Under the pieces are notes generated by a model. That model had not been told where the DNA came from. It did not search any database and saw nothing but the letters and a program-made list of their open reading frames with translations. Shown here piece by piece: positions 1 to 64,000 of a stretch of DNA of 64,000 bases. This stretch comes from Singulisphaera sp. GP187 (GTDB taxonomy: Bacteria > Planctomycetota > Phycisphaerae > Phycisphaerales > SM1A02): positions 1 through 64,000 of the forward strand of contig CAMBOV010000006.1 of assembly GCA_945869475.1 (NCBI GenBank), in the 5' to 3' direction. The position numbers and the translations under genes were made by a program. Each line of letters starts with the position of its first letter. Position 1 is the stretch's first letter.

Positions 1-1
1 C

Positions 2-394
2 GAAGATGACAGCGACGGATTCAACTTCAACAATGAAGGATGGCTCATCGATCCTCGTCCGCCGCTTGGCTCGCCGCCGCCGCCGGGCACTGTGAATCCA
101 GCGACGTGGGCGAACTCAGGTGGATGGATCGGCTGGGTTGACTGGCCGGCGTTTTGGCATCCATCAAACATTACTTACAGTTTGGTCGATGGATCGACCG
201 AGTCGTATGCGCTCCAGAATCCAAAGCTTGTTTCGCTCATTCAAGGACCACCGGGTGCTGGCTATGGCCACAACTTTCCGCAACCTGCTGACAATCCCGC
301 TACTGGACCTTGGCGCCGCGATTGGATGCACTTTCGCGATCGACTGCTTCCAGGCGTGATTCCACCGATGATTCCGCGCTATCAGGAGCAATGA
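2..394 (+). CDS. Prepilin-like protein, C-terminal part (5' end outside window)
   Basis: The open frame enters from the left edge, so the N-terminal prepilin signal is not visible. The visible 130 residues match the C-terminus of the next gene almost motif for motif: an acidic EDD start, DPRPPLGSPPPPG, a GGWIGW segment, VDGSTESYAL, and the closing GPWRRDWMHFRDRLLPGVIPP. The gene is therefore a tandem paralogue of the gene that begins one base after its stop. By homology to that neighbour it should be a type IV pilin/type II pseudopilin-like protein of the kind expanded in planctomycetes. The function of individual paralogues is unknown. Confidence 0.75.
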   Translation, partial: EDDSDGFNFNNEGWLIDPRPPLGSPPPPGTVNPATWANSGGWIGWVDWPAFWHPSNITYSLVDGSTESYALQNPKLVSLIQGPPGAGYGHNFPQPADNPATGPWRRDWMHFRDRLLPGVIPPMIPRYQEQ

Positions 395-395
395 C

Positions 396-1424
396 ATGAG
401 AGATACCACACGCCGCGCATTCACCGTCACCGAGTTGCTCGTCGTCATCGCGATCATCGCGCTCTTGGTCGCGCTTGCGATGATCGGATTTCAGAAAGCG
501 CAACTGATGTCGCGCACATCGCTCTGCCTCTCGAATCAACGGCAAATCTCGCTCGCGCAGACGAGTTACGCGACTGACAATGGCGGAGCGTTCGCGAGTC
601 CGTGCACATCTTTTCGCGGAATGTCAGGCGCATTCAATCTCTCGAGCACCTGCGGCAATTTTCCGGTGCTCCTCAACGGCGGAAGTCTGACCAACGACTC
701 GTATCACTCGTGGGTCTCGTCGTACCCAGGACTCGACGCCAATGGCAATCCGAAACTCACCGGCAATCTCGAGAACGAAGGCGCGCTCACGAAGGGTCGA
801 CTCTTCGAATACGTCGGATCGGTTCCGGTGTATCGCTCGCCGCATGATCCGACGGGTCGACTGCGAAGTTATTCACTCAGCGCATTTGTCGGCGTCACAC
901 TTCCAAACGACGTCGCGAACTACGGCAAGAGTTGGATCGATTGGTTCTGCGCGCAGGGGGTCACGCCGCGCCAGTGGAACACCACACAACTCTCGCGCGT
1001 GAAGAATCCATCCACCACAATGCTTTCGATCATTGAAGAGGATGGCGGCGCAACGAATCACAACACCCATGGATTCGTGATCGATCCGCGACCACCCACT
1101 GGATCGCCACCTCCACCTGGAGTCCCAAATCCAGCGCTCTGGGCGCTCACCGGAGGTTGGCAGGGATGGATCGACGCACCCGCGATTTGGAAGCCCGCGC
1201 CGATTACCACGAGCAATGTCGATGGATCAACGCAGTCGTACACGCTTGAAAACTCTGCGCTGCTCGCATCGATGTACGAGTCGCAGAGCGCTGGCCAGAC
1301 GCACGGATTGGTGCAAGGCCCAGACAATTCTGAAGGTCCATGGCGACGCGATTGGATGCACTTTCGCGATCGATTGTTGCCAGGTGTCATTCCGCCGATG
1401 GTGCCGCGCTATCAGGCGCAGTAG
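396..1424 (+). CDS. Prepilin-type N-terminal cleavage/methylation domain protein
   Basis: This 342-residue protein opens with a classical prepilin signal: a short basic leader (residues 1-8), then FTVTELLVVIAIIALLVAL. The expected cleavage is between Ala8 and Phe9, with the conserved Glu at position +5 of the mature protein. The hydrophobic helix would anchor it until assembly. The rest is a long globular domain ending in GPWRRDWMHFRDRLLPG, shared with the truncated gene just upstream. The -1 residue is Ala rather than the usual Gly. It starts one base after the upstream stop, so the two are probably co-transcribed. The family is clear, but whether it is a pilus subunit or another surface protein cannot be told from sequence. 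Confidence 0.85.
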   Translation: MRDTTRRAFTVTELLVVIAIIALLVALAMIGFQKAQLMSRTSLCLSNQRQISLAQTSYATDNGGAFASPCTSFRGMSGAFNLSSTCGNFPVLLNGGSLTNDSYHSWVSSYPGLDANGNPKLTGNLENEGALTKGRLFEYVGSVPVYRSPHDPTGRLRSYSLSAFVGVTLPNDVANYGKSWIDWFCAQGVTPRQWNTTQLSRVKNPSTTMLSIIEEDGGATNHNTHGFVIDPRPPTGSPPPPGVPNPALWALTGGWQGWIDAPAIWKPAPITTSNVDGSTQSYTLENSALLASMYESQSAGQTHGLVQGPDNSEGPWRRDWMHFRDRLLPGVIPPMVPRYQAQ

Positions 1425-1472
1425 AGCGAGTCCTCGCTTCAGGAGCGACAGCGACGATGCCCATCGCGGAAA

Positions 1473-1496
1473 TGGGATCATGGGATCATGGGATCA
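1473..1496 (+). repeat. Three tandem copies of an 8-bp unit (TGGGATCA)
   Basis: Three exact head-to-tail copies of TGGGATCA lie about 50 bases past the prepilin stop, in the 197-base gap before the HEPN gene. A fourth, degenerate TGTGAT follows. No transcription terminator with a U-tract is visible in this gap. The repeat is too short to call a mobile element; replication slippage is the simple explanation. Confidence 0.6.
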
Positions 1497-1621
1497 TGTG
1501 ATGCGTCGAATCCCTTCCCCAAGAGCCCCAACAGGACGCTGAAAACGCAGGAGTTCGCAGGAGAGTCGGGCGGTCCCTCACGCATTCCGCCGTCGGAATC
1601 CTGCCGTAAACTGCGGATCGA

Positions 1622-2053
1622 ATGAATGTGAGACTTGATCATTCCTCGCTGAAATCCGCGCTGACCTCGCTGAGCGATGGCATCGCGGTGGTCAGCGATA
1701 CGAAATGGTTCTACGTGCAGACCGATGCCGTGCAGAACACGTTGATCGCGGGCGTCATCCAGAACTTTGAGTTCGTCTACGAGATCAGCATCAAGATGCT
1801 CCGCCGTCGGCTTGAACTCGATGCGGCGAGCCCGACTGAGATTGACCAGGACAACTTTCGTGACCTGCTTCGCACCGCAGCGGAGCGGGGATTGATCACG
1901 AATGTCGAAGCCTGGTTTGAGTATCGAAAGATGCGCAACACGACTGCGCACACGTATGACCATGACCGCGCGCAGAAGGTCTATCAAGGCACGATGGCGT
2001 TCGTGGCTGATGCGACCGAGTTGCTGAAGAACTTGGAATCCCGCAATGGCTGA
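1622..2053 (+). CDS. hepT: HEPN-domain protein, HepT/HI0074-like toxin of a HEPN-MNT pair
   Basis: This 143-residue all-helical protein resembles the HI0074 'nucleotidyltransferase substrate-binding' family, with GVIQNFEFVYEISIKML in the middle. It carries the HEPN catalytic motif RNTTAHTY, with Arg105, His110 and Tyr112 (RX4HXY). In characterised HepT/MntA systems the Arg and His make an RNase and the Tyr is adenylylated by the partner. The gene overlaps the nucleotidyltransferase gene by 8 bases, the usual arrangement for a toxin-antitoxin operon. All three key residues are present, so it is probably active. A promoter was not identified. Confidence 0.85.
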   Translation: MNVRLDHSSLKSALTSLSDGIAVVSDTKWFYVQTDAVQNTLIAGVIQNFEFVYEISIKMLRRRLELDAASPTEIDQDNFRDLLRTAAERGLITNVEAWFEYRKMRNTTAHTYDHDRAQKVYQGTMAFVADATELLKNLESRNG

Positions 2054-2363
2054 GAGTGTGTTGGCGATCGAGCCTCATCACCTGCGACTCGTCCACGAGA
2101 TTCTGAATCGGCATGTTCCCACGCACGAAGTCTGGGCATTTGGCTCACGCGTGACGGGAACGCACAAAGAATACTCAGATCTCGATCTCGCAATCATCAC
2201 TTGCGAGCCCATGAGCATCTCCACAGCGGCGAGTCTCAGTGATGCATTCTCTCAATCCGACTTGCCATACAAAGTGGATCTCGTCGACTGGGCATCCACC
2301 AGCGATTCTTTCCGGCAGATCATCGAAGGCCAACGAGTCGTCGTGCGGCCGATCTCCAACTGA
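2046..2363 (+). CDS. mntA: Minimal nucleotidyltransferase (MntA-like antitoxin)
   Basis: This 105-residue protein has the polymerase-beta-type minimal nucleotidyltransferase motif GSX10DXD: Gly33-Ser34 and Asp45/Asp47 in SDLDLAII, with a possible third Asp in KVDLVDW near residue 78. The family transfers AMP to a target. In HepT/MntA pairs it neutralises the HEPN RNase by adding AMPs to the Tyr of RX4HXY. Its start lies inside the upstream hepT-like gene, so translation is probably coupled. The length and motif spacing are typical. The antitoxin role is inferred from the pairing. Confidence 0.85.
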   Translation: MAESVLAIEPHHLRLVHEILNRHVPTHEVWAFGSRVTGTHKEYSDLDLAIITCEPMSISTAASLSDAFSQSDLPYKVDLVDWASTSDSFRQIIEGQRVVVRPISN

Positions 2364-2381
2364 TCAGCCGCCGCACCAAAC

Positions 2382-3794
2382 TCAATACTCGCAACTCTTG
2401 GGTGTTCGAGCGAACGGGATGACATCTCGCACATTCGCCATGCCCGTTGCGTAGAGGATCGTTCGCTCGAAACCGAGTCCAAATCCAGCATGCGGAACAG
2501 TGCCGTATCTGCGCAGGTCTCGATACCAGCTGTACGCATTGCGATCGAGCTTCATCTCATCGATGCGCTTGTCGAGCATGTCGAGTCGCTCTTCGCGTTG
2601 ACTGCCGCCCACAATCTCGCCGATGCCAGGCGCAAGAATGTCCATCGCCGCAACGGTCTTGCCATCGTCATTCATGCGCATATAAAAAGCCTTGATGTCT
2701 TTGGGGTAGTTCATCAAGATCACAGGACGCCCCACGAGTTGCTCGGTGAGATATCGCTCATGCTCGCTCTGTAAATCCGTTCCCCACGAAACGGGATACT
2801 CAAACTTATGTCCCTTGGCGATCGCCGCCTCGAGGTGGCGAATTCCGTCGGTGTAGTCCATCCTTTCGAAGGGAGCCTCGATCAGTTTCTGCACGCGGGT
2901 GATGCACTCTTTGTCGATGCGATCTGCGAAGAACTTCATGTCGTCACCACGCTCGTTGAGCAGCGCAGTGAACATGTGTTTCAAAAGGCTCTCCGCGAGC
3001 TGCGCATCTTCGACAAGCGACGCGAAGGCGATCTCAGGTTCGATCATCCAGAACTCAGACAAGTGGCGACTGGTGTTCGAATTCTCAGCGCGAAAGGTCG
3101 GTCCAAAGGTGTAGACCTTGCTGAGCGCAGTGCACCATGTCTCGACGTTGAGTTGCCCCGAGACGGTGAGGTGAGTCTCTTTGCCAAAGAAGTCTTGCGA
3201 GAAGTCGACCTTGCCATCTGGAGTGCGCGGAAGATTCGCCAGGTCGAGTGTTGAGACGCGAAACATCTGTCCCGCACCTTCACAGTCGCTGCCGGTGATG
3301 ATCGGCGTGTGGATCCAAAAGAATCCTTGATCGCTGAAGAATCGGTGCACAGCCATCGCGAGGCAGTGACGCACCCGACCAATCGCACCAAACGTATTCG
3401 TGCGCGGCCGCAAGTGCGCGACCTCGCGCAAGTATTCGAACGAATGTGGCTTGGGTGAGATTGGATAGGTGTCTGGATCTTCGATCCATCCCACAACCTC
3501 GACGCACGTCGACTGCATCTCGACCGACTGTCCCTTGCCCTGGCTCGCGACGATCTCGCCCTCTGCGATGATTGCGCATCCCGCCGTGAGTCGCAGAATC
3601 TCGCTCGCGTAGTTCGCGGCGGCACTTGCCACGACCACCTGCAATCCATCGAAGCACGAGCCGTCGCTCAACTGCACAAATGAGATGCCCGCCTTCGAGT
3701 CGCGGCGGGTGCGCACCCAGCCCTTGAGGCGGACGGACTTTCCTAGGTACGAGGCCGGGTCACGAAAGAGTTGCGCAACTGAAACGTCGATCAT
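2382..3794 (-). CDS. asnS: Asparaginyl-tRNA synthetase
   Basis: This class II aminoacyl-tRNA synthetase of 470 residues joins asparagine to tRNA-Asn. The N-terminal OB fold ([19 protein letters not shown]) binds the anticodon. Motif 2 ([21 protein letters not shown] split across the active site) marks it as AsnRS rather than AspRS, and motif 3 is [15 protein letters not shown] near the C-terminus. The open frame extends 52 codons further upstream, but the ATG at 3794 begins [10 protein letters not shown] and gives the normal family length (about 466). It converges with the MNT gene 18 bases away. Confidence 0.95.
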
Positions 3795-4036
3795 TCGCCA
3801 AAGGTATATGGGCGCTTGCGGCTTTCGTGTGGGGTGCGCGCGTACCCCAGGCGCGACGTGCAAATCCAAATGCTGCAGCACTCGGTTCTGCCCGCAGCAG
3901 GGGGTCGGCGCTTCCACCCGCTCCCGCCAATTTGGCAGATTTCGCCACAAAACCTCGCTCGGGGGACGGTGGAGTGGTTTGACGGCAGGGGTGCCCGTTC
4001 ACGGGATGGCACACAGTTTGCTCTACCGCACCGCTC

Positions 4037-4564
4037 ATGGTCGCGAATCAGCACCATCTTCAGTCTTTTGACGCCTCCGCTGCCGCGCAGTCTGCGCAGC
4101 CTATGCATGGCGCCGTTGGAACGCACCGTCTCAACCTCCTGCTGGCTTATGCAGGATGGCGTGAAGACTCCTTCGCCGACCAATTGCCGCCGCTCTTGCA
4201 GCCGATGGGTATCCGTTGCATACGCAGCCGCACGGCTCAAGAGGCTCGAAGCGTCATCCTGCACAATCGTGTGCACATCGCCGTCATCGATCTTGCAACA
4301 CCCGCTGATGACTCGCAGGTCGCCCAGAATGACAAGCTCGGCGCGCGCGTCTTGCACTTGCTTCGCGCGATGAGTCCGGTGCCGCCGATGGTGGTGGTTC
4401 GACCCAAGCAAATTTCGCCGCGCGAATCTCAGCGCGGTCTTGTTGAAGCACTGCGCGAAGGCGCATTTTCAGTTCTTGAGCGTCCCGTCCCGCTGGAGTC
4501 CATGTTGGAAACTCTCCGGCGGGTCGTTCAACGTCATTACGCAGGTCATTGGCCCGCGTATTGA
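4037..4564 (+). CDS. Degenerate response-regulator receiver-like protein
   Basis: This 175-residue protein has the outline of a CheY-like receiver. A hydrophobic strand leads to Asp85 (HIAVIDL), and a C-terminal AFSVLERPVPLESMLETLRRVV resembles the beta5-alpha5 region. The acidic pair that binds Mg2+ at the end of beta1 is not present (LLLAYAG), and the conserved Lys is Arg149, so phosphorylation looks doubtful. No output domain follows. It lies 41 bases upstream of groES on the same strand and may be co-transcribed with the chaperonins. The receiver assignment is by pattern only; function unknown. Confidence 0.6.
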   Translation: MVANQHHLQSFDASAAAQSAQPMHGAVGTHRLNLLLAYAGWREDSFADQLPPLLQPMGIRCIRSRTAQEARSVILHNRVHIAVIDLATPADDSQVAQNDKLGARVLHLLRAMSPVPPMVVVRPKQISPRESQRGLVEALREGAFSVLERPVPLESMLETLRRVVQRHYAGHWPAY

Positions 4565-4605
4565 GTCCAGTTTCTGACAGCAGTTTTTAAGAAAGGCAAT
4601 CACCC

Positions 4606-4896
4606 ATGAAAGTTCGACCACTCGGAGACAAGATCATCGTCAAGCGCAACGAGGCGCAGACCAAGACCGACTCTGGCATCTTCCTTCCAGAGACCGCAAA
4701 GGACAAGCCAAAGCAGGGCAAGATCATCGCGCTCGGGTCGGGAATCCTCAACAAGGACACTGGCAAGTACATGCCTTTTTCAGTGAAGAAGGGTGACACT
4801 GTTCTCTTCACGACCTACTCAGGAACTGAAATCAAGATCGACGGCGAGACGTTCCTCATCATGACCGAAGAGGATGTCTTGGGCATCATCGACTAA
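4606..4896 (+). CDS. groS: Co-chaperonin GroES
   Basis: This 96-residue co-chaperonin forms the lid of the GroEL folding chamber. The family signature MKVRPLGDKIIVKR opens the protein, the mobile loop follows (AQTKTDSGIFLPETAKDKP), and it ends in the usual ...LIMTEEDVLGIID. GroEL begins 39 bases downstream, so this is a standard groESL operon. No CIRCE operator (the HrcA site) is visible upstream, so heat-shock control, if any, uses another signal. A purine-rich AAGAAAGG lies before the ATG as a ribosome site. Confidence 0.97.
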   Translation: MKVRPLGDKIIVKRNEAQTKTDSGIFLPETAKDKPKQGKIIALGSGILNKDTGKYMPFSVKKGDTVLFTTYSGTEIKIDGETFLIMTEEDVLGIID

Positions 4897-4935
4897 TCAC
4901 ATCATTCACACTCATCAATCCATACGGAGCAATCA

Positions 4936-6570
4936 ATGACCGCAAAACAAATTACTTATGACAATGACGCGCGCGAGCGCATTCTTCGTGGCGTGCAGAA
5001 GCTCGCCAAGGCCGTGAAGGTCACACTCGGACCATCCGGTCGCGTTGTGATTCTCGAGAAGTCGTTCGGCGCACCAACCGTTACCAAAGACGGCGTGACG
5101 GTCGCGAAAGAAGTCGAACTCGAAGATGCCTATGAAAACATGGGCGCGCAGATGGTGAAAGAAGTCGCCAGCAAGGCCAGTAAGGATGCAGGCGACGGCA
5201 CCACCACCGCAACGATCTACGCCGAAGCAATCTTCGCTGAAGGACTCAAGAACATCACCGCGGGTGCCAATGCGAACATGGTTCGCCGTGGAATCGAGGC
5301 GGCCGTTCGTGAAGTCGTCGCTGAACTGCAACGCCTCTCAAAGCCAGTGAAGAACTCAAAAGAGATCTCGCAGGTCGGAACATGCTCTGCCAACCACGAC
5401 ACGCAAATCGGCGCGATTATCGCTGAGGCGATGGACAAGGTTGGCAAGGATGGCGTCATCACCGTTGAAGAAGGCAAGAGCCTCGAGACCGAAGTTGAAC
5501 TGCTCGAAGGAATGCAGTTCGATAAGGGATACCTCAGCCCACACTTCGTCACCAATCCAGCTGCGATGGAGAGCGTGCTTGAAGATGCACTCGTGCTCGT
5601 CTATGAGAAGAAGATGTCATCGGCCAAAGACCTCTTGCCAATTCTCGGCAAAGTTGCTGAAGCTGGACGTCCACTGCTCATCGTTGCAGAAGACATCGAT
5701 GGCGAAGCGCTCGCGATGCTTGTTGTGAACAAGCTGCGCGGCGTGCTCAAGGTCTGCGCAGTCAAGGCTCCTGGATTCGGTGATCGTCGCAAGGCGATGC
5801 TCGAAGACATCTCGGTGCTCACGGGCGGCAAGCCAATCATGGAAGAACTCGGCATGCAACTCGAGAACGTCACAATCGCCGATCTCGGTCGCGCGAAGAA
5901 GATCACCATCGACAAGGACAATTGCACGATCGTCGAAGGCGGCGGCAAGACCAAGGACATCCAAGGTCGCATCGAGCAACTCAAGAGCCAGATCGAAGCA
6001 GCAAGCAGCGACTACGACCGTGAGAAGATTCAAGAGCGTCTCGCGAAGCTCGCAGGCGGCGTTGCGCAGATCAACGTCGGTGCAGCGACTGAAGTCGAGA
6101 TGAAAGAGAAGAAGGCTCGCGTCGAAGATGCGCTGCACGCGTGTCGCGCAGCGGTCGAAGAAGGCATCCTTCCAGGCGGCGGCGTTGCGGTGCTTCGCAC
6201 ACGCAAGGCACTCGAGAAGTTGAAGAAGACGCTGCTCAGCGATGAGCAAGTCGGAGTCGACATCGTCTTGCGTGCACTCTCAGCTCCAATCAAGCAGATC
6301 GCTGCGAATTGCGGGCTCGATGGATCGATCGTCGCGCAGAAGGTTGAAGAATCAACCGACCCATCATTCGGATTCAATGCTTCGACGGGCGTGTACCAAG
6401 ACCTCGTCAAGGCTGGCGTGATTGTGCCAACCAAGGTCGAGCGTGTTGCGTTGCAGAATGCAGCGAGCATCGCTGGACTGCTGCTCACCACAGATTGCGC
6501 GATCACCGATATCAAGGAAAAGAAGTCGAAGGCGCCAGCAGCTGGCGGCGACGACGATATGGATTATTGA
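4936..6570 (+). CDS. groL: Chaperonin GroEL
   Basis: This 544-residue chaperonin folds client proteins in an ATP-driven ring. Family hallmarks include [25 protein letters not shown], the ATPase motif [11 protein letters not shown], and [16 protein letters not shown] near residue 410. The C-terminus ends GGDDDMDY rather than the flexible GGM-repeat tail of the main E. coli-type GroEL. Such tails occur in secondary or lineage-specific paralogues, so other groEL copies may exist elsewhere in the genome. It is followed by a strong rho-independent terminator. Confidence 0.97.
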
Positions 6571-6631
6571 ACGCATTGACTGGGAGTGCCGCACGCGGGC
6601 GTCTCCGCGCAGCGCACTCGCGTCGATCCGC

Positions 6632-6669
6632 AAGGCCCTACCCAACACCGGGTGGGGCCTTTTCTTTTT
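6632..6669 (+). terminator. Rho-independent terminator of the groESL operon
   Basis: AAGGCCCTACCC (6632-6643) pairs with GGGTGGGGCCTT (6650-6661) across a 6-base loop, with one G-U pair. It is followed directly by TTCTTTTT. It lies 61 bases past the groEL stop and before the next start on the same strand, as expected for the end of the chaperonin transcript. Confidence 0.9.
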
Positions 6670-6705
6670 CACCATGCAACCAATTCCATCCGTACGATCA
6701 GTCGT

Positions 6706-8055
6706 ATGACCCACCCGCGAAAGGCGCACTCTGCACGACTCGTCGCAGTGCTCGTATCGCTCGCGACCGCGCCAGCGGTGGGCGCGCCGCAGTCGGACGC
6801 GCCGAAGAAGGGCGGATCAAGTTGGAAGTTGCCGCCGTCCTCGTCGCCGAAATCGCCATCGTCCGCCTCGAAAGACGACGATGACGCGCCCGCAGGCGGC
6901 ACACTCTCGCAGGCCGACGCTGCGGCACTCGTCGCGATGGCACACGCGCAGCGCGTCGCATCGGCACGCGGCGGAGTTGTTGGCGCGTGGAATGACTCGG
7001 TGCAGCTCTACTTTGCGCAGTCGACCGAGTTACTCGCGCCCGAGAGTTTTCTCGCTGTCTCTTCGCCGACTGTGATCGACCTCGCTCCCGGTTCGATTGG
7101 ACTCTTCGTGCAACACTTTCCAATCACCGACGGCCTCGCATTTGGTTCGATCGCGCGCGCGACAAGCAGCGATGGTGGATCGAACTGGAGCCAACTCGAG
7201 CGATGCACATTTGAGGGATTGCCCGCCGTGATGGACGGTCCCGCAAATCCATGCGTCTGCTCTGCCGGCGCCGGCAAGTTGCGAATGTATTTCGTCGCGC
7301 GTGATTACTCAGCCCCGCAACCAGCGCGCGTGCTTCTGTCTGCGCTCTCGACTGATCAAGGGCGAACATGGCGCGTTGAGCCATCACAGAACATGCCGCT
7401 CGATGAACGGATCGCAGCAGGAGCAGAACTCTTCGATCTCTCGGCGACGACAGTTGGTTCGACGACGTACATCCTGATCGCAGTCTCCAACGAAGGCGAG
7501 CCACTCCTCTACGCTTGCGCAGTTGGTGATGGAGTCTCGGTGATGCGTCCCATGCGACCGAAGAATGCCGCCGATGCAGACGCTGGTGCAACTTTCAGAG
7601 GCTCGGCCACCAGCGACAAGGCCCAGATCATTTTCACAGGAATGCCCTCGAAAGAAGGGGAATTGCTGCGCGTGACGAGTCGCACCGGAAGCGCCTGGAA
7701 AGCAGAACCACTCGACGCCAACGCGCGACCGCCGCTCGATGGTGCGATCGATGTTGCGTACTTCAACGACGTCGCAAGTGGACGGCACCTCTACGCAATC
7801 GTCACACGCGACGATCATCCGCTGCCGCAGAGTCCGCTGCCGACGACCCCACTTCCAGAATCGCCACCAACCGATGGTGACGCACCGCCGGCGAGTTCAG
7901 AAGATGGCGCACTCGAGGTCGCACCCACCGGCCGTAAGACGTCAGATCCAGTTGCTGCACCCGTCGCACCAGAAGTTCGTCCGCTTGGCGGGAAAAAATC
8001 GTCACCCGTTGGCGGACAAAAGGGACCGACCGCGCCTCCCATGTTCAGTCTGTAA
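6706..8055 (+). CDS. Exported protein with Asp-box (BNR/sialidase-like) repeats
   Basis: The chosen ATG begins MTHPRKAHSARLVAVLVSLA, a signal peptide with a likely cut after AVGA. A frame upstream is open but overlaps the groEL terminator. The 449-residue protein carries a low-complexity Ser/Pro/Lys linker (about residues 30-60). A central domain contains two Asp-box motifs, SSDGGSNWSQLE and STDQGRTWRVE, typical of sialidase-type beta-propellers. The tail is rich in Pro and ends near GQKGPTAPP. Asp boxes mark a fold, not an activity, and sialidase active-site residues cannot be assigned. It is probably secreted or periplasmic. Its stop is 4 bases from that of the convergent prepilin gene. Confidence 0.7.
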   Translation: MTHPRKAHSARLVAVLVSLATAPAVGAPQSDAPKKGGSSWKLPPSSSPKSPSSASKDDDDAPAGGTLSQADAAALVAMAHAQRVASARGGVVGAWNDSVQLYFAQSTELLAPESFLAVSSPTVIDLAPGSIGLFVQHFPITDGLAFGSIARATSSDGGSNWSQLERCTFEGLPAVMDGPANPCVCSAGAGKLRMYFVARDYSAPQPARVLLSALSTDQGRTWRVEPSQNMPLDERIAAGAELFDLSATTVGSTTYILIAVSNEGEPLLYACAVGDGVSVMRPMRPKNAADADAGATFRGSATSDKAQIIFTGMPSKEGELLRVTSRTGSAWKAEPLDANARPPLDGAIDVAYFNDVASGRHLYAIVTRDDHPLPQSPLPTTPLPESPPTDGDAPPASSEDGALEVAPTGRKTSDPVAAPVAPEVRPLGGKKSSPVGGQKGPTAPPMFSL

Positions 8056-8059
8056 CTTC

Positions 8060-9196
8060 TTACTTCGCGCCGACGGTGTCTCGACCTTGAATGCCATCGG
8101 TCGTGAGAACGTGAAAGGCAGTGTTTACAAGTTGGTCATACGCCTGCGCGGTGTAGTAAGCGTTGAAGTTGCCGCCGAGCGGAGTGCCGCGATGCCAGAG
8201 TCCCTTGCCAGTTGTTGAGACGTTCGTGTTCGTTGCATTCTGTCCCGAGACGCGTGAGTCCGCTTCCATCGCGTCGGCGACTCCGGTCATCTGAACATGT
8301 CCATCGAAGTAGAGGCAGACTGGCGCAGAGTTGTAGCCCTGGTTGAAGAGCCACGGCGATGCGGGCGAGAAGGCACTGCAATTCTCGCCGCCTTCACGAT
8401 TCTGCAGCCAGATGCGCTCAATCATGCGTGTCTTGAGATCGGGATAGGTCGCCATTCCAGCACCTGGTGCTCGATACGCGCCCGGCCCGCATTGGTTTGG
8501 CTTGCCTGCGTTTGGAGAGTCAGCGATCGTTGATGAGAGCACATCGGGAGCCCACATCGCCGCAGGACTCCACACATACGTTGAGCGAATAGAACTTCCG
8601 CCCGTCGAGTTTGGAGGGCAAAACTCCCCTGGATAGGCGAGCGCTGGCGCTGCAGCTTCAAGATTCATCCGATCCTTTGGAGCCCAGAACACTCGGTCGT
8701 AGTACCGACCGTTGAGGTAGTCGTTGAATGCCTTGTAGTTCGGTAGGCGCCACGAGCCGAAGACTCCGTTGGCGTAACTCCACTCGTTGGCGACGTAGAC
8801 GGGAATGTTGCCGCAGTTTCCAGGAAAGCCAGCAGGGCAGAGAGAGCCGGCGATCCAGAATCCCCAGAGTCCACCCGTCGCATCCCATCCAGCAATCATC
8901 TGCGGAAGGCAGGCGACTGACGATTGGTAGATCGCGCAGTTTCCGTTTGCGGGAGGCGCTCCAAAGTCATCTGGGATCGCTGTGAATTGGCGGTCTTGCC
9001 AGTCGGCGCCATAGGTTGCGTTGGCTTTCGCGAGATTGTTGAGATTCGCTGCACTCTGCGTGACGAGCGCCGCTTCTTTCGCCTTGCCAATGGCCGGCAA
9101 GAGGATGGCGATCAACAGTGAGATGATCGCAACAACCACCAATAACTCAACGATCGTGAACGCTCGGTTCACGACTGCTTCGCATCGTCTCTTCAT
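8060..9196 (-). CDS. Prepilin-type protein (paralogue A of tandem pair)
   Basis: With the start at 9196 the protein is 378 residues: a basic leader MKRRCEAVVNRA, then FTIVELLVVVAIISLLIAILLPAIGKAK, the prepilin cleavage/methylation signal with Glu at +5. The body contains the planctomycete pilin-like signatures YGADWQDRQFTA and, near the C-terminus, LYFDGHVQMTG. It ends in TDGIQGRDTVGAK. It is very similar along its whole length to the gene 137 bases upstream, so the pair arose by tandem duplication. An ATG ten codons further upstream (9226) is also in frame. Probably a pilin or pseudopilin; the specific role is unknown. Confidence 0.85.
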   Translation of the reverse strand: MKRRCEAVVNRAFTIVELLVVVAIISLLIAILLPAIGKAKEAALVTQSAANLNNLAKANATYGADWQDRQFTAIPDDFGAPPANGNCAIYQSSVACLPQMIAGWDATGGLWGFWIAGSLCPAGFPGNCGNIPVYVANEWSYANGVFGSWRLPNYKAFNDYLNGRYYDRVFWAPKDRMNLEAAAPALAYPGEFCPPNSTGGSSIRSTYVWSPAAMWAPDVLSSTIADSPNAGKPNQCGPGAYRAPGAGMATYPDLKTRMIERIWLQNREGGENCSAFSPASPWLFNQGYNSAPVCLYFDGHVQMTGVADAMEADSRVSGQNATNTNVSTTGKGLWHRGTPLGGNFNAYYTAQAYDQLVNTAFHVLTTDGIQGRDTVGAK

Positions 9197-9273
9197 TCGT
9201 GAGAGCCTATCTCGCGAATGCAACATGAGCGCTCAGAATTCCGATGAAAAACCAGGCGCAAAAAACCAGTGGC

Positions 9274-9304
9274 AAAAAAACCGGCGCCCATCTGGAGCGC
9301 CGGT
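9274..9304 (-). terminator. Rho-independent terminator between the two prepilin genes
   Basis: On the minus strand CCGGCGC pairs with GCGCCGG (9297-9303 with 9281-9287, plus an A-T pair outside), with a 9-base loop. Seven T residues follow (9274-9280 on the plus strand are A). It sits 29 bases past the stop of the upstream paralogue at 9333, so the two pilin genes are probably separate transcripts or attenuated at this point. Confidence 0.85.
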
Positions 9305-9332
9305 GTGGCTGTTGAACATTGCGAGTCTGAAC

Positions 9333-10436
9333 TTACTTCGCGCCAGTGACGTCGCGGCCCTGAATGCCGTCGGTCGTCAGGACGTGGTAGTTGGACGCGA
9401 CCAACATGTCATATCCAAGGTTGCTGTAGTAGCCGGCGCTGCCCATCGGGGTGCCCGAGTGCCAGAGACCCTTGCCCGCGGCGCACATGTTCGAATTTGC
9501 CGCATTCTGCCCCTTCGCACGAGCATTTGCTTCCATCGCGTCCGAAACACCCGCGAGCGTGACGTGACCGTCGAAGTAAAGAGTCGCGGGAGCAGAGTTG
9601 TATCCCTGATTGAAGATCCAAGGAACCTGACCAGCGAATCCTGGGTTGTACTCGCCGCCTTCTTTGTTCTGGAGCCACTGGTGCTCAATCATTCGAGTTT
9701 TGAGATCGGGGTAAGACGCCTGGCTCGATGCTGGTGATCGCCACGCGCCTGGTCCGCAATTCTGCGGCTTTCCAGCGTTTGTGCAATCGAGGGTGGTCGA
9801 ACTCAAGACGTCGGGTGACCACATCGCTGCGGGGCTCCAGCAATAGGTCGAGTAGACCGGAGGATTCGGTGGAACCGAGAACTCGCCTGGATTCGCCATC
9901 GCCTCGGTCGCTTTTTCGAGATAGACCTTGTCCTTCGGAGCCCAATAGACCTTGTCATAGAACTTTCCGTTGACGTAGTCATTGAATGCCTTCACGTTTG
10001 GCATGCGCCACGCGCCGAAGTATCCATTGGTTGAGGCCCATTCCTGCGGCCAATAGACGATCCAATTGCCGCAGTTTCCTGGATAGTTTCCTGGGCAGAG
10101 TCCACCACCGAGCCAGTAGCCCCAGAGACCACCGCCGGCATCCCAGCCGAGAATCTGCTGAGGTGGGCAGGCGACGCTTCCGATGTAGGTCCCGCACACT
10201 CCGGCGACCGAGCCATAGTCATCGGCGCAGGCGGTGAATTGGCGATCTTGCCAATCAGCACCGTAGGTCGCGTTGGCCTTACCCAAATTGTTCAGGTTGG
10301 CGATGCTCTGTGTGACGAGAGCTCCGTCCTTTGCCTTACCGATCGCAGGCAAGAGGATGGCGATCAGAAGCGAGATGATCGCGACAACTACGAGCAACTC
10401 GACGATAGTAAATGCACGATGTGTGAGACTCTTCAT
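9333..10436 (-). CDS. Prepilin-type protein (paralogue B of tandem pair)
   Basis: The ATG at 10436 gives MKSLTHRA followed by FTIVELLVVVAIISLLIAILLPAIGKAK, a prepilin signal with Ala at -1 and Glu at +5. An AAGG lies about 9 bases upstream. The 367-residue protein shares YGADWQDRQFTA, LYFDGHVTLAG and the terminal TDGIQGRDVTGAK with its neighbour. The middle is rich in Trp and Gly (GGGLWGYWLGGGLCPGNYPGN). The gene has its own terminator downstream. The upstream gap to the next gene (10437-10703) must hold promoters for both directions; none was clear enough to call. Confidence 0.85.
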   Translation of the reverse strand: MKSLTHRAFTIVELLVVVAIISLLIAILLPAIGKAKDGALVTQSIANLNNLGKANATYGADWQDRQFTACADDYGSVAGVCGTYIGSVACPPQQILGWDAGGGLWGYWLGGGLCPGNYPGNCGNWIVYWPQEWASTNGYFGAWRMPNVKAFNDYVNGKFYDKVYWAPKDKVYLEKATEAMANPGEFSVPPNPPVYSTYCWSPAAMWSPDVLSSTTLDCTNAGKPQNCGPGAWRSPASSQASYPDLKTRMIEHQWLQNKEGGEYNPGFAGQVPWIFNQGYNSAPATLYFDGHVTLAGVSDAMEANARAKGQNAANSNMCAAGKGLWHSGTPMGSAGYYSNLGYDMLVASNYHVLTTDGIQGRDVTGAK

Positions 10437-10703
10437 AGTGTGGTGACCTTGCGAACTTGGGTGTGAATCTTTGAGATAAACAGTGACTCTGAACACGAAA
10501 CCAACACCCCGAGAAACTGCGCTCGAATACTACCTAAACATGCGACCGACTTGCAAGCAGTTTGCGATCATGGTGGAAACGCACGCGCACTGCCTCGGAG
10601 GGCTCAAAGGACATACGTACAATTCGCCGAGCGGTCACTGCTTTCGGATCTTTTTGTGGGCTCCATTGAGGTGATCGGGGCAGTGGCTACTCTCAGTCCG
10701 AGA

Positions 10704-11624
10704 ATGAGAATGGCCGATCCATTGATGTTGGCGACCTGGAGTTTCTCCGCTCGAGGATGCGCGAAAGCGTGGCCTGGATTAGCGGGCGGCGGATCATCGC
10801 TCGATGCGGTGTGCGCAGCCGCACGAGAGGCAGAGGAGGATCCGACGGTCGATTCAGTCGGTTTTGGTGGGTTTCCTGACGCAAATGGCGCAGTGAGCCT
10901 CGACGCCTGCGTGATGTTGGCTCCAGAGCGGTGCGGAGCGGTTTGTGCGGTGACGCGCCATCTGCACGTCACTGACCTCGCGCGCCGGGTCATGGAAGGG
11001 ACCAACTATGTGATGCTGGCAGGCGAAGGGGCAGATGCATTCGCCGATCGCCTTGGGTTTGGTTCGAGCCCGCTTCTCTCTGCAGACGCAGAGGCGAAAT
11101 GGCAGCAGTGGCGAGCTGGGAAGATTGTGCCCGCACCGCCCGCGAGGTCATCGATCGGCGAGGTGCATGTGCCGCATGACACGATCGGGGTGCTCGCGAT
11201 CGATTGCAATGGAGTGATGGCGGGGGCATGTTCCACAAGCGGACTTCCATACAAGATGGCTGGACGGGTTGGCGACTCACCGATCCCAGGTCACGGTTTG
11301 TATGTCGATCCTGAAGTGGGCGGCGCGGTCGCAACGGGCAACGGTGAACTCATCATGGGAGTGAGTGGATCGTTTCTCGCCGTCGAGTGCATGCGTCGAG
11401 GTTCGACGCCGCTCGAGGCAGTTCGTGAAGTGCTGCAACGAATCGAGCGACGATTTCATCCTGCGGCAGATCAGCAAATCGGCGTGATCGCATTGGCGAA
11501 GAATGGCGCGTGGAGTTCAGGGGCGCTGCACGCAGGATTCGTCGTCAGCGTGGCCGATGGTTCGGGCATTCGCACAGTGCCGTGCGAGCCTATCTTGCAT
11601 CCATCGAGAGAAACAATCCTATGA
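10704..11624 (+). CDS. Glycosylasparaginase/isoaspartyl peptidase family (Ntn hydrolase)
   Basis: This 306-residue protein has the N-terminal-nucleophile asparaginase fold: GGGSSLDAVCAAAREAEEDP, a VGFGGFPDANG segment, and the autoprocessing site HDTIGVLAID, whose Thr becomes the catalytic N-terminus. CSTSGLPYKMAGRVGDSPIPGHGLY follows, with the substrate-loop residues of N4-(beta-N-acetylglucosaminyl)-L-asparaginases. The family removes Asn from N-glycan stumps or hydrolyses isoAsp bonds. No signal peptide is obvious. ATGs at 10704 and 10710 are both possible; the open frame runs further upstream without similarity. The gene overlaps the next by ATGA. Confidence 0.85.
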   Translation: MRMADPLMLATWSFSARGCAKAWPGLAGGGSSLDAVCAAAREAEEDPTVDSVGFGGFPDANGAVSLDACVMLAPERCGAVCAVTRHLHVTDLARRVMEGTNYVMLAGEGADAFADRLGFGSSPLLSADAEAKWQQWRAGKIVPAPPARSSIGEVHVPHDTIGVLAIDCNGVMAGACSTSGLPYKMAGRVGDSPIPGHGLYVDPEVGGAVATGNGELIMGVSGSFLAVECMRRGSTPLEAVREVLQRIERRFHPAADQQIGVIALAKNGAWSSGALHAGFVVSVADGSGIRTVPCEPILHPSRETIL

Positions 11625-12187
11625 AGCTCTACACAAAGACAGGTGATGATGGATCGACTGGACTCTTCGGCGCGGGACGGGTGATGAAGCATCATCCGCG
11701 CATCGAGGCATATGGAACAGTCGATGAATTGAATTCATGGATCGGCATGTGCGTGGAAGCCTGCGCACGTGAGAGTGTCATCGAAGAGCGCATGCGCGCG
11801 ATGTTGATTCATATTCAGTCGCGGCTTTTCGATCTCGGAGCCGACCTCGCGACTCCCGCGGGCTCGCCAGGTGAGACGAAGGTTGCGCGCATCGGCGCTC
11901 GGCACGTTGCCGAGGCCGAGGCCTTCATCGACGAGATTGACGGTGAAAACGAGCCCATTCGCGTCTTTGTCTTGCCGGGTGGCACGCCGCTCTGTGCACA
12001 TTTACACGTTGCGCGCACGATTTGCAGGCGCGCAGAGCGGTTGCTCGTCGCATTCAATGAGAGCGAGCCACTGGGGGCAGAGACGATCCACTATCTCAAT
12101 CGATTGAGCGATTTGTTCTTCGCGATGGCGCGACGGGCGAACCTCGCGCGCGGCGTTGGTGATGTTGCGTGGCAGAAAGATGCGTGA
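11621..12187 (+). CDS. Cob(I)alamin adenosyltransferase, PduO type
   Basis: This 188-residue enzyme attaches the adenosyl group of ATP to cob(I)alamin to make adenosylcobalamin. The N-terminal ATP loop YTKTGDDGSTGLFGAGRV is diagnostic of the PduO/MMAB family. Also present are YGTVDELNSWIG, FVLPGGTPLCAHLHVARTICRRAERLLV with the catalytic Arg region, and LNRLSDLFFAMARRAN near the end. Translation is coupled to the asparaginase gene by ATGA. A cobalamin-binding protein gene occurs at 41.4 kb, but no corrin biosynthesis genes are in the window, which fits salvage. Confidence 0.92.
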   Translation: MKLYTKTGDDGSTGLFGAGRVMKHHPRIEAYGTVDELNSWIGMCVEACARESVIEERMRAMLIHIQSRLFDLGADLATPAGSPGETKVARIGARHVAEAEAFIDEIDGENEPIRVFVLPGGTPLCAHLHVARTICRRAERLLVAFNESEPLGAETIHYLNRLSDLFFAMARRANLARGVGDVAWQKDA

Positions 12188-12193
12188 GCGGGT

Positions 12194-12832
12194 TCAGCCA
12201 GTGCCGTAGCAGCGATCACCTGCATCGCCGAGTCCGGGACGGATGTATTTATTGCTGTCGAGTTCGCGGTCGAGAGCCGCTGCATAGATGCGAACGTCAG
12301 GATGTTCTTTCGTGATGCGCGCAACTCCTTCGGGCGCGGCGACGAGACAGACCACACGAACATCGGCGCATCCTGCTTCGCGCAGCAACGTGATCGCGTG
12401 TGCGCACGAGCCGCCTGTTGCGAGCATCGGGTCGACAAGAATCACCGGGCCCGCAGCGATGTCACTGGGCAACTTGGTGTAGTAGCCGATGGGCAGCGCC
12501 GTCGATTCGTCGCGGCGGATACCGATGTGTCCTACGCGTGCTTCTGGAAGCATCTCGAGTACGCCGCGGGTCATCCCAAGACCAGCGCGAAGGACAGGGA
12601 CGAGTGTGATCGGAGCGGCGAGTCGTCGCACGTGCGTGCGCTCGAGTGGAGTCTCAACCTCGGCAGAGACCGTCGCAAACCCACGACAGACCTCGTAGGT
12701 CATGAGCGTGGCGATCTCAGAGAGCAACCGGCGAAAGTCGCGAGTGTTCGTGTGTCGATCGCGGATGTAGGAGAGCTTGTGATGAATGAGCGGATGGTCG
12801 AAAATGTGCAGGTTTGGATAAGTGTGCGGCAT
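12194..12832 (-). CDS. upp: Uracil phosphoribosyltransferase
   Basis: This 212-residue enzyme makes UMP from uracil and PRPP (pyrimidine salvage). The PRPP loop VDPMLATGGSCAHAI, the PVLRAGLGM segment and the C-terminal uracil-binding tail IRPGLGDAGDRCYGT are all present. The protein starts MPHTYPNLHIFDHP. It lies 3 bases after the argS stop on the same strand, so the two are probably one transcript. It converges with the adenosyltransferase gene 6 bases away. Confidence 0.95.
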   Translation of the reverse strand: MPHTYPNLHIFDHPLIHHKLSYIRDRHTNTRDFRRLLSEIATLMTYEVCRGFATVSAEVETPLERTHVRRLAAPITLVPVLRAGLGMTRGVLEMLPEARVGHIGIRRDESTALPIGYYTKLPSDIAAGPVILVDPMLATGGSCAHAITLLREAGCADVRVVCLVAAPEGVARITKEHPDVRIYAAALDRELDSNKYIRPGLGDAGDRCYGTG

Positions 12833-12835
12833 GGG

Positions 12836-14713
12836 TCACATTCGCGATGGGGCCTCAATGGCCATGATTGAGAGGGCGTCCGCGAGCACCTTTCTCGTCA
12901 GATCGCAGAGATGCAGTCGCGAAGCGCGTGTCGCTTCGTCACTGCCACGCAAGACTGGGCAGGCTTGATAGAAGGCGTTGAAAGTGTTGGCGAGTTCGAA
13001 GATGAATGCAGCGATTCGGTTGGGGGCGAGTTGCGCTGCGGCATCCTCGATCGCCGATCCATATCGCAGCAAGTTCAAGGCGAGCGCGCGTTCTTGCGGA
13101 GTTGCGATCACGATCGCACCACTCGTGGCGCCGAGCGCGGTCGCCTTCGCAAGAATTCCTGCGAGGCGCGCGTGCGCGTACTGCGCGTACGGACCCGTGT
13201 CACCTTCGAATGAAACCATCCGGTCGAGATCGAAGACATAGTCGCGACCGACATCGCTCGAGAGATCGGCGTACTTGATCGCTGCGATGCCGACGGCTCG
13301 CCCGATCGCATCGAGTTCGCTCGGTGAGAGTGATGCGGTGGGGGCGTCGGGCGAAGCTGCGCGCGCGTGCACTTCGCGACGGCCACGCGCGATCGCTTCA
13401 TCGAGCAGCGCCTTCAGCGTGAAGTTCTCGCCGCTGCGTGTCTTGAGTGGTCGCTTGTCGGCGCCGAGCACCGCACCGAAAGGCACGTGCACCAGCGATG
13501 CCTGCGAGTGATCGGGACGGACGGTCCACCCGATGAGCTTCACAGCGTCAAAGACATCTTTAAAGTGATCGCGCTGGCGAGCATCGACGCAGTAGACGAC
13601 AAGTTCAGCGCCGAGGTCTTGCACCCGGTAGCGCGCGGCCGCGAGATCAGTCGTTGCGTAGAGCGAGGTGCCATCCGATTTCTGAATCAGCAGTGGACGC
13701 TCTCGACCATCGAACCGCACGACGAGCGCTCCCGCATCGCGCACGGCGAGATTCGCCTTGACGAATGCGTCAACGGTCGGCGCGAGTCGATCGCGAAAGA
13801 AACTCTCGCCTCGATTGTGCTCAGGCTTGAGGTCGACGCCCAGGACCTGCGCTGTTTCGTAGACCTCGTGCATCGTCACATCGATGAGCTTCTGCCAATC
13901 AGCGACCACGCCACGCTCGCCTGATTGCAAGCGGCGAAGAGTGTCGTGCGCATCGGCGATCGCGGCGGCGGCTCCCTCATGTTGCGCCTCGAGTTCAGCG
14001 ATGCGATGAGCGCCCACGCCCGTTGCGTGCGCAGCTGCAAGACCCGCCTCGTCGTCTCGTCCTTGCGCTTGCGCGTTGCGGTACGCGGCGTTGAGGTCGT
14101 CGAGCGTGACGCGCGCGATGTCGACTTTCGCGCGCCGCAGCGCAGCGAGAGTCATCGCGATGGGGAGTCCCCAATCCCCGAGATGATTCTGACGATGGAC
14201 GCGCCATCCGAGACGTTCGAAGAGTCGCGCGATTGTGTCGCCGATGATCGTCGCACGCAAGTGACCGACGTGCATCTGCTTGGCGACGTTGACGCCACAG
14301 AGATCGACCGCGACGGTGTGGGTGTGATTTGCGTTGGAGACTCCCAGAGAGGGGTTATCCATCTGCGCGAGTGCCGTGGCGATCGTCTCAGGTCGCAGCC
14401 GAATGTTGACGAAGCCGGGTCCGGCAATCTCAAATGGATCGCAGAGTTCGAGCAGTGAGGCTGGAGCGCAATCGATGACCATCTGCGCGACCTCGCGCGG
14501 ATTCTTGCCAAGAGTCTTGGCGAGGCTCATTGCGAAATTGGCTTGAAAGTCGCCGAATATCGGGTTCGCGGCGGCCTTGATGAGTGGATCGATCTGCGCC
14601 GCGGCGACCGACGTGCACTCTGCCAGCGCCGCGATGATCGCCGTGCGAAAACCCGCCTCGAGTTGAGAGGCGAGGTCGTCGGGACGTGAAGTTCGCGCGT
14701 GGGTTTGCGACAT
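12836..14713 (-). CDS. argS: Arginyl-tRNA synthetase
   Basis: This class I synthetase of 625 residues charges tRNA-Arg. An N-terminal Add1-type domain (NPIFGDFQANFAMSLAK) is followed by the catalytic domain with HVGH at about residues 148-151 (VAKQMHVGHLRATIIGD). ASLVHVPFGAVLGADKRPLKTR contains the position of the KMSKS loop, which is degenerate, as is usual in this family. The C-terminal DALR anticodon domain closes the protein (YAHARLAGIL ... AFIFELANTFNAFY). It heads the argS-upp transcript. Confidence 0.95.
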   Translation of the reverse strand: MSQTHARTSRPDDLASQLEAGFRTAIIAALAECTSVAAAQIDPLIKAAANPIFGDFQANFAMSLAKTLGKNPREVAQMVIDCAPASLLELCDPFEIAGPGFVNIRLRPETIATALAQMDNPSLGVSNANHTHTVAVDLCGVNVAKQMHVGHLRATIIGDTIARLFERLGWRVHRQNHLGDWGLPIAMTLAALRRAKVDIARVTLDDLNAAYRNAQAQGRDDEAGLAAAHATGVGAHRIAELEAQHEGAAAAIADAHDTLRRLQSGERGVVADWQKLIDVTMHEVYETAQVLGVDLKPEHNRGESFFRDRLAPTVDAFVKANLAVRDAGALVVRFDGRERPLLIQKSDGTSLYATTDLAAARYRVQDLGAELVVYCVDARQRDHFKDVFDAVKLIGWTVRPDHSQASLVHVPFGAVLGADKRPLKTRSGENFTLKALLDEAIARGRREVHARAASPDAPTASLSPSELDAIGRAVGIAAIKYADLSSDVGRDYVFDLDRMVSFEGDTGPYAQYAHARLAGILAKATALGATSGAIVIATPQERALALNLLRYGSAIEDAAAQLAPNRIAAFIFELANTFNAFYQACPVLRGSDEATRASRLHLCDLTRKVLADALSIMAIEAPSRM

Positions 14714-14752
14714 GGATGGGCGATCGTAGAGAGACTGCGCGAGAGCGTTGCG

Positions 14753-16015
14753 CTATCCGCCGAGGACGCACGAGGTGCGCTCATAGAGTTCTTCCATGAG
14801 TGCGAAGTGGGTGGGAACGGGCGTCTTCGTTCTCGACACAGTCGAGGCAGCCTTGGCAAGTCCGAGCAGCGCAACCAGCAGCATTTCGACAAGCGAATGA
14901 AAGTCACTCACGGCGACGAACTCACACGCGATGATCGCGGGGCGCTTTCCTGAAGTGACCGCATCGATCTCGGACATGTTGTGATAGTTGCCAAGCGGCA
15001 GGCAGAGGCACGTCGACTCGAATCCGTACGCGGCGAACGCCGTTGCCTCGCACGCGCCACCCGCCATGAGTTTGCGTTGCCACTGAAAGCCTGCAGTCTT
15101 CTTCGTATGCGCGGTAAAAAGCTTTGAGAGTTCGTTGGTGAGCGCTGGGCTAAAGACACTCAAGCGATCACCCACCCGCATGATCGCACCTGCGCCGATG
15201 GGCGAATCGTGCGGAAAACTACGCGAGTTCTCGAGGCAGATGAGTCGCGCGTTCTTTGGGATGAGTCGATTGCGCGCGGCATGAATCGCGCCGATGAATC
15301 CAACTTCTTCTGCGACGGTGAAGAGCAGTCCAACGTTGCGCGCTGACGTGTTCTTGAGCAGTCGATCGAATGCAGCGCAGGCCGCCGCGACTGCAGCGAG
15401 ATCGTCGCACGCGTGCGTCTCGATGACGCGCGCGAGGCGAGGCGCGCCGCCCGGCACAATCGGTGGAAGTTCACGCGAGGCGATGCGCGGGGCAGGAAGT
15501 TGCCACCGTCCAATGTCGCCCACCGCAACGGTGTCGGCGCTCGGCGCCTCGTCGAATCGCACCGTGACGCGCTTGAATGGTTTCGCAGCGGTGTCGAGCG
15601 CGGTGATGACCGCGCCGTGGCGCGATCCTGAGTAGTCAATGACTTCGATACGCGTCTTCACGAAGTAGGCATCGTGCACTCCGCCACGAAACTCGAGCGT
15701 TGCAGTGCGCCGAGCAAGCGGAGTGCCATTCGATGGAGGCGGCGTCACGACGACGAAGGCGGGATGATCGAGATGCGCAGTGATGAGGATCGCCCGCGCC
15801 GTGCGTGAGCGATCCTTGCGTTGAATGAGAAAGTTTCCCGCGTCATCACGCCGAATATCGAGCCGCGCGCGGCGAGGTGCGATCCAATTGTCGACCCACA
15901 CCATGACGCGTTCTTCGTGTCCAGCAGCAGTGGGGGTGCTGGTGAGTTCGAGAAGCCAGAGTTCATCGCGGCGGGTGGTGCGGTCTGAGAGAGTGGGTCG
16001 TGGTGCGGGAGACAT
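14753..16015 (-). CDS. M20/M28/M42-type zinc aminopeptidase
   Basis: This 420-residue protein resembles metallo-exopeptidases with two zinc ions. ILITAHLDHPAF holds the first metal His and Asp, HACDDLAAVAAACAAFDRLL the bridging Asp, and FTVAEEVGFIGAIHAA the catalytic Glu pair. A later CLENSRSF segment probably supplies another ligand. No signal peptide is seen, so it is probably cytoplasmic and releases N-terminal amino acids from peptides. Assignment to the M42 family is less certain than the fold. Its start faces the ribBA-type gene with about 26 bases between likely start codons. Confidence 0.75.
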   Translation of the reverse strand: MSPAPRPTLSDRTTRRDELWLLELTSTPTAAGHEERVMVWVDNWIAPRRARLDIRRDDAGNFLIQRKDRSRTARAILITAHLDHPAFVVVTPPPSNGTPLARRTATLEFRGGVHDAYFVKTRIEVIDYSGSRHGAVITALDTAAKPFKRVTVRFDEAPSADTVAVGDIGRWQLPAPRIASRELPPIVPGGAPRLARVIETHACDDLAAVAAACAAFDRLLKNTSARNVGLLFTVAEEVGFIGAIHAARNRLIPKNARLICLENSRSFPHDSPIGAGAIMRVGDRLSVFSPALTNELSKLFTAHTKKTAGFQWQRKLMAGGACEATAFAAYGFESTCLCLPLGNYHNMSEIDAVTSGKRPAIIACEFVAVSDFHSLVEMLLVALLGLAKAASTVSRTKTPVPTHFALMEELYERTSCVLGG

Positions 16016-16041
16016 GGCGGAAGGATAAAGTGAACCTCCCC

Positions 16042-17265
16042 ATGACGAGCGTGACGAACCTGACGAACTTCTCCCCGATCCCTGAGATTCTCGATGAGCT
16101 GCGTCGTGGACGCACGATCGTGCTTGTCGATGATGAACAGCGCGAGAATGAAGGAGATCTGGTCTGCTGCGCCGAGTCTGTCACGCCTGAAGTTGTGAAC
16201 TTTCTCACGCGCGTTGCCGCGGGATACCTGTGCGTCGCGCTCGATGGCGAGACGTGCGATCGGCTCGCGCTCACTCCGCAAGCTGGGGCAAATTCGAGCA
16301 TGCGCGCCACGGCATTCACTGTGTCGGTCGACGGCCATCCACGTCACGGCGTTGGCACCGGCATCAGTGCACGCGATCGTGCGACGACGATTCGCATGCT
16401 CGCCGATGGTGCGTCACGCCCCGATGACTTTGTGCGACCGGGGCACATCAATCCACTGCGTGCACGTGATGGAGGGGTTCTCGTGCGCACCGGACAAACC
16501 GAGGGTTCAGTTGATCTCTGCCGACTCGCTGGGATGAAACCAGCTGCGTGCATCATCGAAGTTGTGCGCGAGGATGGAGAGATGGCGCGCATGGACGACC
16601 TGCTTGTGCTCTGCGCGAAGCACACGCTCAAGATGTGTTCGGTCGAACAGATCATCGAGTATCGACTTCGGCAGGAGACGCTCGTGAAGCGCATCGAGCC
16701 AGCGAACGGCATTGCGATCGAGACTCCTGAAGGTGAATTCACTCTCTATGCCTGGCACAGTTCGCTTGATCCGCAACCTCATCTTGCGCTTTGCTTGGGA
16801 GGAGTTGGCGCGCTGCATTCCAATGGATCGCCCGTTGAGCAGAGCGACGGTGTGCTCGTTCGTATGCACCGTCGAGACATCTTGGGAGACATTTTTGCGA
16901 CGACGCGTTCTGCGAGTGAGCGCTCTGGTCAAGAGACGGTTCGCGCATCACTTCGCGCGATTCGCAAGGCTGGTCGCGGCGCGCTCGTGTACTTGCAATC
17001 AGAGCCTGAAGGCGCAGACTTGGCTGATCTGATTCATCAAGTGCGGCGATCGGTCGTTGATGACGTGAACGCACCAGATCTCACTCGTCCCGGAGGCATC
17101 GGCGCGCGCGCGCAGCCGATGGATCAGCGTGAGTTTGGAATTGGCGGCCAGATTCTGCGCGATCTTGGACTGCGTCGTCTCATCGTGTTGACCGATCGCC
17201 CCAAGGCGATGCCTGGACTGCACGGGTTCGGTCTCGAGATCGTCGATCAAGTGCCAATTGAATGA
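16042..17265 (+). CDS. ribBA: 3,4-dihydroxy-2-butanone 4-phosphate synthase fused to a degenerate GTP cyclohydrolase II domain
   Basis: The N-terminal half (about residues 1-205) is a complete RibB: VDDEQRENEGDL, HGVGTGISARDRATTI, RPGHINPLRAR and GQTEGSVDLCRLAG are all intact. It makes the xylene-ring precursor of riboflavin from ribulose 5-phosphate. The C-terminal half aligns with GTP cyclohydrolase II, but the zinc motif region reads RMHRRDILGDIFATTRSASER and has none of the three zinc Cys. The downstream GRGIGL-type loop is replaced by QSEPEGADLADLIHQ. The second activity is therefore probably lost, as in RibBX-type variants. The ATG at 16042 was chosen; an in-frame ATG at 16000 overlaps the opposite gene. 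Confidence 0.88.
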   Translation: MTSVTNLTNFSPIPEILDELRRGRTIVLVDDEQRENEGDLVCCAESVTPEVVNFLTRVAAGYLCVALDGETCDRLALTPQAGANSSMRATAFTVSVDGHPRHGVGTGISARDRATTIRMLADGASRPDDFVRPGHINPLRARDGGVLVRTGQTEGSVDLCRLAGMKPAACIIEVVREDGEMARMDDLLVLCAKHTLKMCSVEQIIEYRLRQETLVKRIEPANGIAIETPEGEFTLYAWHSSLDPQPHLALCLGGVGALHSNGSPVEQSDGVLVRMHRRDILGDIFATTRSASERSGQETVRASLRAIRKAGRGALVYLQSEPEGADLADLIHQVRRSVVDDVNAPDLTRPGGIGARAQPMDQREFGIGGQILRDLGLRRLIVLTDRPKAMPGLHGFGLEIVDQVPIE

Positions 17266-17279
17266 AGGAGTTGCTGACG

Positions 17280-18122
17280 ATGAACACACTGCTGCTCGTG
17301 CTACTGCTTGGATGTCAGGGGGAACCTGCTGTGCCACCTGCTCCAGTTGCGCCGGTCGTGCCAGCAGCGCAGACTGAGTCAGCCGCGCAAGAGTCAGTGG
17401 ATGCGATCCTCGATGGGATGGAAGCGCAAGGGCGCACGATGAAAGATTTCACAGCGTCAGCGTCGATGGAGAAATTCGAGTCGCTCACCGATGAGCGCGA
17501 GATTCGCCGAGGTCGCGTCGTTGTGGTTGGTCCATCGGGTGCGCAGCGACACATCGCGATCATCTTCGATGAGACGATCGATAGCTCGGGTCGTGGCTCG
17601 ACCGATTCGCGCCGCTTCATCTACAGCGCGGGATGGCTCACTGAATTCGATCTCGCACGAAAGCAGGCAATCCGTAGGCAACTTGCACGCGCGGGCGAGG
17701 TCTTCGATCCGCTTCGTGTCGGCGAAGGAGCTTTTCCGGTGCCGCTTGGTCAGCCCAAAGCCGATGTGCTGCGCGAGTTCACCGCGACTGTTGCGCCACT
17801 TCCAGATGCGCCATTTTTCAAGTCATTGACCCCACCTTCGAGTGATGCAAAGGGTGTCGCCGCGGCGAGCACGCTCGTGGCACTTCGACTCGTGCCGCGC
17901 GCGGGTACTCCAATGGCCCGCGACACAGCTGCGATTGTCATGGTGCTCGAGCGACCACTGCTCGCACCTCGTGCCGTCGAGGTTGAAGCGGTGAACGGCG
18001 ATCGCACACGCGTGCTTCTTCGCAACGGCACGCTGAACGCAGGTCTCGAAGAGTGGGCGCGGGCTCTGCTCGAGGCGCCATCCACTGAAGGATGGAAAGT
18101 CGACTCGCGACCGATGGAGTGA
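17280..18122 (+). CDS. Lipoprotein of unknown function
   Basis: The protein begins with a short hydrophobic stretch ending in a lipobox (LLLGC), followed by a Pro/Val/Ala-rich linker. The AAGGAG at 17264-17269 favours the ATG at 17280. An ATG at 17262 that overlaps the ribBA stop as ATGA is also possible and adds a positive n-region (MKELLT). The body of about 280 residues has strands such as RRGRVVVVGPSGAQRHIAIIF and AGWLTEFDLARKQAIRRQL. These recall LolA-like outer-membrane lipoprotein-sorting folds, but similarity is only suggestive. It is probably anchored in a membrane facing the periplasm. Confidence 0.65.
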   Translation: MNTLLLVLLLGCQGEPAVPPAPVAPVVPAAQTESAAQESVDAILDGMEAQGRTMKDFTASASMEKFESLTDEREIRRGRVVVVGPSGAQRHIAIIFDETIDSSGRGSTDSRRFIYSAGWLTEFDLARKQAIRRQLARAGEVFDPLRVGEGAFPVPLGQPKADVLREFTATVAPLPDAPFFKSLTPPSSDAKGVAAASTLVALRLVPRAGTPMARDTAAIVMVLERPLLAPRAVEVEAVNGDRTRVLLRNGTLNAGLEEWARALLEAPSTEGWKVDSRPME

Positions 18123-18163
18123 GCATCTCTGGACGCACTCGGCGCGATAGCCTCATACGCTCA

Positions 18164-20815
18164 ATGACCGAGTCGCTCACTTCACGTTCGTTGCGAATCA
18201 TCGTCGCTCTCGCGATCGCCTTGGGCGTCATGGCTCTTAACGCGAAGGCGCATCCACTGCAGGGTTCTGCCGTCCCACAGTCAGTCGAACCATCAGCTGC
18301 AGCAGTTGCCTCAGTGACCGCAGCATGGCGAAGCGACGAAGAGCGAGCCAACGCGCGCGTTCATCATGGACAGTGGACTGCCGCCGACCTCGCCGACCCA
18401 GCGCGTCGAGCGCGCGCGGCGATCGATGCAGGAATTCCACAGGCCGTGACGACGACCGCGACGGTTCCTGCTGGAGTCTCTGCAGTCGTCGCTGCTGAAG
18501 CGCTTGTGAAGCAGGGACTCTTCGTCGATGCACTCAAGGTGCTCACCGATTTGCCTGGCGCGCAAGCGGCATCGGTGCGCGCCGCAGCTTTCGAGGGGCT
18601 CGGACAACACACCGAGGCGGTGCTCGCCGCGGTCGAAGCGGTGCGTGATCTCGATGATGGCAAAGCGATCACTCTGGTCGACATCGTCATGGTCGCAGAG
18701 GCAATGCAAGTGCTCGCGCGCGTTCGTGCAGCGGATGCCGCAGCGTGTGACGCGATTATGAAGACGCTCGCTGACGCGCGTGCACTCGACCGTCTCGATT
18801 GGCGAGGGCGCGTTGCCGAGGCGCGCTTTCTCATCGAGAAACACAATGCGCAAGAGGCGGTCGCCGCACTGCGTGAGGCGCTCGCGCTGAATCCGCGCGC
18901 GGCGGATGCGTGGGAGTTGCTTGGCCACGTTGCGTTGATGGGATTTGATTTCGACGGCGCCGAGCGCGCGGCCGCGCAGATTGACGCCGCCGCCGCCTCC
19001 GTCGACCCTGCACTGGCCTGTGCTCCGAGTGCACTGCTTCGCGCAGAGTCTGCGTGCTGTCGCTTCGACGCGGATGAAGCGCGTGCGATGCTCGCGCCGA
19101 TTCGAACGGCGATGCCACAGTTGCCCCGTGCCATCGCACTCGAAGCGTCTGCCTACGGATTGCAATACGACTTCGATGCGATGCGCGCCACCCTTGCCAT
19201 CGCTGACGCGCTGGCCCCCACGAGTGGTCGCGCCTATTGGCAAGTCGGGCGATTTCTCGCGCTCGCTCGCCAGTATGCCGACGCAATCGACCTGCTCAGT
19301 GAGGCGGCGCGGCGTGAGCCCAATTGGAGCGTCCCCCGCAACGAACTTGGACTCTTGCAGATGCAATCGGGCGACGACGCCGCGGCGCTCGAGTCGTTGA
19401 CACAGGCGGCGCGGCTCGATCCCTATGACAAGCGCATCGCGTTCAGTAAGTACTTGATCGAAGAGATCTCTGGATGGAAAGTCTTCACCAGCGAACACTT
19501 TCGCGTGCGCTGTCGCGCGGGAGTCGACGAGATTCTCGCATCGAGCATGCCCGTGCAACTCGAGGTGATGTACCGCGAGGTGTGCGACCACTACGGACAT
19601 GAACCCAAGACGATCACGACCATCGAGTTGATGCCCGACCACAAACACTTCGCTGTGCGCATCACTGGAATGCCGCAGATTCACACGGTTGCGGCGAGTA
19701 CCGGTCCTGTGATTGCGCTTGAGCCGCCACGCGAGGGGGCGTCGAGCAAGTCGCTTGGTCGCTTCGATTGGCTCGACACGCTTCGCCATGAATTCGTGCA
19801 CACCGTGACGCTCGATCGCACGAGCAATCGCATTCCGCACTGGTTCACCGAAGCTGCTGCGGTCGACATGGAGCACCGCGCCCGCGACTGGGAGACCTAC
19901 CAATTGCTCGCGCACACCTTGCAGAAGGATGAACTGCTCGACCTCGATGGCATCAAGTGGGCGTTTGTCCGTCCCAAGAAAAAACAGGATCGCGCGCTCG
20001 CCTACGCGCAGGGTCACTGGATGGTGCAGTTCATGCGCGAGTCATATGGCAAAGAAACGGTCGTGAATCTGCTCGATCGCTATGCGCGCGGCGAAACAGA
20101 GGTCAAGGCATTTACGGCGGTGCTTGGGATCACCCGCGAGCAGTTCATGGCCGACTTCAAACTGTGGGCAACGGCTCAAGTCGCAACGTGGGGACTCGCC
20201 GCAGAGCCTTCGTTTGATTCGCTCCTTGAAGCGACGCGATCGAAAGACGATCCGCAGGCGCCACTCTCTGAGAGTGCGGTCGCAACACTGCTCGCGGCGC
20301 ATCCCAACCATCCAGATGTGCTTGAACTCGCCGCGCGTCGAAGCGTTGCGCGAAGTGCGGCGCTTGACGAGAGCATGGCGCCCGGGGGCATCGACGCGAG
20401 CAGTGCGGTGTTGCTGACGCGCTACAGCGTGAGCCGTCCGCTCGATCCGTGGCCGCATCAGCGGATGGCCGCCCGCGCGCTGGCACTTCACGATGCAACG
20501 AGCGCGGTTGAGCATCTCAAGTTTCTCGATGCGCGTGCCGACAACGACCCATCGTTCGCACGTGCTCTGGCCGACAACCTGCGCGTGCTCAAGCGAAGCA
20601 CCGAGGCGCTTGTAGCGGCTGAGCGCGCGGCGCGAATTGATCCCTATGACGCTGCGACGCGTGAGCTCGCTGCGACGTGCGCGATGGAGGCACGCAATCT
20701 CACCGCAGCGCGCGTGCACATTTTCGCATTGACGTTGATTGAGCCGACACGTGAGCAACACACAAAGCGGCTCGAGAGAATCGACGCGCTTCTCGCCGAA
20801 GTCAACTCCCAGTGA
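18164..20815 (+). CDS. Exported TPR protein with a gluzincin (peptidase MA-like) domain
   Basis: The start at 18164 gives a signal peptide (SLRIIVALAIALGVMAL...AHP). The first 450 residues are helical repeats of TPR type (ALNPRAADAWELLGHVALMGFDFDGAERAA split by further repeats). A zinc peptidase domain follows with HEFVH at residues 542-546 and the third ligand Glu in HWFTEAAA at about 563, the gluzincin layout. The C-terminal region returns to TPR-like helices. Total about 883 residues. Its substrate is unknown. Planctomycetes carry many such exported TPR-peptidase proteins. The stop codon lies inside the tandem repeat at 20809. Confidence 0.75.
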   Translation: MTESLTSRSLRIIVALAIALGVMALNAKAHPLQGSAVPQSVEPSAAAVASVTAAWRSDEERANARVHHGQWTAADLADPARRARAAIDAGIPQAVTTTATVPAGVSAVVAAEALVKQGLFVDALKVLTDLPGAQAASVRAAAFEGLGQHTEAVLAAVEAVRDLDDGKAITLVDIVMVAEAMQVLARVRAADAAACDAIMKTLADARALDRLDWRGRVAEARFLIEKHNAQEAVAALREALALNPRAADAWELLGHVALMGFDFDGAERAAAQIDAAAASVDPALACAPSALLRAESACCRFDADEARAMLAPIRTAMPQLPRAIALEASAYGLQYDFDAMRATLAIADALAPTSGRAYWQVGRFLALARQYADAIDLLSEAARREPNWSVPRNELGLLQMQSGDDAAALESLTQAARLDPYDKRIAFSKYLIEEISGWKVFTSEHFRVRCRAGVDEILASSMPVQLEVMYREVCDHYGHEPKTITTIELMPDHKHFAVRITGMPQIHTVAASTGPVIALEPPREGASSKSLGRFDWLDTLRHEFVHTVTLDRTSNRIPHWFTEAAAVDMEHRARDWETYQLLAHTLQKDELLDLDGIKWAFVRPKKKQDRALAYAQGHWMVQFMRESYGKETVVNLLDRYARGETEVKAFTAVLGITREQFMADFKLWATAQVATWGLAAEPSFDSLLEATRSKDDPQAPLSESAVATLLAAHPNHPDVLELAARRSVARSAALDESMAPGGIDASSAVLLTRYSVSRPLDPWPHQRMAARALALHDATSAVEHLKFLDARADNDPSFARALADNLRVLKRSTEALVAAERAARIDPYDAATRELAATCAMEARNLTAARVHIFALTLIEPTREQHTKRLERIDALLAEVNSQ

Positions 20816-20872
20816 TCACCCCCAGTGATCAGATGCCAGTGATCACCCCCAGTGATCAGATGCCAGTGATCA
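20809..20872. repeat. 27-bp tandem repeat (2.4 copies) spanning the stops of two convergent genes
   Basis: Two exact 27-base units (20809-20835 and 20836-20862) and a third partial copy are visible. Each unit holds two TGATCA palindromes, and TGATCAC/GTGATCA can pair across CCCCA to form a hairpin. The TPR gene stops with the TGA at 20813 in unit 1. The MFS gene stops with the TGA (plus-strand TCA) at 20870-20872 in the third copy. There is no U-tract, so it is not a classical terminator, although hairpins could limit read-through in both directions. Confidence 0.85.
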
Positions 20873-22129
20873 CTCTTCAGTAAAGTCGAGGTCGCGTCCG
20901 AAGGGCTCGGGAAGAGTGCGCAGCGCGACTGCCGCGAGCGCGAAGCAGCACGCGCCCGTCAGAGCAGCGGCCCACACATCACCCGTCGATCCGGTGAGAA
21001 AGGTGAACGCCATCGTCACAGGCACCGCGCTCACGCGAATCAAGTTGGGCGTCATCGTCGTCACCGTCGCGCGCACGTTGGTGCCAAAGAGTTCGCTTGC
21101 CGTCGTGATGACGACGATCCAGTAGCCGCTGAAGAAGCCCATCACGACCGTTGCGGCGCCGTACCAGAAGGCACTCTGCGATCCAACGGTGAGAACAAGT
21201 GCCGCGCCCACTGCGGTGCCCGCCATGAAGACGCCCATCGCGCGCGTGCGTGACTTCAACCACTGCGAGAGAAATCCGCTCGAGAGATCGCCGAAAATCG
21301 CGCCGCAGTAGTAGAGCGCGACGAGTGTGCCAGGCTTTGGTGTCGGTGTCACACCCATTGACTCTGCGATCTTTGGAGCGAGTCCAACCAACACCGCGAG
21401 TGTGAACCAGATCGGCATGCCCACGAGAACGATCTTGAGCAGGCGCATCGCGAGCCGTGGAGAGCGAATGATTGGGATGAGTCCGCGCGTGACGCCACTC
21501 GACTCGCGCGAGAGCGCTGCAAACATGCCGCTTTCGACGACGCCCACGCGCAGTGCGAGCAGTGCGAGTCCCATCACTCCGCCAATCGCATAGGCCATGC
21601 GCCATCCCGCAAGTTCGCCGACGAAGCCAGCGACAACCGCTCCGACGACTCCGACGGCGCCGATGATCGTGACCGCGATGCCGCGCCGCTCACGCGAAGT
21701 GAGTTCTGCGACAAGCGTGACGCCGGCGCCGAGTTCGCCAGCGAGGCCGACACCTGCGACGAATCGCAAGACGCCGTAACTCGTGATCGCATCGAACGAA
21801 CCCATGAATGCAAGTGGACCGCTCGTCGCACCCACCCCCGCGTTGAGTAAGTTCGCGACCGAGTAGAGGATGATCGATCCAAAGAGCACCGAGAGTCGTC
21901 CACGCAGATCGCCGAGCACTCCCCACATCACACCACCGACAAGCATGCCGATGAGTTGCAGATTGAGCAGCCACACACCCGTCGTTGTCGCAGCTGCTTT
22001 GTCGAGTCCGAGATCAGCGAGGCTCTCCCAGCGCACGACGTTGAAAAGGATGAGGTCGTAGACATCGACGAAGTAGCCCAGTGCGGCGACGGTAATGGCG
22101 AGGCGCGTTGCGGTTGAGAGTGATTTCAT
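20870..22129 (-). CDS. Major facilitator superfamily transporter (metabolite:H+ symporter-like)
   Basis: The protein is 419 residues with about 12 hydrophobic segments. The cytoplasmic loop between helices 2 and 3 has the MFS motif GVLGDLRGRLSVL. A second, related loop is seen after helix 8. The segment LAGELGAGVTLVAELTSRERRGIAV resembles motif B and the sequence following it in sugar and organic-acid symporters. The ATG at 22129 (MKSLSTATRLAITVAALGYFVDVYD) is preferred over an open extension of 39 codons. The substrate cannot be told from sequence. Confidence 0.88.
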   Translation of the reverse strand: MKSLSTATRLAITVAALGYFVDVYDLILFNVVRWESLADLGLDKAAATTTGVWLLNLQLIGMLVGGVMWGVLGDLRGRLSVLFGSIILYSVANLLNAGVGATSGPLAFMGSFDAITSYGVLRFVAGVGLAGELGAGVTLVAELTSRERRGIAVTIIGAVGVVGAVVAGFVGELAGWRMAYAIGGVMGLALLALRVGVVESGMFAALSRESSGVTRGLIPIIRSPRLAMRLLKIVLVGMPIWFTLAVLVGLAPKIAESMGVTPTPKPGTLVALYYCGAIFGDLSSGFLSQWLKSRTRAMGVFMAGTAVGAALVLTVGSQSAFWYGAATVVMGFFSGYWIVVITTASELFGTNVRATVTTMTPNLIRVSAVPVTMAFTFLTGSTGDVWAAALTGACCFALAAVALRTLPEPFGRDLDFTEE

Positions 22130-22193
22130 TGGAGCTTTGAGCGCGACTCTAACAAGGAGTCTGGGTCGAACATCACTCGGGTGCGGCGCTACA

Positions 22194-22230
22194 CCCCCAC
22201 TTGCGGAGGAAAAATTTCCCCTAGTGGGGG
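22194..22230. promoter_or_regulatory. Long inverted repeat upstream of the dockerin-like protein gene
   Basis: CCCCCACT (22194-22201) is the exact complement of AGTGGGGG (22223-22230), and the bases between can extend the hairpin through GGAGGAAA and TTTCCCC. It lies 70 bases before the ATG at 22301 and 65 bases before the divergent MFS gene. It could be an operator or an mRNA leader structure. The loop is A/T-rich and no U-tract follows on the plus strand, so a simple terminator is less likely. Confidence 0.55.
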
Positions 22231-22300
22231 CGCGAACGCTCTGCACGTCGTACCATGGGCTCTGGACAGTCCGTGCAGTACTTCTCAGAAGGGGCTTTCA

Positions 22301-23344
22301 ATGAAACGATTCAATCACAGTGTTGGGGTCATGGTGTTGAGTGTGTTTGCAGGGGCATCTGCGCATAGTCAGCAGTATTCAACGCAACTCGACGGGGCAA
22401 CGTCGCTCACAAGCGAACTCGCTCTGCGCGTGCCGTTTGGTGGCACGTTCAAAGGCAACTACAACGCGAAGACCACGCCGACCGGAACCAAGACGATCCC
22501 AGGGTTTTTCGGAGGAAGCGGCAACAATCCAATTGGCTACACATCGACGGCCACCGGTAGTGTTGAAATCAACTCGGATCCCACAGGATCGTTCACATTC
22601 ACATCCGTTGCGGGAACGGCAGGGTTCATCACGAACTACACCGCTGATTTTTTGGGCGGGAAACCTGGAGTGATCGATGTCGGGGTTGTCTTGCAGTACA
22701 GCACATTTCACACGCAAAATCCCAGTGCAATCTATCCAGGTGGCTTTTCACTCCCGATTCCTCTCGGCGGCGGGAGCATTTCACAAATCACCGTGACGCA
22801 GGTCGCACCGGCTCCAGTCGTCATGACCTCGCGAGGAGGTGGCGTGCGCGATTTCGTCGCGGCGATTCCAGTGATGATCACCATTGCGGGCGACTTCTTC
22901 GAGTTTCCGCTGCGAGCAATTGATGTTCCTGCGATCCTCCCGCTCGAAGGCGTATGCACATTCATCGGTCACGACGACGTTGTAATCACCACGACCCTTG
23001 GTCTCCTGCAAACGGCGCCACTTCCTGCCCTTGGGAAGTTCACAGATATCGCGCTGCCCATTCCAACGGTTTTGCCTCCAGGTGGCACTGCGAATCTGTT
23101 GATGTCTGGCGCCTTCACAGCGGGTGAGGTCACGCTCGAGGCGAGTGGGCAGAGCAACGTTGGCGGCGAACGCACGGGCGCGTTTGGCGATCTCTCAGGG
23201 GATGGATCTGTCGACATCATCGATCTTGCATTCATCCTTTCAAACTGGGGAAGCGAGGATGCGCCTTTCGCAGACCTCGACAGCAGCGGCGGAACAATCG
23301 CAGGGGGCGATTTAGGCAAGTTGCTCGGCGCGTGGGGTGGCTGA
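22301..23344 (+). CDS. Secreted protein with C-terminal dockerin-like EF-hand repeat
   Basis: A strong AGAAGGGG lies 6 bases before the ATG. The 347-residue protein starts with a signal peptide (MKRFNHSVGVMVLSVFAGASA, cut before HSQQ). The central part is rich in Gly, Thr and Ser and looks beta-rich, with no recognised enzyme motif. The C-terminus carries two calcium-loop-like units, GDLSGDGSVDIIDLAFILSNWGS and DLDSSGGTIAGGDLGKLLGAWGG, the dockerin-like ending common in Phycisphaerae exported proteins. In these bacteria the module may act in sorting or anchoring; this is inference. The gene stands alone on its strand. Confidence 0.75.
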   Translation: MKRFNHSVGVMVLSVFAGASAHSQQYSTQLDGATSLTSELALRVPFGGTFKGNYNAKTTPTGTKTIPGFFGGSGNNPIGYTSTATGSVEINSDPTGSFTFTSVAGTAGFITNYTADFLGGKPGVIDVGVVLQYSTFHTQNPSAIYPGGFSLPIPLGGGSISQITVTQVAPAPVVMTSRGGGVRDFVAAIPVMITIAGDFFEFPLRAIDVPAILPLEGVCTFIGHDDVVITTTLGLLQTAPLPALGKFTDIALPIPTVLPPGGTANLLMSGAFTAGEVTLEASGQSNVGGERTGAFGDLSGDGSVDIIDLAFILSNWGSEDAPFADLDSSGGTIAGGDLGKLLGAWGG

Positions 23345-23379
23345 TTCTGCCACGCGAGGTCGGTGCGCACGAGCGCGCC

Positions 23380-24357
23380 TCATCGAGAGCTGCTGGTGCC
23401 AAAGCACCGACTCAGCAGGAGTGGATCGATGTTCCCGCCACACAGAATGACGCCGGCGCGACCAAAGTCACTTCGCGCGCGCAGCGGACCGATCGCCGCA
23501 GCAACGCCGACTGCCGCGCTCGGTTCGATCACAATTTTCATCCTCTCATAGACGAGTCGAAGCGCGCCCACGATCTCATCCTCTGAGACGGTGACGACTG
23601 AGTCGACGAGCTCACGCACCACGGGCCACGTCAGGTCGCCCAGCGAGGTGCGAAGCCCATCGGCGATTGTGACAGCACCCGTCGCGGGTTGGCGCGATCC
23701 CATGCGCTTCGACTCGGCCGCATCGCCGACAGTCGTTGGCTCGACGCCGATGACGCGAATCTTGGGGCACAGCGCGCGCGCGGCGATCGTGATTCCAGAG
23801 ATCATCCCGCCGCCCCCAACGGGAACGATGATCGCATCGAGGTCGCTGACTTGCGAGAGCAATTCGAGTGCGATCGTTCCCTGCCCGGCAATGACATCAG
23901 GATGGTCGTATGGAGCGATGAACGTCGCCCCCGTCTCTTCACACACGCGTGCTGCGGTCGTCGCGCGCGAGGCGAGGTTCGGTTCGCAGTCGATCACCCG
24001 TCCACCATAACTTTCGACGGCGCTGCGCTTGCTCTGCGCTGAGTCGGTCGGCATCACAACATGTGCTTGGATACCACGCATCCGCGCCGCGCAGGCGAGT
24101 GCTTGTGCATGATTTCCAGAGGAGTGCGTCGCGACTCCGTGTGCCGCCTGCGCATCAGTGAGCGACCAGACAGCGTTGGATGCTCCACGAAACTTGAACG
24201 ATCCTGTGCGCTGAAAAATCTCACACTTGAAGTGCAGTGGACGGTTCGCAAGCGCGTCGAAGTGCGTGCAACGCATCACGGGCGTCGTGTGAATGAACGG
24301 CGCGATGCGCCGTGCCGCAGATTGAATGTCACTGAGCGTCGCCGCGAAAATTGTCAT
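23380..24357 (-). CDS. Threonine/serine dehydratase (PLP fold II)
   Basis: This 325-residue enzyme of the tryptophan-synthase-beta family has the PLP lysine in FKFRGASNAV, the substrate loop SSGNHAQALA, and the Gly-rich phosphate loop VGGGGMISGI. It most likely deaminates threonine (to 2-oxobutyrate) or serine. It lacks the C-terminal ACT-like domains of biosynthetic IlvA, so it resembles the short catabolic form. It could also be a serine racemase-like protein. The double Lrp-type regulator gene lies 33 bases upstream on the same strand. Confidence 0.87.
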   Translation of the reverse strand: MTIFAATLSDIQSAARRIAPFIHTTPVMRCTHFDALANRPLHFKCEIFQRTGSFKFRGASNAVWSLTDAQAAHGVATHSSGNHAQALACAARMRGIQAHVVMPTDSAQSKRSAVESYGGRVIDCEPNLASRATTAARVCEETGATFIAPYDHPDVIAGQGTIALELLSQVSDLDAIIVPVGGGGMISGITIAARALCPKIRVIGVEPTTVGDAAESKRMGSRQPATGAVTIADGLRTSLGDLTWPVVRELVDSVVTVSEDEIVGALRLVYERMKIVIEPSAAVGVAAAIGPLRARSDFGRAGVILCGGNIDPLLLSRCFGTSSSR

Positions 24358-24390
24358 GCGGCGAGAGTAGCGGTGTGCGCGCTGGACGAA

Positions 24391-25395
24391 TCAGCCGAGG
24401 ACATCGGCCGACCAGTTAAACGTCTGCTTGTAAATCGCTGAGAATGGGTGTGACGAGACCGAAACCACATCGGCAATCTTGTTCATGTCGCGCTGCCAGC
24501 GAAAGAGCTCATCTTCTCCTGTAAGTGCGACTTCAACGAGCACTTGTTCGCCGTGCAAGCAAAGAAAAATCCAGTCTGGATTCAGCGTCTGCGCGATCGT
24601 CTCTGCGACGCGTTCGATGCCCTTGCTCACCTGAACGCTGAACTGCACGCTCAGAGGTCGCCCAAGGAAGCGCGGATCGACAACGACCGCGTGATGGATG
24701 GTGCCGTCCGCAAGCAATTCCTCCAGGGTCGCTGACGCCGCTGGCGCCGAGAGCCCTGCAGCTTCACTGAGCGACGAGAAGGTCGCGCGAAAATCATTCT
24801 GCAACGCGCGCATGAGTTTGCACTCGATCTGCTGCTGCCGAGGAGTCTGCGTTGTCTTGCCCGCACCGTTGACATGCGCTCGTGCCCCGCGTGCCTCACG
24901 TGGAGGGATGATCGACAAGACTGCGCTCGCGTTCTCGATATGCGCCGCCGAATTTTCGCCGAGCACGGCATCGATCTCTGCAAGCAGTTGTGCGTTGTCT
25001 CGAGCGACAACGAGTGCGAGAATGTCGCTCTTTCCGGCGATGGTTGCGACGCGGTGAAAAAGCGGCCGCTGTGCGAGCGATGTCGCAAAGGCTGCGGGGG
25101 CATCCTCGGTCGAGAAGTGAATCATCGACATCGCTTGGCATCCACAGGCAAGTGGATCGCGATACCCGCAGACACGCACGAGCGAAGACTCCTCGAGCGC
25201 GCAGAGCCTGCGGCTGACGGTCGCTTCTGACAGCCCAGTTCCGCCTGCAAAGACGCGACCAATCGCGCGACCGTTCTCTTGGAGAATCTCGATGATCTTT
25301 CGATCCGATTCACTTGCAGTACGTTCGACTGAAGCGCGACCAGCGATAAATGTCTTGATCAAGTAGGGACCTCGCGCGAACTCATGAATCGCCAA
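24391..25395 (-). CDS. Double Lrp/AsnC-type transcription regulator
   Basis: The 334-residue protein holds two consecutive Lrp-like units. The first has an HTH ([15 protein letters not shown] ... [20 protein letters not shown]) and a RAM-like sensing domain ([19 protein letters not shown]). The second has an HTH ([23 protein letters not shown]) and another sensing domain ([19 protein letters not shown]). Duplicated Lrp proteins are less common than the single form. No ATG is available near the N-terminus, so the start is TTG at 25395 or 25362. It probably controls the adjacent dehydratase in response to an amino acid. Confidence 0.78.
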
Positions 25396-25593
25396 CGAGA
25401 AAGAGAAAGGGCGGGACCCCCGGCTCCTGCGGAGTTTTCACTCACTCGCGAGCAGCCGAACAAACACAGCCCCAGATATCGAAAGCGCAAGGGTAACAAA
25501 TTCTGTCCCGAACGATGCCTATACTTCCGTCCCGTCGCAACCGACAGCGTCCCGGTCGATCGCGACCGCGTGTTCGGTAGAAAGAGAACCAGT

Positions 25594-27417
25594 ATGAGCA
25601 CCTTTGTTCCACCATCCCCACCGTCGACGTGCACCAATCCAGGCAGTTTCGCCAATGCGCCGCAAGTTGGTGGTCCACTTGCCTTTAGTTCGCCCGACAC
25701 CCCAGGGATGCCACTGCCGAGTTTGAAAACCGCGTGGGATTTTCTACCTGCCGATTGGACGGTGATGAGCGCGCCATCGCACAGCGAGGGTTGCTCGGGT
25801 CATGGCACCATAGAACATGGTCCGTTCATTCGTGCTTTCGCGCCAGCCGGGTTTGTGGCCGTGACACAGCTTGAGCACGCCCGTCTCGGTGTCGTGACCG
25901 CTGAGATGCAGCGTGTCGCCGAGCGCGAAGGCCACTTGACGGCACTGCAGGTTCGCGACGAGATCGCGGCTGGTCGCATGGTCATTCCAGCGAATCGCGT
26001 TCACTTGAAGTATCGGCTCGATCCGATGGCGATCGGACGCGCTTCGAAAACCAAGATCAATGCAAACATGGGAGCGAGTCCGGTGAGCTCTGGCACCGAA
26101 GAAGAAGTCGAGAAACTTCACTGGGCTGAGCGGTGGGGGGCAGACACAGTGATGGACCTCTCAACGGGTGGCGATCTCGATGCGTGTCGCGAGGCAATCG
26201 TTCGCAACAGCACCGTGCCCATCGGAACCGTGCCCATTTACTCGATGATCATCGGTCGCAAGCTCGAAGAACTGAGCGAAGAGATTGTGCTTGAGACCCT
26301 TGTGCATCAAGCGAAACAAGGCGTGGACTACTTCACGATTCACGCAGGTGTCTTGAAGGAGCACTTGCCGCTGATTCGAAAGCGACTCATCGGCATCGTC
26401 AGTCGCGGTGGAAGTTTGCTCGCGAAATGGATGCTCATGAACAACCAGCAGAATCTCATGTACACGGGGTGGGAGCGCATCTGCGATGTGATGCGCGAGT
26501 ACGACGTGACCTTCTCGATCGGAGATGGACTGCGCCCCGGTGGACTCGCCGACGCGACCGATGCCGCGCAACTCGCTGAACTCACGACGCTCGGCGAACT
26601 CACCGAACGTGCGTGGCGAAAGGGAGTGCAAGTGATGGTCGAGGGGCCCGGTCATGTGCCGTTCGATCAGATTGAATACAACATGAAGTTGCAGCGCACA
26701 CTCTGCCATGGCGCTCCGTTCTATGTATTGGGACCGCTCGTCACAGACATCTTTCCGGGCTACGACCACATCACAAGCTGCATCGGCGCCACGGCCGCGG
26801 GGTATCACGGCGCGAGCATGCTCTGCTACGTGACGCCGAAGGAACATCTTGGTCTGCCCAAGAAAGACGATGTGAAGCAGGGGTGCATCGCATACAAGAT
26901 TGCAGCGCACGCCGCCGATATCGCGCTTGGAATTCCTGGCGCGCGTGACCGCGACGATGAGCTCACCAAAGCGCGCGCCGCGCTCAACTGGGAGAAACAC
27001 TTCGAACTCTCATTCGATCCGGACACTGCGCGGGCCTATCACGACGAAGATCTCGATGTCGACACTGATTTTTGCGCGATGTGCGGTCACGATTGGTGCA
27101 GCGTGCGAATCAGCAAGGAGATTCAAGAATTCGCCAGCGGGAAAGAAGAGGAGTACCAGCGCGGTAAGCCAGCGCGAAGCGCCGCACTGAACAGTGAGCA
27201 GCAAGAGATTCTCGCCAAGCGCGGAGTGCTCTCGCCCGATGAGATTCATCGACTCGCCTCGAAGACAAAGGTGGCGGTGGGCGCGGATGCGGCGAAGGCA
27301 TCCTGTCACAGCGACTACGTCGATCCCGACACGGCCAAGAATGTGCAGGGTGAACGACTCGTTCAGTTGAACACCGCGCCAGCGCACAATCTCTCAACGC
27401 ACGATTCAGTGATTTGA
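25594..27417 (+). CDS. thiC: Phosphomethylpyrimidine synthase ThiC
   Basis: This 607-residue radical-SAM enzyme converts aminoimidazole ribotide into the pyrimidine of thiamine. The C-terminal cluster motif is CAMCGHDWC (CX2CX4C), preceded by conserved [16 protein letters not shown] and [19 protein letters not shown]. The ATG at 25594 (MSTFVPPS) is preferred over an open 70-codon extension that has no family similarity. A TATACT at 25520-25525 could be a -10 box, without a good -35. The TPP riboswitch often found before thiC is not visible in the 198-base gap. Confidence 0.95.
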
Positions 27418-27437
27418 TGTTCGTATGATCACAACTC

Positions 27438-27875
27438 ATGATGGGTGAATCGGAGAATGAAAAGCTGTCCGCGTCGTTGAATGGCAACTCGACCGAGGTG
27501 CGGCCGCATCTCGTTCCGACGCCGCGGCCGCATTTTCTTGGCGTGCCCGCCCTGCGATATCAGAACGAATATGTCTGGTTCATCTTCTTCGCGGCGATGG
27601 ACATCATGCTGACGTGGTACATCCTGGAACGCCGAGGGGGCGAAGAGGTCAATCCAATCGCAGACGCCGTGATCGCCGCGTGGGGGCTTTGGGGAGCGAT
27701 CGGATTCAAGTTCAGCCTCGTGCTCTTCGTGATCATCGCGTGTGAGTGGATCGCACGCGACCGACCGCTCGTTGCTCGCCGCCTCGTGTGGACGGGCATC
27801 TTGATCTCAGCCATCCCCGTTCTCTATTCGTTAGCGCTCTTGGGCTATCACTGGCGCTACCCACTCCACACCTGA
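27438..27875 (+). CDS. Small integral membrane protein (DUF5658-like)
   Basis: This 145-residue protein has a Pro-rich soluble start and then three hydrophobic segments. The first contains AMDIMLTWYILERRGGEEVNPIADAVI. The D...T...GG.E.NP pattern is the hallmark of small membrane proteins of the DUF5658 type. The second (IGFKFSLVLFVIIACEWIA) and third (WTGILISAIPVLYSLALLGYHW) are clear membrane helices. Function unknown. It begins 20 bases after thiC on the same strand; a link to thiamine is only suggested by position. Confidence 0.7.
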   Translation: MMGESENEKLSASLNGNSTEVRPHLVPTPRPHFLGVPALRYQNEYVWFIFFAAMDIMLTWYILERRGGEEVNPIADAVIAAWGLWGAIGFKFSLVLFVIIACEWIARDRPLVARRLVWTGILISAIPVLYSLALLGYHWRYPLHT

Positions 27876-27901
27876 GACCTGACGTGTCTGCCGCGTGACG
27901 G

Positions 27902-29119
27902 TCACTTGGGAATTGCCGCGGTCAACACCTTCGGCGCGCCGCGCGTGATGAGAATGTCATCTTCAATGCGCACGCCGAGTGATTCTTCTGGGATGTAGAT
28001 GCCAGGTTCGATCGTGATCACCATCCCCGCCTCGAGGGGAGTCGCTGGATCGGCGTCGTGCACTTCGAGTCCGAGATGGTGTCCGATGCCGTGGATGAAA
28101 AAGTCGCCGAATCCTGCAGCAACAATAACTTTTCGCGCGGCTCCATCGACATCGCTCATCTTCGCGCCGACGCGAGCTGCCTTGATCGCAGCGATCTGCG
28201 CCTTGAGCACGGTGTCGTACACGACTTGCTGTCGTGCCGAAAATCGTCCAGAGACTGCGAAGGTGCGGGTGACATCGGCTGCGTATCCACCAAAGCTTGC
28301 TCCCGAGTCGAGAACGAGCAACTCACCTGGCGCGATGGGACTCTTGTTCGCGTGGTAGTGCAACACGGTCGCGTTGAATCCGCTTCCTGCGATCGTTCGG
28401 TAGGCCGTCTCGCGCGCGCCTGCTGACTTGTAGGCATGCTCGACCGCTTCTTGCACGTCGAACTCGGTGTGTCCTGCACGGGCCGCGCGAAGTGCCGCTG
28501 CGAATCCGCTGGCCGTGATGTCGGCGGCGCGTTGCATGAGTGCGACTTCGGCACTGCTCTTCACGGCGCGCATCGCGGGCACGAGATGCGAGAGGTCGGT
28601 GATCGTCGCGCCGGGAATGCGTGCAGCACTCTCACGAAAGATCGCGAGATCTGGCGAGAGTGGCGATGTGTGTGCGGCAAGCGGATGCAAGCACGCAAAG
28701 CGTTTCGCACGCTTCGCGCTCTCGAGCAGAAAGCGCGAGAACGAATTCGTGCGCAGGATCGTCGCGATTCCGTACTGCGCCTTGAGATCAGTCGAGAGGG
28801 GCGCGCGAAAGCCATCCCATCGTTCGAGCTCTGGATTCAATGGCCGAAGAAACAGTTGCACCCGCTTGGCCTTCACAGGATGCGTCGGATCGAGCAACAG
28901 CATCGCTCCCGATTCATCCGTGACTCCCGTGAGATATTCGAAGTGCGCATGTGGACGCCAACTCTGCGAGAGTGACGGATCGGCGTCGCCAGCCAGGATC
29001 AGACCCAGCGCGCTGCCATCTTTCTTGAGTTGCGCGAGCACTCGTTCGCGCCGACCTGCATATTCACTGACCGAAACTGCAAGAGTCGGTTTCGAAAGTC
29101 TCGCCATCTTGAGTGCCAT
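27902..29119 (-). CDS. pepP: Xaa-Pro aminopeptidase (M24B)
   Basis: This 405-residue 'pita-bread' metallopeptidase cleaves N-terminal residues that precede proline. The aminopeptidase P N-domain has HAHFEYLTGVTDESGAMLLL. Metal ligands are in VLDSGASFGGYAADVTRTF (two Asp), GIGHHLGLEVHD (His), and the two Glu in TIEPGIYIPEESLGVRIEDDILIT. MALKM gives two possible ATGs four codons apart. It follows phhA by 2 bases and is probably in the same transcript. Confidence 0.92.
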   Translation of the reverse strand: MALKMARLSKPTLAVSVSEYAGRRERVLAQLKKDGSALGLILAGDADPSLSQSWRPHAHFEYLTGVTDESGAMLLLDPTHPVKAKRVQLFLRPLNPELERWDGFRAPLSTDLKAQYGIATILRTNSFSRFLLESAKRAKRFACLHPLAAHTSPLSPDLAIFRESAARIPGATITDLSHLVPAMRAVKSSAEVALMQRAADITASGFAAALRAARAGHTEFDVQEAVEHAYKSAGARETAYRTIAGSGFNATVLHYHANKSPIAPGELLVLDSGASFGGYAADVTRTFAVSGRFSARQQVVYDTVLKAQIAAIKAARVGAKMSDVDGAARKVIVAAGFGDFFIHGIGHHLGLEVHDADPATPLEAGMVITIEPGIYIPEESLGVRIEDDILITRGAPKVLTAAIPK

Positions 29120-29121
29120 CG

Positions 29122-29997
29122 TTAGACCCTCGCCGTGGCCGTGCCACTCAGAAGTCGCTGCGCGTAGGTGTTCATCGCCTCGCGCAATTGATCAAAGCTC
29201 TCGAGCACATACAGGATCGGCTGGTAGTGATCGATCTCGAACGGTGTTGAGCAGACCGTTTCAAGATCGAATGGTCGCCGCTCGACCTCTGGACTCTCGA
29301 GCGCATGACGGCTCTCGCCGGGGCTTGAGATGAGTCCAGATCCATAGAGCTTCACTTTCCCACCTTCGCGGATCAATCCAAATTCGACGGTGAACCAGAA
29401 GAGTCGCGAGAGTCGTTCGATATGCGCCGGATCTTCTGTGGTCGAAGCGGCGAGACCGTACGTCTGCAAGAAGTCAGCAAATATTGGATCGGCGTGCAGC
29501 GGCACGTGACCAAACACATCGTGAAAAATGTCCGGCTCAGGCAGGTAATCGAGTGATTCTTTGGGACGAATCACAACCGTCGTTGGAAACTCGCGTCGCG
29601 CGAGGCAGGCGAAGAATGCTTTCGCGGGCAGATAGCCGGGCACTGCGCGGCTTTGCCATCCAGTGAGTTGCTTGAGATAGGTATTGATTGATTGAGGTCC
29701 CTCGAGATACGGGATGTGCTCGCGCACGAGGCGAATCGACCGTGCCCCAGTGAGGTAGACATTCGATGCGCATGAGTCGAGATAGTTCATTTGACGGTCG
29801 AAGAGCGTCTGCCAGCACTCTTGATTCTCAGCGGTGTATCCCGCGTAGTGCTGTGCGACGTAGATGCGCGAGATCTCGTCGTATCCAGGCTCGCCGAAGT
29901 GGTTGGCGTAGTGTTGCGCCGCGACTCCCTCGGGTCCATCGATCATCGCGCTATTCAAACTGCCTGCGAACTTTTGTTTTCCGTCGTGTTGTGCCAT
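29122..29997 (-). CDS. phhA: Phenylalanine 4-hydroxylase
   Basis: This 291-residue iron and pterin-dependent hydroxylase converts phenylalanine to tyrosine. Iron ligands are the two His of FHDVFGHVPLHADP and the Glu in FWFTVEFGLIREGG. YLPEPDIFHDVFGHVP and LYGSGLISSPGES are conserved blocks. It has no regulatory ACT domain, as in bacterial forms. It lies between an unknown gene (20 bases upstream) and pepP (2 bases downstream) on the same strand. Its pterin-recycling partner (PCD) is not in the window. Confidence 0.95.
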   Translation of the reverse strand: MAQHDGKQKFAGSLNSAMIDGPEGVAAQHYANHFGEPGYDEISRIYVAQHYAGYTAENQECWQTLFDRQMNYLDSCASNVYLTGARSIRLVREHIPYLEGPQSINTYLKQLTGWQSRAVPGYLPAKAFFACLARREFPTTVVIRPKESLDYLPEPDIFHDVFGHVPLHADPIFADFLQTYGLAASTTEDPAHIERLSRLFWFTVEFGLIREGGKVKLYGSGLISSPGESRHALESPEVERRPFDLETVCSTPFEIDHYQPILYVLESFDQLREAMNTYAQRLLSGTATARV

Positions 29998-30017
29998 AGG
30001 TGTTCTCTCTGGTGAGT

Positions 30018-30644
30018 CTAGGTGCTCTGTGTGAGTGACTTGAGCGCCTCGAGGGCCGTGGTCTCATCCGAAATCACGCATTCGGCGGGGGCGCGCAGTC
30101 GCAGGACGTCGAACTGTCGGCGAACGTCGAGTCCAGTCGCGTCGACGCCGACAACCAGCGCGTTCTCAGCATCGGCGTGAAACTGCGCGAAGATCGCTGC
30201 GCTCACGCCATCGCGTTTGGTGCGATTGATCGTGCGGCAGATCGCCGATTCATCCGTCGCAAGAACGTTTGGACGCAGAAAAACCTCGCCGTCGATGAAG
30301 TAGCCGCGAAACTTCACAGCGTCGATGGTGATATGCGCCCAATTCACATCGGGCGGATCACCGTGGTAGGTGCGCCAGCGATCGGCGCATCCGTTGGCAT
30401 CCTCACGCTCGTCGAATTTCTCGAGCGAGACCATCAGGTGCAGATCATTCTCTCCATCATCTGGAAGTTCGAGCACTGTGTCGGCCGCCATCAGCATCGC
30501 GACCATCACCGAGGCGACGAATGTGCCGTCGGGCATCGGAGCGATCTTGATTGCGACGCGCTCGCCGTCAAACCGAAGAAATCCAGACAAGTGCCCACGC
30601 AACCATTGGTAGGCATCTTCTTCGATCGCGAGATCATTTTCCAT
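30018..30644 (-). CDS. Conserved hypothetical protein
   Basis: The 208-residue protein is acidic and has no signal peptide, membrane helix or recognised catalytic motif. It begins MENDLAIEEDAYQWLRGHLSGF; a YbjN-like or sensory-chaperone-like alpha/beta fold is possible but not shown. Internal features are ELPDDGENDLHLMVSLEKFD and two segments of alternating hydrophobic residues. It is the first gene of a minus-strand run with phhA and pepP, and its start lies 65 bases from the divergent aroDE start. Function unknown. Confidence 0.6.
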   Translation of the reverse strand: MENDLAIEEDAYQWLRGHLSGFLRFDGERVAIKIAPMPDGTFVASVMVAMLMAADTVLELPDDGENDLHLMVSLEKFDEREDANGCADRWRTYHGDPPDVNWAHITIDAVKFRGYFIDGEVFLRPNVLATDESAICRTINRTKRDGVSAAIFAQFHADAENALVVGVDATGLDVRRQFDVLRLRAPAECVISDETTALEALKSLTQST

Positions 30645-30709
30645 TCCGCGATGCTATCGACGGCGCGCGAGCGCCGACACACTTTGGGCGCAGGCGTACC
30701 CTAGGCATC

Positions 30710-32278
30710 GTGACGTTTATCGCGGTTGCAATTCCCGTCGCACGTGCAGACTCGGTCACTCGTGCGCTCGACTGCGCTCGACTCGCCCGCTCGCAGGGAG
30801 CTGACCTCGTCGAGTGGCGGGTTGACACTCTCGCAGAAGATCCAAGCGGTCCGGCGGCGGTCGCGAGACTCGTTGCCGAGTCGCCGCTTCCATGCATCGT
30901 GACTGTGCGAGACGAGAGTGAAGGCGGATCGTTCGCAGGGAGCGACGAAGAACGCATCGCGATGTGGCAGGCGGCGAACGCAGCCAATGCGAGTTGTGCC
31001 TACATCGATGTTGAGCTCTCGACCTATCACACGCGCCAGCCAATTCAAGACGCGGTGAAAGCGATCGCACACGCAGGCGAGCGGCCGGCTGAAGATCGCC
31101 CGAGGGTGATCCTCTCTTTTCATGACTTTCGGGGACGCCCCGCTGGTCTCTCGTCGCGGGTTGCGGAGATGTGGGCCGATCCGGGAAGCACAATTTCGAA
31201 GATCGTCTGGACCGCGCGAACGGCACGCGACAATCTCGAGGCCTTCGAATTGCTCGCGGGGCGCGCAAAGCCGACCATCGCCCTCTGTATGGGAGAGCAT
31301 GGATTGATGAGTCGCGTGCTTGCGCCGAAGTTCGGTGGATTTCTGACCTACGCGCGCGCCGACGACCACGGCACCGCACCGGGGCAGCCGACGATTCACG
31401 AGCTCATCGACGAGTGGAACTTTCGCGCGATCACTGCGCGAACGAAGGTCTATGCAGTTGTGGGGCATCCCATCTCTCACTCGCGTTCACCCGCTGTTCA
31501 CAATGCGTGGTTTCGCGCGGCGAACGTCGATGCACGCCTCTTCGCCATCAGCGTCGCGCCGATGTGGGAGGCGTTCAAGGCAACACTTGCCGAGATGTTT
31601 GGCTCGTCGCTTCTCGATTTCTATGGAGCCTCGATCACGCTTCCGCACAAGGAGCATGCGATTCGCCTCGTCGATGAGTCGGGCGGCACAGTCGATGCGC
31701 GCGCGCGGCGCATCGGTGCCGCCAACACAATCACTCGCGCAGCGGATGGCACACTCGTGGCATCCAACACAGACGCCGATGCAGTCGTCGAAGCAGTCGG
31801 CGCAGCGAACATTGCTGGCAAGCGCATCCTCGTGCTCGGCGCAGGAGGTGCCGCGCGCGCTGCGGCATGCGGGCTCGCGTTCGCAGGTGGATCTGTGGTG
31901 ATCGCGAACCGCACCTCGAGCCGCGCGACGCGCGTCGCCGAAGAACTTGCCACGGCGCAGGACGATTTCCCCGCGCTCGATGTCCACGCTCAGTCGCTCG
32001 CATCACTTGCCACGCAACAGTTCGACGTCATCGTCAACTGCACAAGCGCCGGCATGCAGGGGGGTGAGGCGCGAAGCGAGAACCCACTTCCTTGTGGCGT
32101 GAAACTTGACGAACGAACGATTGTCATGGACGCCGTCTACACACCGGCGCAGACTCCACTCTTGATACATGCCGCGAGTTGCGGCTCGGTGTGCGTCACG
32201 GGCGAGGCGATGTTTCTCGCGCAAGCTCGCCGGCAGTTCGAACTCTGGACGGGTTCGCCACCTCCATCCTCTCTCTAG
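30710..32278 (+). CDS. aroDE: Bifunctional 3-dehydroquinate dehydratase/shikimate dehydrogenase
   Basis: The GTG at 30710 starts a 522-residue fusion. An in-frame extension upstream overlaps the opposite gene. The N-terminal half (1-235) is a type I dehydroquinase with VEWRVDTL, ILSFHDFRGRP (catalytic His) and ISKIVWTART (Schiff-base Lys). The C-terminal half is shikimate dehydrogenase with VVGHPISHSRSPAVHNAWF, YGASITLPHKEHAI, NTDADAV and the nucleotide loop LGAGGAARAAACGLA. Such fusions make two consecutive shikimate steps. aroC starts 10 bases after the stop. Confidence 0.93.
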   Translation: MTFIAVAIPVARADSVTRALDCARLARSQGADLVEWRVDTLAEDPSGPAAVARLVAESPLPCIVTVRDESEGGSFAGSDEERIAMWQAANAANASCAYIDVELSTYHTRQPIQDAVKAIAHAGERPAEDRPRVILSFHDFRGRPAGLSSRVAEMWADPGSTISKIVWTARTARDNLEAFELLAGRAKPTIALCMGEHGLMSRVLAPKFGGFLTYARADDHGTAPGQPTIHELIDEWNFRAITARTKVYAVVGHPISHSRSPAVHNAWFRAANVDARLFAISVAPMWEAFKATLAEMFGSSLLDFYGASITLPHKEHAIRLVDESGGTVDARARRIGAANTITRAADGTLVASNTDADAVVEAVGAANIAGKRILVLGAGGAARAAACGLAFAGGSVVIANRTSSRATRVAEELATAQDDFPALDVHAQSLASLATQQFDVIVNCTSAGMQGGEARSENPLPCGVKLDERTIVMDAVYTPAQTPLLIHAASCGSVCVTGEAMFLAQARRQFELWTGSPPPSSL

Positions 32279-32288
32279 CATCGCACGC

Positions 32289-33455
32289 ATGTCGCAACTG
32301 ACCTACCGAACCGCTGGCGAATCGCATGGACCAACTCTGATCGCACTCATTGAAGGGATGCCATCGGGTGTCGCGATCGATCACACATTTATCGACGCAG
32401 AACTGCAGCGTCGCCAAGGGGGTTATGGTCGCGGCGCGCGACAACGCATCGAGAGTGATCGCGCTGTGTTTCTCTCAGGACTCCGCCACGGTGAAACCAT
32501 TGGATCGCCCATCGCCGTGCAGATTGCCAACGCTGATTCGCGTATGGAGGATGATGAAAAGACCCCGCCGGTCTTTCGTCCGCGACCTGGACACGCCGAT
32601 CTTGCGGGAAGCATTAAGTGGTTGACGACCGATTGCCGCGCGACCCTTGAGCGGGCGAGCGCTCGCGAGACTGCCGCGCGAACGGCGGCTGGATCGCTCG
32701 CACAGTGCTTGCTTCGCGCCTTCGGCATCGAGTGCTTTGGATTTGTACGAGGCGCGCTCGCAACGACGAGCGCAGTTGAGCCGACGCAGGCAACACTCGA
32801 AGCACTGCGCATGGAGCGCGAGGCGAGCGAGGTCTACTGCCCCGATGTGAGCGCATCCGCTGCAATTGTTGAGTCGATTCATCAAGCGAAGATCGACAAG
32901 GACACCGTTGGGGGCATCTGTGAAGTGCACGTCTTTGGTGTGGTGCCAGGGCTCGGCTCGTGCGCGAGTTGTGATCTGCGACTCGATGCGCGACTTGCGA
33001 TGGCCGTGATGGGAATCCAAGCATTCAAGTCGGTGGAGATTGGTCTTGGACACGAAGTTGCTCGTCGCACCGGCAGTCAAGTGCACGATGCGATTCACTT
33101 CGATGCGGCACGACGTGGTGAGTCACACCTCGGATTCGTGCGCCCGACCAACAATGCAGGTGGACTTGAAGGTGGAATGACCAACGGCATGCCCATCGTT
33201 GTGCGCGGCGCGATGAAGCCGATCTCGACGCTTCTGCGCGGACTGCCAAGCGTCGACCTTCGGACGAATGAACCGAGCCAGAGTCAGTACGAACGGTCTG
33301 ACATCAGCGCGATCGCAGCGGCGAGCGTTGTCATGCAGAGCGTTGTCGCGTTCGAAGTCGCACGCGCCCTGCGTGAGAAGTTCGGCGGCGATTCACTCAA
33401 TGAAATGCGCGCGAATTACGAGGGTTTTCTGGCTGCTGCGCGTCGACTTGCGTGA
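32289..33455 (+). CDS. aroC: Chorismate synthase
   Basis: The 388-residue enzyme makes chorismate from 5-enolpyruvylshikimate 3-phosphate with reduced FMN. Signature blocks are RTAGESHGPTLIALIEGMPSG (first motif), QRRQGGYGRGARQRIESD (flavin site), and GESHLGFVRPTNNAGGLEGGMTNG-like sequence around residue 290 (split here), with VAFEVARALREKFGGDS near the end. The ATG at 32289 gives a normal length. It is the second gene of the aroDE-aroC operon. Confidence 0.95.
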   Translation: MSQLTYRTAGESHGPTLIALIEGMPSGVAIDHTFIDAELQRRQGGYGRGARQRIESDRAVFLSGLRHGETIGSPIAVQIANADSRMEDDEKTPPVFRPRPGHADLAGSIKWLTTDCRATLERASARETAARTAAGSLAQCLLRAFGIECFGFVRGALATTSAVEPTQATLEALRMEREASEVYCPDVSASAAIVESIHQAKIDKDTVGGICEVHVFGVVPGLGSCASCDLRLDARLAMAVMGIQAFKSVEIGLGHEVARRTGSQVHDAIHFDAARRGESHLGFVRPTNNAGGLEGGMTNGMPIVVRGAMKPISTLLRGLPSVDLRTNEPSQSQYERSDISAIAAASVVMQSVVAFEVARALREKFGGDSLNEMRANYEGFLAAARRLA

Positions 33456-33465
33456 GGCGAGACGC

Positions 33466-34491
33466 TCAGGGAATCAACTTCTTCCAGGCGAGATCATCCA
33501 AGGTCATCGTGAGCTTCGCCTCGTCTTGCACCATCGCGAGCGCGGTCGCCATCGCACTAAAAGTCTTTGGATCGATCTTCTTCTCTCCCTTGCCACCACC
33601 CGCTGCCATCATTCCAACCATCGAGAAGAGACTGCGCGTTGTACTCGCCCACGCTGAATTGAACTCTCCCGCAGCTTCCTTGGTCTCGAATGTCATCGCG
33701 GTGCACATCGTGGGATTCGATCCGAAACCGATCGACGCGGAAATCGAACTGAGCTTGGTGAGCGGTTCGATGAATCCGCCGAGGAACATCGCCATTCCTG
33801 ACTCGTCGCTTTCGAGCGCCGTCGCACAGGCTTCTCGAACTTCAGCGGTGACGCGCATTCCAACCGAGACCGCACTGGGCGCAAGCGCGTTGAGCGCGAC
33901 ATCGAGTTGTCGTGCGCCGCTGATATCTGGCACTGCGGGAAGCGTTTGACTCGCGTCTGCCTTGAGCCAATACCAACCCTGACCGAGACTCTCGACCATA
34001 ACCGCGACATTGAATGCCCTGCCGACGAGACTCTGAATGTCTGATTGCGAACGGGTGCTATTGGTCTGCACGAGAATCATGATGCCATCCTGTTCGATCG
34101 GAAGCGCCGTCATAGTCTCTGGCATCGTCGAAGCCGCTGTGCCGTCGGCGAGGATGTAGACCGCCTTCGCATTGATCTGACGCATCGCTGCCATCGTTTC
34201 GTCGAGCCGCCGCATCTCTTCATTCTTCGCTGGATCGAACTCTGCCGACTGCTCAGTGAGCATCTGCGCCCCCTGCGCGAGTTGTGGAATGGTCGACTTC
34301 GACAGCATCGGGGCGAACGAGTCGACGCTCTGGCGAAGCGACTCGCTGCTGAGTCCACTGGTCGAGATGCGCACGACTGCCGCCGTTGTTGAACTCACCG
34401 CGACGGCTGGAAGAGCGTCTGAGACTCCGCACGCAGTCAGAGCAGAGAGAGTGATCGAGACGAGAGCCGCGCAGATTGGTGTGATGTTCAT
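33466..34491 (-). CDS. Lipoprotein of unknown function
   Basis: The 341-residue protein begins with a lipoprotein signal peptide (ICAALVSITLSALTACG, lipid Cys at 21). The rest has long helical stretches rich in Ser, Thr, Met and Ala and no recognised catalytic motif. Two regions (QSLVGRAFNVAVMVESLGQGWYWLKAD and TFETKEAAGEFNSAW) suggest alternating strands and helices. Planctomycetes have many lipoproteins of this size with unknown roles. It converges with aroC (10 bases apart) and is divergent from asnB. Confidence 0.65.
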   Translation of the reverse strand: MNITPICAALVSITLSALTACGVSDALPAVAVSSTTAAVVRISTSGLSSESLRQSVDSFAPMLSKSTIPQLAQGAQMLTEQSAEFDPAKNEEMRRLDETMAAMRQINAKAVYILADGTAASTMPETMTALPIEQDGIMILVQTNSTRSQSDIQSLVGRAFNVAVMVESLGQGWYWLKADASQTLPAVPDISGARQLDVALNALAPSAVSVGMRVTAEVREACATALESDESGMAMFLGGFIEPLTKLSSISASIGFGSNPTMCTAMTFETKEAAGEFNSAWASTTRSLFSMVGMMAAGGGKGEKKIDPKTFSAMATALAMVQDEAKLTMTLDDLAWKKLIP

Positions 34492-34539
34492 CGGTGAAGG
34501 CTAGCACGAGGCGTTAGACGCAACTCGTATGCTCTCTGT

Positions 34540-36444
34540 ATGTGCGGCATTGCGGGCTTCATCGATCGATGCGGTCATCCACGTGATGCGCCAGAGCGTT
34601 TGCGTGCGATGGGAGCGCAATTGGCGCATCGCGGTCCCGATGATGGCGGACTCTGGTGGGATGAGACAGGACAGATCGGATTCTCCCACCGTCGACTCTC
34701 GATCATTGACCTCTCAGGAGCGGGACATCAGCCGATGGCGAGCGCCTCCGGTCGATTCATGCTCATTTTCAACGGCGAGATTTACAACGCGCCTGCGTTG
34801 CGTGCCGAGCTGATGACGCGCGAAGTGCGCGAGTGGCGCGGACACAGCGACAGTGAGGTGATGCTCGCTGCGTTTGAGGCGTGGGGAGTCGTTGATGCGA
34901 CCAAACGTTTCGATGGAATGTTCGCGTACGCGCTCTACGACTTCACCGCGCAGATGCTGTATCTCGTTCGCGACCGAATCGGTAAGAAGCCCTTGTACTG
35001 CGGGTGGATCGGACAGACCTTCGCCTTCGCAAGTGAACTCGACGCCTTGCGTGCATTGCCAGGACCGCCCCTCGAGATCAACCGTGATGCACTCGCCGCA
35101 ATGCTGCGATTCGGGCACGTACCTGGTCCGTTGTCGATTTACCACGGCATTTCGAAACTCCCTCCAGGTCAGATCGCGTCGATGCACGTGACGAAGACTC
35201 TCGCGCTCGGAACGCCGCCAACGTGTGAGACCTACTGGAGCGCCGCCGACATCGCAGAGGCTGGATTCGACCATCCACTGCCCCAAGCAACGATCACGCT
35301 CGTCGATCAACTCGACGCGCACCTCGAACGGGCAGTGCGAGCACGAATGGTCAGTGACGTTCCGCTCGGTGCGTTTCTCTCAGGAGGCATCGATAGCGCG
35401 CTCGTCGTCGCGATGATGTCGCGCATCAGCGAAATGCCCGTCGAGACATTCACCATCGGCTTCGACGATGCACGCTACGACGAGAGTGAAGAGGCGCTCG
35501 CGGTCTCGCGCGCGCTTGGCACGAAGCATAATCATGTGAGTGCGTCGGCCCGTGATGCGATGGCGATGGTTCCATCGCTCTGCAAGATCTACGACGAGCC
35601 TTTCGCCGATAGCAGCCAGATTCCAACGGCGATGTTGAGTGTGCTCGCGCGCTCTCGTGTCACCGTCGCACTCTCTGGCGATGGAGGCGACGAGGTCTTC
35701 GGCGGATATGACCGCCACGTCTTTGCTCCCAAGATTTTCAAGATGGCGCAGTACGCGTCACTCCCGGTGCGGCAGCTCTTCGCGGGGCTCTTGCGTGACC
35801 ATGGACGAGTCGAAAGGTTCACTCGAATCGCCTCGATCATCGAATCACCTACGTTTGATGGTGTCTACGGCGCGCTTTCCTCGACCAGCGATCGCTGTGA
35901 CGGACTCGTGATCGGTGCGAGAGTCACGGCTGGCCAGGGAGCGAACGCCCTTTTCAGCACGAGGCTCACCGATCCAACTGCGCAGATGATGCAGCGCGAT
36001 CTGGTCTCGTATCTCGTCGACGACATCTTGGTCAAAGTGGACCGCGCCTCGATGGCGGTCGGCCTTGAAGTGCGTTCGCCTCTTCTCGATCACCATCTCA
36101 TCGAGTGGGCATGGCGGCTGCCGATGCGTGCCAAAGTGGGGCGATCACGCGGCAAACTCATCGCGCGCGAGCTCGCGCACTCTCTCGTGCCGGGGCTGAG
36201 CTCAAAGCGCCGCAAACGCGGATTTGGCGTACCCCTTACCGATTGGCTGCGCACCGATCTGCGCCCGTGGGCAGAAGAGTTGCTGAGTGTCGATCGACTC
36301 ACGCGCGATGGATTTCTCGATCCAAAGGCCGTGCGTGGGCTGTGGGCTGAACTGCTTGCTGGCCGCGAGAATGATCGCCACCTCGTGTGGGCGATCCTGA
36401 TGTTTCAGAGTTGGCTGAACACGACGCGCGCCGGGCGCGGCTAA
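34540..36444 (+). CDS. asnB: Asparagine synthase (glutamine-hydrolysing)
   Basis: This 634-residue protein starts MCGIAGFID with Cys2 as the glutaminase nucleophile. The glutaminase domain has AHRGPDDGG, GFSHRRLSIIDLSGAGHQPM and FNGEIYN. The synthetase domain has the ATP-pyrophosphatase loop LSGGIDSALV (about residue 285) and LLDHHLIEWAWRLPM. It makes asparagine from aspartate, or aminates a sugar or other acid in a surface-polymer cluster. The adjacent flippase gene is consistent with the latter, but no glycosyltransferase is in the window. Its TAA stop lies inside the 29-bp repeat. Confidence 0.93.
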   Translation: MCGIAGFIDRCGHPRDAPERLRAMGAQLAHRGPDDGGLWWDETGQIGFSHRRLSIIDLSGAGHQPMASASGRFMLIFNGEIYNAPALRAELMTREVREWRGHSDSEVMLAAFEAWGVVDATKRFDGMFAYALYDFTAQMLYLVRDRIGKKPLYCGWIGQTFAFASELDALRALPGPPLEINRDALAAMLRFGHVPGPLSIYHGISKLPPGQIASMHVTKTLALGTPPTCETYWSAADIAEAGFDHPLPQATITLVDQLDAHLERAVRARMVSDVPLGAFLSGGIDSALVVAMMSRISEMPVETFTIGFDDARYDESEEALAVSRALGTKHNHVSASARDAMAMVPSLCKIYDEPFADSSQIPTAMLSVLARSRVTVALSGDGGDEVFGGYDRHVFAPKIFKMAQYASLPVRQLFAGLLRDHGRVERFTRIASIIESPTFDGVYGALSSTSDRCDGLVIGARVTAGQGANALFSTRLTDPTAQMMQRDLVSYLVDDILVKVDRASMAVGLEVRSPLLDHHLIEWAWRLPMRAKVGRSRGKLIARELAHSLVPGLSSKRRKRGFGVPLTDWLRTDLRPWAEELLSVDRLTRDGFLDPKAVRGLWAELLAGRENDRHLVWAILMFQSWLNTTRAGRG

Positions 36445-36520
36445 TGCTGCAGGGGCCAGTGCAGCATGGCTAATGCTGCAGGGGATTGTGCAGCATGGCT
36501 AATGCTGCAGGGGATTGTGC
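36439..36520. repeat. 29-bp tandem repeat (2.8 copies) across the convergent asnB and flippase stops
   Basis: Units at 36439-36467 and 36468-36496 and a partial third at 36497-36520 share GGCTAATGCTGCAGGGG. ATGCTGCA pairs with TGCAGCAT in units 1 and 2, so hairpins can form. The asnB stop (TAA, 36442-36444) is in unit 1 and the flippase stop (TAG on the minus strand, 36499-36501) in unit 3. Each unit thus contains both stops, as though one junction had been copied. No U-tract is present. Confidence 0.87.
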
Positions 36521-38061
36521 GTCAATTCGTAATCATCAATCACCAGCACCTTGCAGATGCGCACGCGCCAGCGCAGTGGCACCAAGAAGAGCACAGACTT
36601 GAGATTCTCGATGTAGGCGAAGCGAAGCAGCGTCATCGCGATCGCACCATAAAGCATCGCCGAAAGTACGAGCTCGACTGTCGCTTCGATTCGCACTCCA
36701 TAGGCGTCAAGGCTGAGGTGCGTCATCACACTCGTCATCACTCCGTGCGTTGCGACGACCGCAAGCAGCGCGTAGAGCGGTGTTGCCCAGAGTTCGTAGT
36801 GCACCATCTCACGGTCGCTACCAGTCGCAAGCAAATGCTTGCGAATCTGGATGTAGCCAGAGATCGAGCCAGCTGCGCCGACTCCGATCACAAGGGCGAT
36901 CGCAATCGAGGGACCCGTCAACTCGAACCACTTGATCACGAATACTGCAGCAAATGCACCGATGATCTTGCCTCCCGCGCGCCAAGAGATGAGCTCGAGG
37001 TAGGTCGTCCAGCGGCGCATCCCAAGGATCGGTCCTTCCAAGACTCCTTGCACGGTGGGATAGACGAGGAAGACCGATGTCAACATCACCGGCCAGATCG
37101 AGGCTTCCCACTTCGCTCCCCAGATCAGTCGCTCAAGACTTGGATAGACCGCGGCGATCGAGAGCACGCACAATGGCAAGAAGACCAGGCCTGCCGTGAA
37201 TGCAGTCGTGAGGCTCGCACTCTCGAGCTTTCGGTTGCCGCGCACGAGCGCCCCGTAGGGAGCGAGCACTCCGACCAACGTTTGCGTGATGAGACGAATG
37301 GGTTGAGCCACAATCTGCACCGCGAAGAAGTAGACGCCCAGCGATGCGATCGGCACGAACAAACTCGCGATGAATGAATCGACCTGCTCCATGAGTGAGA
37401 TCATCACACTGATCGCCATCGGCCACTTCACGAGCGAGAAGGTGTGCGTCACCCAGTCCGGTTGCGCGACGAAATCTGATCGTTTGAACTCCGCCCAGAT
37501 GCACGACAACGCGAATTGCAAGAGCAGTGCAACGACTTGAGCAACGACGAAGGTCAGCGCCCCCCATCCACTGCTCGCACAGATGTACGCCGTGGCGAGT
37601 TTGACAACTGCGCCCACGACATCGATCGACGCAAGCTGTTTGAATCGAAGCAGCGAGACCATCTTTGCCCGCGGATAGGTCGAGACTTGGGTGAGCAGCG
37701 AGAGCCCTGCCATCCACAGAAGCAATTTTCCAAGCGCGGGTTGGTTGAAGTACTCCTGCGCTGGCAGAGCAGCGCCTGTCGTGAGAAGCGCCCCAAGGCA
37801 GCCAAAAATGAGCGCGAATCGAAAGAGCCCGCCGCCGCTGTGCGTGTATTCGTCGACCTTCATCGATTGATAGACGATCGACGTTCCGCCTCCGCGCATC
37901 AAGTGTGTGAATGTGATGATGCCCAAGGCGATCGCGTACAGACCGAACTCGTCGGGAGTCAGATACCACGCGGTGATGAACTGCGTTGCGAGTCCGCTGA
38001 ACCGCGAAAGGATGCTCGCGATGAGAGTGATGAGGATGTTTCGCGCTTTTTGTTTCGGCAA
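36499..38061 (-). CDS. Polysaccharide flippase/MATE-like exporter (Wzx-type)
   Basis: The protein has about 12-14 hydrophobic helices (for example LITLIASILSRFSGLATQFITAWYLTPDEFGLYAIAL), a pattern of oligosaccharide flippases of the MVF/Wzx/MATE type. It probably moves lipid-linked sugar units across the inner membrane. The open frame extends to a GTG at 38214, only 8 bases from the divergent GAF gene and without membrane character. A TTG at 38061 preceded by AGGA is more likely the start (520 residues), though uncertain. No other surface-sugar genes are seen except the convergent asnB. Confidence 0.75.
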   Translation of the reverse strand: MPKQKARNILITLIASILSRFSGLATQFITAWYLTPDEFGLYAIALGIITFTHLMRGGGTSIVYQSMKVDEYTHSGGGLFRFALIFGCLGALLTTGAALPAQEYFNQPALGKLLLWMAGLSLLTQVSTYPRAKMVSLLRFKQLASIDVVGAVVKLATAYICASSGWGALTFVVAQVVALLLQFALSCIWAEFKRSDFVAQPDWVTHTFSLVKWPMAISVMISLMEQVDSFIASLFVPIASLGVYFFAVQIVAQPIRLITQTLVGVLAPYGALVRGNRKLESASLTTAFTAGLVFLPLCVLSIAAVYPSLERLIWGAKWEASIWPVMLTSVFLVYPTVQGVLEGPILGMRRWTTYLELISWRAGGKIIGAFAAVFVIKWFELTGPSIAIALVIGVGAAGSISGYIQIRKHLLATGSDREMVHYELWATPLYALLAVVATHGVMTSVMTHLSLDAYGVRIEATVELVLSAMLYGAIAMTLLRFAYIENLKSVLFLVPLRWRVRICKVLVIDDYELTHNPLQH

Positions 38062-38221
38062 CAGTCCTGCTTCCCCAGAACGGATGCGAGTGAGTCGAGG
38101 CGTCTCAAACGTCGGATACGCCTCGGCTCGAAGAGTAGAAGAATAGCGCAAAAATTTGGCGCGGCAGAGTCGCTTACGAGTCAATCGTGTGCGATCGTTG
38201 GATGTAACCTCCACGAGCCTT

Positions 38222-38692
38222 ATGGCTGAACTCCCAAAGAGTTGGAATCAAGAGTTGAACGGATGCGCGACCGTTGTTGAGGCGCTTGCGCTGGTGACTC
38301 GCACCTTCGCCGCAGACTCTGGAACACTGCATCGAAAGTGGCCCGACGGAGTGCTGCATCTCGAGGCCGTCGTCGGAAATTTTCCGCCAGTTGTGCTGGC
38401 GGCAATTCGAACGATTCCAATCGGCAAGGGGATGGCCGGTCTCGCGGCCGAGCGTCGTGCACCGGTCACAGCCTGCAACTTGCAGAGCGACATTTCTGGC
38501 GACGTTCGCCCTGGCGCGCGCGCCACTGGTATGGAGGGGGCGATTGCGATCCCATGCTTTGGCGGCACAGACGGTCACGAGCTTGTCGGGGTGCTCGGGG
38601 TGGCGAGTTTCGCTCCGCGAGAATTCACCCCCGTTGAGCACCTTGCGCTGCTCGAATGGGGTCGTGCCCTCTGCGGTCGCTGGTCGGGATGA
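38222..38692 (+). CDS. GAF-domain protein
   Basis: This 156-residue cytoplasmic protein is a single GAF-type sensory module. Typical elements are VVEALALVTRTFAADSGTLHRKW, VVGNFPPVVLAAIRTIPIGKGMAGLAAERR, APVTACNLQSDISGD and the final strand-helix ELVGVLGVASFAPREFTPVEHLALLEWG. No output domain is attached. The small ligand is unknown. Small stand-alone GAF proteins include methionine sulfoxide reductase C (fRMsr), but its Cys set is not evident here (only Cys17, 75, 114 and 151). It converges with clpB with a repeat tract between. Confidence 0.72.
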   Translation: MAELPKSWNQELNGCATVVEALALVTRTFAADSGTLHRKWPDGVLHLEAVVGNFPPVVLAAIRTIPIGKGMAGLAAERRAPVTACNLQSDISGDVRPGARATGMEGAIAIPCFGGTDGHELVGVLGVASFAPREFTPVEHLALLEWGRALCGRWSG

Positions 38693-38698
38693 GGTTTC

Positions 38699-38743
38699 CG
38701 ATCGCGCCGATCGCGCCGATCGCGCCGATCGCGCCGATCGCAG
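38699..38743. repeat. 9-bp tandem repeat (CGATCGCGC, 4 full and 1 variant copies)
   Basis: Five consecutive 9-base units follow the GAF gene stop by 6 bases and end 2 bases before the clpB stop. Four are exact and the last reads CGATCGCAG. Each has the palindrome CGATCG. The next bases (38761-38790) hold a further 15-base duplication (GCTCTGGGTCTGGTC) inside clpB, which codes a repeated DQTQS-type tail. This is the third convergent junction with short tandem repeats in the window. Confidence 0.8.
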
Positions 38744-38745
38744 CG

Positions 38746-41382
<2,637 letters not shown>

Positions 41383-41428
41383 GTGCCTCCTTCAAAGCAA
41401 CCCATGTGCCAGTGCGCGGCCCGTCATT

Positions 41429-42283
41429 TCACGCCGATTCGACCGGAAATCCAGGGGGGATGAGTTCGGGTCGATCGTTGAGCCATCCTGTGAGCCAGCG
41501 AAAAGCATCGACCAGACGCGGTCCAGGGCGATTGAACATCTGGTGTCCGTCGACGAGCACAACGCGATTTTCGCCCTCAAGTAGCGCCGGAAGCAGGGGC
41601 CACCAGCGTTGACCTTGGAGCGCCGCCAACTCAGACCGAATCTCGGGAATGCCATATCCGCAGGGACAAATGATCACGCGCTCAGGAGCCGCTGCGAGAA
41701 TCTCTTGGGGGGAAATGCGCCGACTCTTCGCGCCCGCAGTGTTGATCGAGTGACGACCGCCCGCGGCGTGAATGAGTTGTGGTGTCCAGTGACCGCCGCA
41801 GAATGGTGGATCCATCCACTCGAGAAAAAGAACCTCGGGTCCTTCGCTGTAGGGGTTCACGAAGTCGACAGCCGTCCACCAACCCTCACGAAGTTCGACC
41901 ATCGCGCGCTCGGCCTGCGTAGCGCGCCCGACGGCGCTGCCGACTTTGAGGCAGTCATCGAGCACATCCCACATCGAAGTTGGATTGAGCGAGACAATCT
42001 CGGGCGCGGGATGCATCGTCGCTGCGACGGCGCGCACGGTCGCGAGATCGATCGCGCAGACAGCACAGAGATCTTGCGTGAGGATCACATCGGGACGCAA
42101 CTCACCAAGCAGTTCAAGATCAAGCGTGAAGGGCGACTCCCCAGCATTCTGTGCTGTCAGCACGGGTCGATCGAGAATTTCGTGAGGCCAATCGCAGTGG
42201 TGACTGCGTCCAACGAGCAAGCTCGCGCCGCCGATTCGGCAGAGAATTTCAGTCGCGCAAGGCAGCAGACTCACGACGCGCAT
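41429..42283 (-). CDS. Cobalamin-binding protein (BtuF-like, helical-backbone metal receptor)
   Basis: The 284-residue protein begins MRVVSLLPCATEILCRIGGASLLVGRSHHCD, matching the substrate-binding fold of BtuF-type receptors. Later blocks are LRPDVILTQDLCAVCAID and PFCGGHWTPQLIHAAGG. The family captures vitamin B12 or haem/iron complexes for an ABC importer, but no BtuCD genes are nearby, and no signal peptide is apparent, as in several related cytoplasmic 'cobalamin-binding' proteins. The open frame extends upstream of the ATG at 42283, but family similarity begins there. It precedes clpB on the same strand. Confidence 0.82.
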   Translation of the reverse strand: MRVVSLLPCATEILCRIGGASLLVGRSHHCDWPHEILDRPVLTAQNAGESPFTLDLELLGELRPDVILTQDLCAVCAIDLATVRAVAATMHPAPEIVSLNPTSMWDVLDDCLKVGSAVGRATQAERAMVELREGWWTAVDFVNPYSEGPEVLFLEWMDPPFCGGHWTPQLIHAAGGRHSINTAGAKSRRISPQEILAAAPERVIICPCGYGIPEIRSELAALQGQRWWPLLPALLEGENRVVLVDGHQMFNRPGPRLVDAFRWLTGWLNDRPELIPPGFPVESA

Positions 42284-42355
42284 GAGCGAGAAACTAGTGC
42301 CAATCGGCGCAATCCGCCTTGACTTCACCTGCTCTCGTGTCACAATTCGCCTGAT

Positions 42356-43084
42356 ATGCGTGCGATGCGCCACAAAATCCCCGCGGCGATTCTCGCCTTC
42401 GCCATCGCGGGGAGCGCCCTTGCAGCCGTCGTCCACACAACCGCGGGTCCGTTCGGTGGATTTTTCGGTCTTTGGGGCCCCGATGTGTCGAGCCAGCAGT
42501 CCGTGGGCGCGCGGTTCATTCCGAGCGGCGATTTCACGCTGACGTCGATCAAGATGTGGTTCATGAACAACAGTTCAACCACTCATCCAACAGTGAAAAT
42601 AACGTTGCGAACGGATCAGACGGCAGGCACGGTAAGCACACCAAGCAGCACGGTGATCGAACAGTGGACGATCAACATTCAGGCGCTGGGGTGGAATCCG
42701 ATTCAAGAAGTCCTGCTCTCCACCGGCGGAGTCGCACTTCAATCAGGCGTCAAGTACTGGGTCGTCGCCGAATCGACTGCCTCGAGCGGCAGCAGTTCCG
42801 TCTGGAACTACGCATCAGTCGGCAATACGTTCAGTGCGACGACACTCTCGAGTGGCGCGTGGCAACCGGGTGGATCGGGTGCTGCACTGACATTGACGGT
42901 TGAAGGCACGGTCGGACTTCCCAATCCAGCCGATATCAACGGTGACGGAGTGGTCAATGGGATCGACCTCTCGTTTGTGTTGAGCGCATGGGGCGCCTGC
43001 GCATCGTGCCAAGCCGACATCAATCGCGATGGCACGGTCGACGGGTTCGATCTCGCGGTGCTCTTGTCGGCGTGGTCTGCGTGA
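42356..43084 (+). CDS. Secreted protein with C-terminal dockerin-like repeat
   Basis: The 242-residue protein has a signal peptide (HKIPAAILAFAIAGSALA, cut before AVVH). The middle is a beta-rich domain with many Thr, Ser and Gly residues, similar to choice-of-anchor type exported proteins. It ends with two calcium-loop-like segments, ADINGDGVVNGIDLSFVLSAWGAC and ADINRDGTVDGFDLAVLLSAWSA, which are dockerin-like and typical of Phycisphaerae. No active site is recognised. The gene upstream is divergent, and the SBP/MCP pair begins 28 bases downstream. Confidence 0.75.
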   Translation: MRAMRHKIPAAILAFAIAGSALAAVVHTTAGPFGGFFGLWGPDVSSQQSVGARFIPSGDFTLTSIKMWFMNNSSTTHPTVKITLRTDQTAGTVSTPSSTVIEQWTINIQALGWNPIQEVLLSTGGVALQSGVKYWVVAESTASSGSSSVWNYASVGNTFSATTLSSGAWQPGGSGAALTLTVEGTVGLPNPADINGDGVVNGIDLSFVLSAWGACASCQADINRDGTVDGFDLAVLLSAWSA

Positions 43085-43112
43085 AGCCACTCGATCGGGT
43101 ATCAATCTCACT

Positions 43113-44366
43113 GTGATCACTCGCCGCGTTCTTTGGTGTGCACTCGTCGGCTTCGTGGCACTCGTCGCGTGGAAAACGCTCGACGGGCTCCTCGTCGATC
43201 GATCTCCGATCATCGTTGGAATCCTTCATTCGCAGACCGGTCCGATGGCGGTCAGTGAAAAGTCGATGATCGACGCCGAGGTACTCGCACTCGAAGAAAT
43301 CAATTCCGCAGGAGGATTGCTCGGTCGACGAGTCGAGTGGGTCATCGCCGATGGCGCATCCGATTGGCCAACGTTCGCGCAGCAAGCAGAGCGGCTGATT
43401 CGCGACAATCGAGTCTGCGCGGTCTTCGGTTGTTGGACAAGCGCGAGCCGAAAGAGTGTGCTTCCAGTCTTCGAGAAGAACGATCATTTGCTGATCTATC
43501 CGATGGCATACGAAGGGCTCGAACAGTCGCGCAACATCATCTACACCGGCGCGGCGCCCAATCAACAAATCACTCCAGCCGTGCAGTGGTGTCACGAAAC
43601 CCTCGGCGCGCGACGGTTTTTTCTCGTGGGATCGGATTACATCTGGCCTCGCTGCGTCAATGCGATTATCAGCGATCAACTCGCCGGACTTGGCGCACAA
43701 CGCGTCGGTGAGGAGTACATCCGCTTTGGCAGCACCGATGTCGATGCCGCGGTGCGCAACATTCTCGCGGCGAAACCCGACGTCGTTCTCAGCAGCGTCG
43801 TGGGAGACTCGGCGCTTGCACTCGCGAGCCGACTGTATGAGGCTGGCGTGCGTTCTGAACAGATTCCACTGCTCACGTTTGCTCTTGGAGAAGATGAACT
43901 TCGCGCCATGGCGCGCGATGCGTTCACCGGAAACTACGCCGCATGGAATTACTTTCAGTCGATCGATCGACCCGAGAATGCAACCTTCGTCGCGGCGTTC
44001 AAGGCGCGCTACGGCAACGATCGCCCAACCTCTGACGTGATGAGCACGGCGTACAACAGTGTCATGCTCTGGGCGCAAGCGGTGCGCGAAGCAAACACGA
44101 GCGATGTCAGGCAAGTTCGTTACGCGATGCGCCATCAAAGTATGAATGCGCCCGAGGGGATCATCGCGGTGGATGCCGAGACGCAACACACGTGGCGTCC
44201 AGTCTCGATTGGTCGCATCCGTCCCGACGGTCAATTCGACATTGTTTGGACGACGAAGACAGCGGTTCGCCCCGTTCCATTTCCGATGTCACGTTCGCGT
44301 GCGCAATGGGAGAAGTTTGTGCAAGACCTCTACCGAGGATGGGGAAATCGTTGGGCTGCGCCATGA
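43113..44366 (+). CDS. Membrane-anchored periplasmic solute-binding protein (urea/amide-type, UrtA-like)
   Basis: The GTG at 43113 gives a 417-residue protein with a single N-terminal hydrophobic anchor (LWCALVGFVALVAWKTL) and no lipobox at the expected place. The rest is a type I periplasmic-binding fold: PIIVGILHSQTGPMAVSEKSMIDAEVLALEEINSAGGLLGRRVEWV. VFGCWTSASRKSVLPVFEKNDHLLIYP and YEGLEQSRNIIYTGAAPNQQ match the urea/amide-binding UrtA/FmdD/AmiC-like group. The next gene, a chemoreceptor, overlaps its stop by ATGA. No transporter permease or ATPase is in the window. Confidence 0.82.
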   Translation: MITRRVLWCALVGFVALVAWKTLDGLLVDRSPIIVGILHSQTGPMAVSEKSMIDAEVLALEEINSAGGLLGRRVEWVIADGASDWPTFAQQAERLIRDNRVCAVFGCWTSASRKSVLPVFEKNDHLLIYPMAYEGLEQSRNIIYTGAAPNQQITPAVQWCHETLGARRFFLVGSDYIWPRCVNAIISDQLAGLGAQRVGEEYIRFGSTDVDAAVRNILAAKPDVVLSSVVGDSALALASRLYEAGVRSEQIPLLTFALGEDELRAMARDAFTGNYAAWNYFQSIDRPENATFVAAFKARYGNDRPTSDVMSTAYNSVMLWAQAVREANTSDVRQVRYAMRHQSMNAPEGIIAVDAETQHTWRPVSIGRIRPDGQFDIVWTTKTAVRPVPFPMSRSRAQWEKFVQDLYRGWGNRWAAP

Positions 44367-46372
44367 GTGATCCCGGCTCCCACGCCACCGATCTGACGAA
44401 GTTGGCGATCCACCGCACGATCGCCGGACGGCTGGTCTTGTGGTTTCTCGTCATCGCACTCGTGCCGTGTGCGATCCTGACAACGATCACGAGTCGTGTG
44501 GCGGTTGAAGCGCGTGAGGCGGCGGTGAGGGACAACCTCATTCAGATCGCAGCATCGAAAGCAGCCGAACTCGAGAACTATGCCCGTGAGCGGCTCGCCG
44601 CCGCAACGACGCTCGCACACGATGTCTCAATTGGCAACGCCACGCTCGCACTTGCCGCGGACGACCCCGCCGCGCGGGCGGGCGCGTCGACGACGCTGAC
44701 GGCGCTCGCGACAACGATCGGCTACGTGCAGTTCTTGCTGATCGATCCATCGGGCCGCATCACCTACTCGCTCGATGGTGCATTCGTCGTCGGTTCGTCG
44801 CTCTCTGATCCAGCGTTGAGCGGAACTGATCTCGCCGCGGGATTTGTTCGTTCGCGCACACTGATGCAGGCCGAGATGACTGTCTTCGAGATTTATCCGG
44901 CGTTGGCGATGCCGATCGCGTTTGTAATGAGTCCGATCTTGAAAGATGGTCGCGTCATCGGCGTGCTCGCAGGTGGCATCACACCTGAGCGCGTCTGGAA
45001 CGTGCTCACAGATATGACGAGACTCGGCGACACGGGTGAAATCATTGCGGCCGAGCGCGTTGGAGATTCCATGCTTGTCACGGCACCACTGCGCCACTCT
45101 GAGGATGCCGCTTTTCGGCTGAAACTTCCACTGAGGAGTTCGGCGGATTTGCCGGTCGCGCGCGGCGCGAGGGGCGACCGCGGATGTGGAACCGTCACGG
45201 ACTACCGTGGTAAAGAAGTCGTTGGCGCGTGGTGCTACCTGCCGAGTTACCGGTGGGGAATGAACGTCAAGCAAGATGCAAGCGAAGCGTTTGCGATCTT
45301 GAACTTTCAGCGTCGCGCGATTTTCTGGCTCTCACTGGCGACACTCATTGCTGTGATCGTTGCCGCGCTCGTCGTGGCGCGAAGCATCTCTCGCCCCTTG
45401 CGAATCGCGATCACCGCCGCGAGACAGGTCGCCGCTGGCGACTTGCGCGCGGACGTCGGCACGCCATCCAACGATGAGACGGGAGCGCTTCTCAAGGCGA
45501 TCCAAACAATGACAAGTGACTTGCGCGGATTGATCGGACGCATTCAGCACTCGTCGTCGACCTTGGGTGCGACTGCGACCGCGATTCAAGCGACGAGCGA
45601 AGATCAGCAGCAGGTCGTCACTGACTTCGGCGCCTCGACGATCGACGCGGTCGCTGCTGTTCGCGAGATCACAGCGACGAGTCACGAGCTTTCGCGCACG
45701 ATGACTGAAGTCAACGCGCTCGCAGCGAGTACCGGCACGAAGGCATTGGATGGACGGCAAGATCTCGAGGGAATGGACAAGACCATGCGCCAACTCGAGC
45801 AGAGCACGAACTCGATCGGTGAAAAGCTCGCGACGATTAGTGAGCGCGCGTCCACCATCAATGTCGTGATCTCAACAATGGTGAAAGTCGCCGACCAAAC
45901 GAATCTGCTTTCGATCAACGCATCGATTGAGGCTGAAAAGGCGGGCGATCATGGGCTTGGTTTCTTGGTCGTCGCACGCGAGATTTCGCGCCTCGCCGAT
46001 CAGACGGCGATCGCCTCGCTCGACATCGAGCGCACGGTGAAAGAGATGCAGGGAAGCGTTTCCGCAGGAGTGAAAGAGATGCACTCTTTTACTGAGAATG
46101 TCCGCGGTGGAGTTCATGAAATCGGAGCGATTGGGGGCAAGTTGGGCGAGATCATCTCGGCGGTGCAGTCGATCTCCCAGAAGTTTGGACTGGTCAACGA
46201 GGGCATGCTCGCCCAGTCGCAAGGCGCCACTCAGATTCGCGACGCGATGATGCGCCTCGCCGATGGAGCCGCGCGCACGGCTGCGTCGCTCGACCAATCG
46301 AAGCAGGCGACGATTGAATTGCGCGGAGCTGTGGGCGAACTCAAAGACGAAGTCTCCCGTTTTCAACTTTGA
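44363..46372 (+). CDS. Methyl-accepting chemotaxis protein with dCache-like sensor
   Basis: The ATG at 44363 overlaps the upstream stop. The 669-residue protein has a first membrane helix (LVLWFLVIALVPCAILTTI), a periplasmic sensor of about 270 residues, a second helix (FWLSLATLIAVIVAALVVA), and a HAMP domain (RSISRPLRIAITAARQVAAGDLRADV). A long coiled coil follows with the signalling tip NASIEAEKAGDHGLGFLVVAREISRLADQT. The tip has the MCP pattern E..A....G.GF.VVA.E...LA..T. It would drive a CheA kinase not encoded here. The paired binding protein suggests an indirect, ligand-bound SBP input. Confidence 0.88.
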   Translation: MSDPGSHATDLTKLAIHRTIAGRLVLWFLVIALVPCAILTTITSRVAVEAREAAVRDNLIQIAASKAAELENYARERLAAATTLAHDVSIGNATLALAADDPAARAGASTTLTALATTIGYVQFLLIDPSGRITYSLDGAFVVGSSLSDPALSGTDLAAGFVRSRTLMQAEMTVFEIYPALAMPIAFVMSPILKDGRVIGVLAGGITPERVWNVLTDMTRLGDTGEIIAAERVGDSMLVTAPLRHSEDAAFRLKLPLRSSADLPVARGARGDRGCGTVTDYRGKEVVGAWCYLPSYRWGMNVKQDASEAFAILNFQRRAIFWLSLATLIAVIVAALVVARSISRPLRIAITAARQVAAGDLRADVGTPSNDETGALLKAIQTMTSDLRGLIGRIQHSSSTLGATATAIQATSEDQQQVVTDFGASTIDAVAAVREITATSHELSRTMTEVNALAASTGTKALDGRQDLEGMDKTMRQLEQSTNSIGEKLATISERASTINVVISTMVKVADQTNLLSINASIEAEKAGDHGLGFLVVAREISRLADQTAIASLDIERTVKEMQGSVSAGVKEMHSFTENVRGGVHEIGAIGGKLGEIISAVQSISQKFGLVNEGMLAQSQGATQIRDAMMRLADGAARTAASLDQSKQATIELRGAVGELKDEVSRFQL

Positions 46373-46387
46373 GCGTTTGAAACTGAA

Positions 46388-46458
46388 TTGGGGATCCTAG
46401 ATTCGAACTAGGACAAACAGAGTCAGAGTCTGTTGTGCTACCGTTACACCAATCCCCA
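46388..46458 (-). tRNA. tRNA-Gln (anticodon CUG)
   Basis: Read on the minus strand, a 7-bp acceptor stem (TGGGGAT with ATCCCCA), a short D-arm (GTGTAACGGTAGCAC), an anticodon stem ACAGA/TCTGT around the loop CTCTGAC (anticodon CTG), a 4-base variable region, and a T-arm CCTAG TTCGAAT CTAGG all fit a standard cloverleaf. It lies between the chemoreceptor gene and the lipoprotein gene. The 3' CCA is not encoded. Confidence 0.93.
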
Positions 46459-46514
46459 AAGTGACTGGCTTTTCATAGTAGCGAAGACCCGTTCTTTTCA
46501 CACTCCCTTCAACA

Positions 46515-47522
46515 ATGCGTTTTCGACGAGATGGATTCTGGTCTGACTCCTTGTACGGATTGCTCTGCGCACTGCTCGCAACCAGTGGTGGATGCGTGTC
46601 CAAGTCGATCCACCTTCGTGCTGTTGACGGCGTGACCGGCGCGCCAGTCGCAGATGCCGCGGTTCATCAACACGGTGCGCGGTGGTTCGCTTTTTTCCCA
46701 GAGACCGAACCCGCAGTGACCACGGACGCGCAGGGCGAAGCCGCAGTCGTGCTCAATGCGCGCGGCACGAATTTGGTGCTTCTGCGACCTGGATATGTGC
46801 CGACGCAACTTGCAATTGTGCCCCAGTCAGGCGCTCCTCGTGGCGGGACGCCCACGACCGACCTCATCAACGTTTCTCCGAGCAACTACGTTGAGTTCGA
46901 GCGACTCGCGTCCAATGCGCTCGTCGAGATTGAGTTGACGCCAACCGTTGCGCGCACCGTTCGTGTCTGTGTGCGAAGTGAGAGCGCGCTTCCACTGCAA
47001 GGTGTTGAAGTGATCGCACACACTGGACTCTTTCTTCCGAAGGATGGCACCGAGGCGCAGTGGGGACTTCCACCCATCCAAATCGTTGCAACGAGTGCCG
47101 ATGGATACGCGGAGGTCACCGTGTACGGTGGACTGCGCAACTACCTCTATGCACGGAGTGTTGGACGCGATTGCGAACGAATCTCACTCGACGAGTTTGC
47201 TGCGAACACTCAAGTTGATCTCACGCTGCCGAACGTCGAGTTCAAGTCAGCGGTCATTCGCCTTGTCGATGCCGCGACCGGCACTCCCATTGCAAATGCC
47301 ACTGTTCAGTGCGGAAAGATGTTCGATGGCGTCGCACGCGATCCAAATGGATGGTCGGTGCGGACCGATGCCAGTGGATGCACCCTAACCGTGCGACTTC
47401 CAGACGCGCACAACCTCTCCGTGACCGCGTCACGCCAGGGGTATCGCTCGAGTCGAAAGTTGATCGCGTGGCGACTCATTCGTGAGGGGCATCCAATTGA
47501 AATCTCGATCGATCGTGAGTGA
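46515..47522 (+). CDS. Lipoprotein with carboxypeptidase-regulatory-like domains
   Basis: The 335-residue protein begins with a signal peptide (YGLLCALLATSGGC) ending in a lipobox Cys. The body contains two or more segments of the type VDGVTGAPVADAAV and LVDAATGTPIANATVQCG. These are the first strands of carboxypeptidase-regulatory-like (transthyretin-type) beta-sandwiches common in bacterial surface proteins. The repeats are spaced by about 200 residues. No enzyme motif is present. It is probably a periplasm-facing or outer-surface lipoprotein. It precedes apaG by 32 bases. Confidence 0.75.
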   Translation: MRFRRDGFWSDSLYGLLCALLATSGGCVSKSIHLRAVDGVTGAPVADAAVHQHGARWFAFFPETEPAVTTDAQGEAAVVLNARGTNLVLLRPGYVPTQLAIVPQSGAPRGGTPTTDLINVSPSNYVEFERLASNALVEIELTPTVARTVRVCVRSESALPLQGVEVIAHTGLFLPKDGTEAQWGLPPIQIVATSADGYAEVTVYGGLRNYLYARSVGRDCERISLDEFAANTQVDLTLPNVEFKSAVIRLVDAATGTPIANATVQCGKMFDGVARDPNGWSVRTDASGCTLTVRLPDAHNLSVTASRQGYRSSRKLIAWRLIREGHPIEISIDRE

Positions 47523-47554
47523 ACGAGCGAGCCGACTGTGCCTATTCTCTGAAC

Positions 47555-47959
47555 ATGACCGTTGCTGCCACCAAACCCCTTGGCTCAGAGACCCTCACCG
47601 AGGGAATCCGCGTCGTCGTTGTGCCGAGTTTCGTCGAGTCCCACTCAGACATCGAGCGTGGGCGGTTCATTTTCGCTTACAAGGTGACGATGACCAATGA
47701 AGGCACGCAACTCGCTCGCTTGACGAGCCGTTCGTGGCAGATCGTCGACGCCGACGGAACACGCCACGATGTCGAAGGTCCCGGTGTCGTCGGTCAGCAT
47801 CCTGAACTCGCCGCCGGTGCGACGTTTGAGTACTCGAGTTTCTGCCCGCTCCCGACCGCATGGGGAACGATGGAAGGTCACTTCACCTTCGAGCGATCCG
47901 ACGACTCGACATTCGCGGCGCGGGTCTCTCGGTTTTACTTCGCGGCTCCGACGCTCTGA
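47555..47959 (+). CDS. apaG: ApaG-domain protein
   Basis: The 134-residue protein is a single fibronectin-like beta-sandwich of the ApaG family. Signature segments are FAYKVTMTNEG, LTSRSWQIVDADGTRHDVEGPGVVGQHPELAAGATFEYSS and WGTMEGHFTF. ApaG is linked to Co2+/Mg2+ resistance in gamma-proteobacteria and forms the ApaG-type domain in eukaryotic F-box proteins. The biochemical role is not settled. The NHLP operon begins 40 bases later on the same strand, but a functional link is not implied. Confidence 0.92.
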   Translation: MTVAATKPLGSETLTEGIRVVVVPSFVESHSDIERGRFIFAYKVTMTNEGTQLARLTSRSWQIVDADGTRHDVEGPGVVGQHPELAAGATFEYSSFCPLPTAWGTMEGHFTFERSDDSTFAARVSRFYFAAPTL

Positions 47960-47999
47960 GACGCAACACCTTCGAGATTCAGCGGTAGTCTTTCATTCC

Positions 48000-48869
48000 A
48001 TGAGTCCACCAGGTGAAAGTGAACCCACCCTGTTTCGTAAGTCAGCACTCGAGTCGGTCGGGGGTCGCAATCGTCTCAATTCTCTCAGCCCGCTGATCTC
48101 GCCGCGCATGTGGATCGTGACTGCATCGCTCGCGCTCTTGCTCGTTGCGCTCGTCACCTGGGGATTTGCTGGGCTCATTCCACGCACGGTTGTGGGACGG
48201 GGAATCTTTATTCGCGGCGAACGGCTCGACTCGGTGAACGCTCCCGTGCAGGGGTTGATCCGCGAATTCCGAAAGAACAGCGGCGACCGAGTGAAAGCAG
48301 GAGAGTGCATCGCGATCATGTCAACGACGGCGCATGCAGACGATCCTCTCACGCCCGTGCTCGCATCGGCCGATGGAATGATTGTCTCGCTCGAAGCAGA
48401 GGCATGGGATTTCGTGACCGCGGGGCAAGTCATCGCCATCGTTGCAGCTGGTAAAGACGATCCGATTTGTATCGCATTTGTGCCGCTCGCTGAGGGTGTG
48501 CGCCTCAGCCTCGGCATGAGAGTTCGCGCCTCCTTTACCCATGGAGACTCGTACGGTGAAGCGCAAGCGATCGGCCGAGTGACCTCGGTGGATGGGTTCG
48601 TCACTGGTCGAGACCAGATGTTTGGACGAATTCCAAGCACAGATGTCATCGCGTCGATTCAGGAACAGTTCAGCACGGCGAGCGCAATCGTCGTCGAGTT
48701 CGATCGCGACCCCGCTGGTCGAGATGGTCTTCGCTGGACAACGCAGAGTCCTGGATCAGGAGCCGTTGCCAATGGAACTCCCTGCGATATCGAAGTCATC
48801 CTGAGGCAGATTCGACCCGTCGCGCTCATCTTGCCTGGACTTGACCAGGGTGATGGTGCTTCGCCATGA
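48000..48869 (+). CDS. NHLP-type bacteriocin system membrane-fusion (HlyD-like) secretion protein
   Basis: The 289-residue protein has one membrane helix (residues about 37-60, WIVTASLALLLVALVTWGFAGLI). A biotinyl-lipoyl-like hairpin domain follows (SVNAPVQGLIREFRKNSGDRVKAGECIAIM), then an HlyD-type beta domain (FVPLAEGVRLSLGMRVRASFTH). This is the adaptor or periplasmic arm of the exporter. Its stop overlaps the ABC gene start as ATGA. The order MFP, C39-ABC, second ABC is that of NHLP/NHLM bacteriocin export operons. Confidence 0.9.
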   Translation: MSPPGESEPTLFRKSALESVGGRNRLNSLSPLISPRMWIVTASLALLLVALVTWGFAGLIPRTVVGRGIFIRGERLDSVNAPVQGLIREFRKNSGDRVKAGECIAIMSTTAHADDPLTPVLASADGMIVSLEAEAWDFVTAGQVIAIVAAGKDDPICIAFVPLAEGVRLSLGMRVRASFTHGDSYGEAQAIGRVTSVDGFVTGRDQMFGRIPSTDVIASIQEQFSTASAIVVEFDRDPAGRDGLRWTTQSPGSGAVANGTPCDIEVILRQIRPVALILPGLDQGDGASP

Positions 48870-51088
48870 CGACCGAAGAGTCGTCCGAGATCGAAGAAGA
48901 GTCGACTGAAGAATCGCCAGCGCTTCCGCCGGGAAAGTGCCGATGCGTACGCGTGCCGACAACGATGCAAGTCGTCGCAGCCGAGTGTGGCGCAGCGAGT
49001 CTCGCAAGCGTTTTGTCCTACCACCACGCCTACCGACCGCTCGAAGAGGTGCGCGAGGCCGTCGGCGTCGACCGCGACGGATCGAACGCGTCACGCATCG
49101 CTCGCGCCGCTCGTCACTTCGGTCTTGACGCGGATGGTCTCAAGTGTGACATCGACTGCTTCGATGAGCTCGCCCTTCCGGCGATTCTCTACTGGGGACT
49201 CAACCATTTCGTTGTGCTCGAGGGATGGAATAAGAAGGGCTATCGCATCATGGATCCCGGAACGGGCCGACGATTCGTTTCACCCGAAGAGTTCAACGCA
49301 GAGTTCACAGGCATCGTTGTTTCGATGGAGCCGAGCGAAACATTCGAGCGCACTGGAAGCGCTCCATCCTCGTTGAGTCTCGTCATGGCGTGGCTTCGAG
49401 GGGGTGGCACGGCCATCTGGCTCACAGTTTTCGTGGGCATGCTGCTCGCGGTGCCGATGGTTGCGATCCCAGGAATTGCGGCGGGATACGTCGACAGCGT
49501 CCTCGCCGAAGGGCGATCCGATTGGATGCGGTGGATTCTGCTTGGGGCATTCATCGCACTCATCCTTGAGAACGGGCTCATGTTCTTGCAGCACCTGATT
49601 CTCGCGCGGCTCGAGCAACAACTCTCGCTCGAACGCACCTCTGATTTCTTGCAGCAGATCTTTCGATTGCCGACGACCTTCTTTGCGCAGCGCTATCCCG
49701 GAGACATCGTCGAGCGTGTGCAGAGCAACGATGGCGTCGCCGCGCTCCTCGCAAGCAAATTCGCCCCGGCCATCGTGCAGATTCTGACCCTTCTCGCCTT
49801 CCTCGCAGCGATCGCGTGGATCAACATTCCCATGGGCATCATCGCACTCGCCGCGGTGCTCGTCACGCTTGCGCTGCTCTTCGGTGTCGCGCGCGCGCGC
49901 GTCGATCAGGCGCAGTCGTTGCAACAGCAAGAGGGTATGAAACAGGGAGCGATCGTCGCAGGACTCTTGACCCTCGAGTCGCTCAAGGCTGGCGGTCGCG
50001 AGGCTGACTTCTTTGGTCGGTCGATGGGATTCGCAGCACGCGTGAGTGACAGGCGGCAGCGGGCCAACATGCTTTCCAATGCGATCAGCATTCTTCCATC
50101 GTGGTTTCAAGCGGTCGTCGTCTCAGTCCTCGTGCTCTCGTTTGGTGGATGGCAAGTCATGCAGGGATCGATGACCATCGGAACATTGCTTGGACTGCAG
50201 ATTCTGCTGCTTGGATTCATGACGCCTGTCACTCAACTTGCTGAGTTGATTCGCGAGATTCAAACGGTGCGCGCCGATCTGGGTCGTCTCGACGACGTCA
50301 TGTGCCACGAGATTGATCAACTCGCAGTCGATCCAGAGGTCGATGACGCACAGACGATCGAGTACGCCGATGGCGACCTCGAGTTGCGCAACGTGACCTT
50401 CGGATACGGTCACGGTCAGTCTCCGCTCTTGGCTGGATTTTCGCTCAAGGTCGCCTCGGGCGGGCGCGTTGCGCTCGTGGGTGGAACTGGATCGGGCAAG
50501 TCGACCGTCGCACGAATTGCAGCAGGATTGCTCGAGCCTTGGGAGGGCGATGTACTCATCGACGGTCGGTCACTTCGCCACATCGCACGTCACGTGCGCG
50601 CGGCGAGTGTCGCGACGATTTCGCAGCGCCCCGCGTTCTTCGAAGGCACCGTGCGCGAGAATCTCTCGTTGTGGAATCCAGACATTCCCGATGCGTGGAT
50701 GGCCGAAGCACTCGAGGATGCCCAACTGACCGAACTGATCGCCGCGCGTGGCGGACTCGATCAGTTGATTGCTGAAGGCGGAAGCAATTTTTCTGGCGGC
50801 GAGGCGCAGCGACTCGACATCGCGCGCGCGTTGTCGCGGCGACCGGCTGTACTCATCTTGGATGAAGCAACGAGTGCGCTCGATCCAGTCACAGAACTCG
50901 CCCTCGATGAGGCACTGCGACGGCGAGGAGTCACCTGCCTCGTGATCGCGCATCGACTCAGCACGATTCGCGATTCGGATGAGATCATCGTCATGGAGGA
51001 TGGCGAGGTCGTCGAGCGCGGCACGCACGATCAACTCATCGTGGCCGACGGCATCTACTGCGATCTCATCGCGGGAGAAGAGTCGTGA
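48866..51088 (+). CDS. NHLP-family exporter: C39 peptidase, permease and ATPase
   Basis: This 740-residue ABC half-transporter has an N-terminal C39 peptidase. Cys41 is in QVVAAECGAASLASVLSYH, His114 in GLNHFVVLEG, and Asp130 in MDPGTG. All three catalytic positions and the oxyanion Gln35 are in place. Six membrane helices and an ATPase follow, with Walker A GGTGSGKST (about residue 540), signature FSGGEAQ and Walker B LILDEATSAL. It should cut leaders after a double Gly and pump out the core peptide. It is coupled by ATGA at both ends. Confidence 0.93.
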   Translation: MTTEESSEIEEESTEESPALPPGKCRCVRVPTTMQVVAAECGAASLASVLSYHHAYRPLEEVREAVGVDRDGSNASRIARAARHFGLDADGLKCDIDCFDELALPAILYWGLNHFVVLEGWNKKGYRIMDPGTGRRFVSPEEFNAEFTGIVVSMEPSETFERTGSAPSSLSLVMAWLRGGGTAIWLTVFVGMLLAVPMVAIPGIAAGYVDSVLAEGRSDWMRWILLGAFIALILENGLMFLQHLILARLEQQLSLERTSDFLQQIFRLPTTFFAQRYPGDIVERVQSNDGVAALLASKFAPAIVQILTLLAFLAAIAWINIPMGIIALAAVLVTLALLFGVARARVDQAQSLQQQEGMKQGAIVAGLLTLESLKAGGREADFFGRSMGFAARVSDRRQRANMLSNAISILPSWFQAVVVSVLVLSFGGWQVMQGSMTIGTLLGLQILLLGFMTPVTQLAELIREIQTVRADLGRLDDVMCHEIDQLAVDPEVDDAQTIEYADGDLELRNVTFGYGHGQSPLLAGFSLKVASGGRVALVGGTGSGKSTVARIAAGLLEPWEGDVLIDGRSLRHIARHVRAASVATISQRPAFFEGTVRENLSLWNPDIPDAWMAEALEDAQLTELIAARGGLDQLIAEGGSNFSGGEAQRLDIARALSRRPAVLILDEATSALDPVTELALDEALRRRGVTCLVIAHRLSTIRDSDEIIVMEDGEVVERGTHDQLIVADGIYCDLIAGEES

Positions 51089-53769
51089 GCGACGATCAGA
51101 AGACAGTCGCTCAGCACGCGCTTGATTCTGGCGGTGAGTCGCTCTATCTCGATCGACGAAGTCGGATCTCGCTCGGGGCGTGTGATGACCTCTTTGTTGT
51201 AGTGCAGGGTGCGATGGTGCTCTTCGCGAGGCAACATGTGGGCGGGCGGCGCCACCGTATTGGTGTCGTTCCAGCGGGAGGTGCTTTTTCAGGTCGAGCC
51301 GAGGGCATCGAAGCGGTACCCATCAGCGAATCTGAACTGGTGCGAGTCAAGCCAAGCGATCGCGCGCGCATCGCGTCGGGGTCGAGTGCTGAACGCGCGC
51401 TCTGTGCAGCTATCGGCGCCGCGCTCGCCGCGTGCGGCACCTCTGTTCCACCAAGAGTCTCACTCTCGGCGGCGTGTGCGCACTGCGCGAATGAGTTCGC
51501 TCGCCGCGGAAGTGCGACGATCACCTCGGCCTTCTCGCGACACCTGCGTCGGCTCGTCAACGTCGCGACGTCGCGACTGGCGTTTTCAGACGAATTACAA
51601 TCGATGCTCGTCGAGCGACCTCCAAGTGGTCGAACAGCAGTGCCCGACGCGCGGCTTCCTCCGATCGTGCGCGCGTGCACGCAGATTGCCATTGAAATCG
51701 GTACTGAGCTCTCGACGATTCCAACGAGAATTCCGCGCGACAACACTCGGCGACCCGAGCAGATCTTTGCACACGTTGCGGGACTTGGCATTCGCCCCGT
51801 CTTCCTCGATCCGGGATGGTGGAACAGCGGCGTTGGATCGCTTCTCGCTTTTCGCGCCGAGGATCACGCGCCAGTTGCGATTCTTCAGACGCGCCGCGGA
51901 CTTGTCGCCTACGTGCACTCAGCGGGCGCGACAATCGGTCCTGTCGCGGTCGACGCGGCGTTCGCGGCACAACTGACTGGGATGGCTTCGCAACTCCATC
52001 CCACGCTTGCAGCCCACCACACGTCCATGGCGCAGTTTCTGCGCTTTGTGATTCGCGGATCGGAGCGGGACTTTCTGCACGCCTTCTTGATCTCAGGGCT
52101 GGCGAGTTTCGTAAATCTCGCGATTCCAATTGCGACTGGTTTACTCGTTAGCAGGGTCTTGCCAAGTGGCAGTGGATGGACCCTCGCCTTCCTCGGCGGC
52201 GTGCTCTTCGCAACGACACTGTGTGCTGCCGCCTGCGGCTTTGTCGTCTCGAATCTGCTGCTGCGATCCGAATCGCGCATCGCAAGTCGAGCACTCGGCG
52301 GTGTGCTCGATCGATGCTTGCGTATGCCCACGCAAGCTTTTCGTTCGTTCACGAGCGGCGATCTCGCTGACCGCATCCTCTCGGTTGGTGATCTGCAGAC
52401 GGTGCTCTCTGGCGCGGCAATCTCAGCGATCATGGCCGGCGTCTTCTCGCTGATGTACGTCGCTGTGATGCTGTACGTCAACACGGCCGCGGCACTCGTT
52501 GGATGCGCTCTGCTCGTCATCGCGGTGCTCTGGAGCATCGTGCTGAGCGCGATGCGCTCACGACTCTCGACAACGGTTCTCGAAGGTCAGGGACGGCTCT
52601 CATCGATGGCCCTCCAGTTCATCGCCGGAATCGACACGATTCGCAGTGCTGCGAGCGAGCAGTATGCGACGCTGCGGTGGATGGGTCCCTTTCGCGAAAC
52701 CCGTGCGGCCACGATGCGAATTCGCAGCCTTGAACGGCTCTTCGACAGTTTCGCCTCGGGCTTCCCGATGCTCTGCTTGATGATCTTCTGGGTCATGTTC
52801 TTGCCAGTCGATTCGACGGGCGCCGTCGCGCTCGAACAGCTCGGAGCCACCGACCGCGTCGCTGAGTATCTGATGTTCAACGCGGCATTTGTCGCAGCGC
52901 TCTATTCGGTCCTCGAATTCGGCGAACACCTCGGCGACCTCTCGTCGCTGCGCTCGACCTTGCGGCGCATCGCGCCGATCTTGAGCGCGCCGACTGAGCG
53001 AACGGCCGACCGCGAACAACCTGGGGTGCTCGGCGGAAAGATCGAAATCGCCGATGTGCATTTCGCCTATCCAGGAAGTGCCAACGAAGTGCTCTGCGGT
53101 GTCACGATGCATGTCGCCGCGGGCGAAAGTGTGGCGATCGTGGGTGGCTCTGGAAGTGGAAAGTCGACACTGCTTCAACTGATACTTGGGATGCGCCGAC
53201 CCAGCAGCGGTGAAGTGCTCTTCGATGAGAAGGCACTTGGACGGCTCGACCTCGTCTCAGTGCGCCGTCAGATTGGGTCGGTCGTTCAGAACACGCGCGT
53301 CATTCCAGGGTCGATTCTCGACAACATCGTCGGCAGCACTCTCTTCACTCCCAAAGACGCAGAGGCTGCGATCGATGCCGCTGGATTCGGCGACGAGGTC
53401 AAGAAAATGCCGATGGGGGTGCACACTTACGTCACCGATCAGACGCTTTCGGGGGGACAGGTGCAGAAACTGATGATCGCGCGCGCACTTGTGACGCGAC
53501 CGCGCATTCTGATCTTCGATGAGGCAACCAGCGCGCTCGACGAGATCTCGCAGGCGCAGGTGGTGCGAAGTTTGGAGTCGTTGCAGACGACACGCATCGT
53601 GGTGGCACATCGGCTCAGCACGATCCGAAGTGCAAGCAAGATCTACGTCATGGAACTCGGGCGCATCGTGCAGTGCGGCACCTTCGCCGAGTTGATCGCC
53701 GTCGAAGGACCCTTCCAATTGATGGCCCGCCGACAGATGGTCGACTTTGAAGATGAGACGTTGATCTGA
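51085..53769 (+). CDS. NHLP-family exporter, second permease/ATPase subunit
   Basis: The 894-residue protein has a unique N-terminal region of about 300 residues (LDRRSRISLGACDDLFVVVQGAMVLF), which resembles the cyclic-nucleotide-like fold of this subunit family. It is followed by a permease domain (about residues 340-620) and an ATPase with VGGSGSGKSTLLQL, TLSGGQVQKLMIARAL and ILIFDEATSALD. It would form a heterodimer with the C39 subunit. The catalytic Glu after Walker B is present. It is the last gene of the plus-strand operon. Confidence 0.92.
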   Translation: MSDDQKTVAQHALDSGGESLYLDRRSRISLGACDDLFVVVQGAMVLFARQHVGGRRHRIGVVPAGGAFSGRAEGIEAVPISESELVRVKPSDRARIASGSSAERALCAAIGAALAACGTSVPPRVSLSAACAHCANEFARRGSATITSAFSRHLRRLVNVATSRLAFSDELQSMLVERPPSGRTAVPDARLPPIVRACTQIAIEIGTELSTIPTRIPRDNTRRPEQIFAHVAGLGIRPVFLDPGWWNSGVGSLLAFRAEDHAPVAILQTRRGLVAYVHSAGATIGPVAVDAAFAAQLTGMASQLHPTLAAHHTSMAQFLRFVIRGSERDFLHAFLISGLASFVNLAIPIATGLLVSRVLPSGSGWTLAFLGGVLFATTLCAAACGFVVSNLLLRSESRIASRALGGVLDRCLRMPTQAFRSFTSGDLADRILSVGDLQTVLSGAAISAIMAGVFSLMYVAVMLYVNTAAALVGCALLVIAVLWSIVLSAMRSRLSTTVLEGQGRLSSMALQFIAGIDTIRSAASEQYATLRWMGPFRETRAATMRIRSLERLFDSFASGFPMLCLMIFWVMFLPVDSTGAVALEQLGATDRVAEYLMFNAAFVAALYSVLEFGEHLGDLSSLRSTLRRIAPILSAPTERTADREQPGVLGGKIEIADVHFAYPGSANEVLCGVTMHVAAGESVAIVGGSGSGKSTLLQLILGMRRPSSGEVLFDEKALGRLDLVSVRRQIGSVVQNTRVIPGSILDNIVGSTLFTPKDAEAAIDAAGFGDEVKKMPMGVHTYVTDQTLSGGQVQKLMIARALVTRPRILIFDEATSALDEISQAQVVRSLESLQTTRIVVAHRLSTIRSASKIYVMELGRIVQCGTFAELIAVEGPFQLMARRQMVDFEDETLI

Positions 53770-53784
53770 GCCCCGGTGATCCAA

Positions 53785-53839
53785 GGAAAACAAAAAAAGT
53801 AGTCAACGACCGTTCGGAGCAAGAACGGGCGCTGACTAC
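53785..53839 (-). terminator. Rho-independent terminator for the double-glycine peptide gene
   Basis: GTAGTCA (53799-53805) pairs with TGACTAC (53833-53839), and inside it CCGTTC (53809-53814) pairs with GAACGG (53823-53828). On the minus strand seven T (A 53792-53798 on the plus strand) and a further T-rich stretch follow. It lies 50 bases past the peptide stop. It also stands between the ends of the exporter operon and the peptide gene, so only the minus direction gets a U-tract. Confidence 0.9.
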
Positions 53840-53889
53840 AAGGCATTCATTCACCTTGGCTGGTGACGGTCGAAAGAAGACACGCTAAA

Positions 53890-54039
53890 TTAGCGCTTCG
53901 GCGTCCGCGCGCGACGGGCTGCAGTTGAGTTGCGAGCGACGCGGCTTGAGCCGCCTCCACTTGCTTTCTCGAGTTCTGCGTCAGTCAGTTTGACGGACTT
54001 CGGTTTGCTCTTCGACGAATTCTCTGGCTTTGGTGACAT
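53890..54039 (-). CDS. Double-glycine leader peptide, candidate cargo of the NHLP exporter
   Basis: This gene codes 49 residues. The acidic/helical leader ends in SVKLTDAELEKASGG, a leader with the L-x(2,3)-EL and double-Gly pattern cleaved by C39 peptidases. The presumed core after Gly-Gly is about 20 residues, begins GSSRVARNS and ends RARTPKR, has seven Arg/Lys and no Cys, Trp or Asp/Glu. AGAGGA (plus-strand 54047-54052) lies 7 bases before the ATG at 54039, and a good terminator follows. The open frame reaches to 54123, but the longer start has no ribosome site. It faces the exporter operon. No modifying enzyme is nearby. The cargo role is inferred. Confidence 0.85.
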   Translation of the reverse strand: MSPKPENSSKSKPKSVKLTDAELEKASGGGSSRVARNSTAARRARTPKR

Positions 54040-54046
54040 GATGATT

Positions 54047-54052
54047 TCCTCT
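54047..54052 (-). promoter_or_regulatory. Ribosome-binding site deciding the peptide start
   Basis: On the minus strand AGAGGA lies 7 bases before the ATG at 54039. It supports the 49-residue product rather than the 77-residue open frame that starts at 54123. Confidence 0.75.
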
Positions 54053-54150
54053 AAAAGACGACTGGTGCGACGGTCTACACAACCGAGCCACAACCGCATG
54101 GACAACCTACGATACAGATTCAAAATGGCAAGTGTGAGCAGGTATTTCTT

Positions 54151-55194
54151 ATGAGAATTTCGCGCAGTGGCAGCGCTCCGACGGTCGCAGTGGTCGGTGC
54201 GACCGGCGCTGTTGGCACTGAATTCATCGAGTTGCTGGCTGCAAACGGAGCATTTTCGGGTCGACTGCGCCTCTTCGCGAGCCAGCGGTCCGCTGGCAAG
54301 TCGATTCTTGTTGGTGGCGAGTCTGTCGTGATTGAAGCCTTGAAAGAGGGATGCTTCGCTGGCATCGACATCGCCTTCTTCTCGGCCGGCAAGTCAATCT
54401 CGAAAGAGTGGGCGCCACGAGCGGTCGCCTCGGGCGCGTGGGTTGTCGATAACTCAAGCGCGTTTCGGATGGTCCCCGCCGTCGCGCTTGTGATCCCAGA
54501 AGTGAATCCAGATGCAGTCGATGTGCGCGGCGGACCAGCGATTGTTGCCGTTCCAAACTGCTCGACCATCGTTGCGCTCGTCGCGGCGACGCCCCTGCAC
54601 AGAGTGGCGAAGGTTCGGCGAATGACCGTCGCCACCTACCAAGCAGCAAGTGGTGCGGGTGCGGCGGCGATGCGTGAACTCGAATCTCAAGCGCACGACT
54701 TTGCGGGAGGTCGCGCGATGAACACTTCCATCTTCGGCCGCCAATACCTCTTCAACTGTTTCAGTCACAACAGCCCCATCGGTGCCGAGGGCTACAACGA
54801 CGAAGAGGCGAAACTCCTGCACGAAACACGCAAGATTTGGCAGGACTCCGCCGTGCGCATCACCGCGACCTGTGTTCGTGTGCCTGTGCTTCGAGCCCAC
54901 TGTGAAGCGATCGGCCTCGAGTTTGAGAGTCCACTCTCTGAAGAGCGAGCGCGCGAGATCTTGCGAAGTGCACCGGGAGTCGAAGTCGTCGATGACCGCG
55001 CGAACAATCGCTTTCCAGAACCGCTCAACGCTGCGGGGCGCGATCCCGTGCTCGTGGGAAGAATTCGCTCCGACTGGAGCCTCGACCCAGGCATGGGATT
55101 GCAACTCTTCGTCGCGGGAGATCAGATTCGCATCGGCGCCGCACTCACAGGATGGCGCATCGCTGAGCTGATCGCTGAGCGCACGCAGAGTTGA
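54151..55194 (+). CDS. asd: Aspartate-semialdehyde dehydrogenase
   Basis: The 347-residue enzyme makes aspartate semialdehyde, the branch point for Lys, Met, Thr and diaminopimelate. It has the N-terminal NADP loop VAVVGATGAVGTEFIELL, the serine-rich phosphate site VVDNSSAFRM, and the catalytic Cys in VPNCSTIVA. Downstream TYQAASGAGAAAMRELE and TCVRVPVLRAHCEAI are also family blocks. It is divergent from the peptide gene (111-base gap). Its stop is 15 bases from the convergent trpC gene. Confidence 0.95.
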   Translation: MRISRSGSAPTVAVVGATGAVGTEFIELLAANGAFSGRLRLFASQRSAGKSILVGGESVVIEALKEGCFAGIDIAFFSAGKSISKEWAPRAVASGAWVVDNSSAFRMVPAVALVIPEVNPDAVDVRGGPAIVAVPNCSTIVALVAATPLHRVAKVRRMTVATYQAASGAGAAAMRELESQAHDFAGGRAMNTSIFGRQYLFNCFSHNSPIGAEGYNDEEAKLLHETRKIWQDSAVRITATCVRVPVLRAHCEAIGLEFESPLSEERAREILRSAPGVEVVDDRANNRFPEPLNAAGRDPVLVGRIRSDWSLDPGMGLQLFVAGDQIRIGAALTGWRIAELIAERTQS

Positions 55195-55209
55195 AGATCG
55201 CCCCGCGCG

Positions 55210-56016
55210 TTAGCGCAGCAAGTCGCGCGTCGCTCGCGCAATATCGGGTTGTCGCATCAAGTGCTCACCAACAAGCACAATGTGAATTCCATGCTCACGC
55301 AGTCGCGCGAGGTCAGCGGGGGCGGTGATTCCAGATTCACTCACCAGCACGCGTGGGTCCTCGACGAGGTCGGCCATCCGAAGCGAATGGTTGATGTCTG
55401 TCTTCATCGTGCGAAGGTTGCGATTGTTGATGCCAAGCAGCGAATATCCAGGATGGGGAAACCCAACATGGTTGACGACGCGGTAGAGATTGTCGGCATC
55501 GTGAACTTCGAGCAGAGTCGTCATGCCTAGCTCGACGCTGAGAATCTGAAAGTCGATAATCTCACTCTCGCGCAGACACTCGGCGATGAGCAAGAGCGCA
55601 TCGGCGCCAGCGGCTCGAGCCTCCCAGATCTGATAGGGGTCGACAATGAAATCCTTGCGAAGCACCGGCAAGGGGATCGCATCTCGAATCGCGTGAATGA
55701 ACTCAAGTTTGCCGCCGAAATCTTCGTGATCGGTGAGGCACGAAATCGCTGAAGCTCCCGCCGCGTGATATTGTCGCGCGATGGCCACCGCGTCAAAGTG
55801 TTCGCGAATGACCCCAGCCGATGGACTCTTGTGTTTGACCTCGGCGATGAGCCGAGTGCGAGAGGTGCTGCCATGGTCCACAACCGCTTGGAAGAAATTT
55901 CTCGGTCGACCAAGTTCTGAGATGCGCTCGCGCAGTTCTTCGAGTGGCACATCGAGTCGCGCTTGCGCCACCTCGGCGCGTTTGCGCTTCACAATTCTTG
56001 CAAGTGTGTCACTCAT
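55210..56016 (-). CDS. trpC: Indole-3-glycerol phosphate synthase
   Basis: The 268-residue TIM-barrel enzyme closes the indole ring in tryptophan synthesis. Conserved blocks are LIAEVKHKSPSAGVI (phosphate and catalytic Lys), FGGKLEFIHAIRDAIPLPVLRKDFIVDPYQIWEARAAGADALLLI in pieces, and GINNRNLRTM. The ATG at 56016 gives MSDTLARIVKRKRAEV. It shares the bases CATG with the start of the opposite CPBP gene. An open frame upstream of this ATG has no family similarity. Confidence 0.95.
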   Translation of the reverse strand: MSDTLARIVKRKRAEVAQARLDVPLEELRERISELGRPRNFFQAVVDHGSTSRTRLIAEVKHKSPSAGVIREHFDAVAIARQYHAAGASAISCLTDHEDFGGKLEFIHAIRDAIPLPVLRKDFIVDPYQIWEARAAGADALLLIAECLRESEIIDFQILSVELGMTTLLEVHDADNLYRVVNHVGFPHPGYSLLGINNRNLRTMKTDINHSLRMADLVEDPRVLVSESGITAPADLARLREHGIHIVLVGEHLMRQPDIARATRDLLR

Positions 56017-56926
56017 GGTCGTGTTCGCTGCAGAGAGTAGAGGGGCGAGCGAGCTCGTGCCCTCGCCGACCGCGTCGAACCTCTGGCCGATCATCTCGCT
56101 CGCGATCGGACTGGCGATCACGGCCATGGTGATCGCAACACGAGCGATGAAACTGAGCGGTGCGCCGCGAAGCGCGTGGCTCTTGAGTTCTGGCGCGTCG
56201 CTCGTGCTCTTCATGTTGCTGCTCGGAGTCGGACCGCAGGGCGGTGCCGCACTCGCAGCGCTGCTCTCGATCGCACCCGATGAGACGTCGCTGCGGGCAT
56301 CGGTGATTCACGCGAGCGGTACCTTCGCCCTTCAGATGTTGCTGCTCGCCGCGCTCTTTACAGCGCGACGCGGCGGCATGATTCGCGGACAGCACGAGTT
56401 CGATTCTGCAACGGGCAACTGCGGCGCTGAACCCTTCACCCACGCGCGCGCCGTCGCACTCGCCGCGATCGCACTCGCACTTGCATGGTTTCCACTACAG
56501 GCAGTGGGAACGATTGCATCGTCGATCCAACTCTCTTTCGGTGGAGCGGTGCCGCCACTTGAGGGTCACTCGACCTTCGAACTACTTCGCACCTCACCAA
56601 ACATCACGCTCAATGTTGCGATGATCGTCGTCGTTCTCGCCTTCGCACCGATCGCCGAAGAACTCGCCTTTCGCGGTGGACTCTTGCGCGCCCTGCGCGG
56701 GCTGCGTGTTCCCCCATGGCTCGCGATCGCGATCACGAGTCTGCTCTTCGCGGCCGTACATGTGCCCGCACTCACTGCAGGTGCGATGGCATCTGGACTC
56801 GCAACACTCTTCACTCTCGCAGTGATTCTGGGATGGTTGATGGAGCGCACGGGGCGTATCACCGCGCCGATCGTCGCGCATGCACTCTTCAATCTCATCA
56901 ACCTGATATTGTTCTGGACTGCATGA
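56015..56926 (+). CDS. CPBP-family intramembrane metalloprotease
   Basis: The protein is about 303 residues with six or more hydrophobic helices. The CPBP (Rce1/abortive infection-like) motifs are APIAEELAFRGGLLRALRG (EEXXXR) about residue 215, FAAVHVPAL with the second motif His, and AHALFNLINL near the end. The family cleaves membrane proteins or peptides and in some bacteria protects against bacteriocins. The ATG at 56015 overlaps the trpC start; a GTG at 56021 or a later codon is possible. The stop overlaps the trpS start as ATGA. Confidence 0.83.
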   Translation: MVVFAAESRGASELVPSPTASNLWPIISLAIGLAITAMVIATRAMKLSGAPRSAWLLSSGASLVLFMLLLGVGPQGGAALAALLSIAPDETSLRASVIHASGTFALQMLLLAALFTARRGGMIRGQHEFDSATGNCGAEPFTHARAVALAAIALALAWFPLQAVGTIASSIQLSFGGAVPPLEGHSTFELLRTSPNITLNVAMIVVVLAFAPIAEELAFRGGLLRALRGLRVPPWLAIAITSLLFAAVHVPALTAGAMASGLATLFTLAVILGWLMERTGRITAPIVAHALFNLINLILFWTA

Positions 56927-58002
56927 CTGCTCACAACCCGTCGACCTCGAAACCACGCATTCTGACGGGCGATACGCCAACTGGAACACTGCATTTGGGG
57001 CATTGGGTGGGCAGCGTGAAGCGGCGCGTTGAGTTACAAACCTCGCACGAGTGTTATTTTCTGATCGCCAACATGCACGCGTTCACGACGCGCGTTGATC
57101 AAGCGGCAGAGATCCGTCGCGATTCGATCGAAATCGTTCGCGACTATCTCGCGATGGGAATCGATCCCAAGGAGTCAGCGATCTTCTTGCAGAGCGAAGT
57201 GCCCGCGATCGCCGAACTCACCTTTCTCTTCGCGATGCTCTTGCCGTTCAACCGCGTGATGCGCAATCCAACACTGAAGGATGAAATCAAGATCAAGGGT
57301 CTCGGCGAGACCTACTCGTTTGGCTTTCCCCTCTATGCGGTTGGACAGACCGCCGACATCTTGGCCTTTCGCCCCGTTGGCGTGCCTGTCGGCGAAGACC
57401 AGATTCCTCATCTCGAGATGACTCGCGAAGTTGCGCGCCGGTTCAATCAGATTTTCTGCGGAGTCTCTGAACACGCCGAAGACGGCGATCACGTGAAACT
57501 CGGCGGAACCTTTCCCGTGCCGCGGGCGGATGTCGGAGCCGTCGGTCGCCTCATGGGAATCGACGGCGTCAACAAGATGAGCAAGAGTTTGGGAAACGCG
57601 ATCTTTATCGCCGACAGTGTGAAAGATGTCCAGAAGAAGGTCGGCCGCATTTTCACAGGACGGCAATCCCCAACCGAGCCAGGGGATGTCACCAACGCGC
57701 TCTTTCAATTCGTCGATGCGTTCATCACGAATCCTGCGCGCGTCGCCGAGTTGAAAGATCGATATGCGCGCGGTGACAACCTCGGCGATGGTCACGTCAA
57801 GGTTGAAGTCGCAGAGGCGCTCAACGCATTGCTCGAACCGATGCGCGAACGACGACGACAGTACGAAGGCAACGACGATGTGGTCATCGACATCTTGCGT
57901 GATGGATGCACGCGCGCTAATCGAGTCGCCGAAGAAACTCTTGCGATGGCGAAAGACGCGGCTAAGTTGGGCTATTTCACTCGTCGCTTGACGATCGGCT
58001 GA
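56923..58002 (+). CDS. trpS: Tryptophanyl-tRNA synthetase
   Basis: This class I synthetase of 359 residues charges tRNA-Trp. The HIGH-like motif is in GDTPTGTLHLGHWVGSV and the KMSKS motif is intact in VNKMSKSLGN. A conserved DQIPHLEMTREVARRFN block (Asp-X-X-Pro-His) binds the substrate. The ATG at 56923 is coupled to the CPBP gene. The last 31 bases overlap the end of the convergent Xer gene. Confidence 0.95.
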   Translation: MTAHNPSTSKPRILTGDTPTGTLHLGHWVGSVKRRVELQTSHECYFLIANMHAFTTRVDQAAEIRRDSIEIVRDYLAMGIDPKESAIFLQSEVPAIAELTFLFAMLLPFNRVMRNPTLKDEIKIKGLGETYSFGFPLYAVGQTADILAFRPVGVPVGEDQIPHLEMTREVARRFNQIFCGVSEHAEDGDHVKLGGTFPVPRADVGAVGRLMGIDGVNKMSKSLGNAIFIADSVKDVQKKVGRIFTGRQSPTEPGDVTNALFQFVDAFITNPARVAELKDRYARGDNLGDGHVKVEVAEALNALLEPMRERRRQYEGNDDVVIDILRDGCTRANRVAEETLAMAKDAAKLGYFTRRLTIG

Positions 58003-58979
58003 GCCGCCTTCGCCGTGGGTTTCGTCGCCGCGCTTGCCTTGGCCTTCGCCGCACGCGCCATTGCCTCTCTGGGATGGCAGTTCGCAATCACATCTTTTAA
58101 ATGGTCGCGCGTGACATGCGTGTAGATCTGCGTCGTCGTGATGCTCGAGTGCCCCAGAAGTTCTTGAATGACACGCAGATCGGCGCCGCCCTGCACCAGA
58201 TGCGTCGCGAACGAGTGGCGCAACGTGTGCGGATGAACATCATCAAGTCCAGCGCGCGCGGCATTCTTCTTGACGAGTTGCCAAATCGCGACACGGTCGA
58301 GGGGGCGTCCAGAAAATGACAGAAGCAGGCGAAATGCATCGCGCGTCGTGCCCGCACGCACGAGCGTCGGTCGGCATTCGGCGAGATAGCGCTCAGTCCA
58401 TGTGATCGCAGGCACGCCGATGGGAACAATGCGTTGCTTGCCACCTTTGCCAGTGACTGCAATCGCGCCAATCGTCGGGTGAAAGTCGTTGACCTTCACA
58501 GTGCAGACTTCGCTCGCGCGCAGTCCGCCCCCGTACATCAGTTCGAGCATCGCGCGATCGCGCAACCAGAGTGGTCCCTGTTCTGGCGATGGAAACTCGA
58601 CGAGCGTCTGCATCTGCTTCGCAGTCATCGCACCAGGAAGTCGCTTCCACGTGGTGGGACGTTCGAGCAATCGTGCAGGATCGCGCGCGATCGCGCCGGT
58701 TGCATGCATCCACCGAAAGAAGACGCGCATCGTCGCGAGGTGGCGAGTGACTGTTGTCGCCTCATACTCGCGCTCGCGCGAGAGCCAGCGAATGTGATTT
58801 GTCAGATCACCCATCGTCGCAGCGGCAGGATCATCGATGTTGCGATCAGCCAGATACGTCGCAAGTTGTTCGAGGTCGCGACCGTACGCCTCGAGCGTGA
58901 GCGGGGCGAGGCCGCATTCGATCCGGCAGAAGGCCAGAAAATCACGATGTCTTCGTGCTGCGACGGAGAGTGTTTGCAT
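57972..58979 (-). CDS. Site-specific tyrosine recombinase, XerC/XerD-like
   Basis: The 335-residue protein has the SAM-like DNA-binding domain (CRIECGLAPLTLEAYGRDLEQL) and the catalytic tetrad. Arg is in GGGLRASEV, the Lys in VTGKGGKQRIVP, HTLRHSFATH carries His and Arg, and LGHSSITTTQIYTHV holds the His/Trp site and the Tyr nucleophile. It most likely resolves chromosome dimers at dif. A basic Lys/Ala tail of about 25 residues extends past the usual end and overlaps trpS. No integrase-linked genes or att sites are visible. Confidence 0.9.
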   Translation of the reverse strand: MQTLSVAARRHRDFLAFCRIECGLAPLTLEAYGRDLEQLATYLADRNIDDPAAATMGDLTNHIRWLSREREYEATTVTRHLATMRVFFRWMHATGAIARDPARLLERPTTWKRLPGAMTAKQMQTLVEFPSPEQGPLWLRDRAMLELMYGGGLRASEVCTVKVNDFHPTIGAIAVTGKGGKQRIVPIGVPAITWTERYLAECRPTLVRAGTTRDAFRLLLSFSGRPLDRVAIWQLVKKNAARAGLDDVHPHTLRHSFATHLVQGGADLRVIQELLGHSSITTTQIYTHVTRDHLKDVIANCHPREAMARAAKAKASAATKPTAKAAQPIVKRRVK

Positions 58980-59334
58980 GTGTGTTGATCGCGCCGCGCA
59001 CAGTGGGCTGCATCAGTGCCGGAACGCGATGTGGCTGCAAGACACCTTGCTGTTGTGAGCCACCCGCCGCGCGAAAGCGACTCTCCATATTGATCCGGTG
59101 AAAAAGCGCGCATCCATGAAAGCCCCCGCAGCAGTAGTCGAACAATTGTTCGACTTCGCCCAGCGCGAAACGGGCCGTGCACCGGTGGTCGTTGCGCTCC
59201 ACATGAGGACAGCACCTCGGATCTCGGTCAGTCATCGACGGCGTCGCGTTCATCTTGGTGCGCAGTTCACTCTACTGTGGCGAATCGGATGAAAGCCCAC
59301 GAAATCTGCATATTTGTTTCGCTACTATTTCGCT
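58980..59334. other. Intergenic region with one doubtful small open frame
   Basis: The 355-base gap between the divergent Xer and pdxA genes has no clear tRNA or terminator. A GTG at 59098 opens a 64-residue frame to 59292 that begins MKKRASMKAPAAVVEQLFDFAQRETGRAP and then becomes basic. The first half looks like a helical protein, but no ribosome site is good and no family is recognised. An A/T-rich stretch at 59309-59332 (TATTTG, TACTATTT) may hold the pdxA promoter. Confidence 0.35.
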
Positions 59335-60417
59335 ATGAACCCTGCGCGACCAACCATCGCACTCTCGCTGGGTGACCCCGCTGGCATCGGCGCCGAGGTC
59401 ACCGTCAAGGCGTTGTGCGATCCCTTTGTTCGACGCGCCGCCAAGTGGGTTGTGCATGGGTCGAACCATTCGATGCACGTCGCGGCAGAAAAAAGTGGAC
59501 TGCCCGTTGACTGGTTGCGCGTCGCTGCGGGCAGTGAGCGCGCGCAACATGAAATCGATGCGGACTACGTCGTGCTCGATCATGGACAGGTGCTGGGACT
59601 TTTCGATCGTCGCGAACCATCAAAGGTGGGCGGGCTCGCGAGCAAGGGATATGTTGAGGCTGCGATCGCCGATGCGATGCGGCCGCGAGGCGATCCGCGT
59701 CGTGTGGATGGCGTCGTGACTGCGCCCATCAGCAAAGAGTCGTGGTCGATGGCTGGCTATCGCTGGCCTGGTCACACCGAACTCTTCGCCTTTCGAACCC
59801 GCGCTCGTCGCCACTGCATGGCGTTCTCAGCGCCCAAGCTGCGCGTCGCACTCGCCACGACGCACGTGCCGCTCATGACGATTCGCGATCTCTTGACGAT
59901 CGGGAGAGTTTTCGATCCGATCGATCTCGGGAATTGTTTCTGTCACGACATGGGAGTCGCGACTCCTCGCATCGCAGTCTGCGGTCTCAATCCACATGCG
60001 GGCGAGAATGGACTTTTCGGCGACGAAGAAGAACGCGTCATCCGTCCAGCGATTGAGATGGCGTGTAGTGCGGGCATTGACGCGTCGGGGCCGTGGCCAG
60101 CCGACACTATTTTCCGTGATGCGATCCAAGGCAGGTATGACTTGGTCGTCGCGATGTATCACGATCAGGGATTGATCCCAGTCAAGATGCTCGCGTTTGA
60201 TTCGGCCGTCAATGTCACGCTTGGAATTTCAGTGGTGCGCACGAGCCCCGATCACGGCACCGCCTTTGGAATCTCAGGCGAGGGACGCGCCGACGCAGGG
60301 GCGATGCGCGAAGCGATGCTCTTGGCCGCGAAACTCGCGCGCGCTCCGAGAACATCGAGTGGCGCGAAGACGAACCAGCAGCATCCCGATGGACCCGCGC
60401 GCGGCGAATGGTCGTAA
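59335..60417 (+). CDS. pdxA: 4-hydroxythreonine-4-phosphate dehydrogenase
   Basis: The 360-residue enzyme works in DXP-dependent pyridoxal phosphate synthesis. Family blocks are SLGDPAGIGAEVTVKAL, VDGVVTAPISKESW, ALATTHVPLMTIRDL, CGLNPHAGENGLFGDEEERVI, GPWPADTIF, MYHDQGLIPVKMLAF and SPDHGTAFGISGEG. The metal-binding His residues are in TTHVPL, NPHAGE and YHDQG. The ATG at 59335 gives the normal length. A 12-bp hairpin lies downstream, between it and the convergent L,D-transpeptidase gene. Confidence 0.95.
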   Translation: MNPARPTIALSLGDPAGIGAEVTVKALCDPFVRRAAKWVVHGSNHSMHVAAEKSGLPVDWLRVAAGSERAQHEIDADYVVLDHGQVLGLFDRREPSKVGGLASKGYVEAAIADAMRPRGDPRRVDGVVTAPISKESWSMAGYRWPGHTELFAFRTRARRHCMAFSAPKLRVALATTHVPLMTIRDLLTIGRVFDPIDLGNCFCHDMGVATPRIAVCGLNPHAGENGLFGDEEERVIRPAIEMACSAGIDASGPWPADTIFRDAIQGRYDLVVAMYHDQGLIPVKMLAFDSAVNVTLGISVVRTSPDHGTAFGISGEGRADAGAMREAMLLAAKLARAPRTSSGAKTNQQHPDGPARGEWS

Positions 60418-60491
60418 GGCGGCACAACGACGGGGTGAGCGTCGCAGCGAAAATTCTTCATCGACGGTGACAATGTGCCCTCAAGCGAGCG

Positions 60492-60518
60492 AATTGTCGC
60501 CGCAGTGCGGCGACAATT
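60492..60518. terminator. Perfect 12-bp hairpin between convergent genes
   Basis: AATTGTCGCCGC (60492-60503) is the exact complement of GCGGCGACAATT (60507-60518), with the 3-base loop AGT. It lies 74 bases after pdxA and 61 bases after the L,D-transpeptidase stop (opposite strand). Neither strand has a U-tract, so it may work as a bidirectional, non-classical terminator or mRNA-end barrier. Confidence 0.6.
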
Positions 60519-60579
60519 GGGCTGGACTCACTTCAGGTCGATCAAGCGGTCAGGCATGTTTCGAGCAGAGGTGCTCCCA

Positions 60580-61773
60580 TCACGGCGCGATCACGATCGT
60601 GCTGTTTGGCTCAGTGAGCAATTCATAGACGAGTTCGACTTCGGCATCATTCATGCGAACGCATCCCATCGATGCTTGCTTTCCAATCGATGCAGCGTCG
60701 ACGGTGCCGTGAATGCCGTAACCCTTGAAGCCTTGATTGTGTGCTTCGACTCCAACGAGTCCGATCCACCGCTCTCCGATTGGATTCTTCGGATCGTCTG
60801 CCGCGAAGTTCTCTCCGGTGCGTGGATTCTTCCACTGTGGATTGATGAGCTTGCTCTTGGGTCGCACCATAAACGCTCCAAGCGGAGTCGAATTCAATTC
60901 GCCAAGTCCAACTGGAAACGCCGCGATGAGCACGCGGCTCGCGCCTTCACCCGAAAAGATTCGCATCTCGTAACTGCTCTTCGAGACCTCGGCGTGAAAC
61001 GCGCCGACAGGAAGTTTCAACTGCTGCCCAACGCGCAGTGACTTCTCACTCTTCATTCCATTCATCCGCTGAATCATTCGCCAGTCCGCTTGCACATCGT
61101 TGCGCTTGGCGATCTTCGAAAGTGTGTCACCAGCGACCACGGTGTAGAGCTTGATCGTTGGATCGCCCATGCTCGACATCGGCGAGAAGAAGAGTTTCGA
61201 GTTGATCTCACGCAGTGTCGCCATCGCGAGCGCCGCGTCGGCTGGTGCGAGTTCGCGTCGATCGAGCGCCTGCGTCAATGCAAGACGCGCACCAACCGGA
61301 TCGCCTTGCTTCATCTCGAGCGCTGTGGCGAAGCTCATCGATGCCTTCGAACTCGTGGTGACAACTTTCGCAGCGGCGGTGGGACTCTTCACCGCGGCTG
61401 GCAGCGCGAGAATCGCCCCAAGCGCCGCAGGTGGCACGACCGTCGGTGCGAGTGTCGCGTTCACAATCGCGACCTGCTTTGTTGTAGCGGACGGCGCAAT
61501 CGCCTGCATTTCAGGCGCTTTCGCTGCTGCCGCTGGGGCAGTCACAACCGCAGTCGAAGCTGCTGGCGCTGGCACACCCGTCAACGCCGGCACCGTGTTG
61601 ACCGAGACCAACTCGGCTGTGGGCGTTTTATCTTCACCCTGCGAGAAGAAATAGGTCGCACCGCCGAAGCCGACGGCTGCAACGAGCGCGAGCGTGATCG
61701 GAACGAGTCTGCGCTTCCAAGATGCAGGTGACGTGAGAGCTGATGAACGAGGTTGTTGGCTGCTGAGAGTCAT
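60580..61773 (-). CDS. LysM and L,D-transpeptidase (YkuD) protein
   Basis: The 397-residue protein has a single N-terminal membrane helix (LVPITLALVAAVGFGGATYFF), an Ala/Pro/Val-rich linker of about 100 residues, a LysM domain (YTVVAGDTLSKIAKRNDVQADWRMIQRMNG), and a C-terminal YkuD domain. The catalytic HGTVDAASIGKQASMGCVRM has the His and the Cys. YkuD enzymes cross-link peptidoglycan stems or anchor lipoproteins. This fits recent evidence that planctomycetes have peptidoglycan. The neighbouring cyclo-ligase gene overlaps its start by ATGA. Confidence 0.92.
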   Translation of the reverse strand: MTLSSQQPRSSALTSPASWKRRLVPITLALVAAVGFGGATYFFSQGEDKTPTAELVSVNTVPALTGVPAPAASTAVVTAPAAAAKAPEMQAIAPSATTKQVAIVNATLAPTVVPPAALGAILALPAAVKSPTAAAKVVTTSSKASMSFATALEMKQGDPVGARLALTQALDRRELAPADAALAMATLREINSKLFFSPMSSMGDPTIKLYTVVAGDTLSKIAKRNDVQADWRMIQRMNGMKSEKSLRVGQQLKLPVGAFHAEVSKSSYEMRIFSGEGASRVLIAAFPVGLGELNSTPLGAFMVRPKSKLINPQWKNPRTGENFAADDPKNPIGERWIGLVGVEAHNQGFKGYGIHGTVDAASIGKQASMGCVRMNDAEVELVYELLTEPNSTIVIAP

Positions 61774-62408
61774 AGTGGTTCCTTCGGTGGTGCGGTCGAG
61801 TGGTTTGGTTGCGTATCGATTCGGCGGCGATCGCTCACAATGGAGTGCACAGCGATATCCGTTTGTTCGGTTGGAATTGTGTCGACGAATTGAAAGTCGA
61901 AGCAGAGACCGATGGTCGCCGTGTGTCGTGAGAGTCGAGCGAGGTATCGGTCGTAGTAGCCGCCTCCGCGGCCAAGTCGAAACCCGCGAGCATCGAATGC
62001 GACGCCTGGCACCACGACCAGTTCGATTGACTCATGTGGAATCTGCGCGCCCGTCGTAGGAGTGCGCACTCCAAGTTCATCAGCTCCCATCGATTCATCA
62101 TCGAAGGTGCTCGTCTCGATCGCGTGCATCGACTTGCGTCCTGTTTCGACGCGCGGGACGCAGACAGTCATCCCGAGGCGAAAGGCCTCAAGCGCGACTG
62201 AAATCACATCAATCTCGCTGCGCATCGGCATGTACAGCATGACCGTCGAAGCGCGTTGAAAGGCCTCGCACTCAATGAGTTTCGCGCAGGCCGCCGCTGA
62301 ACCGCTCACGCGCTGCTCGTCTGTGAGTGCAGCCAAGCGCGCGCGCATCGCGGTTCGAATCGCATTCTTGCGATCAGTGAGTTCGGGAGGGGTTTGCGAC
62401 GCATCCAT
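61770..62408 (-). CDS. 5-formyltetrahydrofolate cyclo-ligase
   Basis: The 212-residue enzyme turns 5-formyl-THF into 5,10-methenyl-THF with ATP. The N-terminal RKNAIRTAMRARLAALTDEQR, the substrate motif YMPMRSEIDV and the ATP/phosphate site FRLGRGGGYYDRYL are conserved; LVVVPGVAFDARG precedes it. The stop overlaps the L,D-transpeptidase start. In some bacteria the gene is beside the 6S RNA gene; no such RNA was seen here. Confidence 0.9.
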   Translation of the reverse strand: MDASQTPPELTDRKNAIRTAMRARLAALTDEQRVSGSAAACAKLIECEAFQRASTVMLYMPMRSEIDVISVALEAFRLGMTVCVPRVETGRKSMHAIETSTFDDESMGADELGVRTPTTGAQIPHESIELVVVPGVAFDARGFRLGRGGGYYDRYLARLSRHTATIGLCFDFQFVDTIPTEQTDIAVHSIVSDRRRIDTQPNHSTAPPKEPL

Positions 62409-62444
62409 GCGCCAGAGTCCTCAAGTGAGCGTCCTGCCAATTGG

Positions 62445-62463
62445 GGCGCACAACACGTGCGCC
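62445..62463. promoter_or_regulatory. 7-bp inverted repeat in the divergent gap before glmS
   Basis: GGCGCAC (62445-62451) pairs with GTGCGCC (62457-62463) across AACAC. It is 37 bases before the cyclo-ligase start and 84 before glmS. No U-tract follows. It could be an operator or a leader hairpin; no glmS-ribozyme core was recognised. Confidence 0.35.
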
Positions 62464-62546
62464 GACCTGCGTGCGTACGCTACCTTACCCAACAGTTCGT
62501 GGCGAGAATTTCTCAGAGCATCTTCCCTTCCTAGGAGTCTCAATCA

Positions 62547-64000
62547 ATGTGCGGAATCGTTGCCTACATCGGTCGCAAGCAAGCACTGCCGATTCTTCTT
62601 GAAGGATTGAAACGACTCGAGTACCGCGGGTACGACTCGGCGGGAGTCGGACTCATGAACCATGGTCTGCACATCTGCAAGGCAATCGGTCGCGTGCGCG
62701 CGCTCGAAGAGAAACTCTCGGCGGTCGACGGCTTCACCGGCACAATCGGAATCGCTCACACGCGATGGGCCACGCACGGTGGAGTGACCGAGGCTAATGC
62801 CCATCCTCACTGCGACGACTCAAAGGCCGGTCACGGCATCGCCATCATCCACAACGGCATCATCGAGAACTACTCGGTGCTAAAGAAGTATTTAGAGGAA
62901 AAGGGACATACCTTCACGAGCGAGACTGATACTGAGGTTCTCTCACATCTCATCGGCGAGCTCTACCACGGTGATCTTGAGAAAGCGGTGCAGGCCGCGC
63001 TGCGCGAAGTCACTGGTGCATATGCCATTGCAGTGATTTGCGCCCAAGAACCAGACACGCTTGTCGTCGCTCGTAAGGGTTCGCCTCTTATGGTCGGGGT
63101 CGGCAACGGCGAGTACATCGTGGCGAGCGATTCGAGCGCGATCGTCGCTCACACCACGCAGGCCTTCACGCTTCCTGATTTCACCGTCGCCAAGTTGACC
63201 CGCGACGCCTTTCGAACTTCGACGATCGACGACGTCGCCTTCACCACTGAGGTGCGCGAACTCGAATTCGAACTCGCCGAGATCGACCTCGGTCCCTACG
63301 AGCACTACATGCTCAAGGAGATCTTCGAGCAACCCCGCTCGCTTCGCATGACGATGCAAGGTCGCGTCGACAGTCGCACTGGATCGATCGTGCTCGGTGG
63401 CATCGCAGAGCATGCTCGAACCCTCGCCAACGCCAAGCGAATCGTGATGGTCGGTCAGGGCACCGCCTTTCACGCGAGCATGGTCGGCAAGTATTTGATG
63501 GAAGATCTTGCCAAGATCGCGGCTGAGAATGATTATGCCAGCGAGTTTCGCTATCGAAATCCGATCGTCGATTTCGGAACGGCGGTCATCGCGGTCAGTC
63601 AGTCTGGCGAGACAGCCGACACGCTCGCCGCGTTGCAAGAGGCGAAGCAGCGCGGCGCACTCGCGCTTGGCGTCGTCAACGTCGTTGGCTCGACGATCGC
63701 ACGCGAGACGGATGCGGGCGTTTACTTGCGCGTCGGTCCTGAGATTGGAGTTGCGAGCACCAAGGCATTTACAGGACAGATTCTCGCCCTCGCAATGCTC
63801 GCTCTCTATGTCGGACGTCGACGATTTCTCTCACAGGAGTTCGTCACCTCGTTCATCCGCGAGATGGTTAGCATCCCAGACAAGATTCAACGCATCCTCG
63901 AAACCAGCGATGCGATTCGCGAAGCAACCGCGCGTTACGTCGAGCGTGAGAATTGGCTCTTCCTCGGTCGCGGTGTGAACTATCCCGTCGCACTCGAGGG
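62547..64000 (+). CDS. glmS: Glutamine-fructose-6-phosphate transaminase, N-terminal part (3' end outside window)
   Basis: The frame starts at ATG 62547 and runs off the right edge, giving 484 of about 610 residues. MCGIVAYIGRKQ carries the N-terminal Cys of the glutaminase. LKRLEYRGYDSAGVG, IAHTRWATHGGVTEANAHPH and VIHNGIIENY-type residues are present. The isomerase part begins with YEHYMLKEIFEQPRSLR and has SQSGETADTLAAL, the sugar-phosphate site. It makes glucosamine-6-phosphate, the first step to UDP-GlcNAc and peptidoglycan. Confidence 0.96.
   Translation, partial: MCGIVAYIGRKQALPILLEGLKRLEYRGYDSAGVGLMNHGLHICKAIGRVRALEEKLSAVDGFTGTIGIAHTRWATHGGVTEANAHPHCDDSKAGHGIAIIHNGIIENYSVLKKYLEEKGHTFTSETDTEVLSHLIGELYHGDLEKAVQAALREVTGAYAIAVICAQEPDTLVVARKGSPLMVGVGNGEYIVASDSSAIVAHTTQAFTLPDFTVAKLTRDAFRTSTIDDVAFTTEVRELEFELAEIDLGPYEHYMLKEIFEQPRSLRMTMQGRVDSRTGSIVLGGIAEHARTLANAKRIVMVGQGTAFHASMVGKYLMEDLAKIAAENDYASEFRYRNPIVDFGTAVIAVSQSGETADTLAALQEAKQRGALALGVVNVVGSTIARETDAGVYLRVGPEIGVASTKAFTGQILALAMLALYVGRRRFLSQEFVTSFIREMVSIPDKIQRILETSDAIREATARYVERENWLFLGRGVNYPVALE

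What the first reader, a model, noticed from the sequence alone, without database searches (positions are those of the whole stretch)
48000..54039. Complete NHLP-type peptide exporter with a facing double-glycine peptide gene
A membrane fusion protein, a C39 peptidase-ABC and a second ABC are joined by ATGA overlaps at 48000-53769. Opposite, at 53890-54039, lies a 49-residue gene with a leader ending LTDAELEKASGG. This is a full export cassette plus a plausible cargo and no known tailoring enzyme in the window. NHLP systems usually export nitrile-hydratase-leader or Nif11-leader peptides; this leader is short and different, so it may be a new cargo class.
Basis: partly seen in the sequence, partly recalled or inferred. 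Interest (0 to 1): 0.85.

Follow-up and report, generated by a model that had tools for sequence, protein, structure and literature searches.

The report
Exporter paired with conserved small peptide
Four genera of one, probably lake-dwelling, family of planctomycete bacteria carry a peptide-cutting export pump that is always paired with its own tiny, positively charged peptide of a kind not previously linked to this pump, so the pump probably trims and exports that peptide, for a purpose still unknown.

Summary
The window encodes an NHLP-type exporter (membrane fusion protein 48000-48869, C39-ABC 48866-51088, ABC 51085-53769) and a convergent 49-aa double-glycine peptide gene at 53890-54039(-). 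The GG motif alone is not significant; conservation is decisive. The peptide faces the exporter in all 18 genus assemblies that reach the site, is under purifying selection (core pN 0.11, pS 0.49), and is followed by a covarying hairpin with one strong copy per genome.

Facing short GG peptides with different but equally basic, Cys-free, acid-free cores follow the exporter in three other genera, including loci in other chromosomal settings. The four genera form one exporter clade. True NHLP leaders, present in four other genera of the family, are absent from g2, g18 and g26 and found once, on another contig, in genus g1. No Nif11 leader was found in the genus and no tailoring enzyme in the window.

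Most likely it is a dedicated cleavage-and-export system for an unmodified cationic 20-mer, a core-genome trait rather than an accessory bacteriocin. Unexpectedly, the fusion protein lacks its TolC-docking hairpin in this genus, and the whole lipoyl-hairpin domain in a sister genus, so delivery may end in the periplasm. Function is untested.

The parts
47519..47959 (+). ApaG-domain (DUF525) gene just upstream of the cassette, possibly co-transcribed; conserved neighbour in g1 and g2
   Evidence: PF04379 104 bits; synteny
48000..48869 (+). Membrane fusion protein, 289 aa, one N-terminal TM helix; lacks the alpha-hairpin found in other NHLP-type adaptors
   Evidence: TIGR03794 118.9 bits, below cut-off 156.2; alignment
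48866..51088 (+). ABC1: C39 peptidase plus permease plus ATPase, 740 aa
   Evidence: TIGR03796 816.7 bits, below cut-off 853.3; PF03412
48953..49339 (+). C39 peptidase domain with catalytic Cys, His and Asp
   Evidence: PF03412; alignment to PDB 6mpz
51085..53769 (+). ABC2: permease plus ATPase without peptidase, 894 aa
   Evidence: TIGR03797 623.1 bits, below cut-off 709.4
53799..53839 (-). Conserved stem-loop followed by a T run (53792-53798), intrinsic-terminator-like for the peptide gene; invariant loop TGCTCC in the genus
53890..54039 (-). 49-aa double-glycine precursor peptide gene
53953..54039 (-). Leader, 29 aa, ending KLTDAELEKASGG
   Evidence: consensus from PMC6363468 and PMC2887384
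53893..53952 (-). Predicted mature 20-mer GSSRVARNSTAARRARTPKR, 2198.5 Da
54045..54052 (-). Ribosome-binding site AGAGGAAA of the peptide gene
   Evidence: similar purine-rich sites upstream of the orthologues

Best explanation
This is a dedicated cleavage-and-export system for one small unmodified cationic peptide. ABC1's C39 domain recognises the short leader, with L(-12), E/D(-8), L(-7) and A(-4) before Gly-Gly. It cuts after the second Gly and, with ABC2, moves the 20-residue product GSSRVARNSTAARRARTPKR (net charge about +7, no Cys, no acidic or aromatic residue) across the inner membrane. The peptide is transcribed from its own gene, which ends in a conserved hairpin terminator. Because the system is in the core genome and the core sequence is constrained, the product most likely has a standing role at the cell envelope or as a conserved extracellular factor, such as binding anionic polymers or signalling, rather than acting as an accessory toxin. 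Shown by sequence: gene content, pairing, conservation, clade restriction, the hairpin element and the shortened adaptor. Inferred: cleavage, export, absence of modification, site of delivery and function.
For: The peptide faces the exporter in 18/18 reachable genus genomes and in three more genera, including loci without the g1 neighbours. Those four genera form one exporter clade, 100/99, and the peptide profile finds nothing strong in other genera of the order. Core pN 0.109, pS 0.490. Only one C39 domain and one such peptide in this assembly. The C39 domain is closest to LahT150, which cuts Nif11, NHLP and short leaders through the last 13 leader residues (PMC6363468). No Nif11 leader in the genus and no NHLP leader in this genome; no tailoring enzyme among the window's main ORFs.
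Against: No experiment. The adaptor lacks the hairpin that docks TolC, so a complete path to the outside is not evident in this genus. Tailoring enzymes encoded outside the window were not searched for. The core shares composition rather than sequence between genera, so one common function is not shown.
Confidence: 0.72

Rival explanations
1. An unmodified microcin-like or class II bacteriocin: the exported cationic peptide inhibits competitors.
For: GG leader, cationic core and C39 exporter are the standard class II layout; the weak NCBIfam leader hits are to bacteriocin and pheromone families. A CPBP/Rce1-like gene, a family that includes bacteriocin self-immunity proteins (own knowledge), lies two genes away at 55781-56926.
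Against: Present in every genus member at a fixed locus, core conserved instead of diversifying, very hydrophilic (GRAVY -1.4), and the CPBP gene was not found near the g18 and g26 cassettes examined.
Confidence: 0.22
2. A secreted signal peptide sensed by the same species, like ComC-type pheromones exported by ComA.
For: Short GG leader, small unmodified product, constrained core within a genus and divergence between genera, as expected for a genus-specific signal.
Against: No receptor kinase or regulator is linked to the peptide; the g1 neighbours are housekeeping genes.
Confidence: 0.25
3. A RiPP: Ser, Thr or Arg of the core are modified by an enzyme encoded elsewhere before export, as in proteusins and Nif11 lanthipeptides.
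For: NHLP-type exporters usually serve modified peptides (PMC2887384); cores are rich in Ser, Thr and Arg.
Against: No Cys in any core; no tailoring gene in the window or linked in the loci examined; leader too short for the NHLP or Nif11 type.
Confidence: 0.1
4. The small ORF is not a gene: a chance open frame beside the exporter.
For: It is short, and its GG motif alone is expected about 0.45 times per window.
Against: Purifying selection at codon level, a start codon with a purine-rich site upstream in every copy, in-frame 9-nt indels only, and equivalent facing genes at unrelated loci in g18 and g26.
Confidence: 0.02

Closest known systems
NHLP/Nif11 peptide export system (TIGR03794/03796/03797; Haft et al. 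2010, PMC2887384)
   Same: Same three exporter families in the same order; GG leader end with Leu, Ser/Thr and acidic positions as in the published logo
   Different: Cargo has a leader of only 18-32 aa without NHase-like or Nif11 similarity, a basic Cys-free core conserved within the genus, no tailoring enzyme; exporter scores fall below the curated cut-offs; adaptor shortened in g1 and g18
LahT/PCAT family C39 exporters (LahT150, PDB 6mpz; PCAT1, PDB 4ry2)
   Same: C39 domain aligned over its whole length with the catalytic residues; leader offers the -4, -7, -8 and -12 residues described for this group
   Different: Two ABC proteins plus an MFP in a diderm, against a single PCAT in Gram-positives
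Class II bacteriocins and microcins with short GG leaders (for example TIGR01847, bactofencin A NF038163)
   Same: Length, GG leader and a cationic unmodified core; weak sub-cut-off leader hits
   Different: No immunity gene travelling with the peptide, no pore-forming character, universal presence in the genus, NHLP-type exporter
BesA, a hairpin-less periplasmic adaptor (PMC4446572)
   Same: Adaptor that dispenses with the alpha-hairpin
   Different: BesA serves an RND drug pump; here the hairpin-less adaptor belongs to a peptide-cleaving ABC exporter, and in g18 the lipoyl domain is gone too

Membership tests
NHLP-type exporter (Haft et al. 2010) | MFP, C39-ABC and second ABC encoded together, best matching TIGR03794, TIGR03796 and TIGR03797 | tested here: met
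   Best hits for all three, in order, with overlapping genes
NHLP-type exporter (Haft et al. 2010) | Scores above the curated equivalog cut-offs | tested here: not met
   118.9/156.2, 816.7/853.3 and 623.1/709.4 bits: a divergent relative, not a curated equivalog
NHLP or Nif11 leader peptide | Cargo matches TIGR03793 or the Nif11 family PF07862 | tested here: not met
   No hit for P0004; no NHLP or Nif11 leader in this genome
C39 double-glycine substrate | Gly-Gly preceded by L(-12), E/D(-8), L(-7) and a hydrophobic or small residue at -4 | tested here: met
   KLTDAELEKASGG and its orthologues; consensus from PMC6363468. One orthologue (G017) has GA
C39 double-glycine substrate | Cleavage by the cognate C39 domain | not testable with these tools
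   Needs in vitro cleavage
Type I secretion system | Adaptor hairpin that contacts an outer-membrane factor | tested here: not met
   Hairpin absent in g1 by alignment; OMF genes exist elsewhere in the genus
Class II bacteriocin / microcin | Linked immunity gene | tested here: inconclusive
   No gene travels with the peptide; a CPBP/Rce1-like gene two genes away was not found near the g18 and g26 cassettes examined
Class II bacteriocin / microcin | Antimicrobial activity | not testable with these tools
   Needs assay
RiPP | Modifying enzyme linked to the precursor | tested here: not met
   None among the Pfam matches of about 50 ORFs of the window; the rest of the genome was not searched for tailoring enzymes

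The most novel reading that the evidence does not exclude
A core-genome peptide delivery system of a planctomycete family in which an NHLP-type exporter was re-dedicated to one basic, disordered, unmodified peptide, and whose adaptor is losing the parts that reach the outer membrane (full in g2 and most g26, hairpin-less in g1, lipoyl-less in g18), so that the mature peptide is delivered to the periplasm or cell surface as a structural or regulatory envelope component rather than secreted. The conserved hairpin with an invariant TGCTCC loop after the peptide gene may add an RNA-level function.
Probability: 0.3. Interest if true: 0.78.

Novelty: new variant of a known kind. Interest (0 to 1): 0.6.

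Why it matters
It gives NHLP-type exporters a third kind of cargo (short-leader, basic and apparently unmodified) and shows such an exporter fixed in the core genome of a small-genome planctomycete genus rather than in an accessory bacteriocin island. The graded loss of the adaptor's docking parts in sister genera offers a natural test of whether a C39 ABC exporter can deliver to the periplasm alone. A survey of freshwater planctomycetes that probably covers this family named type VI secretion and bacteriocins only in other groups (PMC6461901).

Tried and rejected
(a) Paralogues of the peptide in this genome: one other hit, 15.2 bits, beside an aspartokinase-like ORF, chance; two weak hits in G008 and a weak hairpin copy there are also chance. 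(b) Motif significance alone: not significant. (c) Apparent absence of cargo in half of g26: first scans missed it because another gene, read as TolC-like, lies before it; the wider profile found it about 2 kb further on. (d) AlphaFold of the adaptor: useless, pLDDT 33. The peptide model (mean pLDDT 73, pTM 0.28) is too weak to argue from. (e) Rfam: only a sub-threshold nematode snoRNA match inside ABC2, spurious. (f) CPBP/Rce1-like gene as immunity protein: not near the g18 and g26 cassettes examined. (g) Phylum-wide search: one hit outside the family, G729 (E 2e-4), a 70-aa peptide with two GG motifs and acidic residues on a 3.8-kb contig, not the same type. (h) Five hits with E 0.005-0.01 in 400 order genomes are at chance level.

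Full report
OBSERVATION. The window (contig C6 of a 2.55-Mb, 32-contig assembly, 96.7% complete) carries a membrane fusion protein (MFP, 48000-48869), a C39-peptidase ABC protein (ABC1, 48866-51088) and a second ABC protein (ABC2, 51085-53769), overlapping by ATGA and GTGA. Their best NCBIfam hits are the three NHLP-export families TIGR03794, TIGR03796 and TIGR03797, each below its curated equivalog cut-off. Facing them at 53890-54039(-) is the 49-aa ORF MSPKPENSSKSKPKSVKLTDAELEKASGG|GSSRVARNSTAARRARTPKR with a good ribosome-binding site. Upstream is an ApaG-domain gene; downstream are asd, trpC, a CPBP/Rce1-like gene and a tRNA synthetase of the W/Y type.

IS IT MORE THAN CHANCE? The proof is comparative. 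All 18 other genus genomes hold the exporter. The peptide faces it in every one of the 18 assemblies (this one included) whose contigs reach the site; in G003 it sits on the contig that carries the other end of ABC2, and G009's contig ends inside ABC2. The core has a constant length of 20 residues, 9 of them invariant in the 16 aligned orthologues. Pairwise Nei-Gojobori proportions for the core are pS 0.490 and pN 0.109. In the genus the gene order apaG-MFP-ABC1-ABC2-peptide-asd-trpC-CPBP-tRNA synthetase is fixed as far as each contig reaches.

OTHER GENERA. A profile of the peptide plus the weak homologues found by synteny in three other genera (A2), run on 400 genomes of the order (163 genera), gave strong hits only in genera g1, g18, g26 and g2. 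These are the same four genera that hold the closest exporters. In g2 (G019) the chromosomal neighbourhood is the same; the g18 and g26 cassettes tested (L051, L053) show none of those neighbours within 19 kb, yet the peptide still faces the exporter. In five g26 loci another gene lies between ABC2 and the peptide; I read it as a TolC-like outer-membrane factor by eye, without a profile search. Cores differ between genera (AKSRSTSTSSVGRTGPRKSTRGR in g18, AAKGRSSLAKASGGRTASKGVNLGSKRR in g26), but the 14 examined have 6-10 K/R, no D/E, no C, at most one aromatic residue and pI 11.4-12. The A2 profile was built from these peptides, so its hits on them are expected; the independent evidence is position, orientation and clade. 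An ABC1 tree puts the exporters of the four genera on one side of a branch with 100/99 support.

CONTRAST WITH CLASSICAL NHLP SYSTEMS. In the same family, genera g7, g14, g29 and g57 have more distant exporters and NHLP leader peptides (TIGR03793; 10 of the 14 genomes searched outside the four peptide genera, up to 18 matches per genome). No NHLP leader was found in the 24 genomes of g2, g18 and g26 searched, and only one in g1 (G015), on a different contig beside a YcaO-like gene. Nif11 (PF07862) is absent from the genus. Exporters of g20, g21 and g30 have neither NHLP leaders nor this peptide, so their cargo remains unknown. About fifty ORFs covering the window's main genes show no tailoring domain of known kind; the single radical-SAM hit is ThiC, thiamine biosynthesis.

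HOW IT PROBABLY WORKS. The ABC1 peptidase is closest to LahT150 (PDB 6mpz, 114.9 bits) and keeps the Cys, His and Asp. LahT150 needs only about the last 13 leader residues, cuts Nif11, NHLP and short leaders, and binds leader residues -4, -7 and -12 (PMC6363468). The present leader offers A(-4), L(-7), E(-8) and L(-12). Cleavage after Gly-Gly would release a basic 20-mer of 2198.5 Da. With one C39 domain and one matching peptide in the assembly, one exporter and one substrate is the simplest reading. Cleavage, transport and absence of modification are inferred, not shown. Function is open: fixed presence, a constrained core and no travelling immunity gene argue against an accessory bacteriocin; composition rather than sequence is shared between genera, which fits binding to polyanions at the envelope, but a genus-specific signal is nearly as likely.

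THE ADAPTOR. In g2, most g26 and the NHLP-leader genera the MFP is about 420-450 aa with a coiled-coil hairpin between the two lipoyl halves; g26 L130 has a shortened one. In the 15 g1 loci examined (this window included) the frames fit a protein of 276-291 aa, and in the four g1 sequences aligned the lipoyl halves are joined by a short linker; in the two g18 sequences aligned the lipoyl and hairpin region is gone (about 211 aa). Hairpin-tip residues of HlyD are needed for TolC binding and secretion (PMC3391258), though BesA of Borrelia is a natural hairpin-less adaptor (PMC4446572). TolC-like proteins are encoded elsewhere in the genus. So either docking is done otherwise, or the peptide stops in the periplasm. 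A structure prediction of the adaptor failed, so this rests on alignment alone.

THE 3' HAIRPIN. Fifty nt after the peptide stop lies a long stem-loop (53799-53839) followed by seven T on the peptide strand. The fold z-score is -5.8. It is present in 18 of 18 loci; 7 of 17 pairs show changes on both sides and 92.6% of cells are paired; and there is one strong copy per genome, always at this locus. The loop TGCTCC is invariant. It is probably the intrinsic terminator of the peptide gene, but loop invariance suggests an additional role.

TAXONOMY. Named relatives are metagenome assemblies, two of them Phycisphaerales from deep Lake Baikal. This is inference; the assembly is unnamed.

VERDICT. 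A real, conserved exporter-cargo pair: a divergent NHLP-type exporter with a short-leader, basic, apparently unmodified cargo type. I found no description of it in the papers searched, which cover only open-access text. It is a new variant of a known kind, with an unexplained adaptor reduction that could make it more than that.

Noticed in passing
53799-53839 (-), and the same site in 17 other g1 loci: Terminator-like hairpin with covarying stem and an invariant loop TGCTCC, one strong copy per genome; loop conservation is more than a terminator needs. On the peptide strand the loop reads CUCC, complementary to Shine-Dalgarno-like sequences, so a regulatory 3' RNA is conceivable.
   Followed up: partly
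L051, L132 (genus g18): The exporter adaptor is reduced to about 211 aa: TM helix and C-terminal part only, with the lipoyl and hairpin region missing.
   Followed up: partly
L053, L122, L123, L124, L126 (genus g26): A gene that looks like a TolC-type outer-membrane factor (about 590 aa, lipoprotein-like start) directly follows ABC2, before the facing peptide.
   Followed up: partly
L117 / L140 (G015:C26 around 11504-11692): An NHLP-leader-like peptide beside a YcaO-like and an M50-like gene, a TOMM-like cluster on a different contig from the exporter described here.
   Followed up: partly
L088 / L138 (G098:C262:1-3240): Several tandem GG-leader peptides (MTDDKKKPEDETPKAQAEDAKPSEDLSDDELGKAAGG type) beside an NHLP-leader peptide; cores hypervariable.
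   Followed up: no
L200 / L201 (G729:C77:164-376): In another family of the phylum, a 70-aa peptide with two GG motifs in one ORF (SDEELEDVAGG and SDEELKDVAGG), on a 3.8-kb contig.
   Followed up: no
L055, L054, L056 (G037, G038, G047; genera g20, g21, g30): NHLP-type exporters in genomes with neither an NHLP leader nor the short peptide; cargo unknown.
   Followed up: no
42356-43084 (+): Protein with a type I dockerin domain (PF00404), consistent with the cohesin/dockerin 'planctosome' proposed for freshwater Phycisphaerae.
   Followed up: no
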